From assembly GCA_913061115.1 (NCBI GenBank), contig CAJXTK010000012.1, forward strand, positions 1-36,713: DNA of 36,713 bases, in the 5' to 3' direction. Below are positions 1 to 36,713 of the stretch, piece by piece (the first letter of the stretch is position 1; each line of letters opens with the position of its first letter). The stretch is from an uncultured Haliea sp. (GTDB lineage: Bacteria > Pseudomonadota > Gammaproteobacteria > Pseudomonadales > Halieaceae). Both the position numbers and the translations under genes were made by a program. The notes beneath the pieces are model-generated. The model ran no database searches, was not told the origin of the DNA, and saw nothing but the letters and a program-made list of their open reading frames with translations.

Positions 1-49
1 ATCTACACCTCTCTATTCGTCGGCAGCGTCAGATGTGTATAAGAGACAG
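1..49 (+). other. Illumina Nextera adapter left on contig end
   Basis: The first 49 bases are synthetic. Positions 1-8 are the tail of the P5 primer, 9-16 (CTCTCTAT) match a standard i5 index, 17-30 are the Nextera read-1 arm TCGTCGGCAGCGTC, and 31-49 are the transposase mosaic end AGATGTGTATAAGAGACAG. Biological sequence starts at about position 50. This indicates untrimmed reads at a low-coverage contig end, so the neighbouring bases should be treated with caution. Confidence 0.98.
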
Positions 50-1191
50 TACCTGGACCTCTATCTTGGCGGAATTAGCAGGCATACCGATTCAGACAAT
101 GTAGAAAACAACGACAAGGAAATTCATCTTGTTATTGTGGTACAGGACGGCGACGACTATAACCAGATTGTTTTTCTACAAAATCAGATACATTGACGAT
201 TAATTTTGTCGAGCATTTGTCTGGCCTATGAAAAGCCCCTACGGACGATTCAGATATCTATGTTGGAGCAGCTAAGGATAGCCCACTGAGCCGCACTGGT
301 AAAATCACCAGAGCCGAAGCGGCCGGTCGTCCTGATCGATTTGACCAACCGGGTAGCTATATCTGGTTCGACACGCAGAGTCAGTTGTGGAATGTCAGCT
401 GGATACATGCCGCAGATGTCGCGTCTGACGCTAAGGGGATCATTTCATCTGAAGGGATCGAAATGAGTGACAGAGAAGCGCTAGAAACAAACTCGCCAAG
501 GATGGTACAGGACTATATCGTTATGAATGAGGCCGGTAGTGACTGGAAAATTCTTCGAACTGATCTCCCGGAACACTACTACTGGGTAAACGATGTGACT
601 TCGGCGGACCTTAACAATGACGGCTGGCTTGACATTGTGGGGGTCAGGTCACGCGATTATAGCAAGGAAAACGGCACGCCATTTATCGTGCTGAACCACG
701 GTTACCTGGAGTTCACCCGGCATGACATTTTGGTAAATTCTGAAGACGATATATTTTCGGCTGACCTGATCGTACAGGGCTTCTTCAACAATGACGGTCT
801 TCCAGACCGATTCTCAACCAACGGGCGAGGCCTTCTGCCCTCCCATCGAGGGCCATACCAGTACTGGCTGAATAGTTCAAAAAAGACCAATGGCTACTTG
901 ATGTTGGAACTGCAGGGAAGCACTACCAACAGAGACGCTGTTGGTACGCAGTTAGAACTATACAATAGCGACAGTCAGTTAATGGGCTCCCGTGGAGTGG
1001 GTAAGGCATACGGTCTCAGTCAGGATACTCACATTTTACACTTTGGATTAGGTAGTGTAGATGGTATTTGCCGACTGAGGGTTCAATGGTTCGGACAAAA
1101 GCAGGCGCAGGAGTTTCTGGTACAACGGAACAGCTTCCTGCTCATCAATCAAGGTTCGGAGATTGCTGTCGACATCAATAGCGATGGATAA
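50..1191 (+). pseudogene. FG-GAP/VCBS and ASPIC-UnbV domain protein, 5' partial and disrupted
   Basis: This is the C-terminal part of a large secreted or cell-surface beta-propeller protein; its N-terminus lies beyond the contig end. From position 50 one frame reads YLDLYLGG and continues to about 190. The reading then moves to the frame of the long downstream ORF (SDTLTINFVEHLSGL), so a base seems lost between about 162 and 193. A TGA at 229-231 interrupts that same frame before KAPTDDSDIYVGAAKDSPL. From 232 to 1191 the frame is open. It contains an FG-GAP-like calcium loop (DLNNDGWLDIVGV) and a C-terminal ASPIC/UnbV domain (RDAVGTQLELY, LHFGLG, RVQWFG). The TTG at 385 is only an apparent start, because coding-like sequence continues upstream of it. 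The lesions may be true decay or assembly errors beside the adapter. Family function is poorly known; such proteins are usually exported. Confidence 0.7.
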
Positions 1192-1204
1192 AGCGTCGTT
1201 CGGT

Positions 1205-1381
1205 TTAGGCCAGTAGCTGAACATCAAAGGGCTTGGATCTGACCATCAGTAAAAACGCGACGGGCACAAGCACAAATGACAGCAAGGTCACCAATACAGT
1301 GCCACCCGCTATAGCCGTGCGAAGGGAGGCTGCCTGCGGGAACCCCCCTTCAAGTTGATGTCGAAGACGTTCTCTCAGTCT
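1205..1381 (-). CDS. candidate small single-TM protein overlapping the kinase 3' end
   Basis: An open frame on the minus strand starts right after a TAA at 1382-1384 and encodes up to 58 residues. A basic N-terminus (RLRERLRHQLEGG) is followed by one strong hydrophobic segment (TVLVTLLSFVLVPVAFLLMV) and a short tail ending in DVQLLA. No ATG, GTG or TTG lies at the proper place; the second codon is CTG, with AGGAAG 8 bases upstream. It overlaps the last ~32 bases of the hybrid kinase gene in another frame, so translational coupling is possible. It could instead be the 3' relic of a larger membrane-protein gene. I do not recognise the family. Confidence 0.35.
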   Translation of the reverse strand, partial: RLRERLRHQLEGGFPQAASLRTAIAGGTVLVTLLSFVLVPVAFLLMVRSKPFDVQLLA

Positions 1382-3086
1382 TTAAACTTCCTGCCTGCTC
1401 GATGGCGTTCTCGATCGAAGTTTGAAGCGTGCTGCGCGAGAATGGTTTTGACAAGAACTCCACAGAATCATCAAGGCGCTGGCCGTCCAGTACGTTCCGA
1501 GCGTCGTAGCCACTGACAAGAACGATGGGCAGGTCGGGACGTCGGTTGCGCAACAACGTCGCAGCGTCGAACCCGCTGCCGTCGCCCAGGGTGACATCGA
1601 TCAAAGCGAGTTCGAGCTGTTCGAGATCAATTGAAGGAAGGTCGCGTTGAAAAGCAGCCAAGCTTTCGAGCCACTGTACTTCACGCCCACTCCGTTCGAG
1701 CATTGCGATAGTCAGTTCTGCAACGAGCGCTTCATCTTCAATTAACAATACTTTTGTTTCCTCTGAAACACTTTTCAGCCGGCCAGGCACTTCGCTCAAA
1801 ATCGGCTCCGGCTGATTCGCCGATCGAGGCAGCAGCAGGCGAAATTGACTGCCGTGGCTCAACTGTGACTCAACCGTCAAGTCGCCTAGATGCGCATTCA
1901 TGATGCCCCTTGAAGCGGCGAGCCCCAGCCCTGTGCCCATTTCCCGTGTTGTGTAGAACGGCTCAAAAATTCGAACTATCTCGCTTGCAGGCATGCCGGA
2001 GCCATTGTCTCTAACCTCCAGCCAATGGTGTCTAGAGTTCTCGAGTGCTGAGTTCCCCTTCGAAGGTTTTAGAGAATCCTCTGACCCTAATGCAATAGTG
2101 ATTCTAGTCGCACCTGCATCACGCGCATTGGTCAGCAAATTGAGGACAACCTGACGGATTTGGGTTGGATCAACCTCTACAGCAAAAACGATGCCCTGTT
2201 CAATATCGAAGGTAACTTCGATTCCTTCGAGCAGATCGTGGGCCCAATCGCCATCGATTTCAGATCCAAAGAAGGCGAGGTCCACCGTTTGAGTTTTTCG
2301 GTTCGTTCTCCCCGCATAGGCAAGCATTTGCTGTGCCAAGTCTCTCGCCCGGAAGCCCGCTTGCATCATGGATTTGAGGCGCGTTTGCGTCTCATGGGAA
2401 GCGGTTTGCGATTCTTGCAGTAACTCGATATTGCCGATTATGACCATCAAAAGGTTGTTGAAGTCATGTGCGACACCTCCCGCGAGCACGCCGAGACTCT
2501 TTAAGTGTTCCTCTTTTAGGGCCTCTCCTTCCAAAGCGAGTAGCAGTTGCTCCCGCACTCCGGCGGCGCGTATTGAACGAATTCGCTGCTCTTGGAGGAC
2601 ACCGCTTGTGAAACAAGCGAAAAAAAGAAACCAGCCCCACTCGGAAGATTCAGGGATAGCCAAAGTGACGACGATTGTGGCCCATGACACAACGGCGAGA
2701 GTTAAGATAGAATAGAATGCTACTCTCGACAGCATTGTCAGGCCTAAGCCCAAAATCAGGATGACAAAGTTGGTTGTGTCGACGGCCTCTTGGAACAAGG
2801 CGAGGTGCAGTACTGTATTGGCTAGCGCGATACAGGCCAGCAGGATAAGCATCAGGGAACCCAGATCCGCTCGTGGGTTCTTTTTCCACGTTAGAGCAAT
2901 GGAGGCAGACATTATCGACGAAACAGCCGCAACCACGGACATGCGCTCGTCACCGGAAAGAGCAAACGGGTGGATGATAGTGAGTAGGCCATAGAGGGCC
3001 GTAAACCCCCAGGCTATCGGAGTGATCGATCCGGAGCTCACATCTCGTAAAGCTCGCGTGCCGGGATCAATTTGCGGTATTGTCAA
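1350..3086 (-). CDS. hybrid membrane histidine kinase with C-terminal receiver
   Basis: The 578-residue sensor kinase should autophosphorylate and pass the phosphate to its own receiver. The N-terminal third (about residues 22-165) holds six hydrophobic segments and no recognisable periplasmic sensor domain. The HisKA dimerisation box is LAGGVAHDFNNLL with His207. The ATPase domain has its N box (NLLTNARDA, about 316-324), G1 box (DNGSGMP), F box (FEPFYTT) and G2 box (GTGLGLA). The receiver starts at VLLIEDE, with acceptor Asp497 (LALIDVTLGDGSG) and Lys547 (LSKPF). The start is a TTG preceded by the purine-rich GAGGGAGGGAGC. No dedicated response regulator lies next to it, so its output is unknown. 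It is isolated between relics on one side and the ASPIC gene on the other. Confidence 0.93.
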   Translation of the reverse strand: MTIPQIDPGTRALRDVSSGSITPIAWGFTALYGLLTIIHPFALSGDERMSVVAAVSSIMSASIALTWKKNPRADLGSLMLILLACIALANTVLHLALFQEAVDTTNFVILILGLGLTMLSRVAFYSILTLAVVSWATIVVTLAIPESSEWGWFLFFACFTSGVLQEQRIRSIRAAGVREQLLLALEGEALKEEHLKSLGVLAGGVAHDFNNLLMVIIGNIELLQESQTASHETQTRLKSMMQAGFRARDLAQQMLAYAGRTNRKTQTVDLAFFGSEIDGDWAHDLLEGIEVTFDIEQGIVFAVEVDPTQIRQVVLNLLTNARDAGATRITIALGSEDSLKPSKGNSALENSRHHWLEVRDNGSGMPASEIVRIFEPFYTTREMGTGLGLAASRGIMNAHLGDLTVESQLSHGSQFRLLLPRSANQPEPILSEVPGRLKSVSEETKVLLIEDEALVAELTIAMLERSGREVQWLESLAAFQRDLPSIDLEQLELALIDVTLGDGSGFDAATLLRNRRPDLPIVLVSGYDARNVLDGQRLDDSVEFLSKPFSRSTLQTSIENAIEQAGSLKTERTSSTST

Positions 3087-3130
3087 GCTCCCTCCCTCGT
3101 ATAATAAGACAATGCTTCATTTTTGGTGGA

Positions 3131-3492
3131 CTATACATTAGTGCGATAGCTATGGTCTGTAGACAAAAGCCTACTTCCCGCTGCAGCTCCTATGCTATGG
3201 CCAAGTATAAAAAGATAGATGTTCCAAGAAAAAATTGAAATGATATTGCCCATGCTTGTAATAATAAAGGCCAAAATAACGACGAGTTTTTGCCCATATT
3301 GCTCAGAGAGTGGTCCGTATATTGATTGAGAAACGCCATAAAAAATAAGAATAGACGTCAAGAGAGTTTTACCGTGGTACTAGAAGTACTAACGTGATTG
3401 GCACTATCTGGCATAGAGGGGGTGTATAGAGACATGCAAAATAGCCCTTGAAAAATTAGGATACAACTTATTACTATGACGGGTTTTTGTTG
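3131..3492 (-). pseudogene. Bcr/CflA-type MFS drug exporter relic
   Basis: This is the N-terminal piece of a major facilitator of the Bcr/CflA multidrug type. Helix 1 and its motif read FCMSLYTPSMPD, then the frame stops at TGA (3358-3360) after TTVKLS. It resumes one base off as LTSILIFYGVSQSIYGPLSE, which matches the YGPLSDRFGR signature, and continues to a helix-4-like SIGAAAGSR before a TAG at 3131. A single lost T near 3358-3361 would rejoin the parts into VKLSLTSILIFYG. Only about four of twelve helices remain, so the gene is truncated as well as frameshifted and cannot encode a working transporter. Confidence 0.7.
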
Positions 3493-3596
3493 AGAGGTAG
3501 CGCTCGAAGAGTCGGTTAGGGTGGCGACGTTGATTTGTCCGTGTCCCGTTCGGTTCAGCGCGTCGCTGACCGCGACGGCAAAAAAATTGGTGGTTT

Positions 3597-3735
3597 TCGC
3601 GTTCATCTGGTCCGGCGGCATATCTGTTGGAAAATGGGCTGGATAACGGCCGTCTGTTCCTATCAAGAAAGTAAACGTCGAGTGGTCCATCCTACAGGAA
3701 GTCCCCATCGTGACCGGCGCGTATTTTACAAATCG
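3597..3735 (-). pseudogene. SCO1/SenC copper-chaperone C-terminal relic
   Basis: One minus-strand frame reads RFVKYAPVTMGTSCRMDHS, then TFTFLIGTDGRYPAHFPTDM. This resembles the C-terminus of SCO1/SenC/PrrC proteins, where a DHS motif supplies the copper-binding histidine and is followed by a YLM-PDG strand and a short closing helix. The thioredoxin-like N-terminal half with its CxxxC motif is absent. The frame runs straight on into the MFS relic, so this is a degraded fragment rather than a gene. Its upstream end slightly overlaps the end of the saccharopine-dehydrogenase-like gene. SCO proteins deliver copper to cytochrome oxidase. Confidence 0.5.
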
Positions 3736-4922
3736 GTCCGACTCACACCGGGGACCTCCAGCACTAGATCCGGGCCGTAAACCTTGGCGACAGTCTGGAA
3801 GCCGGGCTCCCACTGGCCGTCTATGACACGCCGCGCAATGATCAATGTGCTGTGGAAAGTGAGTAGATAGCCCTCCGGCGTAATTAGAGCGGCAGACGCA
3901 GTAGCACCGGCCTCATTGCTGACGGTAGACACAATTCGCGTCTGGCGATTTTCCTGTGCGCCAGGTGGCGGACCTTCTGGGGCGAAGTTGTCGATCAGCC
4001 ATCCGAGCACACGTCGACCGGCGTCGGATTGCGCCACACGCAGTAACCATGTCGGCAGCTCTCCGTCTTGTACCTGAAACACTTCGATGTTTGGGATGCC
4101 GATGCTTACGTAACTGGTTATCATGTCGGCCCAGGGAATCTGCAGCAGCGTTTGCTCTTGCCCGTTTTCCTTGCGATGGATAAGCTCGGGCTTAGCCATC
4201 GCTACCATTTTGCCATTTTCTCGTTTTAGCAGCGGTCTGCCCAGCATCTCCAGCCCAGATTTCATCGTGCCTCGACTCGCCTGTGCTCCCTCTGCGGCTG
4301 TATAGTTGCCATTCAGAACAACCGTTAATTGCGTGGGCTGGCTAATCTTGTCAGCCACGTACATATTCAAACAATCAGTCGGAACCACGTCATAGCCAAC
4401 AGCCGGCATGACCATGATGTTTGCTCGTTTAAATTCCTCGTCGCGATCTAGCTCGGCCTGAATGACATGGTTTTCGCCAGTCAGGTCAACGTAGTGCGTG
4501 CCCGCCTCCACGACTGCATCGAGCATGGGTTTGGCGGTATACGTGTAGGGCCCGGCAATGTGCAGCACAATCTCGAAGTGTTTGAGCACCTTGACCAGGT
4601 TGTCGTGATTGTTGTCCAGCGGCAGCACAACGTAGTCGTATCCTAGCGAATCTGCCAGCGGCTTGAGCTTGGACTCATTGCGCCCCGCCAGAACTGGGGT
4701 AATGCCGTACTCGGACGCCAGCTGGGATATGCCCTTACCGGTGAATCCGTAGGCACCATATATGAGCACCTGTCCTTTACGTTCTTTGGGCAGTTGGTCC
4801 AGAACGGAGGTTGGTATCGGAGGCGGTGGTGTGGCAGGCACTGGCGTGGGACGACCTACCCAGTATAGGCTGATGCCGACTGCTAAAACTGCTATCGCTA
4901 ACACACCCAGCACGTAACGCAT
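3726..4922 (-). CDS. membrane-anchored saccharopine dehydrogenase-like NAD(P)-binding oxidoreductase
   Basis: The 398-residue protein begins with one hydrophobic anchor (YVLGVLAIAVLAVGISLYWVG) and a proline-rich linker. A Rossmann domain of the Sacchrp_dh_NADP/trans-acting enoyl reductase type follows: nucleotide loop IYGAYGFTGKGISQLASEYG, then VLAGRNESKL, HIAGPY and the GTHYVDLTGE strand typical of the family. Relatives include trans-acting enoyl reductases and uncharacterised lipid-associated oxidoreductases; the substrate cannot be told. The ATG at 4922 is preferred over an adjoining GTG at 4925 because GGGGAG lies six bases upstream. It is followed at once by the SCO and MFS relics, and its upstream neighbour is the AKR gene 72 bases away on the same strand. 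Confidence 0.82.
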   Translation of the reverse strand: MRYVLGVLAIAVLAVGISLYWVGRPTPVPATPPPPIPTSVLDQLPKERKGQVLIYGAYGFTGKGISQLASEYGITPVLAGRNESKLKPLADSLGYDYVVLPLDNNHDNLVKVLKHFEIVLHIAGPYTYTAKPMLDAVVEAGTHYVDLTGENHVIQAELDRDEEFKRANIMVMPAVGYDVVPTDCLNMYVADKISQPTQLTVVLNGNYTAAEGAQASRGTMKSGLEMLGRPLLKRENGKMVAMAKPELIHRKENGQEQTLLQIPWADMITSYVSIGIPNIEVFQVQDGELPTWLLRVAQSDAGRRVLGWLIDNFAPEGPPPGAQENRQTRIVSTVSNEAGATASAALITPEGYLLTFHSTLIIARRVIDGQWEPGFQTVAKVYGPDLVLEVPGVSRTDL

Positions 4923-4994
4923 CACCCACTCCCCTTATTATTCTTCTTGGCGAGTAGGACAGCGCAGGGCTGCCTGTCACCGAACACTCTGCCA

Positions 4995-5963
4995 TTACCC
5001 TGCTACTAGTTTAACCCGCACTTCTTCTGTCAGCAACGGTACCACGTCAACCGCTTTCAGGTTATCTGCAAGTTGCTCAATGCTGGAGGCACCCAATATG
5101 GCGGTGGATACATTCGGATTCAACAGGCACCAGGCAATCGCTAACCTAGATAAACTCGTACCTAGTGCTTCGGCTATAGGAACCAGTCTGGCGACGGTCT
5201 TCATCCGCTCTTGACCTCGATCCGATTCCACCATGTGCTTCTTAAGCCACTCATAGCCTTTCAGCGAGGCTCTTGATCCATCCGGAATGCCGTTTAGGTA
5301 TTTACCTGTGAGTGCGCCTGATGCGAGAGGCGACCAGATCGTGGAGCCCATACCGTACTGATCGAAAAGCGGAGCATACTCTACCTCAAAGCGCTCCCTA
5401 TCCAGTAGATTGTATTGTGGTTGCTCCATCGTGGGCGGGGTTAAGTGGTTTTTCTCTGCAAACGCATAGGCTTCGGCAATCTCATTTGCCGCCCACTCGG
5501 AAGTGCCCCAATACAGAACTTTTCCCTGCGTTACCAGATTGTGCATGGCCCAGACCGTTTCTTCAATCGGGGTGTCAGGATCGGCTCGGTGACAGAAATA
5601 TAAATCTAGGTAATCAACCTCTAGACGCTGCATCGCTTGATGACAGGCCTCAGTAACATGTTTTCTACTGAGACCCAACTGCGTTGGTTTTGGATTCGCT
5701 GTCGCGCCAAAAAAAACTTTGGAGGAGACACAATAGCTATCTCTGGGTCGAGCGAGTGCCTTCAGTGCCTTGCCCATGACCTTCTCGGATTCGCCCGCTT
5801 CATAGCCCTCGGCATTGTCAAAAAAGTTAATACCGGCATCAAAGCAAAGACCAAACATTCTCTCCGCGAGACGGGTGTCTACCTGCTTGTTAAAAGTGAC
5901 CCAGGAGCCAAATGATAATTCGGACAGCTTAAGCCCCGAATTCCCCAGCTTTCTATATTGCAT
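4995..5963 (-). CDS. aldo/keto reductase, Kv-beta/YghZ-like
   Basis: A 322-residue cytosolic NADPH-dependent reductase with a (beta/alpha)8 barrel. The catalytic tetrad is complete: Asp49 and Tyr54 (FFDNAEGY), Lys82 (SSKV) and His125 (YFCHRADPD). The N-terminus MQYRKLGNSGLKLSELSFGS and the C-terminal cofactor loop AILGASSIEQLADNL are typical of voltage-gated potassium-channel beta-subunit-like AKRs. Length is normal. It reduces aldehydes or ketones; the physiological substrate cannot be inferred. It is divergent from the exported hydrolase at 6126, with about 160 bases between starts, and probably precedes the saccharopine-dehydrogenase-like gene in one transcript. Confidence 0.92.
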   Translation of the reverse strand: MQYRKLGNSGLKLSELSFGSWVTFNKQVDTRLAERMFGLCFDAGINFFDNAEGYEAGESEKVMGKALKALARPRDSYCVSSKVFFGATANPKPTQLGLSRKHVTEACHQAMQRLEVDYLDLYFCHRADPDTPIEETVWAMHNLVTQGKVLYWGTSEWAANEIAEAYAFAEKNHLTPPTMEQPQYNLLDRERFEVEYAPLFDQYGMGSTIWSPLASGALTGKYLNGIPDGSRASLKGYEWLKKHMVESDRGQERMKTVARLVPIAEALGTSLSRLAIAWCLLNPNVSTAILGASSIEQLADNLKAVDVVPLLTEEVRVKLVAG

Positions 5964-6125
5964 AACACATCCGCCGATAGTCAGTTTGGACTAAAGCATA
6001 GATGTTTGTGGGTGATTGTTCTAGTTTGAATTCGGAGTCGCCTCAAGCACCCCCTTGCGGTATCTTGTTGACCTGACGCACGCTGGGGCTAATTTTGGCC
6101 GTCTATGACTTTAGAGAACCTGCCT

Positions 6126-7043
6126 ATGTCCCGGCTGCTATTGCTCTTTCTTATGGTTACTTCGGTCTCGGCGCGGGCCGAATTCAGTCGTGAGTACCTA
6201 GACCAGCAGCCTCTTGAGGTTACGCCAGCTAACGAAATCTCAATGTCATACCTTAGCCTGGGAGACCCAGAGCAGCCAGCCATAGTGATGATTATGGGTT
6301 TGGGTGCTTCGCATGTCGTGTGGGGGGATGCTCTGGTGCAGGGCCTTGAGGCGAGTGGTTATCGTGTGGTTTTACTGGACAACCGCGACACAGGAGGGAG
6401 TACCCGGTTTGATGACTGGGGACAGCCTACCGTATGGTGGCAATTACTGAAACGCCAGATGGGCTTTGAAGTAGATGCTCCTTATACCTTGAACGATATG
6501 GCTGCGGATACTGTTGCCGTGATGGATGTGCTGGAAATTAACAACGCTCATATTGTCGGTGCATCAATGGGGGGAATGATTGCTCAGGTGGTTGCTGCGC
6601 AGTACCCACAGCGGATCCGAAGTCTGGTTTCTATTATGTCTACGACGGGCTCACCGCAACTGCCACCGCCTAGCCCTGAGGCCTCTGGCGCCCTTTTGGG
6701 CGTCAGCACGGATAATGGGGCTGCTGCCGAACGCAGGGAAGCGATGGTAGCGAGGGGTTTTTATCCTCAGTCCATGGGCCGACAGATGATGGCAGTTTTC
6801 AAGACGGGTGACCGCTCTGACGCTGTGGCAACCATTACCGCGCCTACCCTAGTGGTCCACGGCGCTGAGGACACATTACTGCCGCCACAACACGGGGCAC
6901 ATACCGCGCAGTTAATCGGAGGCTCAGAACTCGTGGTGTACGATTCAATGGGACACAACATTCCAGACGAGGTGTTGCCAAAGCTATTGCAGAAAATGAC
7001 GCTTCATATGCAGAAGGCAGATACGGCTGCGATGTCGCGATGA
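6126..7043 (+). CDS. exported alpha/beta hydrolase
   Basis: A 305-residue alpha/beta-fold hydrolase resembling aclacinomycin-methylesterase/RdmC-type esterases. Counting from the ATG at 6126, the protein begins with a Sec-like signal peptide (MSRLLLLFLMVTSVSARA), which favours this start over the ATG at 6105. The oxyanion region is MIMGLG and the nucleophile elbow GASMGG carries Ser147. Asp249 (HGAEDTLLP) and His277 (MGHNIP) complete the triad. Likely an ester or lactone hydrolase acting in the periplasm. The same frame after the stop stays open for another 45 codons to 7181, so readthrough or a recent 3' change is possible but unproven. Confidence 0.88.
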   Translation: MSRLLLLFLMVTSVSARAEFSREYLDQQPLEVTPANEISMSYLSLGDPEQPAIVMIMGLGASHVVWGDALVQGLEASGYRVVLLDNRDTGGSTRFDDWGQPTVWWQLLKRQMGFEVDAPYTLNDMAADTVAVMDVLEINNAHIVGASMGGMIAQVVAAQYPQRIRSLVSIMSTTGSPQLPPPSPEASGALLGVSTDNGAAAERREAMVARGFYPQSMGRQMMAVFKTGDRSDAVATITAPTLVVHGAEDTLLPPQHGAHTAQLIGGSELVVYDSMGHNIPDEVLPKLLQKMTLHMQKADTAAMSR

Positions 7044-7244
7044 GTGGATATCGCCAGATCACTTCATGACGCTATTACCCATACACCATGCAGAATTTTT
7101 CGAGAGGCTAAGGTGTTCGCGATTGGCGCTGTATCGCAGGAGATTCTGCGGGACCTGACTGCGGGGGTGATGGGCCCCTAACTCTGTGACGTATCCTGCC
7201 ACACAAGTGTAATCCACTGCCGCGCTCTATGCCCTGCTGATAGC

Positions 7245-8393
7245 CTATTTCACCATCAAGCCCATTCGCTTACCAATAATTCCAAGCATGACCTCATCGG
7301 CTCCACCGCCAATGGATGTGAGTCGCATATCCCGCATGGCGCGGCCAACAGGGTTGTCCCACATATACCCCATGCCGCCCCAGAATTGCAGGCATTCGGT
7401 GGGAATGCTATTGCAGAGTTTGCCGGCTTTGAGCTTGGAGTAGGATGCCAGTAGGGTTGGGTCTTCACCGTTGATATACAGTTCACACGTGCGATAGGTG
7501 AGGGCACGTAGGGCTTCTACTTCCATCTGCATGTCTGCCAGTTTCATATTGATGATCTGGTTGTCCAGCAGGGGTTTACCAAATGCTTGCCGTTGGCTGG
7601 TGTATTCAACGGTATTGCGAATACAGTTCTCTAGACCCTTGATACAAATGGCAGTAGCCGCCAGTCGCTCTTCCTGAAATTGCATCATCTGGTAGGTGAA
7701 ACCTTTACCCTCTTCACCGATTAGATAGCGTTGTGGTACGACCACATCGTCAAAAAATAACTGTGCGGTATCCGAGGCGCGCATACCAAGCTTGTTCAGT
7801 CTTTTTGATGTGGAAAATCCCGGGGTGTCAGTGGGCACCACAATCAAAGATTTGTTCCGGTGCTTCTGGTCATCGGACGTATTGGCTAACAGGCAAATAT
7901 AGTCAGCCTGAGTAGAGTTGGTGATCCACATTTTGGTGCCGTTGATAACATAGTCGTCGGCCCGTTTTCTTGCCGTGGTTTTGATGGCCGACACATCTGA
8001 ACCGGCGTGGGGTTCACTGACCCCGATAGCGGCGACCATGTCGCCGGCGATAGCGGGTGTCAGGAACTGTTGCCTCAGTGCATCGGACCCAAAGCGAGCC
8101 AGGGCTGGCGTCGCCATATCGGTTTGCACGGACACCGCCATTGGCACTGAACCGTGACTGGCAGACCCCCACTCTTCATGGGCCACCATGGCGTAGCTGT
8201 AATCTAGACCCAGGCCACCGTATTCTTCCGGTTTGTGAATGCCCAGTAGTCCCAGATCACCGGCTTTTTTGAAGAGCTCATGGGCAGGGAAGATGCCAGC
8301 TTCCTCCCACTCGTTGACGTAGGGATTCACCTCTTTCTCGACAAACTGGCGGACAGTACGGCGGATTTCATTGTGCTGATCAGTGAACTGCAT
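7245..8393 (-). CDS. acyl-CoA dehydrogenase
   Basis: A 382-residue FAD enzyme that would introduce the trans-2,3 double bond of an acyl-CoA and pass electrons to ETF. All three ACAD domains are present: helical N-domain, middle beta domain (AIGVSEPHAGSD, MWITNS) and C-domain (ERLAATA, RQAFGKPL, QFWGGMGYMWDNPVGRAMRD). The base of SCAD/MCAD-type enzymes would lie in an I-Y-E-G-T motif near the end. Here the motif is IGGGADEVM, with Gly replacing Glu. Glu242 in QEERLAATA lies where isovaleryl-CoA dehydrogenase carries its helix-G base, so a branched or unusual acyl-CoA is plausible. GGGG lies seven bases before the start. It stands alone. Confidence 0.94.
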   Translation of the reverse strand: MQFTDQHNEIRRTVRQFVEKEVNPYVNEWEEAGIFPAHELFKKAGDLGLLGIHKPEEYGGLGLDYSYAMVAHEEWGSASHGSVPMAVSVQTDMATPALARFGSDALRQQFLTPAIAGDMVAAIGVSEPHAGSDVSAIKTTARKRADDYVINGTKMWITNSTQADYICLLANTSDDQKHRNKSLIVVPTDTPGFSTSKRLNKLGMRASDTAQLFFDDVVVPQRYLIGEEGKGFTYQMMQFQEERLAATAICIKGLENCIRNTVEYTSQRQAFGKPLLDNQIINMKLADMQMEVEALRALTYRTCELYINGEDPTLLASYSKLKAGKLCNSIPTECLQFWGGMGYMWDNPVGRAMRDMRLTSIGGGADEVMLGIIGKRMGLMVK

Positions 8394-8601
8394 CTAGCTA
8401 CCCCGTTATGGATAAAGTCGGAAGTTCTGGCTTTTTTCAGCTTTCGAGTATAGACAAAACATTTTAAAGTGACACGTTATTTACTCTATGCCGAGGCCAC
8501 AGTCCGTGGTGGACACCGTGGTTTTCTACTGTCTGAAACACAGTTAGGAATATCGCCGATACTGCTAAATTAACGTTGGTTGGGAGACAATCCCCGTGTG
8601 A

Positions 8602-8730
8602 ATACCTATAATTGCCACCAATGCCCGCGTGGCATCACCAGCGCCGCAGGCTGACTGTGGTGTGTGCCCTATCCTGGAGGACGCTGGCATTCCCGTGATG
8701 ACCATCTCGGCCCAGCTGTACAAGCAATAG
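8602..8730 (+). pseudogene. unidentified coding-like fragment
   Basis: In the gap between the acyl-CoA dehydrogenase start and the cytochrome operon, one frame following a TGA at 8599-8601 stays open for 42 codons to TAG. It reads IPIIATNARVASPAPQ, then ADCGVCPILEDAGIPVMTIS and AQLYKQ. It looks like the C-terminus of a soluble alpha/beta protein (GIPVMTIS strand, CGVC pair) and has no proper start. I do not recognise the family. The rest of 8394-8741 shows nothing I can name. Confidence 0.3.
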
Positions 8731-8777
8731 ACTGAATCGCGATGAGGCAGCCTTTGAACACCACTTGGAAAACATCC

Positions 8778-9323
8778 ATGCCATACAACTATTGTGTCGT
8801 CGTAACCTTCTGCATGCTTGTGGCAGCCTGCGGAGAGAGAAACGAGCCCAGCCTAGCGACTTCGGCCGAACCCCCTTATCAAGCCATCACCACTATCCAG
8901 GACACTATGGCGTGGATTCTCGATCCTGCCGCCGATGTAATTTGGAGCTCTGCCGGCACCATTATCACCGCTCAAGGGCACCAGGAGCTGGCACCTACCA
9001 CGGATGAGGACTGGGCCGAGGTATTGCACGCTGCGGCCACACTGACCGAAGCCGGAAATTTACTAATGATGCCCGGGCGCGCAGCGGGAGACGACTGGAT
9101 TGAGTACGCACAGGGGCTGACGGCAGCGGGGCAACTGGCGATTAAGGCAGCTCAAGATCAGGACGATGAAGCGCTGTTCGAAGCCGGTGGACGTCTCTAT
9201 CAGGTGTGTCGCGCCTGCCACAATCAGTACTGGATTGAAGCCGAGGGCGGCGATCAAAGAGATGATGGTTACGATGAAAACGAAAATGAAAATGAAAACG
9301 ATCAGGGCCACTCAACACGATGA
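8778..9323 (+). CDS. haem-c binding lipoprotein, cytochrome c'-like
   Basis: A 181-residue lipoprotein counted from the ATG at 8778, chosen because it puts the lipobox (MLVAAC, Cys18) at the end of a signal peptide. A helical body follows (TIQDTMAWILDPAADVIW, EVLHAAATLTEAGNLLMMPGR), ending with one haem-attachment motif CRACH at about 144-148. This order (helices, then CxxCH near the C-terminus) resembles cytochrome c'-type four-helix cytochromes. The tail is acidic (DENENENEND), encoded by a GAAAAY hexamer repeat. The stop overlaps the next start (ATGA), so it is the first gene of a three-gene operon with a HupE-like protein and a membrane-anchored protein. A periplasmic electron-transfer or ligand-sensing role is inferred. 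Confidence 0.72.
   Translation: MPYNYCVVVTFCMLVAACGERNEPSLATSAEPPYQAITTIQDTMAWILDPAADVIWSSAGTIITAQGHQELAPTTDEDWAEVLHAAATLTEAGNLLMMPGRAAGDDWIEYAQGLTAAGQLAIKAAQDQDDEALFEAGGRLYQVCRACHNQYWIEAEGGDQRDDGYDENENENENDQGHSTR
9276..9299 (+). repeat. GAAAAY hexamer repeat, four copies
   Basis: Four consecutive six-base units (GAAAAC, GAAAAT, GAAAAT, GAAAAC) inside the haem-c lipoprotein gene encode the alternating Glu-Asn tail. Six is a multiple of three, so copy-number change would lengthen or shorten the tail without a frameshift. Confidence 0.9.
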
Positions 9324-10009
9324 CTTCCGTAAAGTTCTACGCATCGCTATTGGCAGTTTGTGCCGCACTGCTGGCCTCCAAAAGTTTAGGTCACGACCTC
9401 TCCGCCGATAACGCCGCTTATGTTCAAGGGCTGAAGGGTACAGCAGTAATTCCCTTTCTCTATCTGGGCGCAAAGCATATGTTCACCGGCTATGACCACC
9501 TGCTGTTTTTGCTCGGGGTCATCTTCTTTTTGTATCGCCCAAAAGATATTATCTTGTATGTGACACTCTTCACCCTAGGCCACAGCATCACTCTTTTTCT
9601 GGGTGTCTGGGGGCACTGGCAAGTCAGTGGGCATTTAGTCGATGCTATTATTGGTTTGTCGATAGTGTATAAAGCCTTCGAAAATATAGGAGGCTTCAAA
9701 TTACTTTGGGGCTTCAACCCCGACACTCGCGTCGCTGTATTTGTATTCGGGCTCTGTCACGGCCTCGGCCTTGCAACTAAATTGCAGGGTTATATTGCTA
9801 GCGGTGATTCACTGATGATAAATCTTTTGAGTTTTAATCTTGGTGTAGAGCTCGGACAGTTACTGGCATTGAGCCTGATCCTTATCATTTTGCTGCAGCT
9901 ACGTCGCTACGCTGCATTTCAGTCTCGAGCTTTTGCGATAAATATTGTTCTGATGTGTGCCGGCTTTATTTTAGCGGGCAATGAATTTGCAGGGTATCTT
10001 TTCGCATGA
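9320..10009 (+). CDS. HupE/UreJ-like membrane protein
   Basis: A 229-residue inner-membrane protein with a signal-like first segment and about six to seven further helices. Family motifs are plain: GYDHLLFLLGVIFF, FTLGHSITL, GLCHGLGLA and FNLGVELGQ, placing His, Asp and Glu inside the membrane. HupE/UreJ proteins are known or proposed nickel/cobalt permeases; this subgroup (HupE_UreJ_2) is not tied to a hydrogenase or urease, and none is seen here. It overlaps the haem-c lipoprotein stop by four bases and the next gene start by four bases, so the three are translationally coupled. Metal supply to the neighbouring envelope proteins is an inference. Confidence 0.88.
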   Translation: MTSVKFYASLLAVCAALLASKSLGHDLSADNAAYVQGLKGTAVIPFLYLGAKHMFTGYDHLLFLLGVIFFLYRPKDIILYVTLFTLGHSITLFLGVWGHWQVSGHLVDAIIGLSIVYKAFENIGGFKLLWGFNPDTRVAVFVFGLCHGLGLATKLQGYIASGDSLMINLLSFNLGVELGQLLALSLILIILLQLRRYAAFQSRAFAINIVLMCAGFILAGNEFAGYLFA

Positions 10010-10551
10010 GCCAAACCCCCGAAGCACGCCGAATTATTCTTGCCAGTAGCGGCGCCGCGCTGGTCGCTGCAATTCTACTGACTACCGTCATTCTCCCTTC
10101 CGAGTATGGCTGGGATCCGCTGGGAACCGGGGCAGCGCTCGGCCTAATGGAGCTGGCAGGTGAAGATGGAACACCGCTGACACTCCAAGCGGCCGGACCG
10201 TACAGCGATAGCATAGCGTTTGCGTTAGCGCCCTATGAATCTGTCGAATACAAATATCGCCTCGAGGCAGGTGACACGATGATATTTGAATGGAGGGCGA
10301 GTGAAGAGGTTCTGGTCGATATGCACGCCGAGCCCGATGGTGCCGCACCCGGTTATGCGCAGACCTTTAACAAAACACGTACGACTCACGGCAAGGGTAG
10401 TTATCGAGCAGCTTTCGACGGTATTCACGGCTGGTATTGGCAAAATCGCACGCAGGAAGATGTGATAGTGACCCTAGAGGCGCAGGGTTTCTTTACCGAG
10501 TCATTAGAAATGGGCAATGGGCGTAGCAACACTCGCCAGTTTGCAGAGTAG
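10006..10551 (+). CDS. single-pass membrane-anchored periplasmic protein
   Basis: A 181-residue protein with an N-terminal transmembrane anchor (IILASSGAALVAAILLTTVIL) and a soluble, probably beta-rich domain outside the membrane (VEYKYRLEAGDTMIFEWRAS, VLVDMHAEPDG, HGWYWQNRTQEDVIVTLEAQG). Homologues are usually labelled transmembrane anchor protein; no biochemical function is known to me. It is the third gene of the coupled operon. It ends 14 bases before the convergent 48-residue peptide gene, so the two operons meet tail to tail. Confidence 0.75.
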   Translation: MSQTPEARRIILASSGAALVAAILLTTVILPSEYGWDPLGTGAALGLMELAGEDGTPLTLQAAGPYSDSIAFALAPYESVEYKYRLEAGDTMIFEWRASEEVLVDMHAEPDGAAPGYAQTFNKTRTTHGKGSYRAAFDGIHGWYWQNRTQEDVIVTLEAQGFFTESLEMGNGRSNTRQFAE

Positions 10552-10565
10552 GCAATGGAACGGGT

Positions 10566-10712
10566 TTAACCGTAAGCAAGTTCCAACATTTCGCGTACCG
10601 CTTGAATTTCATCGGACCAGTAGATAATAAAACCAATGATCACCGCAGTTGCTGCCAGCAGTGCTGCAAGCGCAGTGTCTTTATTGCCATTAGCGGAATT
10701 TTTTTCTTCCAT
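10566..10712 (-). CDS. 48-residue membrane peptide
   Basis: A small gene reading MEEKNSANGNKDTALAALLA, then ATAVIIGFIIYW and a short tail ending in MLELAYG. A charged N-terminus, a single transmembrane helix and a soluble tail give a typical small membrane subunit. The ATG lies seven bases after the stop of the upstream DUF6644-like gene, with AGG and GGAG just ahead, so it is the last gene of the minus-strand operon. The family is unknown to me. Clean gene-like layout and position make it likely to be real. Confidence 0.7.
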   Translation of the reverse strand: MEEKNSANGNKDTALAALLAATAVIIGFIIYWSDEIQAVREMLELAYG

Positions 10713-10719
10713 CTCCAGC

Positions 10720-11304
10720 CTACCCTGAAAATCCGATCCAACGGCCAGTCGCGGCCACCGAAAACCATATCATCAGTGACGCAATGCCCACCAGACGCAA
10801 TAGTTGCGGGTTCATGTTTTCGACATCTCCACGCAATAGAGGCCTGCGTATAAAGAAGACGAAAAAGACGCCGGTTACCAGCGCCAGCATCTTGTACCAG
10901 AATACATTGAGGTAATACACCTTGAGTGCGACACCGCAGGCCATGAAGACGCCAGAGAGAATCATCGCCGTCAGACTCCACACGAATAGCCGATGTGATT
11001 GGTCCAGCACGCGACTCACAGAAAAGTCGCGGAGTATCAGGCCAAGTAGCCGTCCGTCAGCAACCAGTACAGCACCCCCGAGCAGAGCCATCGCAATAAG
11101 ATGCGCGGCCTCCACCAGCGCAAAGACTGCGCCGTAGGTCTGGCTGATCACGCCAGGGGAAGTCGCTTCCATCCACTCGAATAGTGGCAGCAGAGCTTCC
11201 CATGTGGTGTGTCGTGCGTCCGTTAGGGCAAACGCCAGACCGAACACGATAACCGCCCCGACGGAGATTGTCCGCGGGTAGGGGCCCAGTAGTGCTCGGT
11301 TCAC
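10720..11304 (-). CDS. DUF6644-like integral membrane protein (copy 1)
   Basis: A 194-residue protein with about five hydrophobic segments and the DUF6644-like pattern of an EAAHL helix (ALVEAAHLIAMALLGG) followed by ADGRLLGL, an HRLFVWSL segment and a C-terminal ATGRWIGFSG. The conserved membrane histidines recall haem- or metal-binding helices, but function is not established. It starts at GTG with GGGAGAG six bases upstream. It shares its layout with the next gene upstream (residues H, DLRxLG, GR-x-I), so the two look like paralogues that may form a heteromeric complex. Confidence 0.72.
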   Translation of the reverse strand: MNRALLGPYPRTISVGAVIVFGLAFALTDARHTTWEALLPLFEWMEATSPGVISQTYGAVFALVEAAHLIAMALLGGAVLVADGRLLGLILRDFSVSRVLDQSHRLFVWSLTAMILSGVFMACGVALKVYYLNVFWYKMLALVTGVFFVFFIRRPLLRGDVENMNPQLLRLVGIASLMIWFSVAATGRWIGFSG

Positions 11305-11338
11305 TGCTGCTCTCCCAAAGGTGTTTCCAAACTACCCA

Positions 11339-11917
11339 TTAAAACTGCTCCTGATCGGCGATGCAGCCTGCCAGCGTGGCAATAAAGGACGAGGGCTCAG
11401 CGCGACAATCGAACCAATCATAGGCGATGAGGCGGCCGCAGATAACAATCAGCACCCATAAGGTAATCGAAAGGCTGGCGCCCACCTGCAAACGCACAGG
11501 AGCTTTCACTGCAGTATCCCAGCTCTGTCCCGCTGTGCGCAGACGGCGATGAAACAGCCACGCGTTTATCGCCGCCGCAAACAACAAGACCAGCTTGATA
11601 CGAAGCCATAGGCTTTGGGCGCTGCGCACTGGAATGGCATAGAACAACAACAGGCCGGTGATAATCATCACGGTGAACCCCAGGAACATCGGCAGACTCA
11701 GGCGTCGTGCGAGGGTTGAGGCGGGAATGTCCGCCATTGCCAAGCCGAGCATGCGCAAATCGATAAGAAACAGCATACCGAGGCTGAGCGTCAGGGCGAC
11801 CACGTGAGTGGATTCAATCCAGTTATAAACGTAGAAAGATTCGTGTAGCGCGGTACTCCACTGATGGGTATCAACCCATGCCGCAAAATCGTAGATAAGC
11901 TGATTAAAGACGTCCAA
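11339..11917 (-). CDS. DUF6644-like integral membrane protein (copy 2)
   Basis: A 192-residue protein with about five transmembrane helices. Diagnostic parts are an ESTHVVALTLSLGMLFLIDL segment leading into RMLGLA, RIKLVLLFAAAINAWLFHRRL and the C-terminal CGRLIAYDWFDC. The start is TTG at 11917 with GAGGAA ten bases upstream; no in-frame ATG is available because a TGA precedes it. It lies 37 bases after the DUF6152 gene and 34 bases before its paralogue. It probably forms the membrane part of the envelope module; its biochemical role is unknown. Confidence 0.72.
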   Translation of the reverse strand: MDVFNQLIYDFAAWVDTHQWSTALHESFYVYNWIESTHVVALTLSLGMLFLIDLRMLGLAMADIPASTLARRLSLPMFLGFTVMIITGLLLFYAIPVRSAQSLWLRIKLVLLFAAAINAWLFHRRLRTAGQSWDTAVKAPVRLQVGASLSITLWVLIVICGRLIAYDWFDCRAEPSSFIATLAGCIADQEQF

Positions 11918-11954
11918 GCTCCGTCATTTCCTCGGCGATATTACCGTTGTCGCC

Positions 11955-12398
11955 TTAGCGGCGATCGCGGGGATCAGAACCATCCTTGGGCGCCCCGGTA
12001 CCGGAAGAACCCATAAAGACTTTGCGGCCATCTGAAAAAGTGAGATCGCGGCCGTTCGCCTTGCAGGCCGGTGCACAACGTTTGTCTTTGGCCTGATAGC
12101 CTCGCACTTTGATGCTTGTGCCAATGGGCACCGAGTTTTTGTTAACACCACCCCGCAGCAGCGTATTGGGTGTGCCACCTTCCACCATCCATGCAACGGT
12201 ACTTCCATCCCCCCCCGTAACGTCCAAGTGTATCCACGCATGAGGGTTGATCCACTCCACTTTGGTCACAACACCCTCAAGACTCACGGGTGCCTCTTTA
12301 TCAAACTCCGCCGAGAAAGCGTGGTGCCCTTTCGCCTGCCAGGAATACAGTGCAGCCAATGGCAATAGCATCAAGGCCAATAGTCGTATTGTACGCAT
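11955..12398 (-). CDS. DUF6152 secreted protein
   Basis: A 147-residue exported protein. The signal peptide ends in QAKG and is followed directly by HHAFSAEFD, the hallmark of DUF6152 proteins. The body is a small beta-domain of the family (VSLEGVVTKVEWINPHAWIH, MVEGGTPNTLLRGG, VPIGTSIKVRGYQAKD, ANGRDLTFSDGRKVFMGSSG). If cleavage falls after Gly24, the mature chain starts with His-His, which could bind metal, as the N-terminal His of CopC does. A Cys pair (CAPAC) replaces the usual short turn after YQAKD. It lies four bases after the stop of the 322-residue secreted protein gene, with AGGA seven bases before the ATG. Confidence 0.82.
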   Translation of the reverse strand: MRTIRLLALMLLPLAALYSWQAKGHHAFSAEFDKEAPVSLEGVVTKVEWINPHAWIHLDVTGGDGSTVAWMVEGGTPNTLLRGGVNKNSVPIGTSIKVRGYQAKDKRCAPACKANGRDLTFSDGRKVFMGSSGTGAPKDGSDPRDRR

Positions 12399-12401
12399 AG
12401 T

Positions 12402-13370
12402 TTATTCCTTCTCTTCTTGCCGGGCCCCGGCAAGAATATTTTTGAGGGCGTAGTTTCCTTCGTGGCAGGCATATTCGTAGATCGGCCCTTCACTCGACCG
12501 CAGTGTCATTTCGCCGCGCCAAGTTTGTGTGTAAATACTCTCATCGGTGACACTGAATTGATACAGCAATTCACCTTTGGACGTTCGGGTAAAGCGCTCT
12601 TCGACAACGCTGTCTTCGGTCATATAGAACTGGTGCTTAATGGCAGCCCTAAGGTTTTGCTGCAGATGAAAGCCCGTGGTGCGCACTACCAACGTGTCAC
12701 CTTCCCAGTGGCCCAAGGAATCTCCCAGCCAGGGCCGTACGGCTTTCGGCAGCGGCTTGCCGACCATGCGCACAGTGCGGACGTCGTGATTCATCTCAAC
12801 CAGGATCAGGATCACATCCTCGGTCTGCACAAACTGGTAGTTATTGTTGTACAGCACAGGCAACATCGGTGGCCCACCGGTGGAGCCAAAACCGACAGTA
12901 CAACGCTCGCCCAGAGGACGCTCTTCCGGGTTATCGTGGCGCGCTATAAACGTGTAACCGTGCCAGTAAAAACGGCCTCTACCCCAAAGCGTATAGGGTA
13001 CGTGGCCATCCTCTGGATCCACTATAATGGAGCTGCGTGGCTCACCGTTAACACGTAAAACCCGCGTGCCGGGTTCCAGCCACGCCGCATTGTATCCACC
13101 AACGTTCTCGCCCGCCTCTAAATCACCCTCGGGAATATCGTCGATGCTTTCGAGAACATCTTCACCATTTTGCTCAAGGACACGGGCCTGCTCTTCGGTA
13201 AGAACCAAGCCCTCTAACCCATCCGGGCGATCTAAAGTGGTAATGGTGGCACTGGTCCAGATGCCCTGGATGTCGGGATCACCCCAAGGCATACGTGACA
13301 CCTCCCATTGCTCTGCCATTGCTGCAGAAGAGGCAATCAAAGCGAGACTGATCAGTAACAAGGGTCTCAT
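12402..13370 (-). CDS. secreted protein of the DUF6152-associated family (paralogue A)
   Basis: A 322-residue protein with signal peptide MRPLLLISLALIASSAAMA. It shares a set of motifs with the next upstream gene: GDPDIQGIW near the N-terminus, WEGDTLVVRTTGFH in the middle, ERFTRTSKGELLYQFSV, TQTWRGEMTL and a C-terminal YEYACHEGNY. A cysteine occurs in RCTVGF and another in the ACHEG motif. Proteins like this are numerous in metagenomes and usually hypothetical; no enzyme activity is known to me. It has a GAGGG ribosome site seven bases before ATG and sits 13 bases from its paralogue and four bases from DUF6152, so all are probably cotranscribed. Confidence 0.75.
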   Translation of the reverse strand: MRPLLLISLALIASSAAMAEQWEVSRMPWGDPDIQGIWTSATITTLDRPDGLEGLVLTEEQARVLEQNGEDVLESIDDIPEGDLEAGENVGGYNAAWLEPGTRVLRVNGEPRSSIIVDPEDGHVPYTLWGRGRFYWHGYTFIARHDNPEERPLGERCTVGFGSTGGPPMLPVLYNNNYQFVQTEDVILILVEMNHDVRTVRMVGKPLPKAVRPWLGDSLGHWEGDTLVVRTTGFHLQQNLRAAIKHQFYMTEDSVVEERFTRTSKGELLYQFSVTDESIYTQTWRGEMTLRSSEGPIYEYACHEGNYALKNILAGARQEEKE

Positions 13371-13383
13371 GCGTATGCCCTCG

Positions 13384-14211
13384 TTAATCCAGCGGTTCTT
13401 TGCGAAGGTGACCGTACATCATTTCCTCAACATACTCGACGCAACTGAAGCGCAGCATTTGCGCGTCAGCCCCTACCCGTTTGTAAAGCGGCATGGTGAT
13501 CGTCCACGGGCGGGTAAACACGTCGCCATCTTCTAATGTCGCACTGTAATCAATAGTATGCTCACTGGTGCGGGTGTAGCGCTCAATCACCTTCAGTTTA
13601 TCACTGTGGTAATTACCGGACCGGTCTAACCAGGTCTGGTCATGCATCCCATTCGTTTCGATAACTAATGTATCGTCCTCCCAGCGAGCCCACGACAGGC
13701 CCATCCATGAGTCAATCGGCGCGGGGCCGGGATCACTAAGAGCAACATTGCGCACCGCCCCTGCGTAGGAATAGGAAAACATCAGAGCATCTTTATTGTG
13801 TGCAATTTGGAACGGGTATGGCATATAGGTGGCGCGCGGTATTCCTGGAAGATAGCAGTGCACTTCAGGATCTGCGGTAATCCAGTTTTTCCTGTTTTCT
13901 TCGCGCTTTGCCAGCGCCTTTGGCTTGTAGGGAATCTCGTCGCCCTCAACAACACCGAGGCTGGGAGGGACAGCCCCAACCGCGCCCAAAGCCACAAGCT
14001 CCTTTAAGGGCACAGGCACTACGGGGCCCTCTCGCATCACCTGAGCCGCTCGGCCCGTATGCGCTTCCAGAGAATCATTGGCAGTGTTGAGCACCTGCCA
14101 TACCCCGGTAAAGTCCGGCTTGCCATCGGCAGTGCGAGGTGGCTCATAGTCTGCCAAGGCAAAGGCAGGTATTGTCATGGAGAGAATTACTATTAATGGA
14201 ATAAGGTTCAT
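13384..14211 (-). CDS. secreted protein of the DUF6152-associated family (paralogue B)
   Basis: A 275-residue protein from the ATG at 14211, which gives a clear signal peptide (MNLIPLIVILSMTIPAFALA). A longer in-frame start at 14298 adds 29 residues with no signal character. Shared motifs with paralogue A: GKPDFTGVW, WEDDTLVIETNGMHDQTWLD, ERYTRTSEHTIDYSATLEDG, FTRPWTITMPL and a C-terminal FSCVEYVEEMMYG. The family is uncharacterised. It is the first gene of the minus-strand envelope operon (B, A, DUF6152, two DUF6644-like proteins, 48-residue peptide). AGGAG lies 12 bases before ATG. Confidence 0.75.
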   Translation of the reverse strand: MNLIPLIVILSMTIPAFALADYEPPRTADGKPDFTGVWQVLNTANDSLEAHTGRAAQVMREGPVVPVPLKELVALGAVGAVPPSLGVVEGDEIPYKPKALAKREENRKNWITADPEVHCYLPGIPRATYMPYPFQIAHNKDALMFSYSYAGAVRNVALSDPGPAPIDSWMGLSWARWEDDTLVIETNGMHDQTWLDRSGNYHSDKLKVIERYTRTSEHTIDYSATLEDGDVFTRPWTITMPLYKRVGADAQMLRFSCVEYVEEMMYGHLRKEPLD

Positions 14212-14368
14212 TTTATGTTTCTTCTCCTGATCGAATAGTAAGTCAGAATTCTTCTGAGGATAGAGTGTCAGGCACACCTTAGGATAATGCAAACGCAATA
14301 AGGGGCGCTGTCGTGAGGCTGCAGGGCGTCATCACTAATGGCACGAGCTTACCGTGAGGCGGGGAATA

Positions 14369-14881
14369 CTAAGTATATTTCACCTTTGCGTGGTTATTGG
14401 CATCTCGACTTTTACGAATCAGCGCCTTATAGCAATCGCGCCCTGGCATTTTGGCCAGCCTGTCATAAAGCATCACGTTTACCGCCGCCGCCAGATTCAG
14501 GCTTCCAATGGTGGGAATGAAGACCACAGAATCTGCCCGGTCTATAACCTTCTGGCCTATGGTGCCGTCCTCAGGGCCAAAAATATAGAGTGCATTTCCT
14601 GGGTGCTGATACACGGGCAATGGGATGGCTCCCTCTACCAGTTCCACACAGACCACTCGCGTATTGTCATCAATATCGCCGGGTAAATTTGGCACCCAAG
14701 TTAGCGGAATACTCAGACTCGCATTTTGTGTGTCGGTATTAAAAGGCGCGGCCCGGTCATAGCGTTTCCCCGTATAGAAGACAGAGCTCACTCCAAAGCA
14801 GCCGGCCGCCCGCATAATCAGACCGACGTTCGTCGGGCTTTTGGGATCGCTTAAACCAATACTCAAGATCGATTCGGACAT
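14369..14881 (-). CDS. SpoU/TrmH-family RNA methyltransferase
   Basis: A 170-residue SPOUT methyltransferase that would 2'-O-methylate a ribose in tRNA or rRNA with SAM. The three SpoU motifs are NVGLIMRAAGCFGVS, ALYIFGPEDGTIG and IPTIGSLNLAAAVNVMLYDR, forming the knot. The ATG at 14881 places motif 1 at the usual distance from the N-terminus. The frame is open to an ATG at 15013, but those 44 residues do not look like the family, and neither start has a clear ribosome site. The nearest relatives are short stand-alone methyltransferases; the target nucleotide cannot be assigned. It appears monocistronic. Confidence 0.85.
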   Translation of the reverse strand: MSESILSIGLSDPKSPTNVGLIMRAAGCFGVSSVFYTGKRYDRAAPFNTDTQNASLSIPLTWVPNLPGDIDDNTRVVCVELVEGAIPLPVYQHPGNALYIFGPEDGTIGQKVIDRADSVVFIPTIGSLNLAAAVNVMLYDRLAKMPGRDCYKALIRKSRDANNHAKVKYT

Positions 14882-15175
14882 TTTCTTTGCCAAATAGTTT
14901 TGATCGCGTGGAACAAGTGTAGACGGTTTCCCCGCCCAAAAATACGCTGTACGCTGGTTTTCTGATTTAGAATATTTGGCGCCATATGACTCTCTGCCCA
15001 GTGCAGTAGTCATTTAGAGCCGGGGCAGAATTGGCGGGTGAGAAAGACACAGAGATTCCTGACGCCACAGGTTACGGTAGTAATCGCTATGACCTAGGAA
15101 GACACCTGATCAGGGCGGCATATTATCGTCACCTGAGAGTGAGTGACTTCGCGGATTAGGGTAGGGCAGTGGCGT

Positions 15176-15210
15176 GAGACACGAGACAGGAGACAGGAGA
15201 CAGGAGACAG
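15176..15210 (+). repeat. 7-bp tandem repeat GAGACAG
   Basis: Four perfect tandem copies of GAGACAG (15183-15210) are preceded by one degenerate copy, GAGACAC (15176-15182). The array lies in the intergenic stretch between the RNA methyltransferase start and the SDR stop (15014-15264), which otherwise shows nothing I can name. A seven-base unit would shift frame by one base per copy, so coding use is unlikely. Confidence 0.9.
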
Positions 15211-15264
15211 GCGCATGGATTTCTCGGAGCTGCATGCTCAAACTTGCCAAGGCCCCGCGTTCAG

Positions 15265-16095
15265 CTAGTGTGTTTTGGTTCTGTTGCGATACTTTTCTTT
15301 ATTTTTTCGTCCTTTTGCATAGAGCGCGGGACGGAGCCCTCGGCGTAACCCCGGTAGCAGATAACCTAGGGTGGTCAACCAGCCGGCTGAGGCGGGAAGG
15401 GATATTTCGACCTGCTCGCCCTCTGCGATTGCCAACACCGCACTTGCAACCTCTTCAGCGCTGCTCATCCGCTGTGAATAAACAATATCTTCCACCTCAT
15501 CGATACTATCCATAATGAAGGCAGTATCGATAGGACCGGGGGAGACTACTCCGACATGGATGCCAGTGCCCATGAGTTCATCAGCCAGAGAGTAAGCGAA
15601 CGCCCGGATGCCAGCTTTGGTAGACGCATAGGTCGACGCTCCCTGCAGAGGGGCACGGCCCGCCAAGGAACCCACCATCACCACCGCTCCGCCGCCACAT
15701 TTCTTAATATGTGGCAGCGCCAATCCGGTTAAAAAGAGGGGAGCGCGCAAATTTACGTCAACCATCTGGGCCATATTTTCTGGGGTTTGACTGCTAAAGT
15801 CTCCTCGGTGGTGCAGGCCAGCATTGTTAATCAGTACATGTATCGCTCCGAATTTGGAGGCCGCCGCCTCGATCAAATTGATACAGGCAGTTTCGTTGGC
15901 GACATCCATGGTCACCGTCATGACTTTGGTCTGTCCACGCAAGGTATCGGCAAAATTATTCAGTGCCTCCTCCCCGCGGGCAACGAGAACCAGTTTTGCC
16001 CCATGCCGAGCGAATAGGCGTGCGCAAGCGGCACCTACGCCTGCAGACGCACCTGTGATAATGACTGTCTTATCTTTGAAGGAGGTTGTACTCAT
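15265..16095 (-). CDS. short-chain dehydrogenase/reductase
   Basis: A 276-residue classical SDR. It has the cofactor loop TGASAGVGAACA, VLVARGEEAL for NADP-type recognition, NNAG, and the active site with Ser in MVGSLAGRA and YASTK (Tyr and Lys), followed by the PGPIDT motif. The ATG at 16095 fits the family N-terminus (SFKDKTVIITGAS) better than the upstream in-frame start at 16143. The C-terminus has an extra basic tail (KGRKNKEKYRNRTKTH) after a hydrophobic stretch, suggesting membrane association. It oxidises or reduces an alcohol/ketone pair, possibly on a lipid-like substrate; this is inferred from the tail and surroundings. Confidence 0.9.
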   Translation of the reverse strand: MSTTSFKDKTVIITGASAGVGAACARLFARHGAKLVLVARGEEALNNFADTLRGQTKVMTVTMDVANETACINLIEAAASKFGAIHVLINNAGLHHRGDFSSQTPENMAQMVDVNLRAPLFLTGLALPHIKKCGGGAVVMVGSLAGRAPLQGASTYASTKAGIRAFAYSLADELMGTGIHVGVVSPGPIDTAFIMDSIDEVEDIVYSQRMSSAEEVASAVLAIAEGEQVEISLPASAGWLTTLGYLLPGLRRGLRPALYAKGRKNKEKYRNRTKTH

Positions 16096-16213
16096 AGGAC
16101 TCTCAGGATTCATAAAAAGTATTATGGAAAAAATATAGACCAATTTTCTTGATTTAGACCGCTGTTGATTCTAACTGAAAGCAGTGCTGATAGCAGGACG
16201 ACACGCTTCGATT

Positions 16214-16732
16214 TTAGTGTTCAGGGCGCATCCACTTGCCATAGGGCGAATGACTGGCGGGCATGTCTGTCTTTTCACCCCGAAGCTCTATTTGCAAGCC
16301 CTTGAGAAAATTCCGCAGCACCTGGTCTTTACACTCGCGGTAATTTCGGTGGCCGGGGCGACGCATAAATGAACTGAGCTCGTGCGCAGAAAGTGTAAAT
16401 CCGGCCAACTTCGCAATCGCTATAATATCTTCCGACTGCAGATTCAATGCGATCTTTAATTTCATCAAAATAATATTGTTTGTAATTTGACGTTCAGGTT
16501 TTGGCGTGGCGCCCTCTTTTTTCCCGCGCTTGTCGTTGATTAAGCCATTTAGAAATGCGGCCAGCATGTGATCCTTGCACGCTTCAAAGGTGGAATCATC
16601 ATCCTTTGCGAGCCAGGCTACAATATGGCCGCGCCTGACGTCGACATCTGCCAATGCGAAAATCTCGATCATCTTCGCGTCGTTGAAGTCGAAGACGTAG
16701 CGCAGGCGACGTAAAATATCATTGTTTGTCAT
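16214..16732 (-). CDS. yehS: DUF1456 protein, YehS-like
   Basis: A 172-residue protein made of two tandem DUF1456 domains of about 65 residues. The first begins MTNNDILRRLRYVFDFND and ends in LAAFLNGLI. The second begins ITNNIILMKLKIALNLQSED and ends in LRNFLKGLQIELRG. The ATG at 16732 matches the conserved TNNDILRRLRY start; the upstream in-frame ATG at 16804 is not used by the family. YehS function is unknown. It is divergent from the MATE gene. Confidence 0.9.
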   Translation of the reverse strand: MTNNDILRRLRYVFDFNDAKMIEIFALADVDVRRGHIVAWLAKDDDSTFEACKDHMLAAFLNGLINDKRGKKEGATPKPERQITNNIILMKLKIALNLQSEDIIAIAKLAGFTLSAHELSSFMRRPGHRNYRECKDQVLRNFLKGLQIELRGEKTDMPASHSPYGKWMRPEH

Positions 16733-16879
16733 TTTCAGATTCTGCTTGTTCTGTATGTAACTGTTCAGCAGCCTCATTGTCTGCCATTTCCTTGGCGATT
16801 GCATCTAGGTCTCTGAAGGTCGCGCTGTGGCGGCCTGGTGGACAACGCGCCGTTATTCTTTGACAATAGAGGGAATCAA

Positions 16880-16936
16880 ATGAGCACCCAATGCCATTCG
16901 CCAGACTTCAAAGACGACACTCCAGATGAACAGTGA
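16880..16936 (+). CDS. 18-residue leader ORF overlapping the MATE start
   Basis: A short ORF (MSTQCHSPDFKDDTPDEQ) has a strong ribosome site, GAGGGA, five bases before its ATG. Its stop lies 11 bases inside the MATE gene in another frame. The MATE start at 16926 has no good ribosome site of its own. Translation of the leader could therefore deliver ribosomes to the MATE start by coupling. Whether the peptide itself has a role is unknown. Confidence 0.45.
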   Translation: MSTQCHSPDFKDDTPDEQ

Positions 16937-18296
16937 GGCTTCGAGTGACAACGACGCCCTTTACGGCGCCATTGTTCCCACGTTCTTCAAGTATCTGATT
17001 CCTTCATTGTTGGGCCTTTTTGCCATGACATCCGCCTCGCTGGTGGATGGCATCTTCATCGGTAACTATGAGGGAATCAGCGCTCTAGCGGCCGTTAATC
17101 TCATCATTCCGATCATGACACTGCTGTTCGGTATCGGCATGATGCTGTCTATCGGTGGTTCTGTGCGCGCTGGCAAGTATCTAGGGGAGGGGAAGACAGC
17201 CGCAGCCTCTGCAATTTTTAGTAAAACACTGCTGTCCGTAGCGGTTTATGGCGTCGCTGTGATCATGCTGGGACTCGCACTTGAAGAGCAGATATTTGCC
17301 GGGCTAGGCGCAACACCAGAACTTTTCTCTCCAATGAGTGAATACTATCGGGTTATCTTGCCGTTTTTGTTCGCCCAGTTGCTGACACTGGTGTTGTACT
17401 TTTTCATACGTTTGGATGGCATGCCAAACCTGGCCGCTACGGCGCTTGCCATAGGGGCCGTGGCCAACATTGCGTTGGATTACCTATTTATTGCTGTATT
17501 TGGCTGGGGCCTAGCGGGCGCGGCTTTCGCGACGGGCCTTTCAGAGCTGCTGCCCGTGTTGGTAATGCTCATCTACTTTTTTAGGCCTGAGCGAAGTCTT
17601 CGATTCAGCTTTCGCCAGGATAACTGGAAAGAGGTTTTTCAGGCGGCCTATAACGGAGTCTCAGAGTTCATCAACGCAGTATCTGGGGCCATCATTGCGT
17701 TTATCCTGAACTGGATGTTAATCCAGCGGGCGGGGGTAAACGGTGTGGCAGCCATTACGGTGGTCAACTATCTCTTGGTTCTGGGGTTTATGATGTTTTT
17801 TGCCATCTCCGATACCATTCAGGTGATGATTTCCCAAAATTTTGGGGCGGCGAAAAATGATCGCATCCGTGGATTCCTGCAAATTGCGTGCTGTGTAATC
17901 GCAGTGTTCAGTGTCGCCTTTATCGCGTTACTTGCGACGGCAAGCGAGCCGCTCGTCCACCTTTTTGTGGATGAAAAGAGCAGTACAGAAATGGTGGCAT
18001 TGGCCACAGAATTGGTGAGCTACGTCTGGCCCTTATTCCTGTTTGCTGGTTTCAACATGCTGATATCGGGTTATCTCACGGCCATACACCTGCCTTTTCA
18101 GTCGGGCGTGGTCGCGGCATCCCACAGTCTGATTTTTCCTGCGGGTTTCTTGTTATTGTTTTACTATCTGGTATCCGACCACCGTTTTGTAGCAGCGCTA
18201 CCAGTAGCAGAAGGTTTTACCTTTGTTCTGGCGCTCGTCATTTTCCTGCGTCATCGCCCCATAAAATCTGCGCGGGCTGTTACACGCGATAAATGA
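16926..18296 (+). CDS. MATE family efflux transporter
   Basis: A 456-residue inner-membrane exporter with twelve hydrophobic helices in two repeated MatE halves. The first half begins FFKYLIPSLLGLFAMTSASL and VDGIFIGNYEGISALAAVNL. The second half carries YNGVSEFINAVSGAII and ISDTIQVMISQNFGAAKNDR. The sequence is of the MepA/DinF-like group, which exports cationic or amphipathic compounds with Na+ or H+. A signature acidic residue lies in helix 1 (SLVDGIF). Regulation may include the leader ORF upstream. Nothing downstream belongs to the same operon. Confidence 0.92.
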   Translation: MNSEASSDNDALYGAIVPTFFKYLIPSLLGLFAMTSASLVDGIFIGNYEGISALAAVNLIIPIMTLLFGIGMMLSIGGSVRAGKYLGEGKTAAASAIFSKTLLSVAVYGVAVIMLGLALEEQIFAGLGATPELFSPMSEYYRVILPFLFAQLLTLVLYFFIRLDGMPNLAATALAIGAVANIALDYLFIAVFGWGLAGAAFATGLSELLPVLVMLIYFFRPERSLRFSFRQDNWKEVFQAAYNGVSEFINAVSGAIIAFILNWMLIQRAGVNGVAAITVVNYLLVLGFMMFFAISDTIQVMISQNFGAAKNDRIRGFLQIACCVIAVFSVAFIALLATASEPLVHLFVDEKSSTEMVALATELVSYVWPLFLFAGFNMLISGYLTAIHLPFQSGVVAASHSLIFPAGFLLLFYYLVSDHRFVAALPVAEGFTFVLALVIFLRHRPIKSARAVTRDK

Positions 18297-18403
18297 ATTG
18301 AACTCCGTCAATGGCGTAAAGCGAGGAGAACGAGTAACCCTCGCCACTGAATAACTGAGGTTGAACGTGGAATTTTTTCGTAATCTATACGAAGGAGATC
18401 CAC

Positions 18404-18514
18404 ATGAATAAATCGCGATATTCAGACAGTCGGATTATGGCCATACTCGAGGAGGTAGAAGCTGTGCGCCCAGTATCCGAGATGTGTCGAGAACATGGTG
18501 TGAGTTCGGCGACG
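18404..18514 (+). pseudogene. IS3-family transposase OrfA relic
   Basis: With a strong GAAGGAG site upstream, the frame begins MNKSRYSDSRIMAILEEVEA and continues to CREHGVSSAT. This is the helix-turn-helix N-terminus of IS3-group OrfA (consensus KSRYSDSQIMAIL...LCREHGMSSATFYKWR). Homology stops abruptly at SSAT; the following residues (RMRKLQIGARCSV) are unrelated, and no OrfB or terminal repeats are visible. It is a fragment of about 37 codons marking an old insertion and deletion. Confidence 0.82.
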
Positions 18515-18618
18515 AGAATGCGGAAATTGCAGATTGGGGCGAGGTGTTCGGTTAGAATTTATCCAGCCCGCCAATCCACAATGAAATGCGCACACTCGCT
18601 TTCTTTTGGATCGGAAAT

Positions 18619-18638
18619 TCGCCCACCTTGGTGGGCGA
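18619..18638 (-). terminator. hairpin downstream of the DUF1330 gene
   Basis: Nine-base arms TCGCCCACC and GGTGGGCGA face each other across TT, a strong GC-rich hairpin 22 bases after the stop of the minus-strand DUF1330 gene. On that strand the stem is followed by AATTTCC, a weak U tract. A transcription terminator for the TetR-dehalogenase-DUF1330 operon is the simplest reading. Confidence 0.5.
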
Positions 18639-18660
18639 GGAATTCAGGTGATAGCTGCAG

Positions 18661-18975
18661 CTACTTCCTCGGTGGAAGTCCGTGCACCATGGTCAGTGAC
18701 TTCAGTTCTGCCCCCGCCCTGCGGTGTTCAGAGAGGGCCTGATAGTCTGGGTCGTTGTACCAGGTCTCGGCGGCCGATTCTGAAGGGAATTGAAACATTA
18801 CGATGCGACCGGGCCTGGGCTCGGTACCTTCCATATGTTTGATATTATCGTCATAGGTGATGAAGGAGCCACCGTGTTTTTTTAACAGTGGGAAAAACCC
18901 CTTCTCATACTTTAAGTACTCCTCCTTGTCGTGCGTTACGAGGTTGGCAATGATATACACGGCTGTATCTGACAT
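18661..18975 (-). CDS. DUF1330 protein
   Basis: A 104-residue protein of the DUF1330 ferredoxin-like dimeric alpha/beta-barrel fold. Motifs: AVYIIANLVTHDKEEYLKYE, the GG strand (HGGSFITYDD), EGTEPRPGRIVMFQFPS, AAETWYNDPDYQAL. Many members are annotated only by structure; some resemble monooxygenase-like EthD proteins. It lies 39 bases after the haloalkane dehalogenase gene on the same strand and probably shares its transcript, so it may act on the same substrate or a product. Confidence 0.88.
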   Translation of the reverse strand: MSDTAVYIIANLVTHDKEEYLKYEKGFFPLLKKHGGSFITYDDNIKHMEGTEPRPGRIVMFQFPSESAAETWYNDPDYQALSEHRRAGAELKSLTMVHGLPPRK

Positions 18976-19014
18976 TATTTTGATCCTTTTGGTTTCTTTG
19001 TGGGACTGGGTTGG

Positions 19015-19893
19015 CTAGAGAGCTTTTAACCAATTGGCCACTGCTTGGCCAATCTCAACGGGTGAGTCTTCCTGTATAAAATGGAGGCCCTTCACGGTCA
19101 CTTCCTGCTGATTCGGCCAGCTGCGACAAAATTCGCGCTGTGCCCCCACAAGAATGGAACCGGGGTCTGCATTGATGAATAACTTTGGTATATCGCTGGC
19201 GGCCATGAAAGCGCCGTATTCGTTCACCAGGGCAACTACGTCCTCGGGTTCACCTTCGATGGGGATCTGCCGTGGCCAGTTCAGCAGTGGTTGTCGATCG
19301 TCTGTCTCAAGGTGAGGTGCACGATAGGCATCCATCTCTGTATTGCTTAATGGTCGGATGACAGATGATGGTAGTACGCCCTCGATAAACATATTGCGGT
19401 TGAGGATTAGATCCTCGCCTTTGTCCGAGCGGAAGCCTTTAAAGATTCCCACTGCGCTTTCAGGCCAATCACTCCAGCTGACGGGCTTAACAATACCTTC
19501 CATGTAGGCGACACCCTTTACTGCAGCTGGATGACGCATTGCCCAGAGAAAACCAACGCCGGTACCCCAATCATGAATAACCAGCGTAACATTTTCGTTG
19601 GCGCCAATGCTTTCCAGCAGACCATCAACATAACTGTAAGCGACTTCCAGGCTGTAACGCTCTGGCCCTTCGCTCGCGGGAAGTTTTTCCGAATCACCCT
19701 GTCCAATCAGGTCAGGGACAATGACCCGGCCAGACTCGACAAGCTCGGGAATCACATTGCGCCACAAAAAAGAGGAGGTTGGGTTGCCGTGTAGCAATAC
19801 AATAGGATCGCCGCTGCCTTCCTCGACATAGGCAATTTGCTTGCCCTTGACCGAGACAAATTTTTTCTCATAGGACATGGTTTCAGACAACAT
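19015..19893 (-). CDS. dhaA: haloalkane dehalogenase, HLD-II (LinB/DhaA) type
   Basis: A 292-residue alpha/beta hydrolase that would cleave a carbon-halogen bond with water to give alcohol, halide and a proton. The full catalytic pentad of the HLD-II subfamily is visible: nucleophile Asp108 and halide-binding Trp109 (VIHDWGTG), halide-binding Asn37 (LLHGNPTSSFLWRNVIPE), acid Glu132 (YMEGIVKP) and base His271 (KGLHFIQEDSP). Positions agree with LinB to within one residue. The cap domain is of normal size. It follows the TetR gene by 30 bases and precedes DUF1330. The natural substrate is unknown; marine relatives may act on natural organohalides. Confidence 0.93.
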   Translation of the reverse strand: MLSETMSYEKKFVSVKGKQIAYVEEGSGDPIVLLHGNPTSSFLWRNVIPELVESGRVIVPDLIGQGDSEKLPASEGPERYSLEVAYSYVDGLLESIGANENVTLVIHDWGTGVGFLWAMRHPAAVKGVAYMEGIVKPVSWSDWPESAVGIFKGFRSDKGEDLILNRNMFIEGVLPSSVIRPLSNTEMDAYRAPHLETDDRQPLLNWPRQIPIEGEPEDVVALVNEYGAFMAASDIPKLFINADPGSILVGAQREFCRSWPNQQEVTVKGLHFIQEDSPVEIGQAVANWLKAL

Positions 19894-19923
19894 GGTAAGG
19901 CTTCCTTATAGCTGCATTAGGAC

Positions 19924-20511
19924 TCAAGCAGCTAGTCCGAGTAGGGACAAGCTGTTTTCGATAATAGATTCGAGTTCTTCTCGAGATTTATTTTGACGGC
20001 TTAGTACCCGCAGTCCTAGGTTAATTGTCATCACTAGGCTGGCCAGTTCTTTAGGGTTGTGTGTAATATCCAGTTCGCCGTTTTTCTGCGCCAGTGAAAA
20101 GGCTGTTGCAAAGGCTTGTTCAATCGAACTGAGTTTTCGTGTCGCCAGTTGATTGAGCTCTGGATCTGTATCGGCTAGTTCCAGTACGGTATTCACCATC
20201 ATGCAGCCCTGCTTTGCCTTGCGCTTAGACACATTCAGCACGGTAGATTCGAAAAACGCGTGGGGCAGTGCGCTGGGATGCAGTGATTTGGCGTCTTCGT
20301 TAATCATCGCTAGGGTGCGATCTCCGAACAGTTCCAGACACTCTGTGAACAAATCTCGTTTGGTGTGGAAGCTGGCGTAAAAACTGGAGCGCGCTATACC
20401 CATGACGTCAAGCAGGTCGGGCAGCGAGCTTGCTATAAAACCCCGGACCCAGAAAAGTTTCATGGCAGCTTCCAAGGCTTTAGTGCGATCGAATTCGGTG
20501 GGCCTAGCCAT
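19924..20511 (-). CDS. TetR family repressor of the dehalogenase operon
   Basis: A 195-residue TetR/AcrR regulator from the ATG at 20511. The helix-turn-helix is MKLFWVRGFIASSLPDLLDV and MGIARSSFYASFHTKRDLF, followed by an all-helical ligand domain with a GCMMVNT motif as in YxaF/ComR-type members. It is the first gene of the operon with haloalkane dehalogenase and DUF1330. An inverted repeat lies inside its promoter, so autorepression and substrate-type induction of the whole operon are expected. Confidence 0.9.
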   Translation of the reverse strand: MARPTEFDRTKALEAAMKLFWVRGFIASSLPDLLDVMGIARSSFYASFHTKRDLFTECLELFGDRTLAMINEDAKSLHPSALPHAFFESTVLNVSKRKAKQGCMMVNTVLELADTDPELNQLATRKLSSIEQAFATAFSLAQKNGELDITHNPKELASLVMTINLGLRVLSRQNKSREELESIIENSLSLLGLAA

Positions 20512-20539
20512 TTGCGGTCTCGATGAAGAAAGAACAGGT

Positions 20540-20568
20540 ATTCTGTACCAAACGGTACAGAAATACAA
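20540..20568 (-). promoter_or_regulatory. promoter with embedded TetR operator
   Basis: On the minus strand TTGTAT (20563-20568) and CAGAAT (20540-20545) form a sigma-70-like -35/-10 pair with 17 bases between them. An inverted repeat with nine-base arms (TTCTGTACC at 20541-20549, GGTACAGAA at 20554-20562, spacer AAAC) fills that spacer and overlaps the -10 box. Repressor binding there would block RNA polymerase. The TetR ATG lies about 29 bases downstream. Confidence 0.72.
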
Positions 20569-20754
20569 TGAGTACTCTTCGTTTAGATAGTACCCTTGCC
20601 CTCTTCAAAAGGTGCGGACAAGTGACAATGCTTGTGCATCAAGTGTTTGGGCAATTTTTTCAGCCCCACGAGCGTTAATTTTTCAGTAGGGAGTGATCCC
20701 AGTGTGCCCTCGGTCCGTATACATGCATTACCCCACCAACAACGAGAGTGTAAA

Positions 20755-21153
20755 ATGGCATCTGCAATTGAGACAACGCTTGGTAACACTGAAACTAGCC
20801 TGACCCTGCTGAAGGTGCTTGCGGCGAATAGCTTCGACTCCATATTGATAACGGACGCGACGGCCAGTGGAAAGATCACCTACGCCAATAAAGCATTTAA
20901 AAAGCTCACCGGACATGATCCGTCTGCGGTTATAGGAAAAACCCCGCGGATCCTTCAGGGCCCGGGTACTGACAAAAAAGTCATCAATCGCCTGACGGAG
21001 GCGCTCCGGTCGGGCGGGAAATTCGAGGGGAAAGCAATCAATTATAAAAAAGATGGCACCCCCTTTATCATGTACTGGAGAGTGCTGCCGATTAAAGTCG
21101 GAGGAACGATCGAAGCATGGATTGCTATCCAAAGGGAAGGTTCTGCCATTTAA
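20755..21153 (+). CDS. stand-alone LOV-like PAS domain protein lacking the photoactive Cys
   Basis: A 132-residue single-domain protein. After a short helix (SLTLLKVLAANSFDSIL) the PAS fold reads ITYANKAFKKLTGHDPSAVI, GKTPRILQGPGTDKKVINRL, INYKKDGTPFIMYWRV and IEAWIAIQREG. This is the LOV layout, in which the usual motif is GxNCRFLQG; here Thr-Pro replaces the Asn and the flavin-adduct Cys. The Arg, Leu and Gln and the following Asn-Tyr-x-Lys-Asp-Gly strand are kept. No output domain is attached. The ATG at 20755 is preferred; the frame is open to 20632 without family likeness. It is divergent from TetR. Role unknown, probably sensory or protein-binding. Confidence 0.82.
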   Translation: MASAIETTLGNTETSLTLLKVLAANSFDSILITDATASGKITYANKAFKKLTGHDPSAVIGKTPRILQGPGTDKKVINRLTEALRSGGKFEGKAINYKKDGTPFIMYWRVLPIKVGGTIEAWIAIQREGSAI

Positions 21154-21284
21154 TTGTCAGGCTATTTAGTCGCGCACCTATCCCCGAGAGTGAAGAAGCC
21201 GCAGCGCGCAGAGCACTAACGGCGTAGGGTGTCTAGCAAGAGCACACTCTGTAGCGAACTGCACTTTGGAGCACGGATACTGTA

Positions 21285-21854
21285 GTGACCAAGATAAAAA
21301 ATTGGACGCGTAAAGAAAGTCAGGTTTTGCAAAAGACACGAATATTCGATTTTTGCGAAGCCGCTGATGTTTCTCCCTATACTGAAAAAGAGCATCGATT
21401 TGTCTTCATCGATAGCTTGAATTGGGTCAATCTGGTGCCTATCACAGAGCACAATGAGGTTGTGATGATTCGTCAATACCGTCACGGGAGTCAACGTGTC
21501 ACGCTGGAGATACCGGGTGGCATGGTGGATGCTGGAGAGGAACCACGCAAAGCTGCTGCTCGGGAGTGTCATGAGGAGACAGGGTATGTGGTGAAGAAAC
21601 CGTATAGCTTGGGTGAGTTGAACCCCAACCCCGCTTTGTTTAACAATAGTTTGCATACCTTCTACGGTCATGTCTCTGAGTACAGGCCGATAACGAACCA
21701 TAGTGAAACAGAAAAGACTGAAGTAGAGCTTGTCCCGATCGATCGCCTCAGGCCGCTTTTGTTGGATGCTACTATCGAGCATGCACTGGTCTGCGCAACC
21801 CTTTGGCGATTTCTGGATAGATGGCAACAAGAAAAATTGTCGGTCGAACGATAG
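21285..21854 (+). CDS. Nudix hydrolase, ADP-ribose pyrophosphatase-like
   Basis: A 189-residue Nudix enzyme starting at GTG. The Nudix box is complete at residues 79-101: Gly79, Glu85, then RECHEETGY, which binds the metal-diphosphate. The strand before it (VVMIRQYRHGSQRVTLEIPG) has the RQYR and EIPGG features of ADP-sugar pyrophosphatases (NudF-like), and NPNPALFNNSLHTFYG fits the substrate side. It probably hydrolyses ADP-ribose or another nucleoside-diphosphate sugar. It is convergent with the P450 gene. Confidence 0.9.
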   Translation: MTKIKNWTRKESQVLQKTRIFDFCEAADVSPYTEKEHRFVFIDSLNWVNLVPITEHNEVVMIRQYRHGSQRVTLEIPGGMVDAGEEPRKAAARECHEETGYVVKKPYSLGELNPNPALFNNSLHTFYGHVSEYRPITNHSETEKTEVELVPIDRLRPLLLDATIEHALVCATLWRFLDRWQQEKLSVER

Positions 21855-21985
21855 CGGCTACGTTAACCCACAGGAATTGGCGGCCAACGCTGTTGAAACG
21901 TTCGCGAAACGTGTTCCCAGGTTTCTTGATGTGTTTTTTTAGACTCCATTTTATGGGCAAGAAATAGCACGCTGCGGCGGGTACT

Positions 21986-23230
21986 TCACTGGGGATCGAA
22001 TGTAATCGGCATGGCCTTGATGGTATTGATAAAGTAAGAACGCATATAGGTGGTATCGCCAGCAAGTTTTGCATTGCGCAGGCGCGGGATTATCTCCTCG
22101 AACATAATGTTCATCTCCAGACGCGCTAGGCTCATGCCCAGGCAGAAGTGTTCGCCCACCCCAAAGGAGCGTATCTCACCGCGTAAATTTGGGATGCGCT
22201 TATGACGGTGAATATCGAATACCATCGCATCGTCTCCGAATGCATCCTCGTCGTGATTCACCGCGTGATAGTGCAAGATCACCTTGTCGCCCTTTTTGAT
22301 ATTGTGACCGTTCCATTCGACGTCCTGTGTGGCGGTGCGCCGCATTGCAATAAAGGCCGTGTTGTAGCGCAGCATTTCCTCTACCGCCTGTGAGATGTCC
22401 TCGGGGTGATCGACTAGGTACTGTAACTGTTTGGGATTCTCCATTAGCAGGCGCATGCCGTGTGCTATTGCGGTGCGAGTACTTTCGTTGCCGCCGACCA
22501 TAATGAGGATGAACATCCAAGCGAACAGCTCTTCGCTCATCTTTTCGCCTTCGACTTCGCCATTGAGCAGCGCCTGTACTGCAGTGCTGGTAGGGTTTTT
22601 GCGCTGCTCAGCCGCCAGCGCCATTGCGTAGGCAATAACTTCGAAGCTAGCCGCCTGGGCTTCTTCTAGAGACGTAGCGATGTCCGGGTCGTCCGCAAAA
22701 GCCATGATGTTGGTCCAGCTGAAAAATTGCTTGCGGTCTTTCTGCGGTACGCCAAGAATTTCAAGTATGGCCATTAACGGCAACTCGGCGGCAACTTCCT
22801 CGACAAACTCGCATTCGCCGCGCGCAGCAACCCGGTCAATGATGTCTTTAGCGTGTTGACGTAACCACGGCTCCATTTCTCCCACCGCTTTGGGTGTAAA
22901 TGCGTCCCGCACGACCTTGCGATACTTCATGTGTTTGGGCGGATCCATAGCAATAATGAAGTTGTCGAGCATAATCTGGTTGATCTCTTCCTGCCCAGGA
23001 GGTACCTCGGTGGGGAAGGGCCCCTGCTCATTAGACGAGAATAATGTTGGGTTTTGGGAGACATAGTCCAGTGCGTCGCGCTTTACGACTGCCCAGTAAG
23101 GCACGCCGGTCTCGGGGTCATCCATTTTCACCATGGAGCCTGCTGCGCGAATTTTCGCCAGCTCGATATAGGGCATACCGTTAACGTATGTATCCAGTCC
23201 CAGTAAATTGATATAGGGGCATTGGCTCAT
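21986..23230 (-). CDS. cytochrome P450
   Basis: A 414-residue soluble class I bacterial P450. Key parts: I-helix oxygen motif VGGNESTRT (about 245-253), K-helix E285-x-x-R288 (EEMLR), and the haem loop FGVGEHFCLG with ligand Cys363. The AMDPPKHMKYRKVV C-helix region and the overall pattern resemble CYP125/142/124-like or CYP153-neighbour families acting on steroid, terpene or alkyl chains. Assignment to one family needs alignment. AGGAG lies six bases before ATG. It lies downstream of MaoC and SnoaL-like genes on the same strand; redox partners are not in the window. Confidence 0.94.
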   Translation of the reverse strand: MSQCPYINLLGLDTYVNGMPYIELAKIRAAGSMVKMDDPETGVPYWAVVKRDALDYVSQNPTLFSSNEQGPFPTEVPPGQEEINQIMLDNFIIAMDPPKHMKYRKVVRDAFTPKAVGEMEPWLRQHAKDIIDRVAARGECEFVEEVAAELPLMAILEILGVPQKDRKQFFSWTNIMAFADDPDIATSLEEAQAASFEVIAYAMALAAEQRKNPTSTAVQALLNGEVEGEKMSEELFAWMFILIMVGGNESTRTAIAHGMRLLMENPKQLQYLVDHPEDISQAVEEMLRYNTAFIAMRRTATQDVEWNGHNIKKGDKVILHYHAVNHDEDAFGDDAMVFDIHRHKRIPNLRGEIRSFGVGEHFCLGMSLARLEMNIMFEEIIPRLRNAKLAGDTTYMRSYFINTIKAMPITFDPQ

Positions 23231-23334
23231 GATGAACTCCTGTGCAGTAGCGTTATTTCGCCCAGCTTAGCAGATTTGAGGGACCTAAAAAGCTCTATAG
23301 GCTTTATAGAGGCGATCATACCGGCGGCTGATAT

Positions 23335-23778
23335 TTATGGTAACGGTCTTTTCGCAATAAGGGCTGCCGTTTTGTAACTCAGGACAATCTCATTATTCTG
23401 ATTAATGACATTAACTTTGCTGACCAGTATCCCGTACTCAGGCCGACTTTTTGATTGCCTCTTGCTCTCATTGTATGTCTGCACCCTTAATTGATCTCCA
23501 GGTTTAACAGGATGAGATAAGCGCATCTCATCGATACCCAGTCCGCCAATAGAGGCAACTGTTTCTGTAGAAATAGTATTCCACAGTTTCAAACTTATCG
23601 CGTAAGTATGGGCACCTGAAGCTATGAGCCCAAACGGGTAGTCTTTGGCGGCTTCTTCATCGATGTGGAAGGGTTGAGGGTCATACTCTTTTGCAAAGCT
23701 AATTATTTCCTCTTTCGTCAAGGTAGTGGACGTTGATTCTTGTCGCACGTTCAGCTGAATATCTTCAAAATAGAGCAT
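23335..23778 (-). CDS. MaoC-like (R)-specific enoyl-CoA hydratase
   Basis: A 147-residue hot-dog-fold protein of the MaoC dehydratase family. The hydratase-2 catalytic motif is present as FAKEYDPQPFHIDEEAA with Asp33 and His38, followed by GLIASGAHTYA, which shapes the active site. Further motifs: IGGLGIDEMRLSHPVKPGDQ. It would hydrate an enoyl-CoA to the (R)-3-hydroxyacyl-CoA or dehydrate the reverse. It lies between P450 (104 bases downstream) and the SnoaL-like gene (68 bases upstream), so the three probably form a catabolic operon. Confidence 0.9.
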   Translation of the reverse strand: MLYFEDIQLNVRQESTSTTLTKEEIISFAKEYDPQPFHIDEEAAKDYPFGLIASGAHTYAISLKLWNTISTETVASIGGLGIDEMRLSHPVKPGDQLRVQTYNESKRQSKSRPEYGILVSKVNVINQNNEIVLSYKTAALIAKRPLP

Positions 23779-23846
23779 TCTGTAAATCTCGTTAGGTAAG
23801 ACAGAAAAAATGTATACACAGCACTATGCACGCAGAGTGCGTGTTG

Positions 23847-24278
23847 TCAGAGCAAGGACTTTTTGTCACTGAAATTGAGTTTCAATCGAGTTAACTTGAG
23901 TTCGGTGATACGCCAGTTGCCGTCACTGCCCGCTCGATATTTTTCGTGGTAATGCCCCCAGCCCTCGAGCAAAAACTGTGGGTGGTCAACTATATCGTAC
24001 ATCGCCCAAATACCCTCTGCCGTGCCATCACTTAGCAGCGTTATCTCTGGGGTATGTCCGTGGTGCACGGTTATAGCGTCTCCAATTGCGCCGATTAACA
24101 TCTCCATATAGACATCGCGACCGTGAGAGATCTCTCCCGGCCCTTCTCGAAAATCCGCCACCAGATCTGATGTGAACACCGTGCTCAACTTGTCCCATTG
24201 CTTGGTATCCATGTATCGAAAGTAACGTGCCTTCAACACCTTAATGGCTTCAATGGCCGCCAGTTTTTCAGAATCCAT
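23847..24278 (-). CDS. SnoaL-like NTF2-fold protein
   Basis: A 143-residue protein from the ATG at 24278, preceded by GAGAAA. It has the NTF2-like pattern of SnoaL_4 proteins: IEAIKVLKARYFRYMDTKQW, DKLSTVFTSDLVADFREGPG, VHHGHTPEITLLSDGTAEGI, HYHEKYRAGSDGNWRITELK. Members act as isomerases, dehydratases or ring-hydroxylating helpers on steroids and polyketides, with His and Asp in the pocket. First gene of the presumed operon with MaoC hydratase and P450. Specific reaction unknown. Confidence 0.88.
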   Translation of the reverse strand: MDSEKLAAIEAIKVLKARYFRYMDTKQWDKLSTVFTSDLVADFREGPGEISHGRDVYMEMLIGAIGDAITVHHGHTPEITLLSDGTAEGIWAMYDIVDHPQFLLEGWGHYHEKYRAGSDGNWRITELKLTRLKLNFSDKKSLL

Positions 24279-24762
24279 AATTTTCTCACTAGAAGCATAA
24301 CAATGAGTCCACTTTGAGTGGAAAGCAGACACCCTGGATATTCTAGCCTATTGTGCCGACACTGTACTCGCATAAGCGGGGAGGCAATGTTCCCAGGGTG
24401 CCCGGGATGGTGGTGGGCGCGAAGGTGACGCACTCGGGCGCGGGCCGGAACTCACTGTAAGCTAGGGCAGAGGATTCAGAGGTGTCTCGAATACTGGACG
24501 TCGCCGCAGCCTGATTTTAAGCCTTTAAACACCAGACTCAGTGATATCTTGAAGAGAGAGTTTGGCGCTCTCAGGGGCGTGTTTAAAAGTGTATTCTATG
24601 CCTGAGTTATTCATATATAACCTACTGATTTATAGCGATAAATAGTTAATAGAAGAAACGAGTGAAATGGGCTCTATTAACGATCGTATTTCATTGTCCC
24701 TAGTTTAGTCTACACTGGGGTTAGCGGAAAAAAATGCGCACTTAAGTTCTTAGGAGATAGTG

Positions 24763-25254
24763 ATGAATATATTTACATCAATACTGCGACTAAGCATCTT
24801 AATGATTAGCGTTGAATCATATTCTGCTGATGTCGATAAAGTTGAAGCCAACGAAAAACAAATGTTAGAAACAGTAAATCAAGTAAATGAAAACCTTCCT
24901 GCGCTAAAAGAAGCTATAAGGGGCTATCAAGACAATCCATATATGAGTAATGCCTTTATGCAAATGATGCTTCAACAGGTCGAAGATTTTGCCAATATGC
25001 CTCCCTCAGAAATTTCAGAATTGGCAGTCGGAGCAGAACAAGAGATCAGTGATTTTAACGATAGGGGTGAAACTCCAGTTATTAGTAGTATGTTGTGCGT
25101 CCCTGACGTTCTGGAATATGCACCCCCTTTTATATTAACCATATGCTCCGAGTATAATAAGTCTGGAAAAACGACAGAATATAAACCCTCTGGAGGAGTG
25201 TTATGGTGCGTAGTTGAAGGCGAATATTCTATCCCGGAACATTGTAAGAACTGA
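24763..25254 (+). CDS. secreted Cys-containing orphan protein
   Basis: A 163-residue AT-rich gene. The ATG at 24763 has AGGAG six bases upstream and is preferred over the GTG at 24760. A signal peptide (MNIFTSILRLSILMISVESYSA) is followed by a helical part rich in Glu and Asn, and a C-terminal part with four cysteines (112, 128, 149, 161) that could form two disulfides. I recognise no family. The upstream 24333-24759 shows no gene; one short hairpin-like GAGAG/CTCTC occurs near 24557-24577. Codon use is visibly more AT-rich than that of the neighbours, which suggests recent acquisition. Confidence 0.65.
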   Translation: MNIFTSILRLSILMISVESYSADVDKVEANEKQMLETVNQVNENLPALKEAIRGYQDNPYMSNAFMQMMLQQVEDFANMPPSEISELAVGAEQEISDFNDRGETPVISSMLCVPDVLEYAPPFILTICSEYNKSGKTTEYKPSGGVLWCVVEGEYSIPEHCKN

Positions 25255-25529
25255 GTGCCTACAACGGTGTCGACTTGTGCGCGAGTATTGAGAAAACAGG
25301 GAGTAAGAGAGCGAGTGAGGCGACGATCCAAACCAGCCATGCAGGCTCGACGGTTCTTGAATGAGCGGGCTGTAGAGACCACCTTACCCAGTCGTGGACG
25401 ATACTTAATCAGGGCAAAGCACTATTGATTCAATCGCGGCTATCGTGATCTAGGGAGAGGCGCCTACATAAATATAGCTGTTGGCAGGCAGAATGATATC
25501 GTTAGCTAATGGCGGCTGGCAACATCTAA

Positions 25530-25676
25530 ATCGCTAACGGCAACTCGAATAATGTGTTGACGATCACAGACACAAGTGCGGTAACATCTCTTGCCACAGG
25601 CGATACCAGCCCCATCACGATCACTGGGTTAACCAAAGGCACAGAATATTTTATGCCTATTATTGGAATGAACTAA
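25530..25676 (+). pseudogene. fibronectin type III-like domain relic
   Basis: A frame following a TAA at 25527-25529 reads GNSNNVLTITDTSAVTSLAT, then SPITITGLTKGTEYF and MPIIGMN before TAA. The string SPITITGLTxGTEY is typical of the penultimate strands of Fn3-like or bacterial Ig-like domains. No start codon in context and no N-terminal half were seen, so this is the tail of a lost surface or secreted protein. The rest of 25255-25529 shows nothing recognisable. Confidence 0.45.
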
Positions 25677-26073
25677 CGAAATTCATCATGACTGCCGTAG
25701 CACTAATAGAACTACCTATCATGATCGCTCGATCACTCCACTGCATACCAACAAATACCCAACCTGCAGCGCTCAAAATATAGGCAATTTGTCCCTGAAC
25801 AACGAAACCTGCAGACATCAAGAAAATGCCACTAACGGAAAGAAAGGTCGCCACCCATTTAACATACCAATCTACAGTCCCCGTAGGCGTAGTAGATTTA
25901 AGGTCATCATTTTCCGCCTGAACTTCTTTAAGCTCATCCATTAGGCGTTTTTTCTCAGTGGCCAACTCCATGGCTAAACGTCCAACTCTGCTGGTAGGAC
26001 CAACTGGCTGGTGTAATTCTGCTGCAATATAAGTGACATCGCGATTCACTGGATCTGCCGGATTATGCACCAT
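25660..26073 (-). CDS. coiled-coil membrane orphan protein
   Basis: A 137-residue protein. After a soluble N-terminus (1-33), residues 34-59 form a charged heptad-like coil (MELATEKKRLMDELKEVQAE). Three hydrophobic helices follow at about 72-92, 95-111 and 116-134. AGGTGA lies six bases before the ATG, which supports the start. The gene is AT-rich and I recognise no family. It overlaps the Fn3-like relic by 17 bases at its 3' end. Phage- or island-borne membrane proteins often look like this; that is inference only. The 26074-26431 stretch is very AT-rich and holds no gene I can support. Confidence 0.6.
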   Translation of the reverse strand: MVHNPADPVNRDVTYIAAELHQPVGPTSRVGRLAMELATEKKRLMDELKEVQAENDDLKSTTPTGTVDWYVKWVATFLSVSGIFLMSAGFVVQGQIAYILSAAGWVFVGMQWSDRAIMIGSSISATAVMMNFVSSFQ

Positions 26074-26431
26074 TACGTTTCACCTGGTTGGGGAGCTCAA
26101 ACCAATTCTGAGTTCGTTTATAAATCAATATTCCTGAGGTATTTCATCAGCATTCAAGACCACAATGAATTGCTAAATTTTTTCCAAGCTACGAAAAAGT
26201 TCGCGCATAATCTACTTTTTTTTAGCTTTGTCAAGATATTTTACAAGGCCTTAAAAAAGTCTATTTAAGTCTCCAAGTTTCCACTCGAAAAAGAGCGCTT
26301 AAAATACTATAAAAGTGTTATAAAACAGTAATTTAAAAGAATATAGATATTTTGCGCTGCGAGTGCCTAGAGATTCTGCGGAGAGGAAGAGTTTGTCCTA
26401 TTGGAGCGCCAAACAAATATAGGCAAACTAA

Positions 26432-26599
26432 ATGGGTATCGCCAAGGTGCTCGTTCACCTCGGTCAGCTCAATACCCGCCTTGAAGACAACGAGGCCGAT
26501 GTGTCGGGCGACGCCTATGAACGGCTCTGCCAAATTAACTTATCAAAATTGATAGAATCGACGGGTGAATACCTACAAACGCGGTACCGACTGCCTTAA
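26432..26599 (+). CDS. 55-residue orphan ORF
   Basis: A short ORF reading MGIAKVLVHLGQLNTRLEDN, then EADVSGDAYERLCQINL and a tail ending in YLQTRYRLP. The first half uses GC-ending codons like a real gene, while the region before it is AT-rich. AGG lies nine bases before the ATG. No family is recognised. It might be the 3' relic of a helical protein interrupted by the AT-rich island, or a genuine small gene before the MFS transporter. Confidence 0.35.
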   Translation: MGIAKVLVHLGQLNTRLEDNEADVSGDAYERLCQINLSKLIESTGEYLQTRYRLP

Positions 26600-26681
26600 C
26601 GGGGACATCACAAAAATAACTGGCTGAAAACGCTTAAAAGTTGCACTGTGTGTTGAACAAAAATAACAGTGAGAGACACCG

Positions 26682-28094
26682 ATGGGCGTGGTAGCACCAT
26701 TGACCAGTACAGGGCAGGCCTACGGCACAAGTTCATATCGCAATTTCGTGCTGATTTCACTGACCCTGGTCTATACCCTCAACTTCATTGACCGAGTACT
26801 GATAGGCGTGGTGGCCCAGCCAATCATAGAGGAATTCAAACTCCAGGACTGGCAGTTTGGATTGCTGTCAGGATTTGGCTTCGCACTGATGTACACGGTC
26901 ATGGGGATACCCATCGCCCGCTGGGCAGAACGCTACAACCGGGTCAGGATCATTGCCGGTAGCGTGATCTTGTGGTCGCTGATGACCGCCTTGTGTGGAA
27001 TGGCCGGCAGTTTCGTGGCCCTGCTGGTTTGTCGCATAGGGGTCGGTATCGGTGAGGCTGGCTGCACCCCTCCGGCCAATTCCATCATTGCGGATTATTT
27101 TCCGGCGCGCAGTCGCGCCAGGGCACTGGCCACTTACGCCATGGGCGTCACTCTGGGCGGCGTTCTCGCCAATGCCTTCGGTGGCCCTATTGCCCAGATG
27201 TTTTCCTGGCGTGAAGCCTTCCTCGCGCTGGGAATACCTGGCGTTGTCATCGGGTTTATCGTGCTGTTCAGCCTCGAGGAACCTCCGCGTGGCTACTCTG
27301 ACCTGCCGGGCACCAAGCACGAGGAGAAAAAAGGCCTGCGCGATACGTTACGTGAGTTATCCCGGAAAACCACCTTCTGGATGAATATCGCCGCCGCAAC
27401 TGTGGTTGCCTTCGTTGGCTACGGTGTTGGCAATTTTTCGGCGCCATTTTTCCAGCGCACACACGGCTTGAATGTGGCGGAGGTCGCCACCCAGATCTCC
27501 GTTCCGCTGGGGCTCGCTGCCACCGTCGGGGCATTGGCGGCGGGCTACCTGACCGAACGCGCCAGTGGCAGGTACCCCAATGCGGTGGTAGTGATCCCGG
27601 GGGTCAGCCTGATACTTTGTGTTCCCTTTTACTGGGTAGGTTTTTCCACTGACAGTGTCTCTTTCGCACTGGCATGTTTGCTGGTCGCGAATGTGCTGCA
27701 CTACACCTATCTTGGCGCCCAGTATACGGTCTGCCAGGGCGTTGCCAGTGCACGCTCCCGGGCCACCGCTGTCGCAGTTATGTTGTTTGTTGTAAACCTG
27801 ATCGGTTACGGCCTGGGGCCAATCTTCGTCGGTTTTCTCAGCGACATGCTGATGAGCGGGCAACTGGAATCGGTACAAGGCGGCGCGGTGATCAGCGCTC
27901 AGGCCTGTGACGGCACTCAGGCAGAACTGCTGGAAACACTAGGCCCGGCCCAGACAAAGGCCTGCCAGTCTGCCCGAGCGCAGGGGCTTGGCCAGTCGAT
28001 AATGTATACCGTGACGCTGTACGCAGTAGGGGGCCTGCTTTATCTCATTACTTGCAAAACGTTGCAGAAAGATCTGACATCAAAACTGACCTAA
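26682..28094 (+). CDS. spinster-type MFS transporter
   Basis: A 470-residue, twelve-helix permease. The motifs are of the spinster-like MFS subgroup: NFIDRVLIGVVAQPI in helix 1, MGIPIARWAERYNR in loop 2-3, VGIGEAGCTPPANSIIADYF and PARSRARALA around helix 4, and YLTERAS for loop 8-9. Such carriers in Gammaproteobacteria often sit beside catabolic genes for aromatics, terpenoids or lipids, but substrates are unproven. An extra loop between helices 10 and 11 (about residues 390-430) contains two Cys. GAGAG lies just before ATG. Confidence 0.92.
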   Translation: MGVVAPLTSTGQAYGTSSYRNFVLISLTLVYTLNFIDRVLIGVVAQPIIEEFKLQDWQFGLLSGFGFALMYTVMGIPIARWAERYNRVRIIAGSVILWSLMTALCGMAGSFVALLVCRIGVGIGEAGCTPPANSIIADYFPARSRARALATYAMGVTLGGVLANAFGGPIAQMFSWREAFLALGIPGVVIGFIVLFSLEEPPRGYSDLPGTKHEEKKGLRDTLRELSRKTTFWMNIAAATVVAFVGYGVGNFSAPFFQRTHGLNVAEVATQISVPLGLAATVGALAAGYLTERASGRYPNAVVVIPGVSLILCVPFYWVGFSTDSVSFALACLLVANVLHYTYLGAQYTVCQGVASARSRATAVAVMLFVVNLIGYGLGPIFVGFLSDMLMSGQLESVQGGAVISAQACDGTQAELLETLGPAQTKACQSARAQGLGQSIMYTVTLYAVGGLLYLITCKTLQKDLTSKLT

Positions 28095-28164
28095 AAAGAC
28101 TCTAGCGGCATCGCAAGATTTAAACTGCTGCGCGCCATCCACTTTGCTGCCTTCAGGCCAGCGG

Positions 28165-28356
28165 TCAGATGCCGCGTTTAGCTGGTGTGACCAGTCCACG
28201 CCAGCGATGGTTCGGAGCGAGGATGCCATGGAATCGCGTGAGATTGACCCTCGGTTTTGGCACGAGAGCCGCCAATCGGGCAATGAAGTCAGCGGGTTCG
28301 ATTGCTACTTGGGTCGTTCCGTCCCGGCAAGGCGTCTTCAAAGCCCTTTTATCAAT
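28165..28356 (-). pseudogene. IS91-family transposase C-terminal relic
   Basis: A minus-strand frame between a TAG and a TGA reads KRALKTPCRDGTTQVAIEPA, then DFIARLAALVPKPRVNLTRF and HGILAPNHRWRGLVTPAKRG. This is the conserved C-terminal part of IS91/IS801 Y2 transposases (LKTPYRDGTTH...LAALVPRPR...RFHGVLAPN). The catalytic tyrosine region is not present. About 63 codons remain, so the element is dead. The remaining bases of the 28095-28396 gap show no other gene. Confidence 0.78.
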
Positions 28357-28396
28357 CTAAATGATACAGTGAAGAGGGCTCTGACCTACTCATAGC

Positions 28397-29323
28397 TTAA
28401 CTGACTGCCACCGGCGTATCCCCGGCCCAATCAACCAACAATTGCTGCGTATCCTGCTGCCAGGGATGAAAGCCCTCAGCATAAAACTCTTTATACAAAG
28501 CCAAACCTCCACTAAAGGCTCCCTGCTTACCGAAGAGTCCAGCCAAGCCTTTGCGCCACAGCGGTAAATTCAATAATTGTCCGTCTTTGCGCAGTATATA
28601 AAACAGCGCTCGTGCCAGTTCCAGGCCAATGAAAAATGTCGCGCGCCTCATGACAGCGATGCGAAGTTCTTCACTACCTCCCACTGCGCGAAATACGTCA
28701 AACGCCACCGATTTGTGCTCCATCTCTTCAGCGGCATGCCAGCGCCACAGTTCGCGCATTGAAGGTTCGGCCTTGTTCATAATCGAATCAGAGCTCAGCA
28801 AAAGTTCTGCCAATACCGCGGTAAAATGTTCGATAGCGACAGTGATCGCCAGGTTTTGTATGGGGGGGAGATTTTTCCTTGCCCAGTCCAGGCGCTTAGT
28901 TAACTTACCCTCGAGTTTTTGCAAGTCATAACCGCGCGCTTCGCACAATGTTTCGTTATACAGCTGGTGTTCCCGGCGGTGAAAACCTTCCTGGCCACAA
29001 AACCCACGAATATGTTCTTGCAACTCTGGATCAGTTATTTCGTCCCTGTAATGCCTAACGGCATCAATAAAGAATTTTTCCCCAGCCGGAAACGTTATCG
29101 ACATGCCATTGAATGCTGCAGTCAGAAACGCGTCATCAGCCAACCACTCACCTCCTAGTGCCGCGGTAATATCATGAGAACGATTGCGCGGCTGAATCTG
29201 CACATTGGCTGGCGTCGTTGTTTGACTGGCTGTCTGACCGGTGGATGTGCTCGCGGCAAAAGTGCCCGAGCGGTTATTTGCCTCTTCGGCGGGCTGCATA
29301 ATGTTGGGCGTAGTCGATAACAT
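28397..29323 (-). CDS. PF10118 predicted metal-dependent hydrolase (diiron ferritin-like)
   Basis: A 308-residue protein of the predicted metal-dependent hydrolase family. The ligand-like residues lie in a ferritin-like pattern: Glu82 (FPAGEKFF), Glu112 and His115 (GQEGFHRREH), Glu165 and His166 (AIEHFTAVLAELLL), and Glu199/Glu202/His203 (WHAAEEMEHKSVAFDVF). This suggests a diiron centre, though no catalysed reaction is established. The first 45 residues are Ser/Thr/Gln-rich and probably disordered. GGAG lies seven bases before ATG. It is divergent from the AraC regulator, and the intervening DNA contains a 22-bp repeat array, so AraC-dependent control is likely. Confidence 0.87.
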   Translation of the reverse strand: MLSTTPNIMQPAEEANNRSGTFAASTSTGQTASQTTTPANVQIQPRNRSHDITAALGGEWLADDAFLTAAFNGMSITFPAGEKFFIDAVRHYRDEITDPELQEHIRGFCGQEGFHRREHQLYNETLCEARGYDLQKLEGKLTKRLDWARKNLPPIQNLAITVAIEHFTAVLAELLLSSDSIMNKAEPSMRELWRWHAAEEMEHKSVAFDVFRAVGGSEELRIAVMRRATFFIGLELARALFYILRKDGQLLNLPLWRKGLAGLFGKQGAFSGGLALYKEFYAEGFHPWQQDTQQLLVDWAGDTPVAVS

Positions 29324-29368
29324 AACGGAGCTCCAATGGATGTGGTTGGTTAAGAATGTGTATTCTAG

Positions 29369-29398
29369 TTGACAGACTCCTATGAACAGGAGTTATAT
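29369..29398 (+). promoter_or_regulatory. predicted sigma-70 promoter of the AraC gene
   Basis: TTGACA (29369-29374) and TTATAT (29393-29398) are spaced by 18 bases on the plus strand, a good -35/-10 pair about 85 bases before the preferred AraC start. The -10 box lies within the first copy of the 22-bp repeat array, so a protein bound there would compete with polymerase. Confidence 0.5.
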
Positions 29399-29471
29399 AC
29401 AGTCAGGTGAGGAGTTAAATACCCTCAATATACGAGTTAAATACAGTCATTTAGTGGGTTATATACCTCCA
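29390..29471 (+). promoter_or_regulatory. four-copy 22-bp direct-repeat array, probable AraC operator
   Basis: Four related 16-base blocks begin at 29390, 29412, 29434 and 29456, exactly 22 bases apart: GAGTTATATACAGTCA, GAGTTAAATACCCTCA, GAGTTAAATACAGTCA and GGGTTATATACCTCCA. The six-base spacers are unrelated. Spacing of about two helical turns puts all copies on one face of the DNA, like the araI1-araI2 direct half-sites of AraC. The array lies between the divergent AraC and PF10118 genes. Because 22 is not a multiple of three and the blocks are DNA-conserved, the region is regulatory rather than coding, which argues against the in-frame start at 29382. Confidence 0.8.
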
Positions 29472-29483
29472 ACAGGCGGCGCG

Positions 29484-30467
29484 ATGCACTCGTACTATAT
29501 ATCAACACTATTGCAGGTATTGGAACCAAACAACGTGTCACGAGCGCAGCTATTGGACGGAACAGGGCTGGAAGATGCTGATCCGCAGGCCGCAATTAAT
29601 CTTACAGCACTGCAACTTAATACCGCTTGTATCAATGCACTGGAGATTTCTAAGGACAGCCAATTGGGTCTGAAATTTGGCAGCCAAATCAGCATCGCAT
29701 CTCAGGGTATCTTCGGTTACGCAATGATGGCCAGTGCCACCATTGGTGACGCGCTCAAATTATTGGTGCGGTACAACAGGATAATATTGCCCAGCATTGG
29801 CATTGAGCTGCAGAGGCACGACACCGCATTGGAGTTATGGGTTAAGGCCAGCCACCTCCCGGAAGTGCTAGAGCGTTTTTATACAGAGGTGCTTTATGCA
29901 GCGGTCATCAATAGCGGCAGCATCTTACTCGGCCGCTACACAGCCACCAGCAATCTTCAGCTAGGCTATGCGCCGCCAAGTGATATTAGTTTGTATCACA
30001 AAATTTTTGACTCGGAAGTACGCTTCAACGCGTTGCGCAGCGCCATGTTTTTTGATTACGTCAATCTCGACTTGGCTATTTCAACGTCCAACCCTATTGC
30101 GCGCGATATTTTTCGACGGGAGTGCGACCGCCTCGTTTCACGCGACAGCAACGGCGGCATGGTGAGCGAACGCGTGCAGAAAATTCTTTTGCAAGCTGGA
30201 TCTGAGTTTCCAACATGCGCCAAAGTGGCAACGCAATTGCACATGAGTGAAAGTACGCTGCAGCGTCATCTGCAAAAAGAAGGGAACCGTTATCAGCACT
30301 TGTTGGATCAGTTGCGTTATCGCCTCGCCATGGAATATCTTCAGGGCACTAATCTTCCCGTTGCGGAGATCGCTAATTTGTTGGGGTTCAGCGATGCGGC
30401 CAATTTTCGCAGGTCATTTAAACGTTGGTCGGCAACCACGCCCTCGGCTGTGCGTGAAGAAGTATAG
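29484..30467 (+). CDS. AraC family regulator, OruR/ArgR-like
   Basis: A 327-residue regulator from the ATG at 29484 (AGGCGG upstream). The N-terminal Arabinose_bd-type domain reads SYYISTLLQVLEPNNVSRAQ, TACINALEISKDSQLGLKFG and IFGYAMMASATIGDALKLLV, as in OruR, ArgR and lipid-responsive AraC proteins. The C-terminal HTH_18 has two helix-turn-helix units: CAKVATQLHMSESTLQRHLQ and VAEIANLLGFSDAANFRRSF, followed by the KRWSATTPSAVR signature. The frame is open to an ATG at 29382, but that extension covers the repeat array. It probably activates the divergent PF10118 gene and controls itself. Confidence 0.92.
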   Translation: MHSYYISTLLQVLEPNNVSRAQLLDGTGLEDADPQAAINLTALQLNTACINALEISKDSQLGLKFGSQISIASQGIFGYAMMASATIGDALKLLVRYNRIILPSIGIELQRHDTALELWVKASHLPEVLERFYTEVLYAAVINSGSILLGRYTATSNLQLGYAPPSDISLYHKIFDSEVRFNALRSAMFFDYVNLDLAISTSNPIARDIFRRECDRLVSRDSNGGMVSERVQKILLQAGSEFPTCAKVATQLHMSESTLQRHLQKEGNRYQHLLDQLRYRLAMEYLQGTNLPVAEIANLLGFSDAANFRRSFKRWSATTPSAVREEV

Positions 30468-30820
30468 GGGGGCGACTAAAAGAGTCCGATTGTGAGGAGC
30501 ACGGAGAGTGCGGAATTGCATCAGTAAGCTGGAGAAAGATAACGCGTTTTTTCAGTGAAGCAGGGCAGGGCTGCCTTGTTTCCTATCCCTGAGATGCCCC
30601 AATATCCTGCCAATGATGTCATGGTCCTCAATGCAAGCGACGACTCTGGCAGAACCACCGCAGCGAATGTCAAATTTGGTGGACGCCGCTGTGGACAATA
30701 CAGAACGTTTTCAAAGGCTTCGCTACGAGATGGCACTTGCTTTTTAATCTGCGGATGCATGACGCTGTTTTAAGTGCACGCCGGACGATTCGTTTATTAA
30801 AAACTAAATGGCATAGCCCT
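30468..30820 (+). other. intergenic stretch without recognised gene
   Basis: About 350 bases between the AraC stop and the TetR stop. Two overlapping ORFs of 72 and 79 codons on opposite strands (30555-30773 plus, 30521-30760 minus) show no domain, no ribosome site and no family likeness. I see no RNA gene or clear terminator here. Confidence 0.5.
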
Positions 30821-31474
30821 TTATTTGTCTGACCCCAGCAGCATGGATACCAGCATATCAGCATGGCCCTCGACCATGCTGTCTTCACAGGGGTCTACGT
30901 CAAACAGGTCCTGGCACTCGGCGGCAAAAGAGAAGATCGTGGACGTGGCACTGATCATAATGTAGTACCAGTGAATAAACGCATCTCTATCAAGCCCCTG
31001 GATTTCGTTCACCAGTTTTTCCATGGCCGCTGTGGCGGGCCGTATATGATGCTCGATCATGTACTGGGTGCGCCAGCTATGCTGGGTGGCTTCCTGTGCT
31101 ACCAGCCGACTCAACTCGGGATGGCGGGCATGAAAGTACACATAAAAACGCACTACGAAGGCCAGGCTGTTACGGCCAGACATCTCCTGGCTAATGAGCA
31201 GGCGCTGATCGAACTCTGTTTTCATTAGTCCATAGATGTCATCGGTAACTCTTTTCCACAGGGTATCCTTGTCATCGAAGTGATACGCCAGCAGGTTGCG
31301 CTTAACTCCCGCCGCATTTTCAAGGTCTCGCACAGATACTCCGTCAAAGCCGCGCTCTGAAAACATCACCGTGCCCGCCTTAATAAGCTTGGCACGGGTA
31401 ATTTCAGCTCGCTCCTGCACTCGGCGGGTCCGTTTTGTCGGCGTTTCGGGCTTGGTTTGCTTGTTCTGGGGCAT
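30821..31474 (-). CDS. TetR family regulator beside the TonB receptor
   Basis: A 217-residue TetR/AcrR protein. A basic N-terminal tail (KQTKPETPTKRTRRVQER) precedes the helix-turn-helix (AGTVMFSERGFDGVSVRDLE, NAAGVKRNLLAYHFDDKDTL). The ligand domain is like TetR_C_33/CerR-type (YFHARHPELSRLVAQEATQ, HWYYIMISATSTIFSFA). It is divergent from the TonB-dependent receptor gene. One short inverted repeat, TTGTC-TTCT-GACAA (31552-31565), lies in the shared upstream region and is a weak operator candidate. Control of the receptor by a lipid- or aromatic-type ligand is inferred. Confidence 0.9.
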   Translation of the reverse strand: MPQNKQTKPETPTKRTRRVQERAEITRAKLIKAGTVMFSERGFDGVSVRDLENAAGVKRNLLAYHFDDKDTLWKRVTDDIYGLMKTEFDQRLLISQEMSGRNSLAFVVRFYVYFHARHPELSRLVAQEATQHSWRTQYMIEHHIRPATAAMEKLVNEIQGLDRDAFIHWYYIMISATSTIFSFAAECQDLFDVDPCEDSMVEGHADMLVSMLLGSDK

Positions 31475-31693
31475 TTTTGGCTCTTATGCTCTGCTGCTTA
31501 GGAGCTGGAGTTACAGTGGAATAAGCTCTCCTCTAACGCAGCTTATTAAACTTGTCTTCTGACAAATAACGTGGCAAAATCTCATGAAATTTGTTTACAG
31601 TCAAGTTTAATATGGATTTGGCAAACAAAGCCAGATCGCACCAATGATAATGCGTATCTTGGAAAATATCATGCTCTTAAAGGATTTATGCTG

Positions 31694-34108
31694 ATGAAGC
31701 ACCCACTGCACCAATACCAACGTACGATACTTTTTGCCGCTCTGACCAGCCTGTCTGCTAACTCGATGGCGCAGATGGTGCTTGAAGAAGTCGTCGTTAC
31801 TGCGTTCAAACGTGAAAGTAACCTGATGGACACGGCCGCATCATTAAGTTCCTTCGATGAAAGCATTAGAAACCAACTAGGCATCGACACCGGTGCTGAT
31901 ATCGCACGGCACACACCATCACTAACGATTGCACCGAGCAGAGTCAGCATTCGAGGTGTGGGCCGTTCCACCGTGGCCCTAGGGTCTGACCCCGGTGTCG
32001 GCATTTATGTGGATGGCGTGTATACCACCGAAACCGATATTTTTGGCTATTCAAATTTTCTGGATATAGACCGAGTAGAGGTACTTAGGGGGCCGCAGGG
32101 TACCCTATACGGCCGAAACTCCATTGGTGGCGCGGTTAATTTTATCAGCACACAGCCTAATAATGAGGCCTGGGGCGGCACGGTGGTTGTCGAAGCAGGC
32201 AATTATGATTACCTAGTCCTGCAAGGGCTAGTGAGTGGCCCGGTCACCGAGGATTTATCGGCATTAGTGGCGCTTTCAACGATCACGCGTGAAGGCTTCC
32301 AGAAGAATGAAGGCAGCGACAAGCGTTTCGATGAACAAGACAGCGTGTATGGCACCGTTCATTTACAGCACGATACAACTGCTCATTGGACCAACTCACT
32401 CAAGGTGTTTAGGGTCAAATCTGATCGCAAAGGCACACAACCCTATGTACTAGACCCTTGGTCAACGGATTTTATTCAACCGATAAACTATGTCAGTGAT
32501 GGCAGGCCCGCTAACTTCTCTGGGATGTTTCCAAACCAGAATTTTGCCAATGGCCAGCAGGGTGCGACTCGTCAAAATCCGGCATTAGACAATGTGGATA
32601 GAATATCCGTTGATTTCGACCCCTATGTTGACTTGCATCGTAATTCAGCGACCTTTATCAGTGAATATAACTTCGAACAATATACGCTCAAATACACCGC
32701 TGGCTATTCTCAATTTGAGTATAAGTCTGATTTTGATGCCGATGGTATGAAGGCATCGGAATCCGGCCTGAACTGGGGCCAGTTGGCGAACTTGGCCGCG
32801 TTAGGGGGGGGGACGGTTGAAGACGTGACCGGATTCGGCTTGACGCCAGCCATGACCACCCGGCCTTTCACTCAAAAGAATGATTCGTACTCCAACGAAC
32901 TGCAGTTGATTACCGATTTAGACGGTAGCCTTAACTTTATCGGCGGTTTGTATTATTACAACAGTGATGAGAAGCAGACACTGCAGTTTATCGAAGGTAA
33001 TGACGAGCTTATGACGACCTATGCTTATTTTGGTCAATTTCAGGGGCCAGTGAGTGAGGACAACTTCTTGTTTAACGGGCGCTCCGAGCTGAAGACCAAT
33101 GCTTATGCAGTCTATGGTCAAATGGACTGGGACTGGACCGCTAGTACCATGGTAAATGTGGGGCTACGTTATTCTTATGATGAAAAAAAGGGTTCGGATC
33201 AAACCTTTGTGCAGTTTGTCGGCGACCCAGGCCAGCGCAACGCGGATGATGATTGGGATCAGGTGACCTGGCGCATCGGGCTGGATCACAATGTAACCGA
33301 TAATCACTTTCTCTACGGTTTTGTCGCGACCGGTTATCGTTCGGGTGGTTTTAACCTGATGGCGCCAAACGAGACGACTGATGTCAATACCGTGGACCCT
33401 GAAGAGCTTATCTCTTACGAGATAGGTTATAAGGGCACGATGCTTGATGATCGTCTAAAACTGAGCACGTCAGCTTATTACTATGACTACACGGATTTGC
33501 AGGTACTTAAACAGGAACTTATTAACGGTGTGGCTACGCCCGTTTTTGAAAATGCTTCCGATGCTACGGCCTGGGGATTGGAGGGAGAGCTGATGGCATT
33601 GTTGACCGACAGCTTAATGTTTAGCGCGAATTATTCTTACAACAAGACCGAGTATAAAGATTACGACTCGGTTGATACTGTCGCCTGCGCGCTCGGACCG
33701 TTGCAGCAGGGAAACGACTTAGCGCCTCTGTGCACGGAAGAACAGGATCTCAGCGGCAATGAGTTCTTGCTGTCTCCACAGTATAAGGCCTCGGCTAACC
33801 TAGTCTACCAGTGGGAACTTATTGATTTTGATTGGAGTGCAATGGTGAGTTACCAGTACGTTGGTGAACAATATACCAATGCCTTTAACAATGATGAGTA
33901 CGATAAGCTGAAAGCTTATGGCCAGTGGGATGCACGGCTGAATATTTTCTCACCAGATAATATCTGGGAGGCTACGGCGTATGTGAAAAATATTTCAGAC
34001 GACAGGGAATCCATCTACAACGAGCGGCCCAGCACCGTTTCTACGCTTCAGTCACAGGCATTGACTAGCCCACGGATGTACGGCATTAAGCTTACCTACA
34101 ACTTCTAA
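31694..34108 (+). CDS. TonB-dependent outer-membrane receptor
   Basis: An 804-residue receptor counted from the ATG at 31694. AAAGGA lies about nine bases upstream and a signal peptide (QYQRTILFAALTSLSANSMA) follows; longer in-frame starts lack both. The TonB box is LEEVVVTAFKRE. The plug has SIRGVGRS, GVYVDGVY-like GIYVDGVYTT and VEVLRGPQGTLYGRNSIGGA, then a beta-barrel ends in the aromatic LTYNF. The sequence is like the large receptor group of Cellvibrionales and sphingomonads that import hydrophobic or aromatic compounds rather than siderophores; the ligand is not known. Neighbours are TetR (divergent) and epoxide hydrolase (downstream, 230 bases). Confidence 0.95.
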   Translation: MKHPLHQYQRTILFAALTSLSANSMAQMVLEEVVVTAFKRESNLMDTAASLSSFDESIRNQLGIDTGADIARHTPSLTIAPSRVSIRGVGRSTVALGSDPGVGIYVDGVYTTETDIFGYSNFLDIDRVEVLRGPQGTLYGRNSIGGAVNFISTQPNNEAWGGTVVVEAGNYDYLVLQGLVSGPVTEDLSALVALSTITREGFQKNEGSDKRFDEQDSVYGTVHLQHDTTAHWTNSLKVFRVKSDRKGTQPYVLDPWSTDFIQPINYVSDGRPANFSGMFPNQNFANGQQGATRQNPALDNVDRISVDFDPYVDLHRNSATFISEYNFEQYTLKYTAGYSQFEYKSDFDADGMKASESGLNWGQLANLAALGGGTVEDVTGFGLTPAMTTRPFTQKNDSYSNELQLITDLDGSLNFIGGLYYYNSDEKQTLQFIEGNDELMTTYAYFGQFQGPVSEDNFLFNGRSELKTNAYAVYGQMDWDWTASTMVNVGLRYSYDEKKGSDQTFVQFVGDPGQRNADDDWDQVTWRIGLDHNVTDNHFLYGFVATGYRSGGFNLMAPNETTDVNTVDPEELISYEIGYKGTMLDDRLKLSTSAYYYDYTDLQVLKQELINGVATPVFENASDATAWGLEGELMALLTDSLMFSANYSYNKTEYKDYDSVDTVACALGPLQQGNDLAPLCTEEQDLSGNEFLLSPQYKASANLVYQWELIDFDWSAMVSYQYVGEQYTNAFNNDEYDKLKAYGQWDARLNIFSPDNIWEATAYVKNISDDRESIYNERPSTVSTLQSQALTSPRMYGIKLTYNF

Positions 34109-34339
34109 GTCTCTATCTCTAGGCGGATAACTCATCCGGGACACACAGTTCCGGCATGAGTCACGGTTTATTCATACTGAGGTGGCTAGAGGTAACTCAC
34201 CGATCAGCGCAATGCCATTCGCTTGAGACCTGAGGCTGGATTCCTCTGACCGTAAATAGTTAATTTGTCGGTACACTGGAAGATGATGCAGCATCCCCTG
34301 TACTATCTAATGCATCTCTATCAGCACTCAGGAAAATAA

Positions 34340-35506
34340 ATGCAGGCACTCAATGCACAAATAGCAGAATTCACCATCGATATCCCCGACGCCGACATCG
34401 AAGATCTAAAGCGCCGCCTGGATCTCACTCGCTGGCCCGATCAAATACCAGGAACTGACTGGCGCTACGGTGCAAAGACAGAATACATCCGGTCTCTTTG
34501 TGACTATTGGCGCAACCAATACGACTGGCGGAAACACGAAGCACGGCTCAATCGTTTCCCTCAGTTTAAGACGGAAATTGCGGGAATCGATATTCATTTC
34601 GTGCATGTTCAGTCGAAACATGCAGACGCGACGCCACTGCTCATTAGTCACGGTTGGCCAGGTAGCTTTGTAGAATTTCTGCACGTTATTGACCCACTCG
34701 TGAACCCCGAGGCGCATGGTGGAACCGCCGATAATGCCTTCCATGTTGTTTGCCCGTCACTACCTGGCTACGGCTTTTCCGACACTACAACGACAGAACA
34801 GGTAGATACGCTGGCAATGGGCGAAGCGTTTGCCGAACTCATGGCGCGCCTAGGATACTCAAAGTACATAGCACAGGGTGGCGACTGGGGTGCGCTTATC
34901 ACTTCCAATATCGGTTGTATCGATGCGGAGCACCTTTACGGCATTCATCTCAATATGCCTTTTGGATTCCCCACGACCGCTGATCCCAACGAGGGTTTGT
35001 CCGCTTCGGAGATTGCTGATCTGACAACCATGGCACACTTTGAGCAGATGGAAACCGGCTACCAGAAAATTCAGGGGACCAAGCCACAAACTTTAGGCGT
35101 AGGTCTCAATGATTCACCGGCCGGGCTCTGCGCCTGGATTACAGAAAAATTTCATAGCTGGACGGATTGCGATGGTGACATCGAGTCGGTTCTTGATAAG
35201 GATGATCTGCTCACCAATATTTCCGTGTATTGGTTCACGCAAAGTATTTGTTCTTCAACGCGCTTGTACTACGAGGTAACGCAGAACCCCAGACTGAAAT
35301 TTCTTGAAGCACCAGTTGCTGTCCCCACGGGAGTGGCGCGCTTTCCCAAAGAGTTAATGTTGTTTCCGCGGCTTTGGTGCGACAACGTGTACAGCGATAT
35401 TGTGCAGTGGAATACGTTCGACAAAGGTGGACATTTCGCGGCCATGGAACGTCCCACGGAATTTGTAGAGGAGATTCGCACCTTCGCCGCCAAAGTTGTG
35501 CGCTGA
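34340..35506 (+). CDS. epoxide hydrolase, microsomal (EHN) type
   Basis: A 388-residue alpha/beta hydrolase that would open an epoxide to a vicinal diol. The N-terminal EHN domain begins FTIDIPDADIEDLKRRLDLT and RWPDQIPGTDW. The oxyanion motif is HGWPGSFVEF. The nucleophile elbow QGGDWGA holds Asp182, and His365 (KGGHFAAMERP) is the base. Tyr residues in the cap would polarise the epoxide. AGGA lies upstream of ATG. Product or substrate links to the P450 and receptor in this window are plausible but inferred. Confidence 0.94.
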   Translation: MQALNAQIAEFTIDIPDADIEDLKRRLDLTRWPDQIPGTDWRYGAKTEYIRSLCDYWRNQYDWRKHEARLNRFPQFKTEIAGIDIHFVHVQSKHADATPLLISHGWPGSFVEFLHVIDPLVNPEAHGGTADNAFHVVCPSLPGYGFSDTTTTEQVDTLAMGEAFAELMARLGYSKYIAQGGDWGALITSNIGCIDAEHLYGIHLNMPFGFPTTADPNEGLSASEIADLTTMAHFEQMETGYQKIQGTKPQTLGVGLNDSPAGLCAWITEKFHSWTDCDGDIESVLDKDDLLTNISVYWFTQSICSSTRLYYEVTQNPRLKFLEAPVAVPTGVARFPKELMLFPRLWCDNVYSDIVQWNTFDKGGHFAAMERPTEFVEEIRTFAAKVVR

Positions 35507-35512
35507 CAATAA

Positions 35513-35541
35513 TGAGGCAAATCAATATCTGAGAAGCCTCA
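35513..35541 (+). terminator. possible terminator after epoxide hydrolase
   Basis: TGAGGC (35513-35518) and GCCTCA (35536-35541) can pair across a 17-base loop and are followed by ATTTT, seven bases after the epoxide hydrolase stop. The stem is short and the loop long, so this is a weak candidate. The rest of 35542-35859 shows no gene I can support. Confidence 0.3.
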
Positions 35542-35859
35542 ATTTTCGCGCATGCTGTGGAGAGCAATTTATCCAATGAGGAATGGAGTAGGGCGGTGTG
35601 GCCGAGACCGAACGTATGCCGAATCTAGGGCGGATCGGTCTGGGAGTTCGGTTGGAGTTAGTGGAAGAATCCTAAGTGATTTTCTGGACTGAACTTCCGA
35701 ACTGGGGCCGAACGGCTACATCATTGATTGCATGAGTGAATGACTAATTCGCCATACACAGGTTCGGATTTATTGCAGCCAGAGTTTTTTAACTTGTCAA
35801 AGCCGAGTGTTGTTACCAGTCGACGACATACACAACTTTGTTCGAGGTCCAAGCCGTCT

Positions 35860-36713
35860 TCAGGCTTCCGCGGCTCCAAGTTCGATGAGATTCGCGGGGT
35901 GTGGAGTCTCGTAGGGCAAGATTGCATAGCTTTCGCGGATCTCTTTCACGCTGCGGTTCCATGAGTCTTCCCAGCGTATGCCGATCATAGGTGAGGTTTC
36001 GCGCCCATGCACCCATGCGGTGAGCACGGCATCCATCAAGATTGGAAAACCGATCGCCGGACTCAACGCGGCAACCCCCGTCATCACCGCCATCAAATTG
36101 CCCGAGTAGCTGTGACCGAACTGCGCGAGCTGAAATGCAGCGATCGCGAACTCATGCAGAATTGTCGTCTCGTATCCCGCGACGAGATGCCACAGATCAT
36201 GGGTCTGCAGATTGCGCGCGTTGAGATAGTCAAGAGGGGGTGGGAGCTTTGACAAACCGAGTGCATGACCGTCGAGCACCTCGAGATCGAATCCGTTGTC
36301 GACGATCAGGTCATGATATTGTCTTCCGATCGAGCCGATTTGACACGCAGCCAAGGTCTGCAATCTGACACTGGGAGGCGTCGAACGTCCTGCAATCTCC
36401 TTAACTCCCGGATACTGCATCGAGGACCGCACAAGCCGGTCTTGAAAGGCCTCGTTCTGCAGTCCTCCCAATCCGGCAGTTCGCTCTGTGATTGAAGCTG
36501 CGTCGAGACTTCCCGCCACGCCGTCTTCGACAATCGACCAGTAGGTATCCAAGAGCTCCTCCGGCACGGTTCCAGTCGACAGATCGAGGGCGGCGATAGG
36601 TGCCGCGGCCACTGGCTTCTCCAGCCAACTGGCGGCAAATGCGTCGAATACTTCTCCGGCGCGATCCGGCGCTAGAAATCCGACATGCGCCATCACGGCC
36701 GCGACGCGTATAC
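35860..36713 (-). CDS. COQ4-like ubiquinone biosynthesis protein, possibly 5' partial
   Basis: The open frame gives 278 residues from a GTG at 36696, with an ATG directly after it, and remains open to the contig end (IRVAAV precedes), so the N-terminus may be missing. The COQ4 zinc motif is present: THDLWHLVAGYETTILHEFA has HDxxH and a following Glu, and RYHD-like segments occur (SIGRQYHDLIVDNGFD). COQ4 takes part in coenzyme Q assembly, and its bacterial homologues are variable helpers or oxidative decarboxylases. The gene is visibly richer in G+C than the preceding 35 kb, which suggests different ancestry or a misjoined end. Confidence 0.72.
   Translation of the reverse strand, partial: IRVAAVMAHVGFLAPDRAGEVFDAFAASWLEKPVAAAPIAALDLSTGTVPEELLDTYWSIVEDGVAGSLDAASITERTAGLGGLQNEAFQDRLVRSSMQYPGVKEIAGRSTPPSVRLQTLAACQIGSIGRQYHDLIVDNGFDLEVLDGHALGLSKLPPPLDYLNARNLQTHDLWHLVAGYETTILHEFAIAAFQLAQFGHSYSGNLMAVMTGVAALSPAIGFPILMDAVLTAWVHGRETSPMIGIRWEDSWNRSVKEIRESYAILPYETPHPANLIELGAAEA

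Follow-up and report, generated by a model that had tools for sequence, protein, structure and literature searches.

Layout of the convergent locus

The window analysed here, a stretch of 36,713 nucleotides from an uncultured Haliea sp., carries a module of nine genes in two convergent operons, which meet tail to tail with their stop codons separated by a 14-base gap (10552-10565). An ORF check of the window verified all nine reading frames together with their order, strands, and coordinates (Table 1), in agreement with the tight packing, the gap, and the overlapping or near starts described in a first-pass annotation of the same DNA: the plus-strand starts at 9320 and 10006 overlap the preceding gene by 4 bases, and the minus-strand genes are closely spaced. 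The start of cytC is ambiguous, lying at either 8742 or 8778. The operon boundaries are based on spacing and conservation, because a promoter and terminator scan of the module returned no signal exceeding that of shuffled sequences. A SpoU methylase gene is situated upstream of secA in the window, and no metal-responsive regulator was found inside or adjoining the module. The Pfam search assigned no family to secA, secB, anch, or pep48, and searches against PDB sequences gave no significant match for DUF6152, secB, DUF6644b, or anch.

Table 1. Genes of the convergent module, with their coordinates in the window and the properties predicted for their products.
Gene	Position	Strand	Product
cytC	8778..9323	+	Lipoprotein resembling class II cytochrome c (cytochrome c'); single CxxCH, C-terminal
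HupE	9320..10009	+	HupE_UreJ_2 membrane permease (PF13795, 1.6e-50)
anch	10006..10551	+	Periplasmic protein anchored by a single helix; "transmembrane anchor protein" of metal-resistance plasmids
pep48	10566..10712	-	48-residue single-helix peptide, conserved in 13 loci
DUF6644a	10720..11304	-	Membrane protein (PF20349, 1.8e-50)
DUF6644b	11339..11917	-	Membrane paralogue of DUF6644a, TTG start (PF20349 at cut-off)
DUF6152	11955..12398	-	Exported protein, predicted mature N-terminus His-His (PF19649, 1.7e-31)
secB	12402..13370	-	Exported secA paralogue; signal peptide read directly, joint alignment
secA	13384..14211	-	Exported; predicted FABP/CRBP-like beta-barrel (AlphaFold2)

The copy in the window is under purifying selection, given that dN/dS against the nearest relative ranges from 0.05 (secB) to 0.22 (pep48) over six genes. 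The value for pep48, together with a C-terminal motif, YW..IQ.VREML..AYG, that is conserved in 13 loci, marks this short frame as a real gene.

Predicted metal, haem, and ligand sites

The earlier assignments of a HupE-like protein, a DUF6152 protein, and two DUF6644-like proteins were all matched by Pfam families. DUF6152 scored 108.6 bits against PF19649, for which the cut-off is 27. Cleavage as predicted by the (-3,-1) rule would fall between AKG and HHAFSAEFD, and would hence leave His-His at the mature N-terminus. An alanine, glycine, or serine at -1 followed directly by His-His was present in 49/49 of the DUF6152 proteins aligned from the loci, and the same signal-peptidase site with HH recurred in 28/28 phylum-wide, amounting to 77/77 in total. 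Residues H25, H26, E31, D33, H53, and H57 are invariant across the 49 loci; of these, H53 belongs to a second invariant motif, Asn/Pro-Pro-His, which recurs both in the alignment of the family and across the phylum and offers a candidate ligand. Most phylum-wide members share little else besides the HH start and this motif.

N-terminal-histidine metal sites, such as those of LPMO, CopC, and YcnI, have as their hallmark a histidine whose position counts only once cleavage has occurred. DUF6152 bears the signature of such a site, and metal binding is putatively assigned to it; it combines a predicted His1 after cleavage with a second conserved ligand, the two sequence features of a histidine-brace candidate. 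The protein may bind a transition metal, copper being the probable one. This predicted His-His mature N-terminus is a new observation of the present work, and a literature search found no paper on either DUF6152 or DUF6644, in keeping with the earlier claim that the system is undescribed.

HupE was placed in PF13795 with 171.2 bits, above the cut-off. Its predicted cleavage site lies between xxG and HDLS, with alanine, glycine, or cysteine at -1 and histidine at +1 in 23/23 sequences, among which H25, H53, D59, H60, H88, and H147 are invariant even with the HupE of metal-resistance plasmids included. No paper was found by a literature search using the name HupE_UreJ_2. N-terminal-histidine HupE/UreJ-2 proteins have been described, with appended Ang domains that bind Cu at 62-74 nM (PMC12537917, 2025). 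The protein in the window resembles those permeases with anglerase domains in its PF13795 permease and mature N-terminal histidine, whereas it lacks an anglerase domain, anch is separately encoded, and DUF6152 accompanies it in the module. The adjoining anch protein, with invariant H107 and H141 over 30 loci, has relatives in 384 plasmid records, several of them annotated as "transmembrane anchor protein" and adjoining HupE. The same gene pair is thus carried by heavy-metal plasmids, with HupE 48-50% identical to the plasmid copies; the plasmid pair is found with CzcA, metal repressors, or chromate genes, whereas here it goes with the DUF6152 module and a lipoprotein of cytochrome c' type.

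The membrane proteins DUF6644a (171.5 bits against PF20349) and DUF6644b (27.0 bits, exactly at the cut-off) are homologous to one another (hhalign 99.6%). Invariant residues comprise E46, H68, and D83 in the former and E35, H38, D53, H123, C171, and C185 in the latter, and each copy holds an invariant histidine inside a conserved E..H...G...DxR block. Neither a match to known haem families nor a reliable similarity to haem or copper membrane families was found for DUF6644. Its assignment as CopD is unsupported, with Pfam CopD at E 0.035, below the cut-off, and hhalign at 25% and 0.5%.

The two secreted proteins, previously proposed to be paralogous, share 12 invariant columns in a joint alignment. 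An AlphaFold2 model of secA reached a pLDDT of 86.5 with 95 diverse sequences and of 48 with seven close ones. Comparison of the model by VIA-align gave a borderline match to the CRBP1 structure 5h9a (Z 8.8, rmsd 3.2, 121 residues), and nearly all of the first 50 matches were FABP or CRBP; Foldseek returned no match at E<=0.001, its best being E 0.024. It is possible that the modelled barrel binds a hydrophobic ligand.

The cytC product displays a lipobox, LVAAC, and a haem motif, CRACH, both read from the sequence, and M44, C144, C147, and H148 are invariant in 42 loci. It resembles class II cytochromes c (cytochrome c', c-556) in its single near-C-terminal CxxCH, as expected of cytochrome c', and in a weak profile match around that motif (PF01322, 2.1e-4); it differs from them in being a lipoprotein and in falling below the Pfam cut-off. 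Against PDB, the profile matched cytochrome c' at E 0.015 over the C-terminal part only, leaving the N-terminal half unmatched.

Gene neighbourhoods, separable cassettes, and fusions

Conservation was assessed in a family sample of 36 genomes, the relatives being labelled Halioglobus, Haliea, or Halieaceae, and larger regions around their DUF6152 matches were compared for gene order. The full nine-gene convergent order was found at nine loci in the family, namely the window and eight other genomes, and two further loci of this type are interrupted by contig ends. Among relatives, Candidatus Litorirhabdus singularis IMCC14734 has the complete module. The genomes with DUF6152 are exactly those with DUF6644 (15/15 versus 0/21, p = 2e-10). 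The first-pass annotation had treated the two halves as one module, and the gene-neighbourhood survey found them to co-occur: the HupE/anchor half, followed through anch, was present in 12/15 of the DUF6152/DUF6644 genomes and in 0/21 of the others (Fisher p = 4e-7), with anch within about 2 kb of DUF6152, and the halves about 1.9 kb apart, in 11/12 genomes having both. The exception is G016, where the cytC-HupE-anch trio resides on a separate contig (L236); in another genome, G035, HupE and anch are absent between the peptide and the cytochrome. On account of this co-occurrence and of these two genomes, the halves are best regarded as linked yet separable cassettes. The flanking genes vary among the relatives, whereas the convergent layout of the module is constant.

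A wider survey retrieved 80 named loci via secA, and the following counts are biased toward secA by that design: near it lie DUF6152 in 65/80, cytC in 54/80, HupE/anch in 37/80, and DUF6644 in 30/80. SAR86 and Phenylobacterium-type loci are arranged as secA-(secB)-DUF6152-cytC-DUF6644b-DUF6644a, often on a single strand, and those of SAR86 type are without HupE/anch; Pseudohongiella-type loci place secA-DUF6152 opposite anch-HupE-cytC and are without DUF6644. The Halieaceae loci combine parts of both arrangements, DUF6644 as well as HupE/anch, and the same parts recur in differing orders and strands among the SAR86, Phenylobacterium, Pseudohongiella-type, 005FR1, and L042 loci. An independent sample, even across the phylum and starting from DUF6152 alone, contained DUF6152 in 42/398 genomes. 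Among 20 of its loci examined, DUF6644 was nearby in 15/20, a sec-family gene or fusion in 10/20, and one or the other in 19/20; the commonest form phylum-wide is a two-gene DUF6152-DUF6644 locus, and the pair occurs without sec genes. The module is therefore a combination of separable cassettes and no single fixed unit. Its core consists of DUF6152, a SecA-like barrel, and DUF6644, to which the cytochrome c'-like lipoprotein, the HupE/anch pair, SecB, and pep48 are additions.

The best evidence that DUF6152, sec, and DUF6644 may act as one complex is provided by natural fusions. DUF6152 and sec form a single polypeptide in L193 (382 aa) and in several genes of L042 and L043, and one 570-residue frame in L195 joins a signal peptide, DUF6152, sec, and DUF6644; in such a complex the DUF6152 and sec parts would lie outside the membrane.

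Enzymes of periplasmic oxidation adjoin secA in relatives. Immediately upstream of secA, nine genomes of the genus have a gene for a PQQ-propeller dehydrogenase; the enzyme is a haem-less lipoprotein resembling quinoprotein alcohol dehydrogenases, and its orthologues at 69-100% identity are confined to those nine and one at a contig edge, all others being at most 55% identical. The unrelated loci L188 and L190 likewise have PQQ enzymes encoded next to their sec genes. About 20 loci of Pseudohongiella type encode a GMC oxidoreductase and a Tat-exported Gluconate_2-dh3 subunit upstream of secA, the GMC genes being 0.3-7 kb away and most of them from one clade. These neighbourhoods recall the periplasmic PQQ or FAD alcohol and sugar dehydrogenases that work with cytochrome c; they differ in that DUF6152, sec, and DUF6644 are not known to be subunits of these dehydrogenases, and in that the enzyme is absent from the window. 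The window carries neither kind of dehydrogenase gene, the best match to the PQQ enzyme in its own genome (a draft 93.6% complete) being about 36%. PQQ synthesis genes were dropped as a marker, pqqB and a true pqqE being absent genus-wide although PQQ-type enzymes are abundant. At other loci the neighbours of secA are nitrilase-like, AMP-ligase, or SDR genes.

HupE-anch, for its part, also occurs by itself among metal genes; in other genomes and on plasmids it adjoins CzcA efflux genes, a metal-sensing repressor and a P-type ATPase, or mreA and chromate resistance genes, and in L237 it is found together with CopC, CopD, and DUF4198. Relatives of anch were present in 16 other Gammaproteobacterial genomes, among which only G163 has a DUF6152 match.

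A putative metal-binding envelope system and its alternatives

The reading that we favour, tentatively and with a probability of roughly 0.4, is that the nine genes together specify a single envelope system, in which a periplasmic metal-binding complex with its own metal supply would pass electrons between dehydrogenases, cytochrome c, and the membrane. It draws on the gene conservation, the co-occurrence, the core fusions, the invariant predicted histidine, and the dehydrogenase and metal-gene neighbours, all of which are observed. The metal, the complex, the electron flow, and the substrate, as we infer them, would be as follows. DUF6152 would be a metalloprotein of the periplasm, in which the N-terminal histidine exposed by cleavage and the invariant Asn-Pro-His bind a transition metal, with copper as the probable one; the barrels of SecA and SecB would sit with it, and could have a partner protein or a hydrophobic substrate as ligand. 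Beneath these proteins, DUF6644a, DUF6644b, and pep48 would form a membrane platform. The haem-c lipoprotein could shuttle electrons between the complex and either the respiratory chain or a dehydrogenase of the periplasm, be it a quinoprotein or a flavoprotein, and HupE and anch would manage the metal with which the complex is loaded. Two families of unknown function, DUF6152 and DUF6644, and the family-less sec barrels are thereby brought under one hypothesis of a metal-binding periplasmic complex, and the HupE/UreJ-2 permeases and the metal-plasmid pair are linked to respiration-side enzymes in the widespread marine Halieaceae, SAR86, and Pseudohongiella. The metal- or redox-dependent periplasmic system of the first-pass annotation is in part sustained by the N-terminal histidine and the metal-gene and dehydrogenase neighbours; the separable cassettes and the absence of a partner enzyme from the window tell against it. 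The favoured reading is further opposed by the variable neighbours of secA, the borderline barrel match, the want of reliable known haem or copper kin for DUF6644, and the distance of the GMC genes from secA and their origin mostly in one clade.

The main rival, which we judge somewhat unlikely, is an operon for metal homeostasis that performs no redox catalysis, wherein DUF6152 would be a chaperone like CopC or YcnI, DUF6644 a CopD-like partner, and HupE/anch a permease, with the barrels binding metal or a metal-ligand complex. The mature N-terminal histidine predicted in both DUF6152 and HupE, the company that HupE-anch keeps in L237 and, on plasmids, its proximity to CzcA and metal repressors, and the prevalence of two-gene DUF6152-DUF6644 loci phylum-wide all speak for it. 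The module does share with CopC-CopD and YcnI-YcnJ an exported protein with a putative metal-binding histidine at its mature N-terminus and a multi-pass membrane partner, and CopC and CopD themselves adjoin HupE-anch in L237. Unlike those systems, it adds barrels and a cytochrome c and has no adjoining metal regulator. Since DUF6644 failed the CopD comparison and the Pfam search gave DUF6152 no match to CopC, the module was not classed as being of CopC-CopD type, albeit it may work similarly. Homeostasis would also have to accommodate the haem-c lipoprotein of 54/80 loci, the dehydrogenase genes that several lineages have next to secA, and the resemblance of the barrels to lipid-binding proteins, and it would have to do so in the window without a metal-responsive regulator.

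An unlikely proposal is the oxidation or uptake of a hydrophobic compound, in which SecA and SecB would be FABP-like carriers feeding a periplasmic dehydrogenase, DUF6644 and the cytochrome would only return electrons, and the metal would be incidental. Such a role fits the likeness of the barrel fold to lipid- and retinol-binding proteins, the many loci with TonB receptor, P450, SDR, and AMP-ligase genes in their surroundings, and the PQQ and FAD dehydrogenases beside secA, yet it leaves the invariant N-terminal His-His and HupE unexplained, and the DUF6152-DUF6644 pair exists phylum-wide without any sec gene. A bolder and quite doubtful suggestion is that DUF6152, SecA/B, and DUF6644 represent a copper oxidase or oxygenase of the periplasm that belongs to a new class, with a histidine-brace site on DUF6152 and a lipid-binding-like barrel holding the hydrophobic substrate; electrons would travel by way of the DUF6644 membrane pair and the cytochrome c' lipoprotein, HupE/anch would be a dedicated metal supply, and a PQQ or FAD dehydrogenase would act on the product or supply the electrons.

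That two unrelated operons have merely come to adjoin in one clade through shared descent is highly improbable, for although the halves are found apart in G016 and anch relatives mostly occur without DUF6152 in the other Gammaproteobacterial genomes, the near-perfect co-occurrence by genome, the re-assembly of the parts in differing orders and strands across lineages, the natural fusions of the core, and the constancy of the module amid varying flanks all oppose it, the co-occurrence and re-assembly being the grounds on which chance or single-clade synteny was rejected.

PQQ supply in the genus

PQQ-type dehydrogenases are encoded several times per genome in nearly all genomes of the genus (G000-G020; L047:7801-9765), despite the absence of pqqB and true pqqE from these same genomes. 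Given this gene content, members of the genus would have to obtain PQQ by scavenging.

A hairpin in the window and neighbours of the module

The hairpin at the end of secB (one of the two paralogous exported proteins, the sec family) could act as an mRNA processing or stability element.

Features of the module and its relatives
Feature	Position	Setting
Perfect 10-pair hairpin TTCTTGCCGGGCCCCGGCAAGAA	window 12414-12436	within final secB codons, directly ahead of DUF6152
Tannase-like DUF6351 gene	L097:16188-18485 and neighbours	recurs beside module in Pseudohongiella-type loci
Cytochrome b561 fused to YceI lipocalin-like domain	L185:9528-10739; L186:11468-12772	close to DUF6152-sec pairs
DUF6488 gene	L127:7553-7885	immediately 3' of HupE-anch pair (permease and anchored periplasmic protein), Shewanella metal plasmid

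A CxxCxxCC protein and two further families without a Pfam match are likewise recurrent next to the module in the Pseudohongiella-type loci. The b561-YceI fusions join a membrane haem protein of known type to a lipid-binding barrel, a pairing which parallels that of DUF6644 and sec.

Fusion arrays and plasmid relatives

In two loci on similar contigs of one bin (L042 on G010:C521 and L043 on G010:C487), multiple genes for DUF6152-sec fusions form arrays, and at one end there is a DUF6644-HupE-anch-like set that runs in the same direction; the host of these loci is uncertain because the bin has 4% contamination. On a Croceibacterium plasmid (L131), a tandem pair of DUF6152 genes and one sec-like gene lie between a pair of G8-domain proteins and a TonB receptor.

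Follow-up and report, generated by a model that had tools for sequence, protein, structure and literature searches.

An array of four near-identical 16-nt blocks, whose successive starts lie exactly 22 bp (two helix turns) apart, occupies the intergenic space upstream of an AraC-type regulator gene in an uncultured Haliea sp., and it is likely that this array is the operator of the adjacent regulator, through which the divergent gene would be activated and araC itself probably repressed. Arrays of the same block, in two to six copies, recur upstream of every orthologue of the regulator that we recovered, at a near-constant distance from a predicted promoter of the divergent gene.

The array and its flanking genes

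The window, by which we mean the whole 36,713-nt stretch of DNA analysed, contains the array within an intergenic space of 160 nt (29324-29483) between a PF10118 gene and araC (Table 1). At a step of 22 bp the four-copy score in this space is 77/96 matches, and it is 25-35 at all other steps from 16 to 30; the best four-copy scores elsewhere in the window are 52 and 49, and 200 dinucleotide shuffles of the window reached 56 at most. Set against that maximum, the four 16-base blocks at exactly 22 bases reported in the preliminary description are confirmed.

Table 1. Positions of the repeat blocks, flanking genes and presumed promoter elements in the window
Feature	Positions	Strand	Sequence or basis
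Block 1 of array	29390..29405	+	GAGTTATATACAGTCA; covers presumed araC -10; adjoins -35 region of divergent gene
Block 2 of array	29412..29427	+	GAGTTAAATACCCTCA
Block 3 of array	29434..29449	+	GAGTTAAATACAGTCA
Block 4 of array	29456..29471	+	GGGTTATATACCTCCA
AraC-type regulator gene	29484..30467	+	PF12625 ligand domain and PF12833 HTH; start from orthologue alignment and in-frame stops
Divergent gene, PF10118 predicted metal-dependent hydrolase	28397..29323	-	Domain match; gene start 29323
Presumed -10 of divergent PF10118 gene	29362..29367	-	TAGAAT; 22 nt from block 1
-35 position of divergent promoter	29385..29390	-	CCTGTT, poor match; inferred from 17-nt spacing; shares one base with block 1
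Presumed araC -35	29369..29374	+	TTGACA, consensus; 15 nt before block 1; TTGAC kept in orthologues
Presumed weak araC -10 in block 1	29393..29398	+	TTATAT; spacer 18; inferred from sequence

The regulator carries a C-terminal AraC-type helix-turn-helix (PF12833, 69.8 bits, cut-off 33.6; also PF00165, 32 bits, cut-off 26.6), which places it in the AraC/XylS family, and an N-terminal Arabinose_bd domain (PF12625, 104.8 bits, cut-off 27.6), which assigns it to the PF12625 subgroup of that family. It scores below the curated cut-offs for CypR (NCBIfam NF053784, 139.5 bits against 500) and for QhpR (NCBIfam NF049968, 163.9 bits against 250). Its structure model (mean pLDDT 87.0) matches CdpR (5chh; E 2.9e-13) and the N-terminal part of VirS (8rcw; E 2.4e-5, TM 0.74 by target). 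A TetR-type product is encoded downstream (30821-31474).

The ORF listing sets the start of araC at 29382, in which case the array would be coding. We rejected this start, and with it an N-terminal coding extension: the ATG at 29484 (MH...) is kept in the orthologue alignment, and in 18 of the 25 orthologues described below the stretch from the start of the array to this ATG contains an in-frame stop. The preliminary description had itself raised the prospect of a coding array region; on the evidence of these stops the region is not coding.

On the other side of the array, the PF10118 proteins share two invariant ExxH motifs, and the structure model resembles di-iron proteins (AurF, ribonucleotide reductase R2), every match having an E value of at least 0.001. 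Because of the motifs and this weak likeness to di-iron oxygenases, which should be taken as a lead only, the name "hydrolase" may be wrong.

Conservation and distribution of the array

The first search, in 57 related genomes, yielded eight clear orthologues including the window's own; the other seven are 57-93% identical, the next match dropping to 32%, and upstream of the araC start each of the eight carries the 22-bp array. A scan of genome contigs gave 23 named loci, among them Haliea/Halioglobus-like bacteria, Litorirhabdus, HTCC2143, HTCC2148, HTCC2207, Paraglaciecola, Zhongshania and others, making 25 loci with the window and G004. All 25 orthologues (46-93% identical) have a same-strand array of two to six copies upstream of the araC start, and the 72 blocks give the consensus GGGTYAAATACMGTCA. 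There are two copies at 12 loci, three at 6, four at 6 and six at 1; these copy and block counts include the near-identical loci L069 and L070, and a few of the end blocks are weak (for example L086 block 2 at 5.5 bits and L074 block 3 at 6.2 bits).

The first search for block chains presumed the 22-bp step. When it was repeated without this presumption, using a leave-one-out matrix for each locus, 40 of the 41 successive pairs of hits above 12 bits were 22 bp apart and the remaining pair 44, with L085 and L086 each retaining a single block at this cut-off; no opposite-strand block hit occurred within 400 nt of the start at any of the 25 loci. One array found later, ahead of an FMO gene in G345, has a 23-bp step. 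Across the six loci with four copies, every block is conserved (pairwise identity 0.79, 0.84, 0.85 and 0.88) and the 6-nt linkers are less so (0.31-0.50), indicating that blocks 3 and 4 are kept too.

Model R1, with which larger sets of genomes were surveyed, was built from 40 block pairs out of the 42 in which both blocks scored above 12; the two omitted were the third pairs at L069 and L070, which duplicate blocks of the window. Among 390 genomes of the order, the array was found in 16 (R1, E up to 1e-4), the AraC orthologue in 19 (E up to 1e-75) and both in 14. The two genomes with the array only are G167, which has a weaker AraC match beside it, and G277, where the contig ends; of the five with AraC only, the matrix reveals arrays in G120, G252, G297 and G380, and a degenerate copy is present in G197. 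Among 369 genomes of the class, array or AraC orthologue occurred only in the window's own. The linkage of the array to this AraC clade is thus near-perfect, and the co-occurrence supports the earlier reading of the blocks as half-sites of the AraC protein, binding being predicted. The block is not general to the PF12625 subfamily, since AraC paralogues of about 30% identity carry a different leader motif: the 22-bp block pair is absent from 21 paralogue loci (L019-L040 without L038, which is too short), and 16 of these 21 leaders have a motif of their own, TTGTCAAAATGTGGTCATTTGTGGCCAAAT, in three similar units about 11 bp apart.

Within the window's assembly (G000, 3.08 Mb, 285 contigs) neither the block-pair pattern with up to three mismatches nor R1 found a further array, the latter giving one match at E 0.28. 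In each of the eight first genomes R1 found this locus only, plus a second copy in G006; other hits had E above 0.1. The regulon that the preliminary description proposed to look for with GAGTTAWATAC pairs did not appear: single matches with up to one mismatch were not commoner than those of the reversed control (18+22 vs 45+28), and the motif-pair search gave no second array in the window's own assembly. A cytochrome P450 gene (21986-23230) and a TonB-dependent receptor gene (31571-34108) in the same window are both without a block pair.

Promoter geometry, partner genes and alternative readings

On the divergent strand, all 37 arrays have the pattern TAnnnT at a distance from block 1 of either 21 nt (10 arrays) or 22 nt (27), against 0-5 arrays at any other offset. 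This count excludes the degenerate copy in G197 (R1 E 0.144) and the loci L062, L145-L147, L150-L152, L154 and L155, which come from the same genomes as named loci; the later-found arrays of G345 and G380 are counted apart. On the araC strand, 20 of the 25 orthologues have TTGAC 20 or 21 nt ahead of block 1; it is missing from its place in the other 5, which keep the divergent -10; the TTGACA of araC adjoins that -10. A sigma-70 promoter scan of the region gave no match at the scanner's cut-off, and the araC -10 is for this reason regarded as weak.

The fixed distance between TAnnnT and block 1 appears to be the geometry of an AraC/XylS site abutting a -35 region. Judged by geometry alone, at predicted promoters, the proximal half-site abuts or overlaps the -35 in all 37 arrays, as in an activator site, and the direct half-sites are spaced by about two helix turns (22 bp for 40 of the 41 successive hits). 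In the direction of the divergent gene each block reads TGACNGTATTTRACCC, with the TG end promoter-distal and the CC end promoter-proximal; block 1 abuts the predicted divergent -35 position and block 2 lies 22 bp farther, resembling an AraC/XylS direct half-site pair. Through contact with RNA polymerase, the AraC protein bound there would turn on the divergent gene, while its binding to block 1, over the araC -10, and to blocks 2-4, in the araC leader, may hold araC down. The predicted repression of araC is less secure than the predicted activation of the partner gene, because the TTGAC is missing in 5 of 25 orthologues. Two earlier suggestions gain support from this geometry, namely that block 1 covers the araC -10, given the TTGAC kept at the matching place in 20/25 orthologues, and that one array may act in both directions, given in addition the divergent -10 at 21-22 nt in 37/37 arrays.

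The divergent partners comprise PF10118 proteins, acyl-CoA dehydrogenases, AlkB (an alkane 1-monooxygenase; PDB 8sbb, E 2.4e-133), P450-reductase fusions, SDRs and one PQQ_2 protein, so that the neighbours of the array in relatives are often genes for alkane- or lipid-oxidising enzymes. On the AraC tree, calculated by a quick method from 35 rows with L141 left out and with some deep forks unsettled, the partner gene changes at least six times while the array stays, and copy number changes at least seven times. Four arrays have no adjacent full-length araC. In G006, a second four-block array (L061:5213-5345) is flanked by a class II aldolase gene and by a remnant of araC only a few codons long, and changes in its block core suggest that it may be decaying; in G233 (HTCC2207) and G345 the array lies ahead of an FMO-like monooxygenase gene and behind an SDR gene; and in G380 it stands before a desaturase-family gene (PF00487) and has TATAAT 22 nt away. 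A -10 at 21-22 nt is retained on the same side in each of the four, which argues for a role for the gene on that side and not for araC alone; the TTGAC is intact in one of the four (G345). In HTCC2207, a region of about 7 kb (L139:3021-10360) contains two AraC paralogues of the clade next to AlkB and SDR-FMO genes, along with three arrays, one of which has a weak second block.

That the array might serve araC alone, the regulator binding its own leader and blocking its own transcription with the divergent gene no target, would fit its position just upstream of the araC start in 25/25 orthologues and its retention when the divergent gene changes. We nevertheless regard this as improbable, since it leaves aside the -10 fixed on the divergent side in all 37 arrays, the arrays that still face a promoter where no full-length araC adjoins, and the five orthologues that have lost TTGAC but not the divergent -10. 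A slightly lower probability is given to binding by another protein, such as the TetR-type product encoded at 30821-31474 or a global regulator: the TetR-type gene lies downstream and binding by AraC is itself a prediction, yet array and AraC clade are present together and absent together in the surveys of order and class, and block anatomy and direct orientation match AraC/XylS sites, whereas TetR proteins normally bind inverted repeats.

Blocks 2-4 lie downstream of the presumed araC transcription start and could in principle act in RNA, as an element of the mRNA leader controlling translation of araC; this we hold to be very improbable, because exact 22-bp steps with loosely kept linkers are the mark of a signal on one face of DNA, and because, where no full-length araC adjoins the array, the blocks are located upstream of the partner promoter and are not part of the partner transcript. 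The frame that is open through the array in the window might point to a chance repeat or to an N-terminal extension of the protein, but hardly any weight can be given to either in view of the score of 77 against at most 56 in the shuffles, the stops in 18/25 orthologues and the persistence of the array down to 46% protein identity.

Known regulators and the meaning of the array

AraC-type promoters usually have two half-sites, and two of the closest known systems, XylS/Pm and SphR, follow this pattern. The ligand domain of XylS differs from that of the AraC protein in the window. In the XylS/Pm system of the TOL plasmid, as described, a pair of homologous direct repeats, 15 bp long and both containing an A box and a B box, adjoins the RNA polymerase site (PMC5481539), and the 16-bp blocks with 6-bp linkers found here are similar, although only two sites, with other box sequences, are described for Pm. 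SphR of Pseudomonas aeruginosa, an AraC-family lipid sensor that responds to sphingosine, is reported to recognise the half-site TGNCCSNNRNNSNCC in two direct repeats 6-8 bp apart (PMC3900636); likened by that description, it is close in outline to TGACNGTATTTRACCC plus 6 bp here, with two half-sites per promoter as opposed to up to six.

VirS of Mycobacterium tuberculosis is described as controlling the adjoining mymA operon, led by a Baeyer-Villiger monooxygenase, and as having an enclosed hydrophobic ligand cavity (PMC13234193; PDB 8rcw/8rcx). It is related to the AraC protein of the window by sequence profile and N-terminal fold, remotely so, with 13% identity in the fold match. Given this cavity in a related fold and the adjoining monooxygenase operon, a hydrophobic ligand such as an alkane or fatty acid is plausible for the AraC protein by analogy. 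AlkR, beside alkM in Acinetobacter, and CypR of Alcanivorax/Dietzia are likewise described as AraC/XylS activators beside alkane hydroxylase genes (PMC8784404), like the AlkB and P450 partners of the array. The AlkR operator is given in the same source as an inverted repeat, whereas the blocks here are direct, and no inverted-repeat operator of that type was found at the 25 loci (0 opposite-strand block hits).

As far as these descriptions go, the predicted site anatomy is that of known AraC/XylS activators (PMC5481539, PMC3900636). What differs is the presence of up to six in-phase sites through the leader of the regulator, with all blocks conserved in the four-copy group; a literature search at the level of titles and abstracts, with subscription papers mostly outside its scope, returned none that describes such an array. 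It is possible, though we think it doubtful, that the regulator forms polymers on DNA, kept in a fixed two-turn register, and that the steepness or threshold of a lipid/alkane-induced switch depends on how many half-sites are present (2 to 6); that extra sites sharpen the switch is offered as a hypothesis only. If the polymerising reading were true, gain or loss of 22-bp units would be the means by which lineages adjust the switch, and the enzyme gene under its control would be exchanged meanwhile. The natural series of 2, 3, 4 and 6 sites, in which spacing and block sequence are the same throughout, makes the effect of site number directly testable, and the array can be used to search for genes controlled by this clade of regulators, which is little studied and is associated with alkane/lipid oxidation in marine bacteria.
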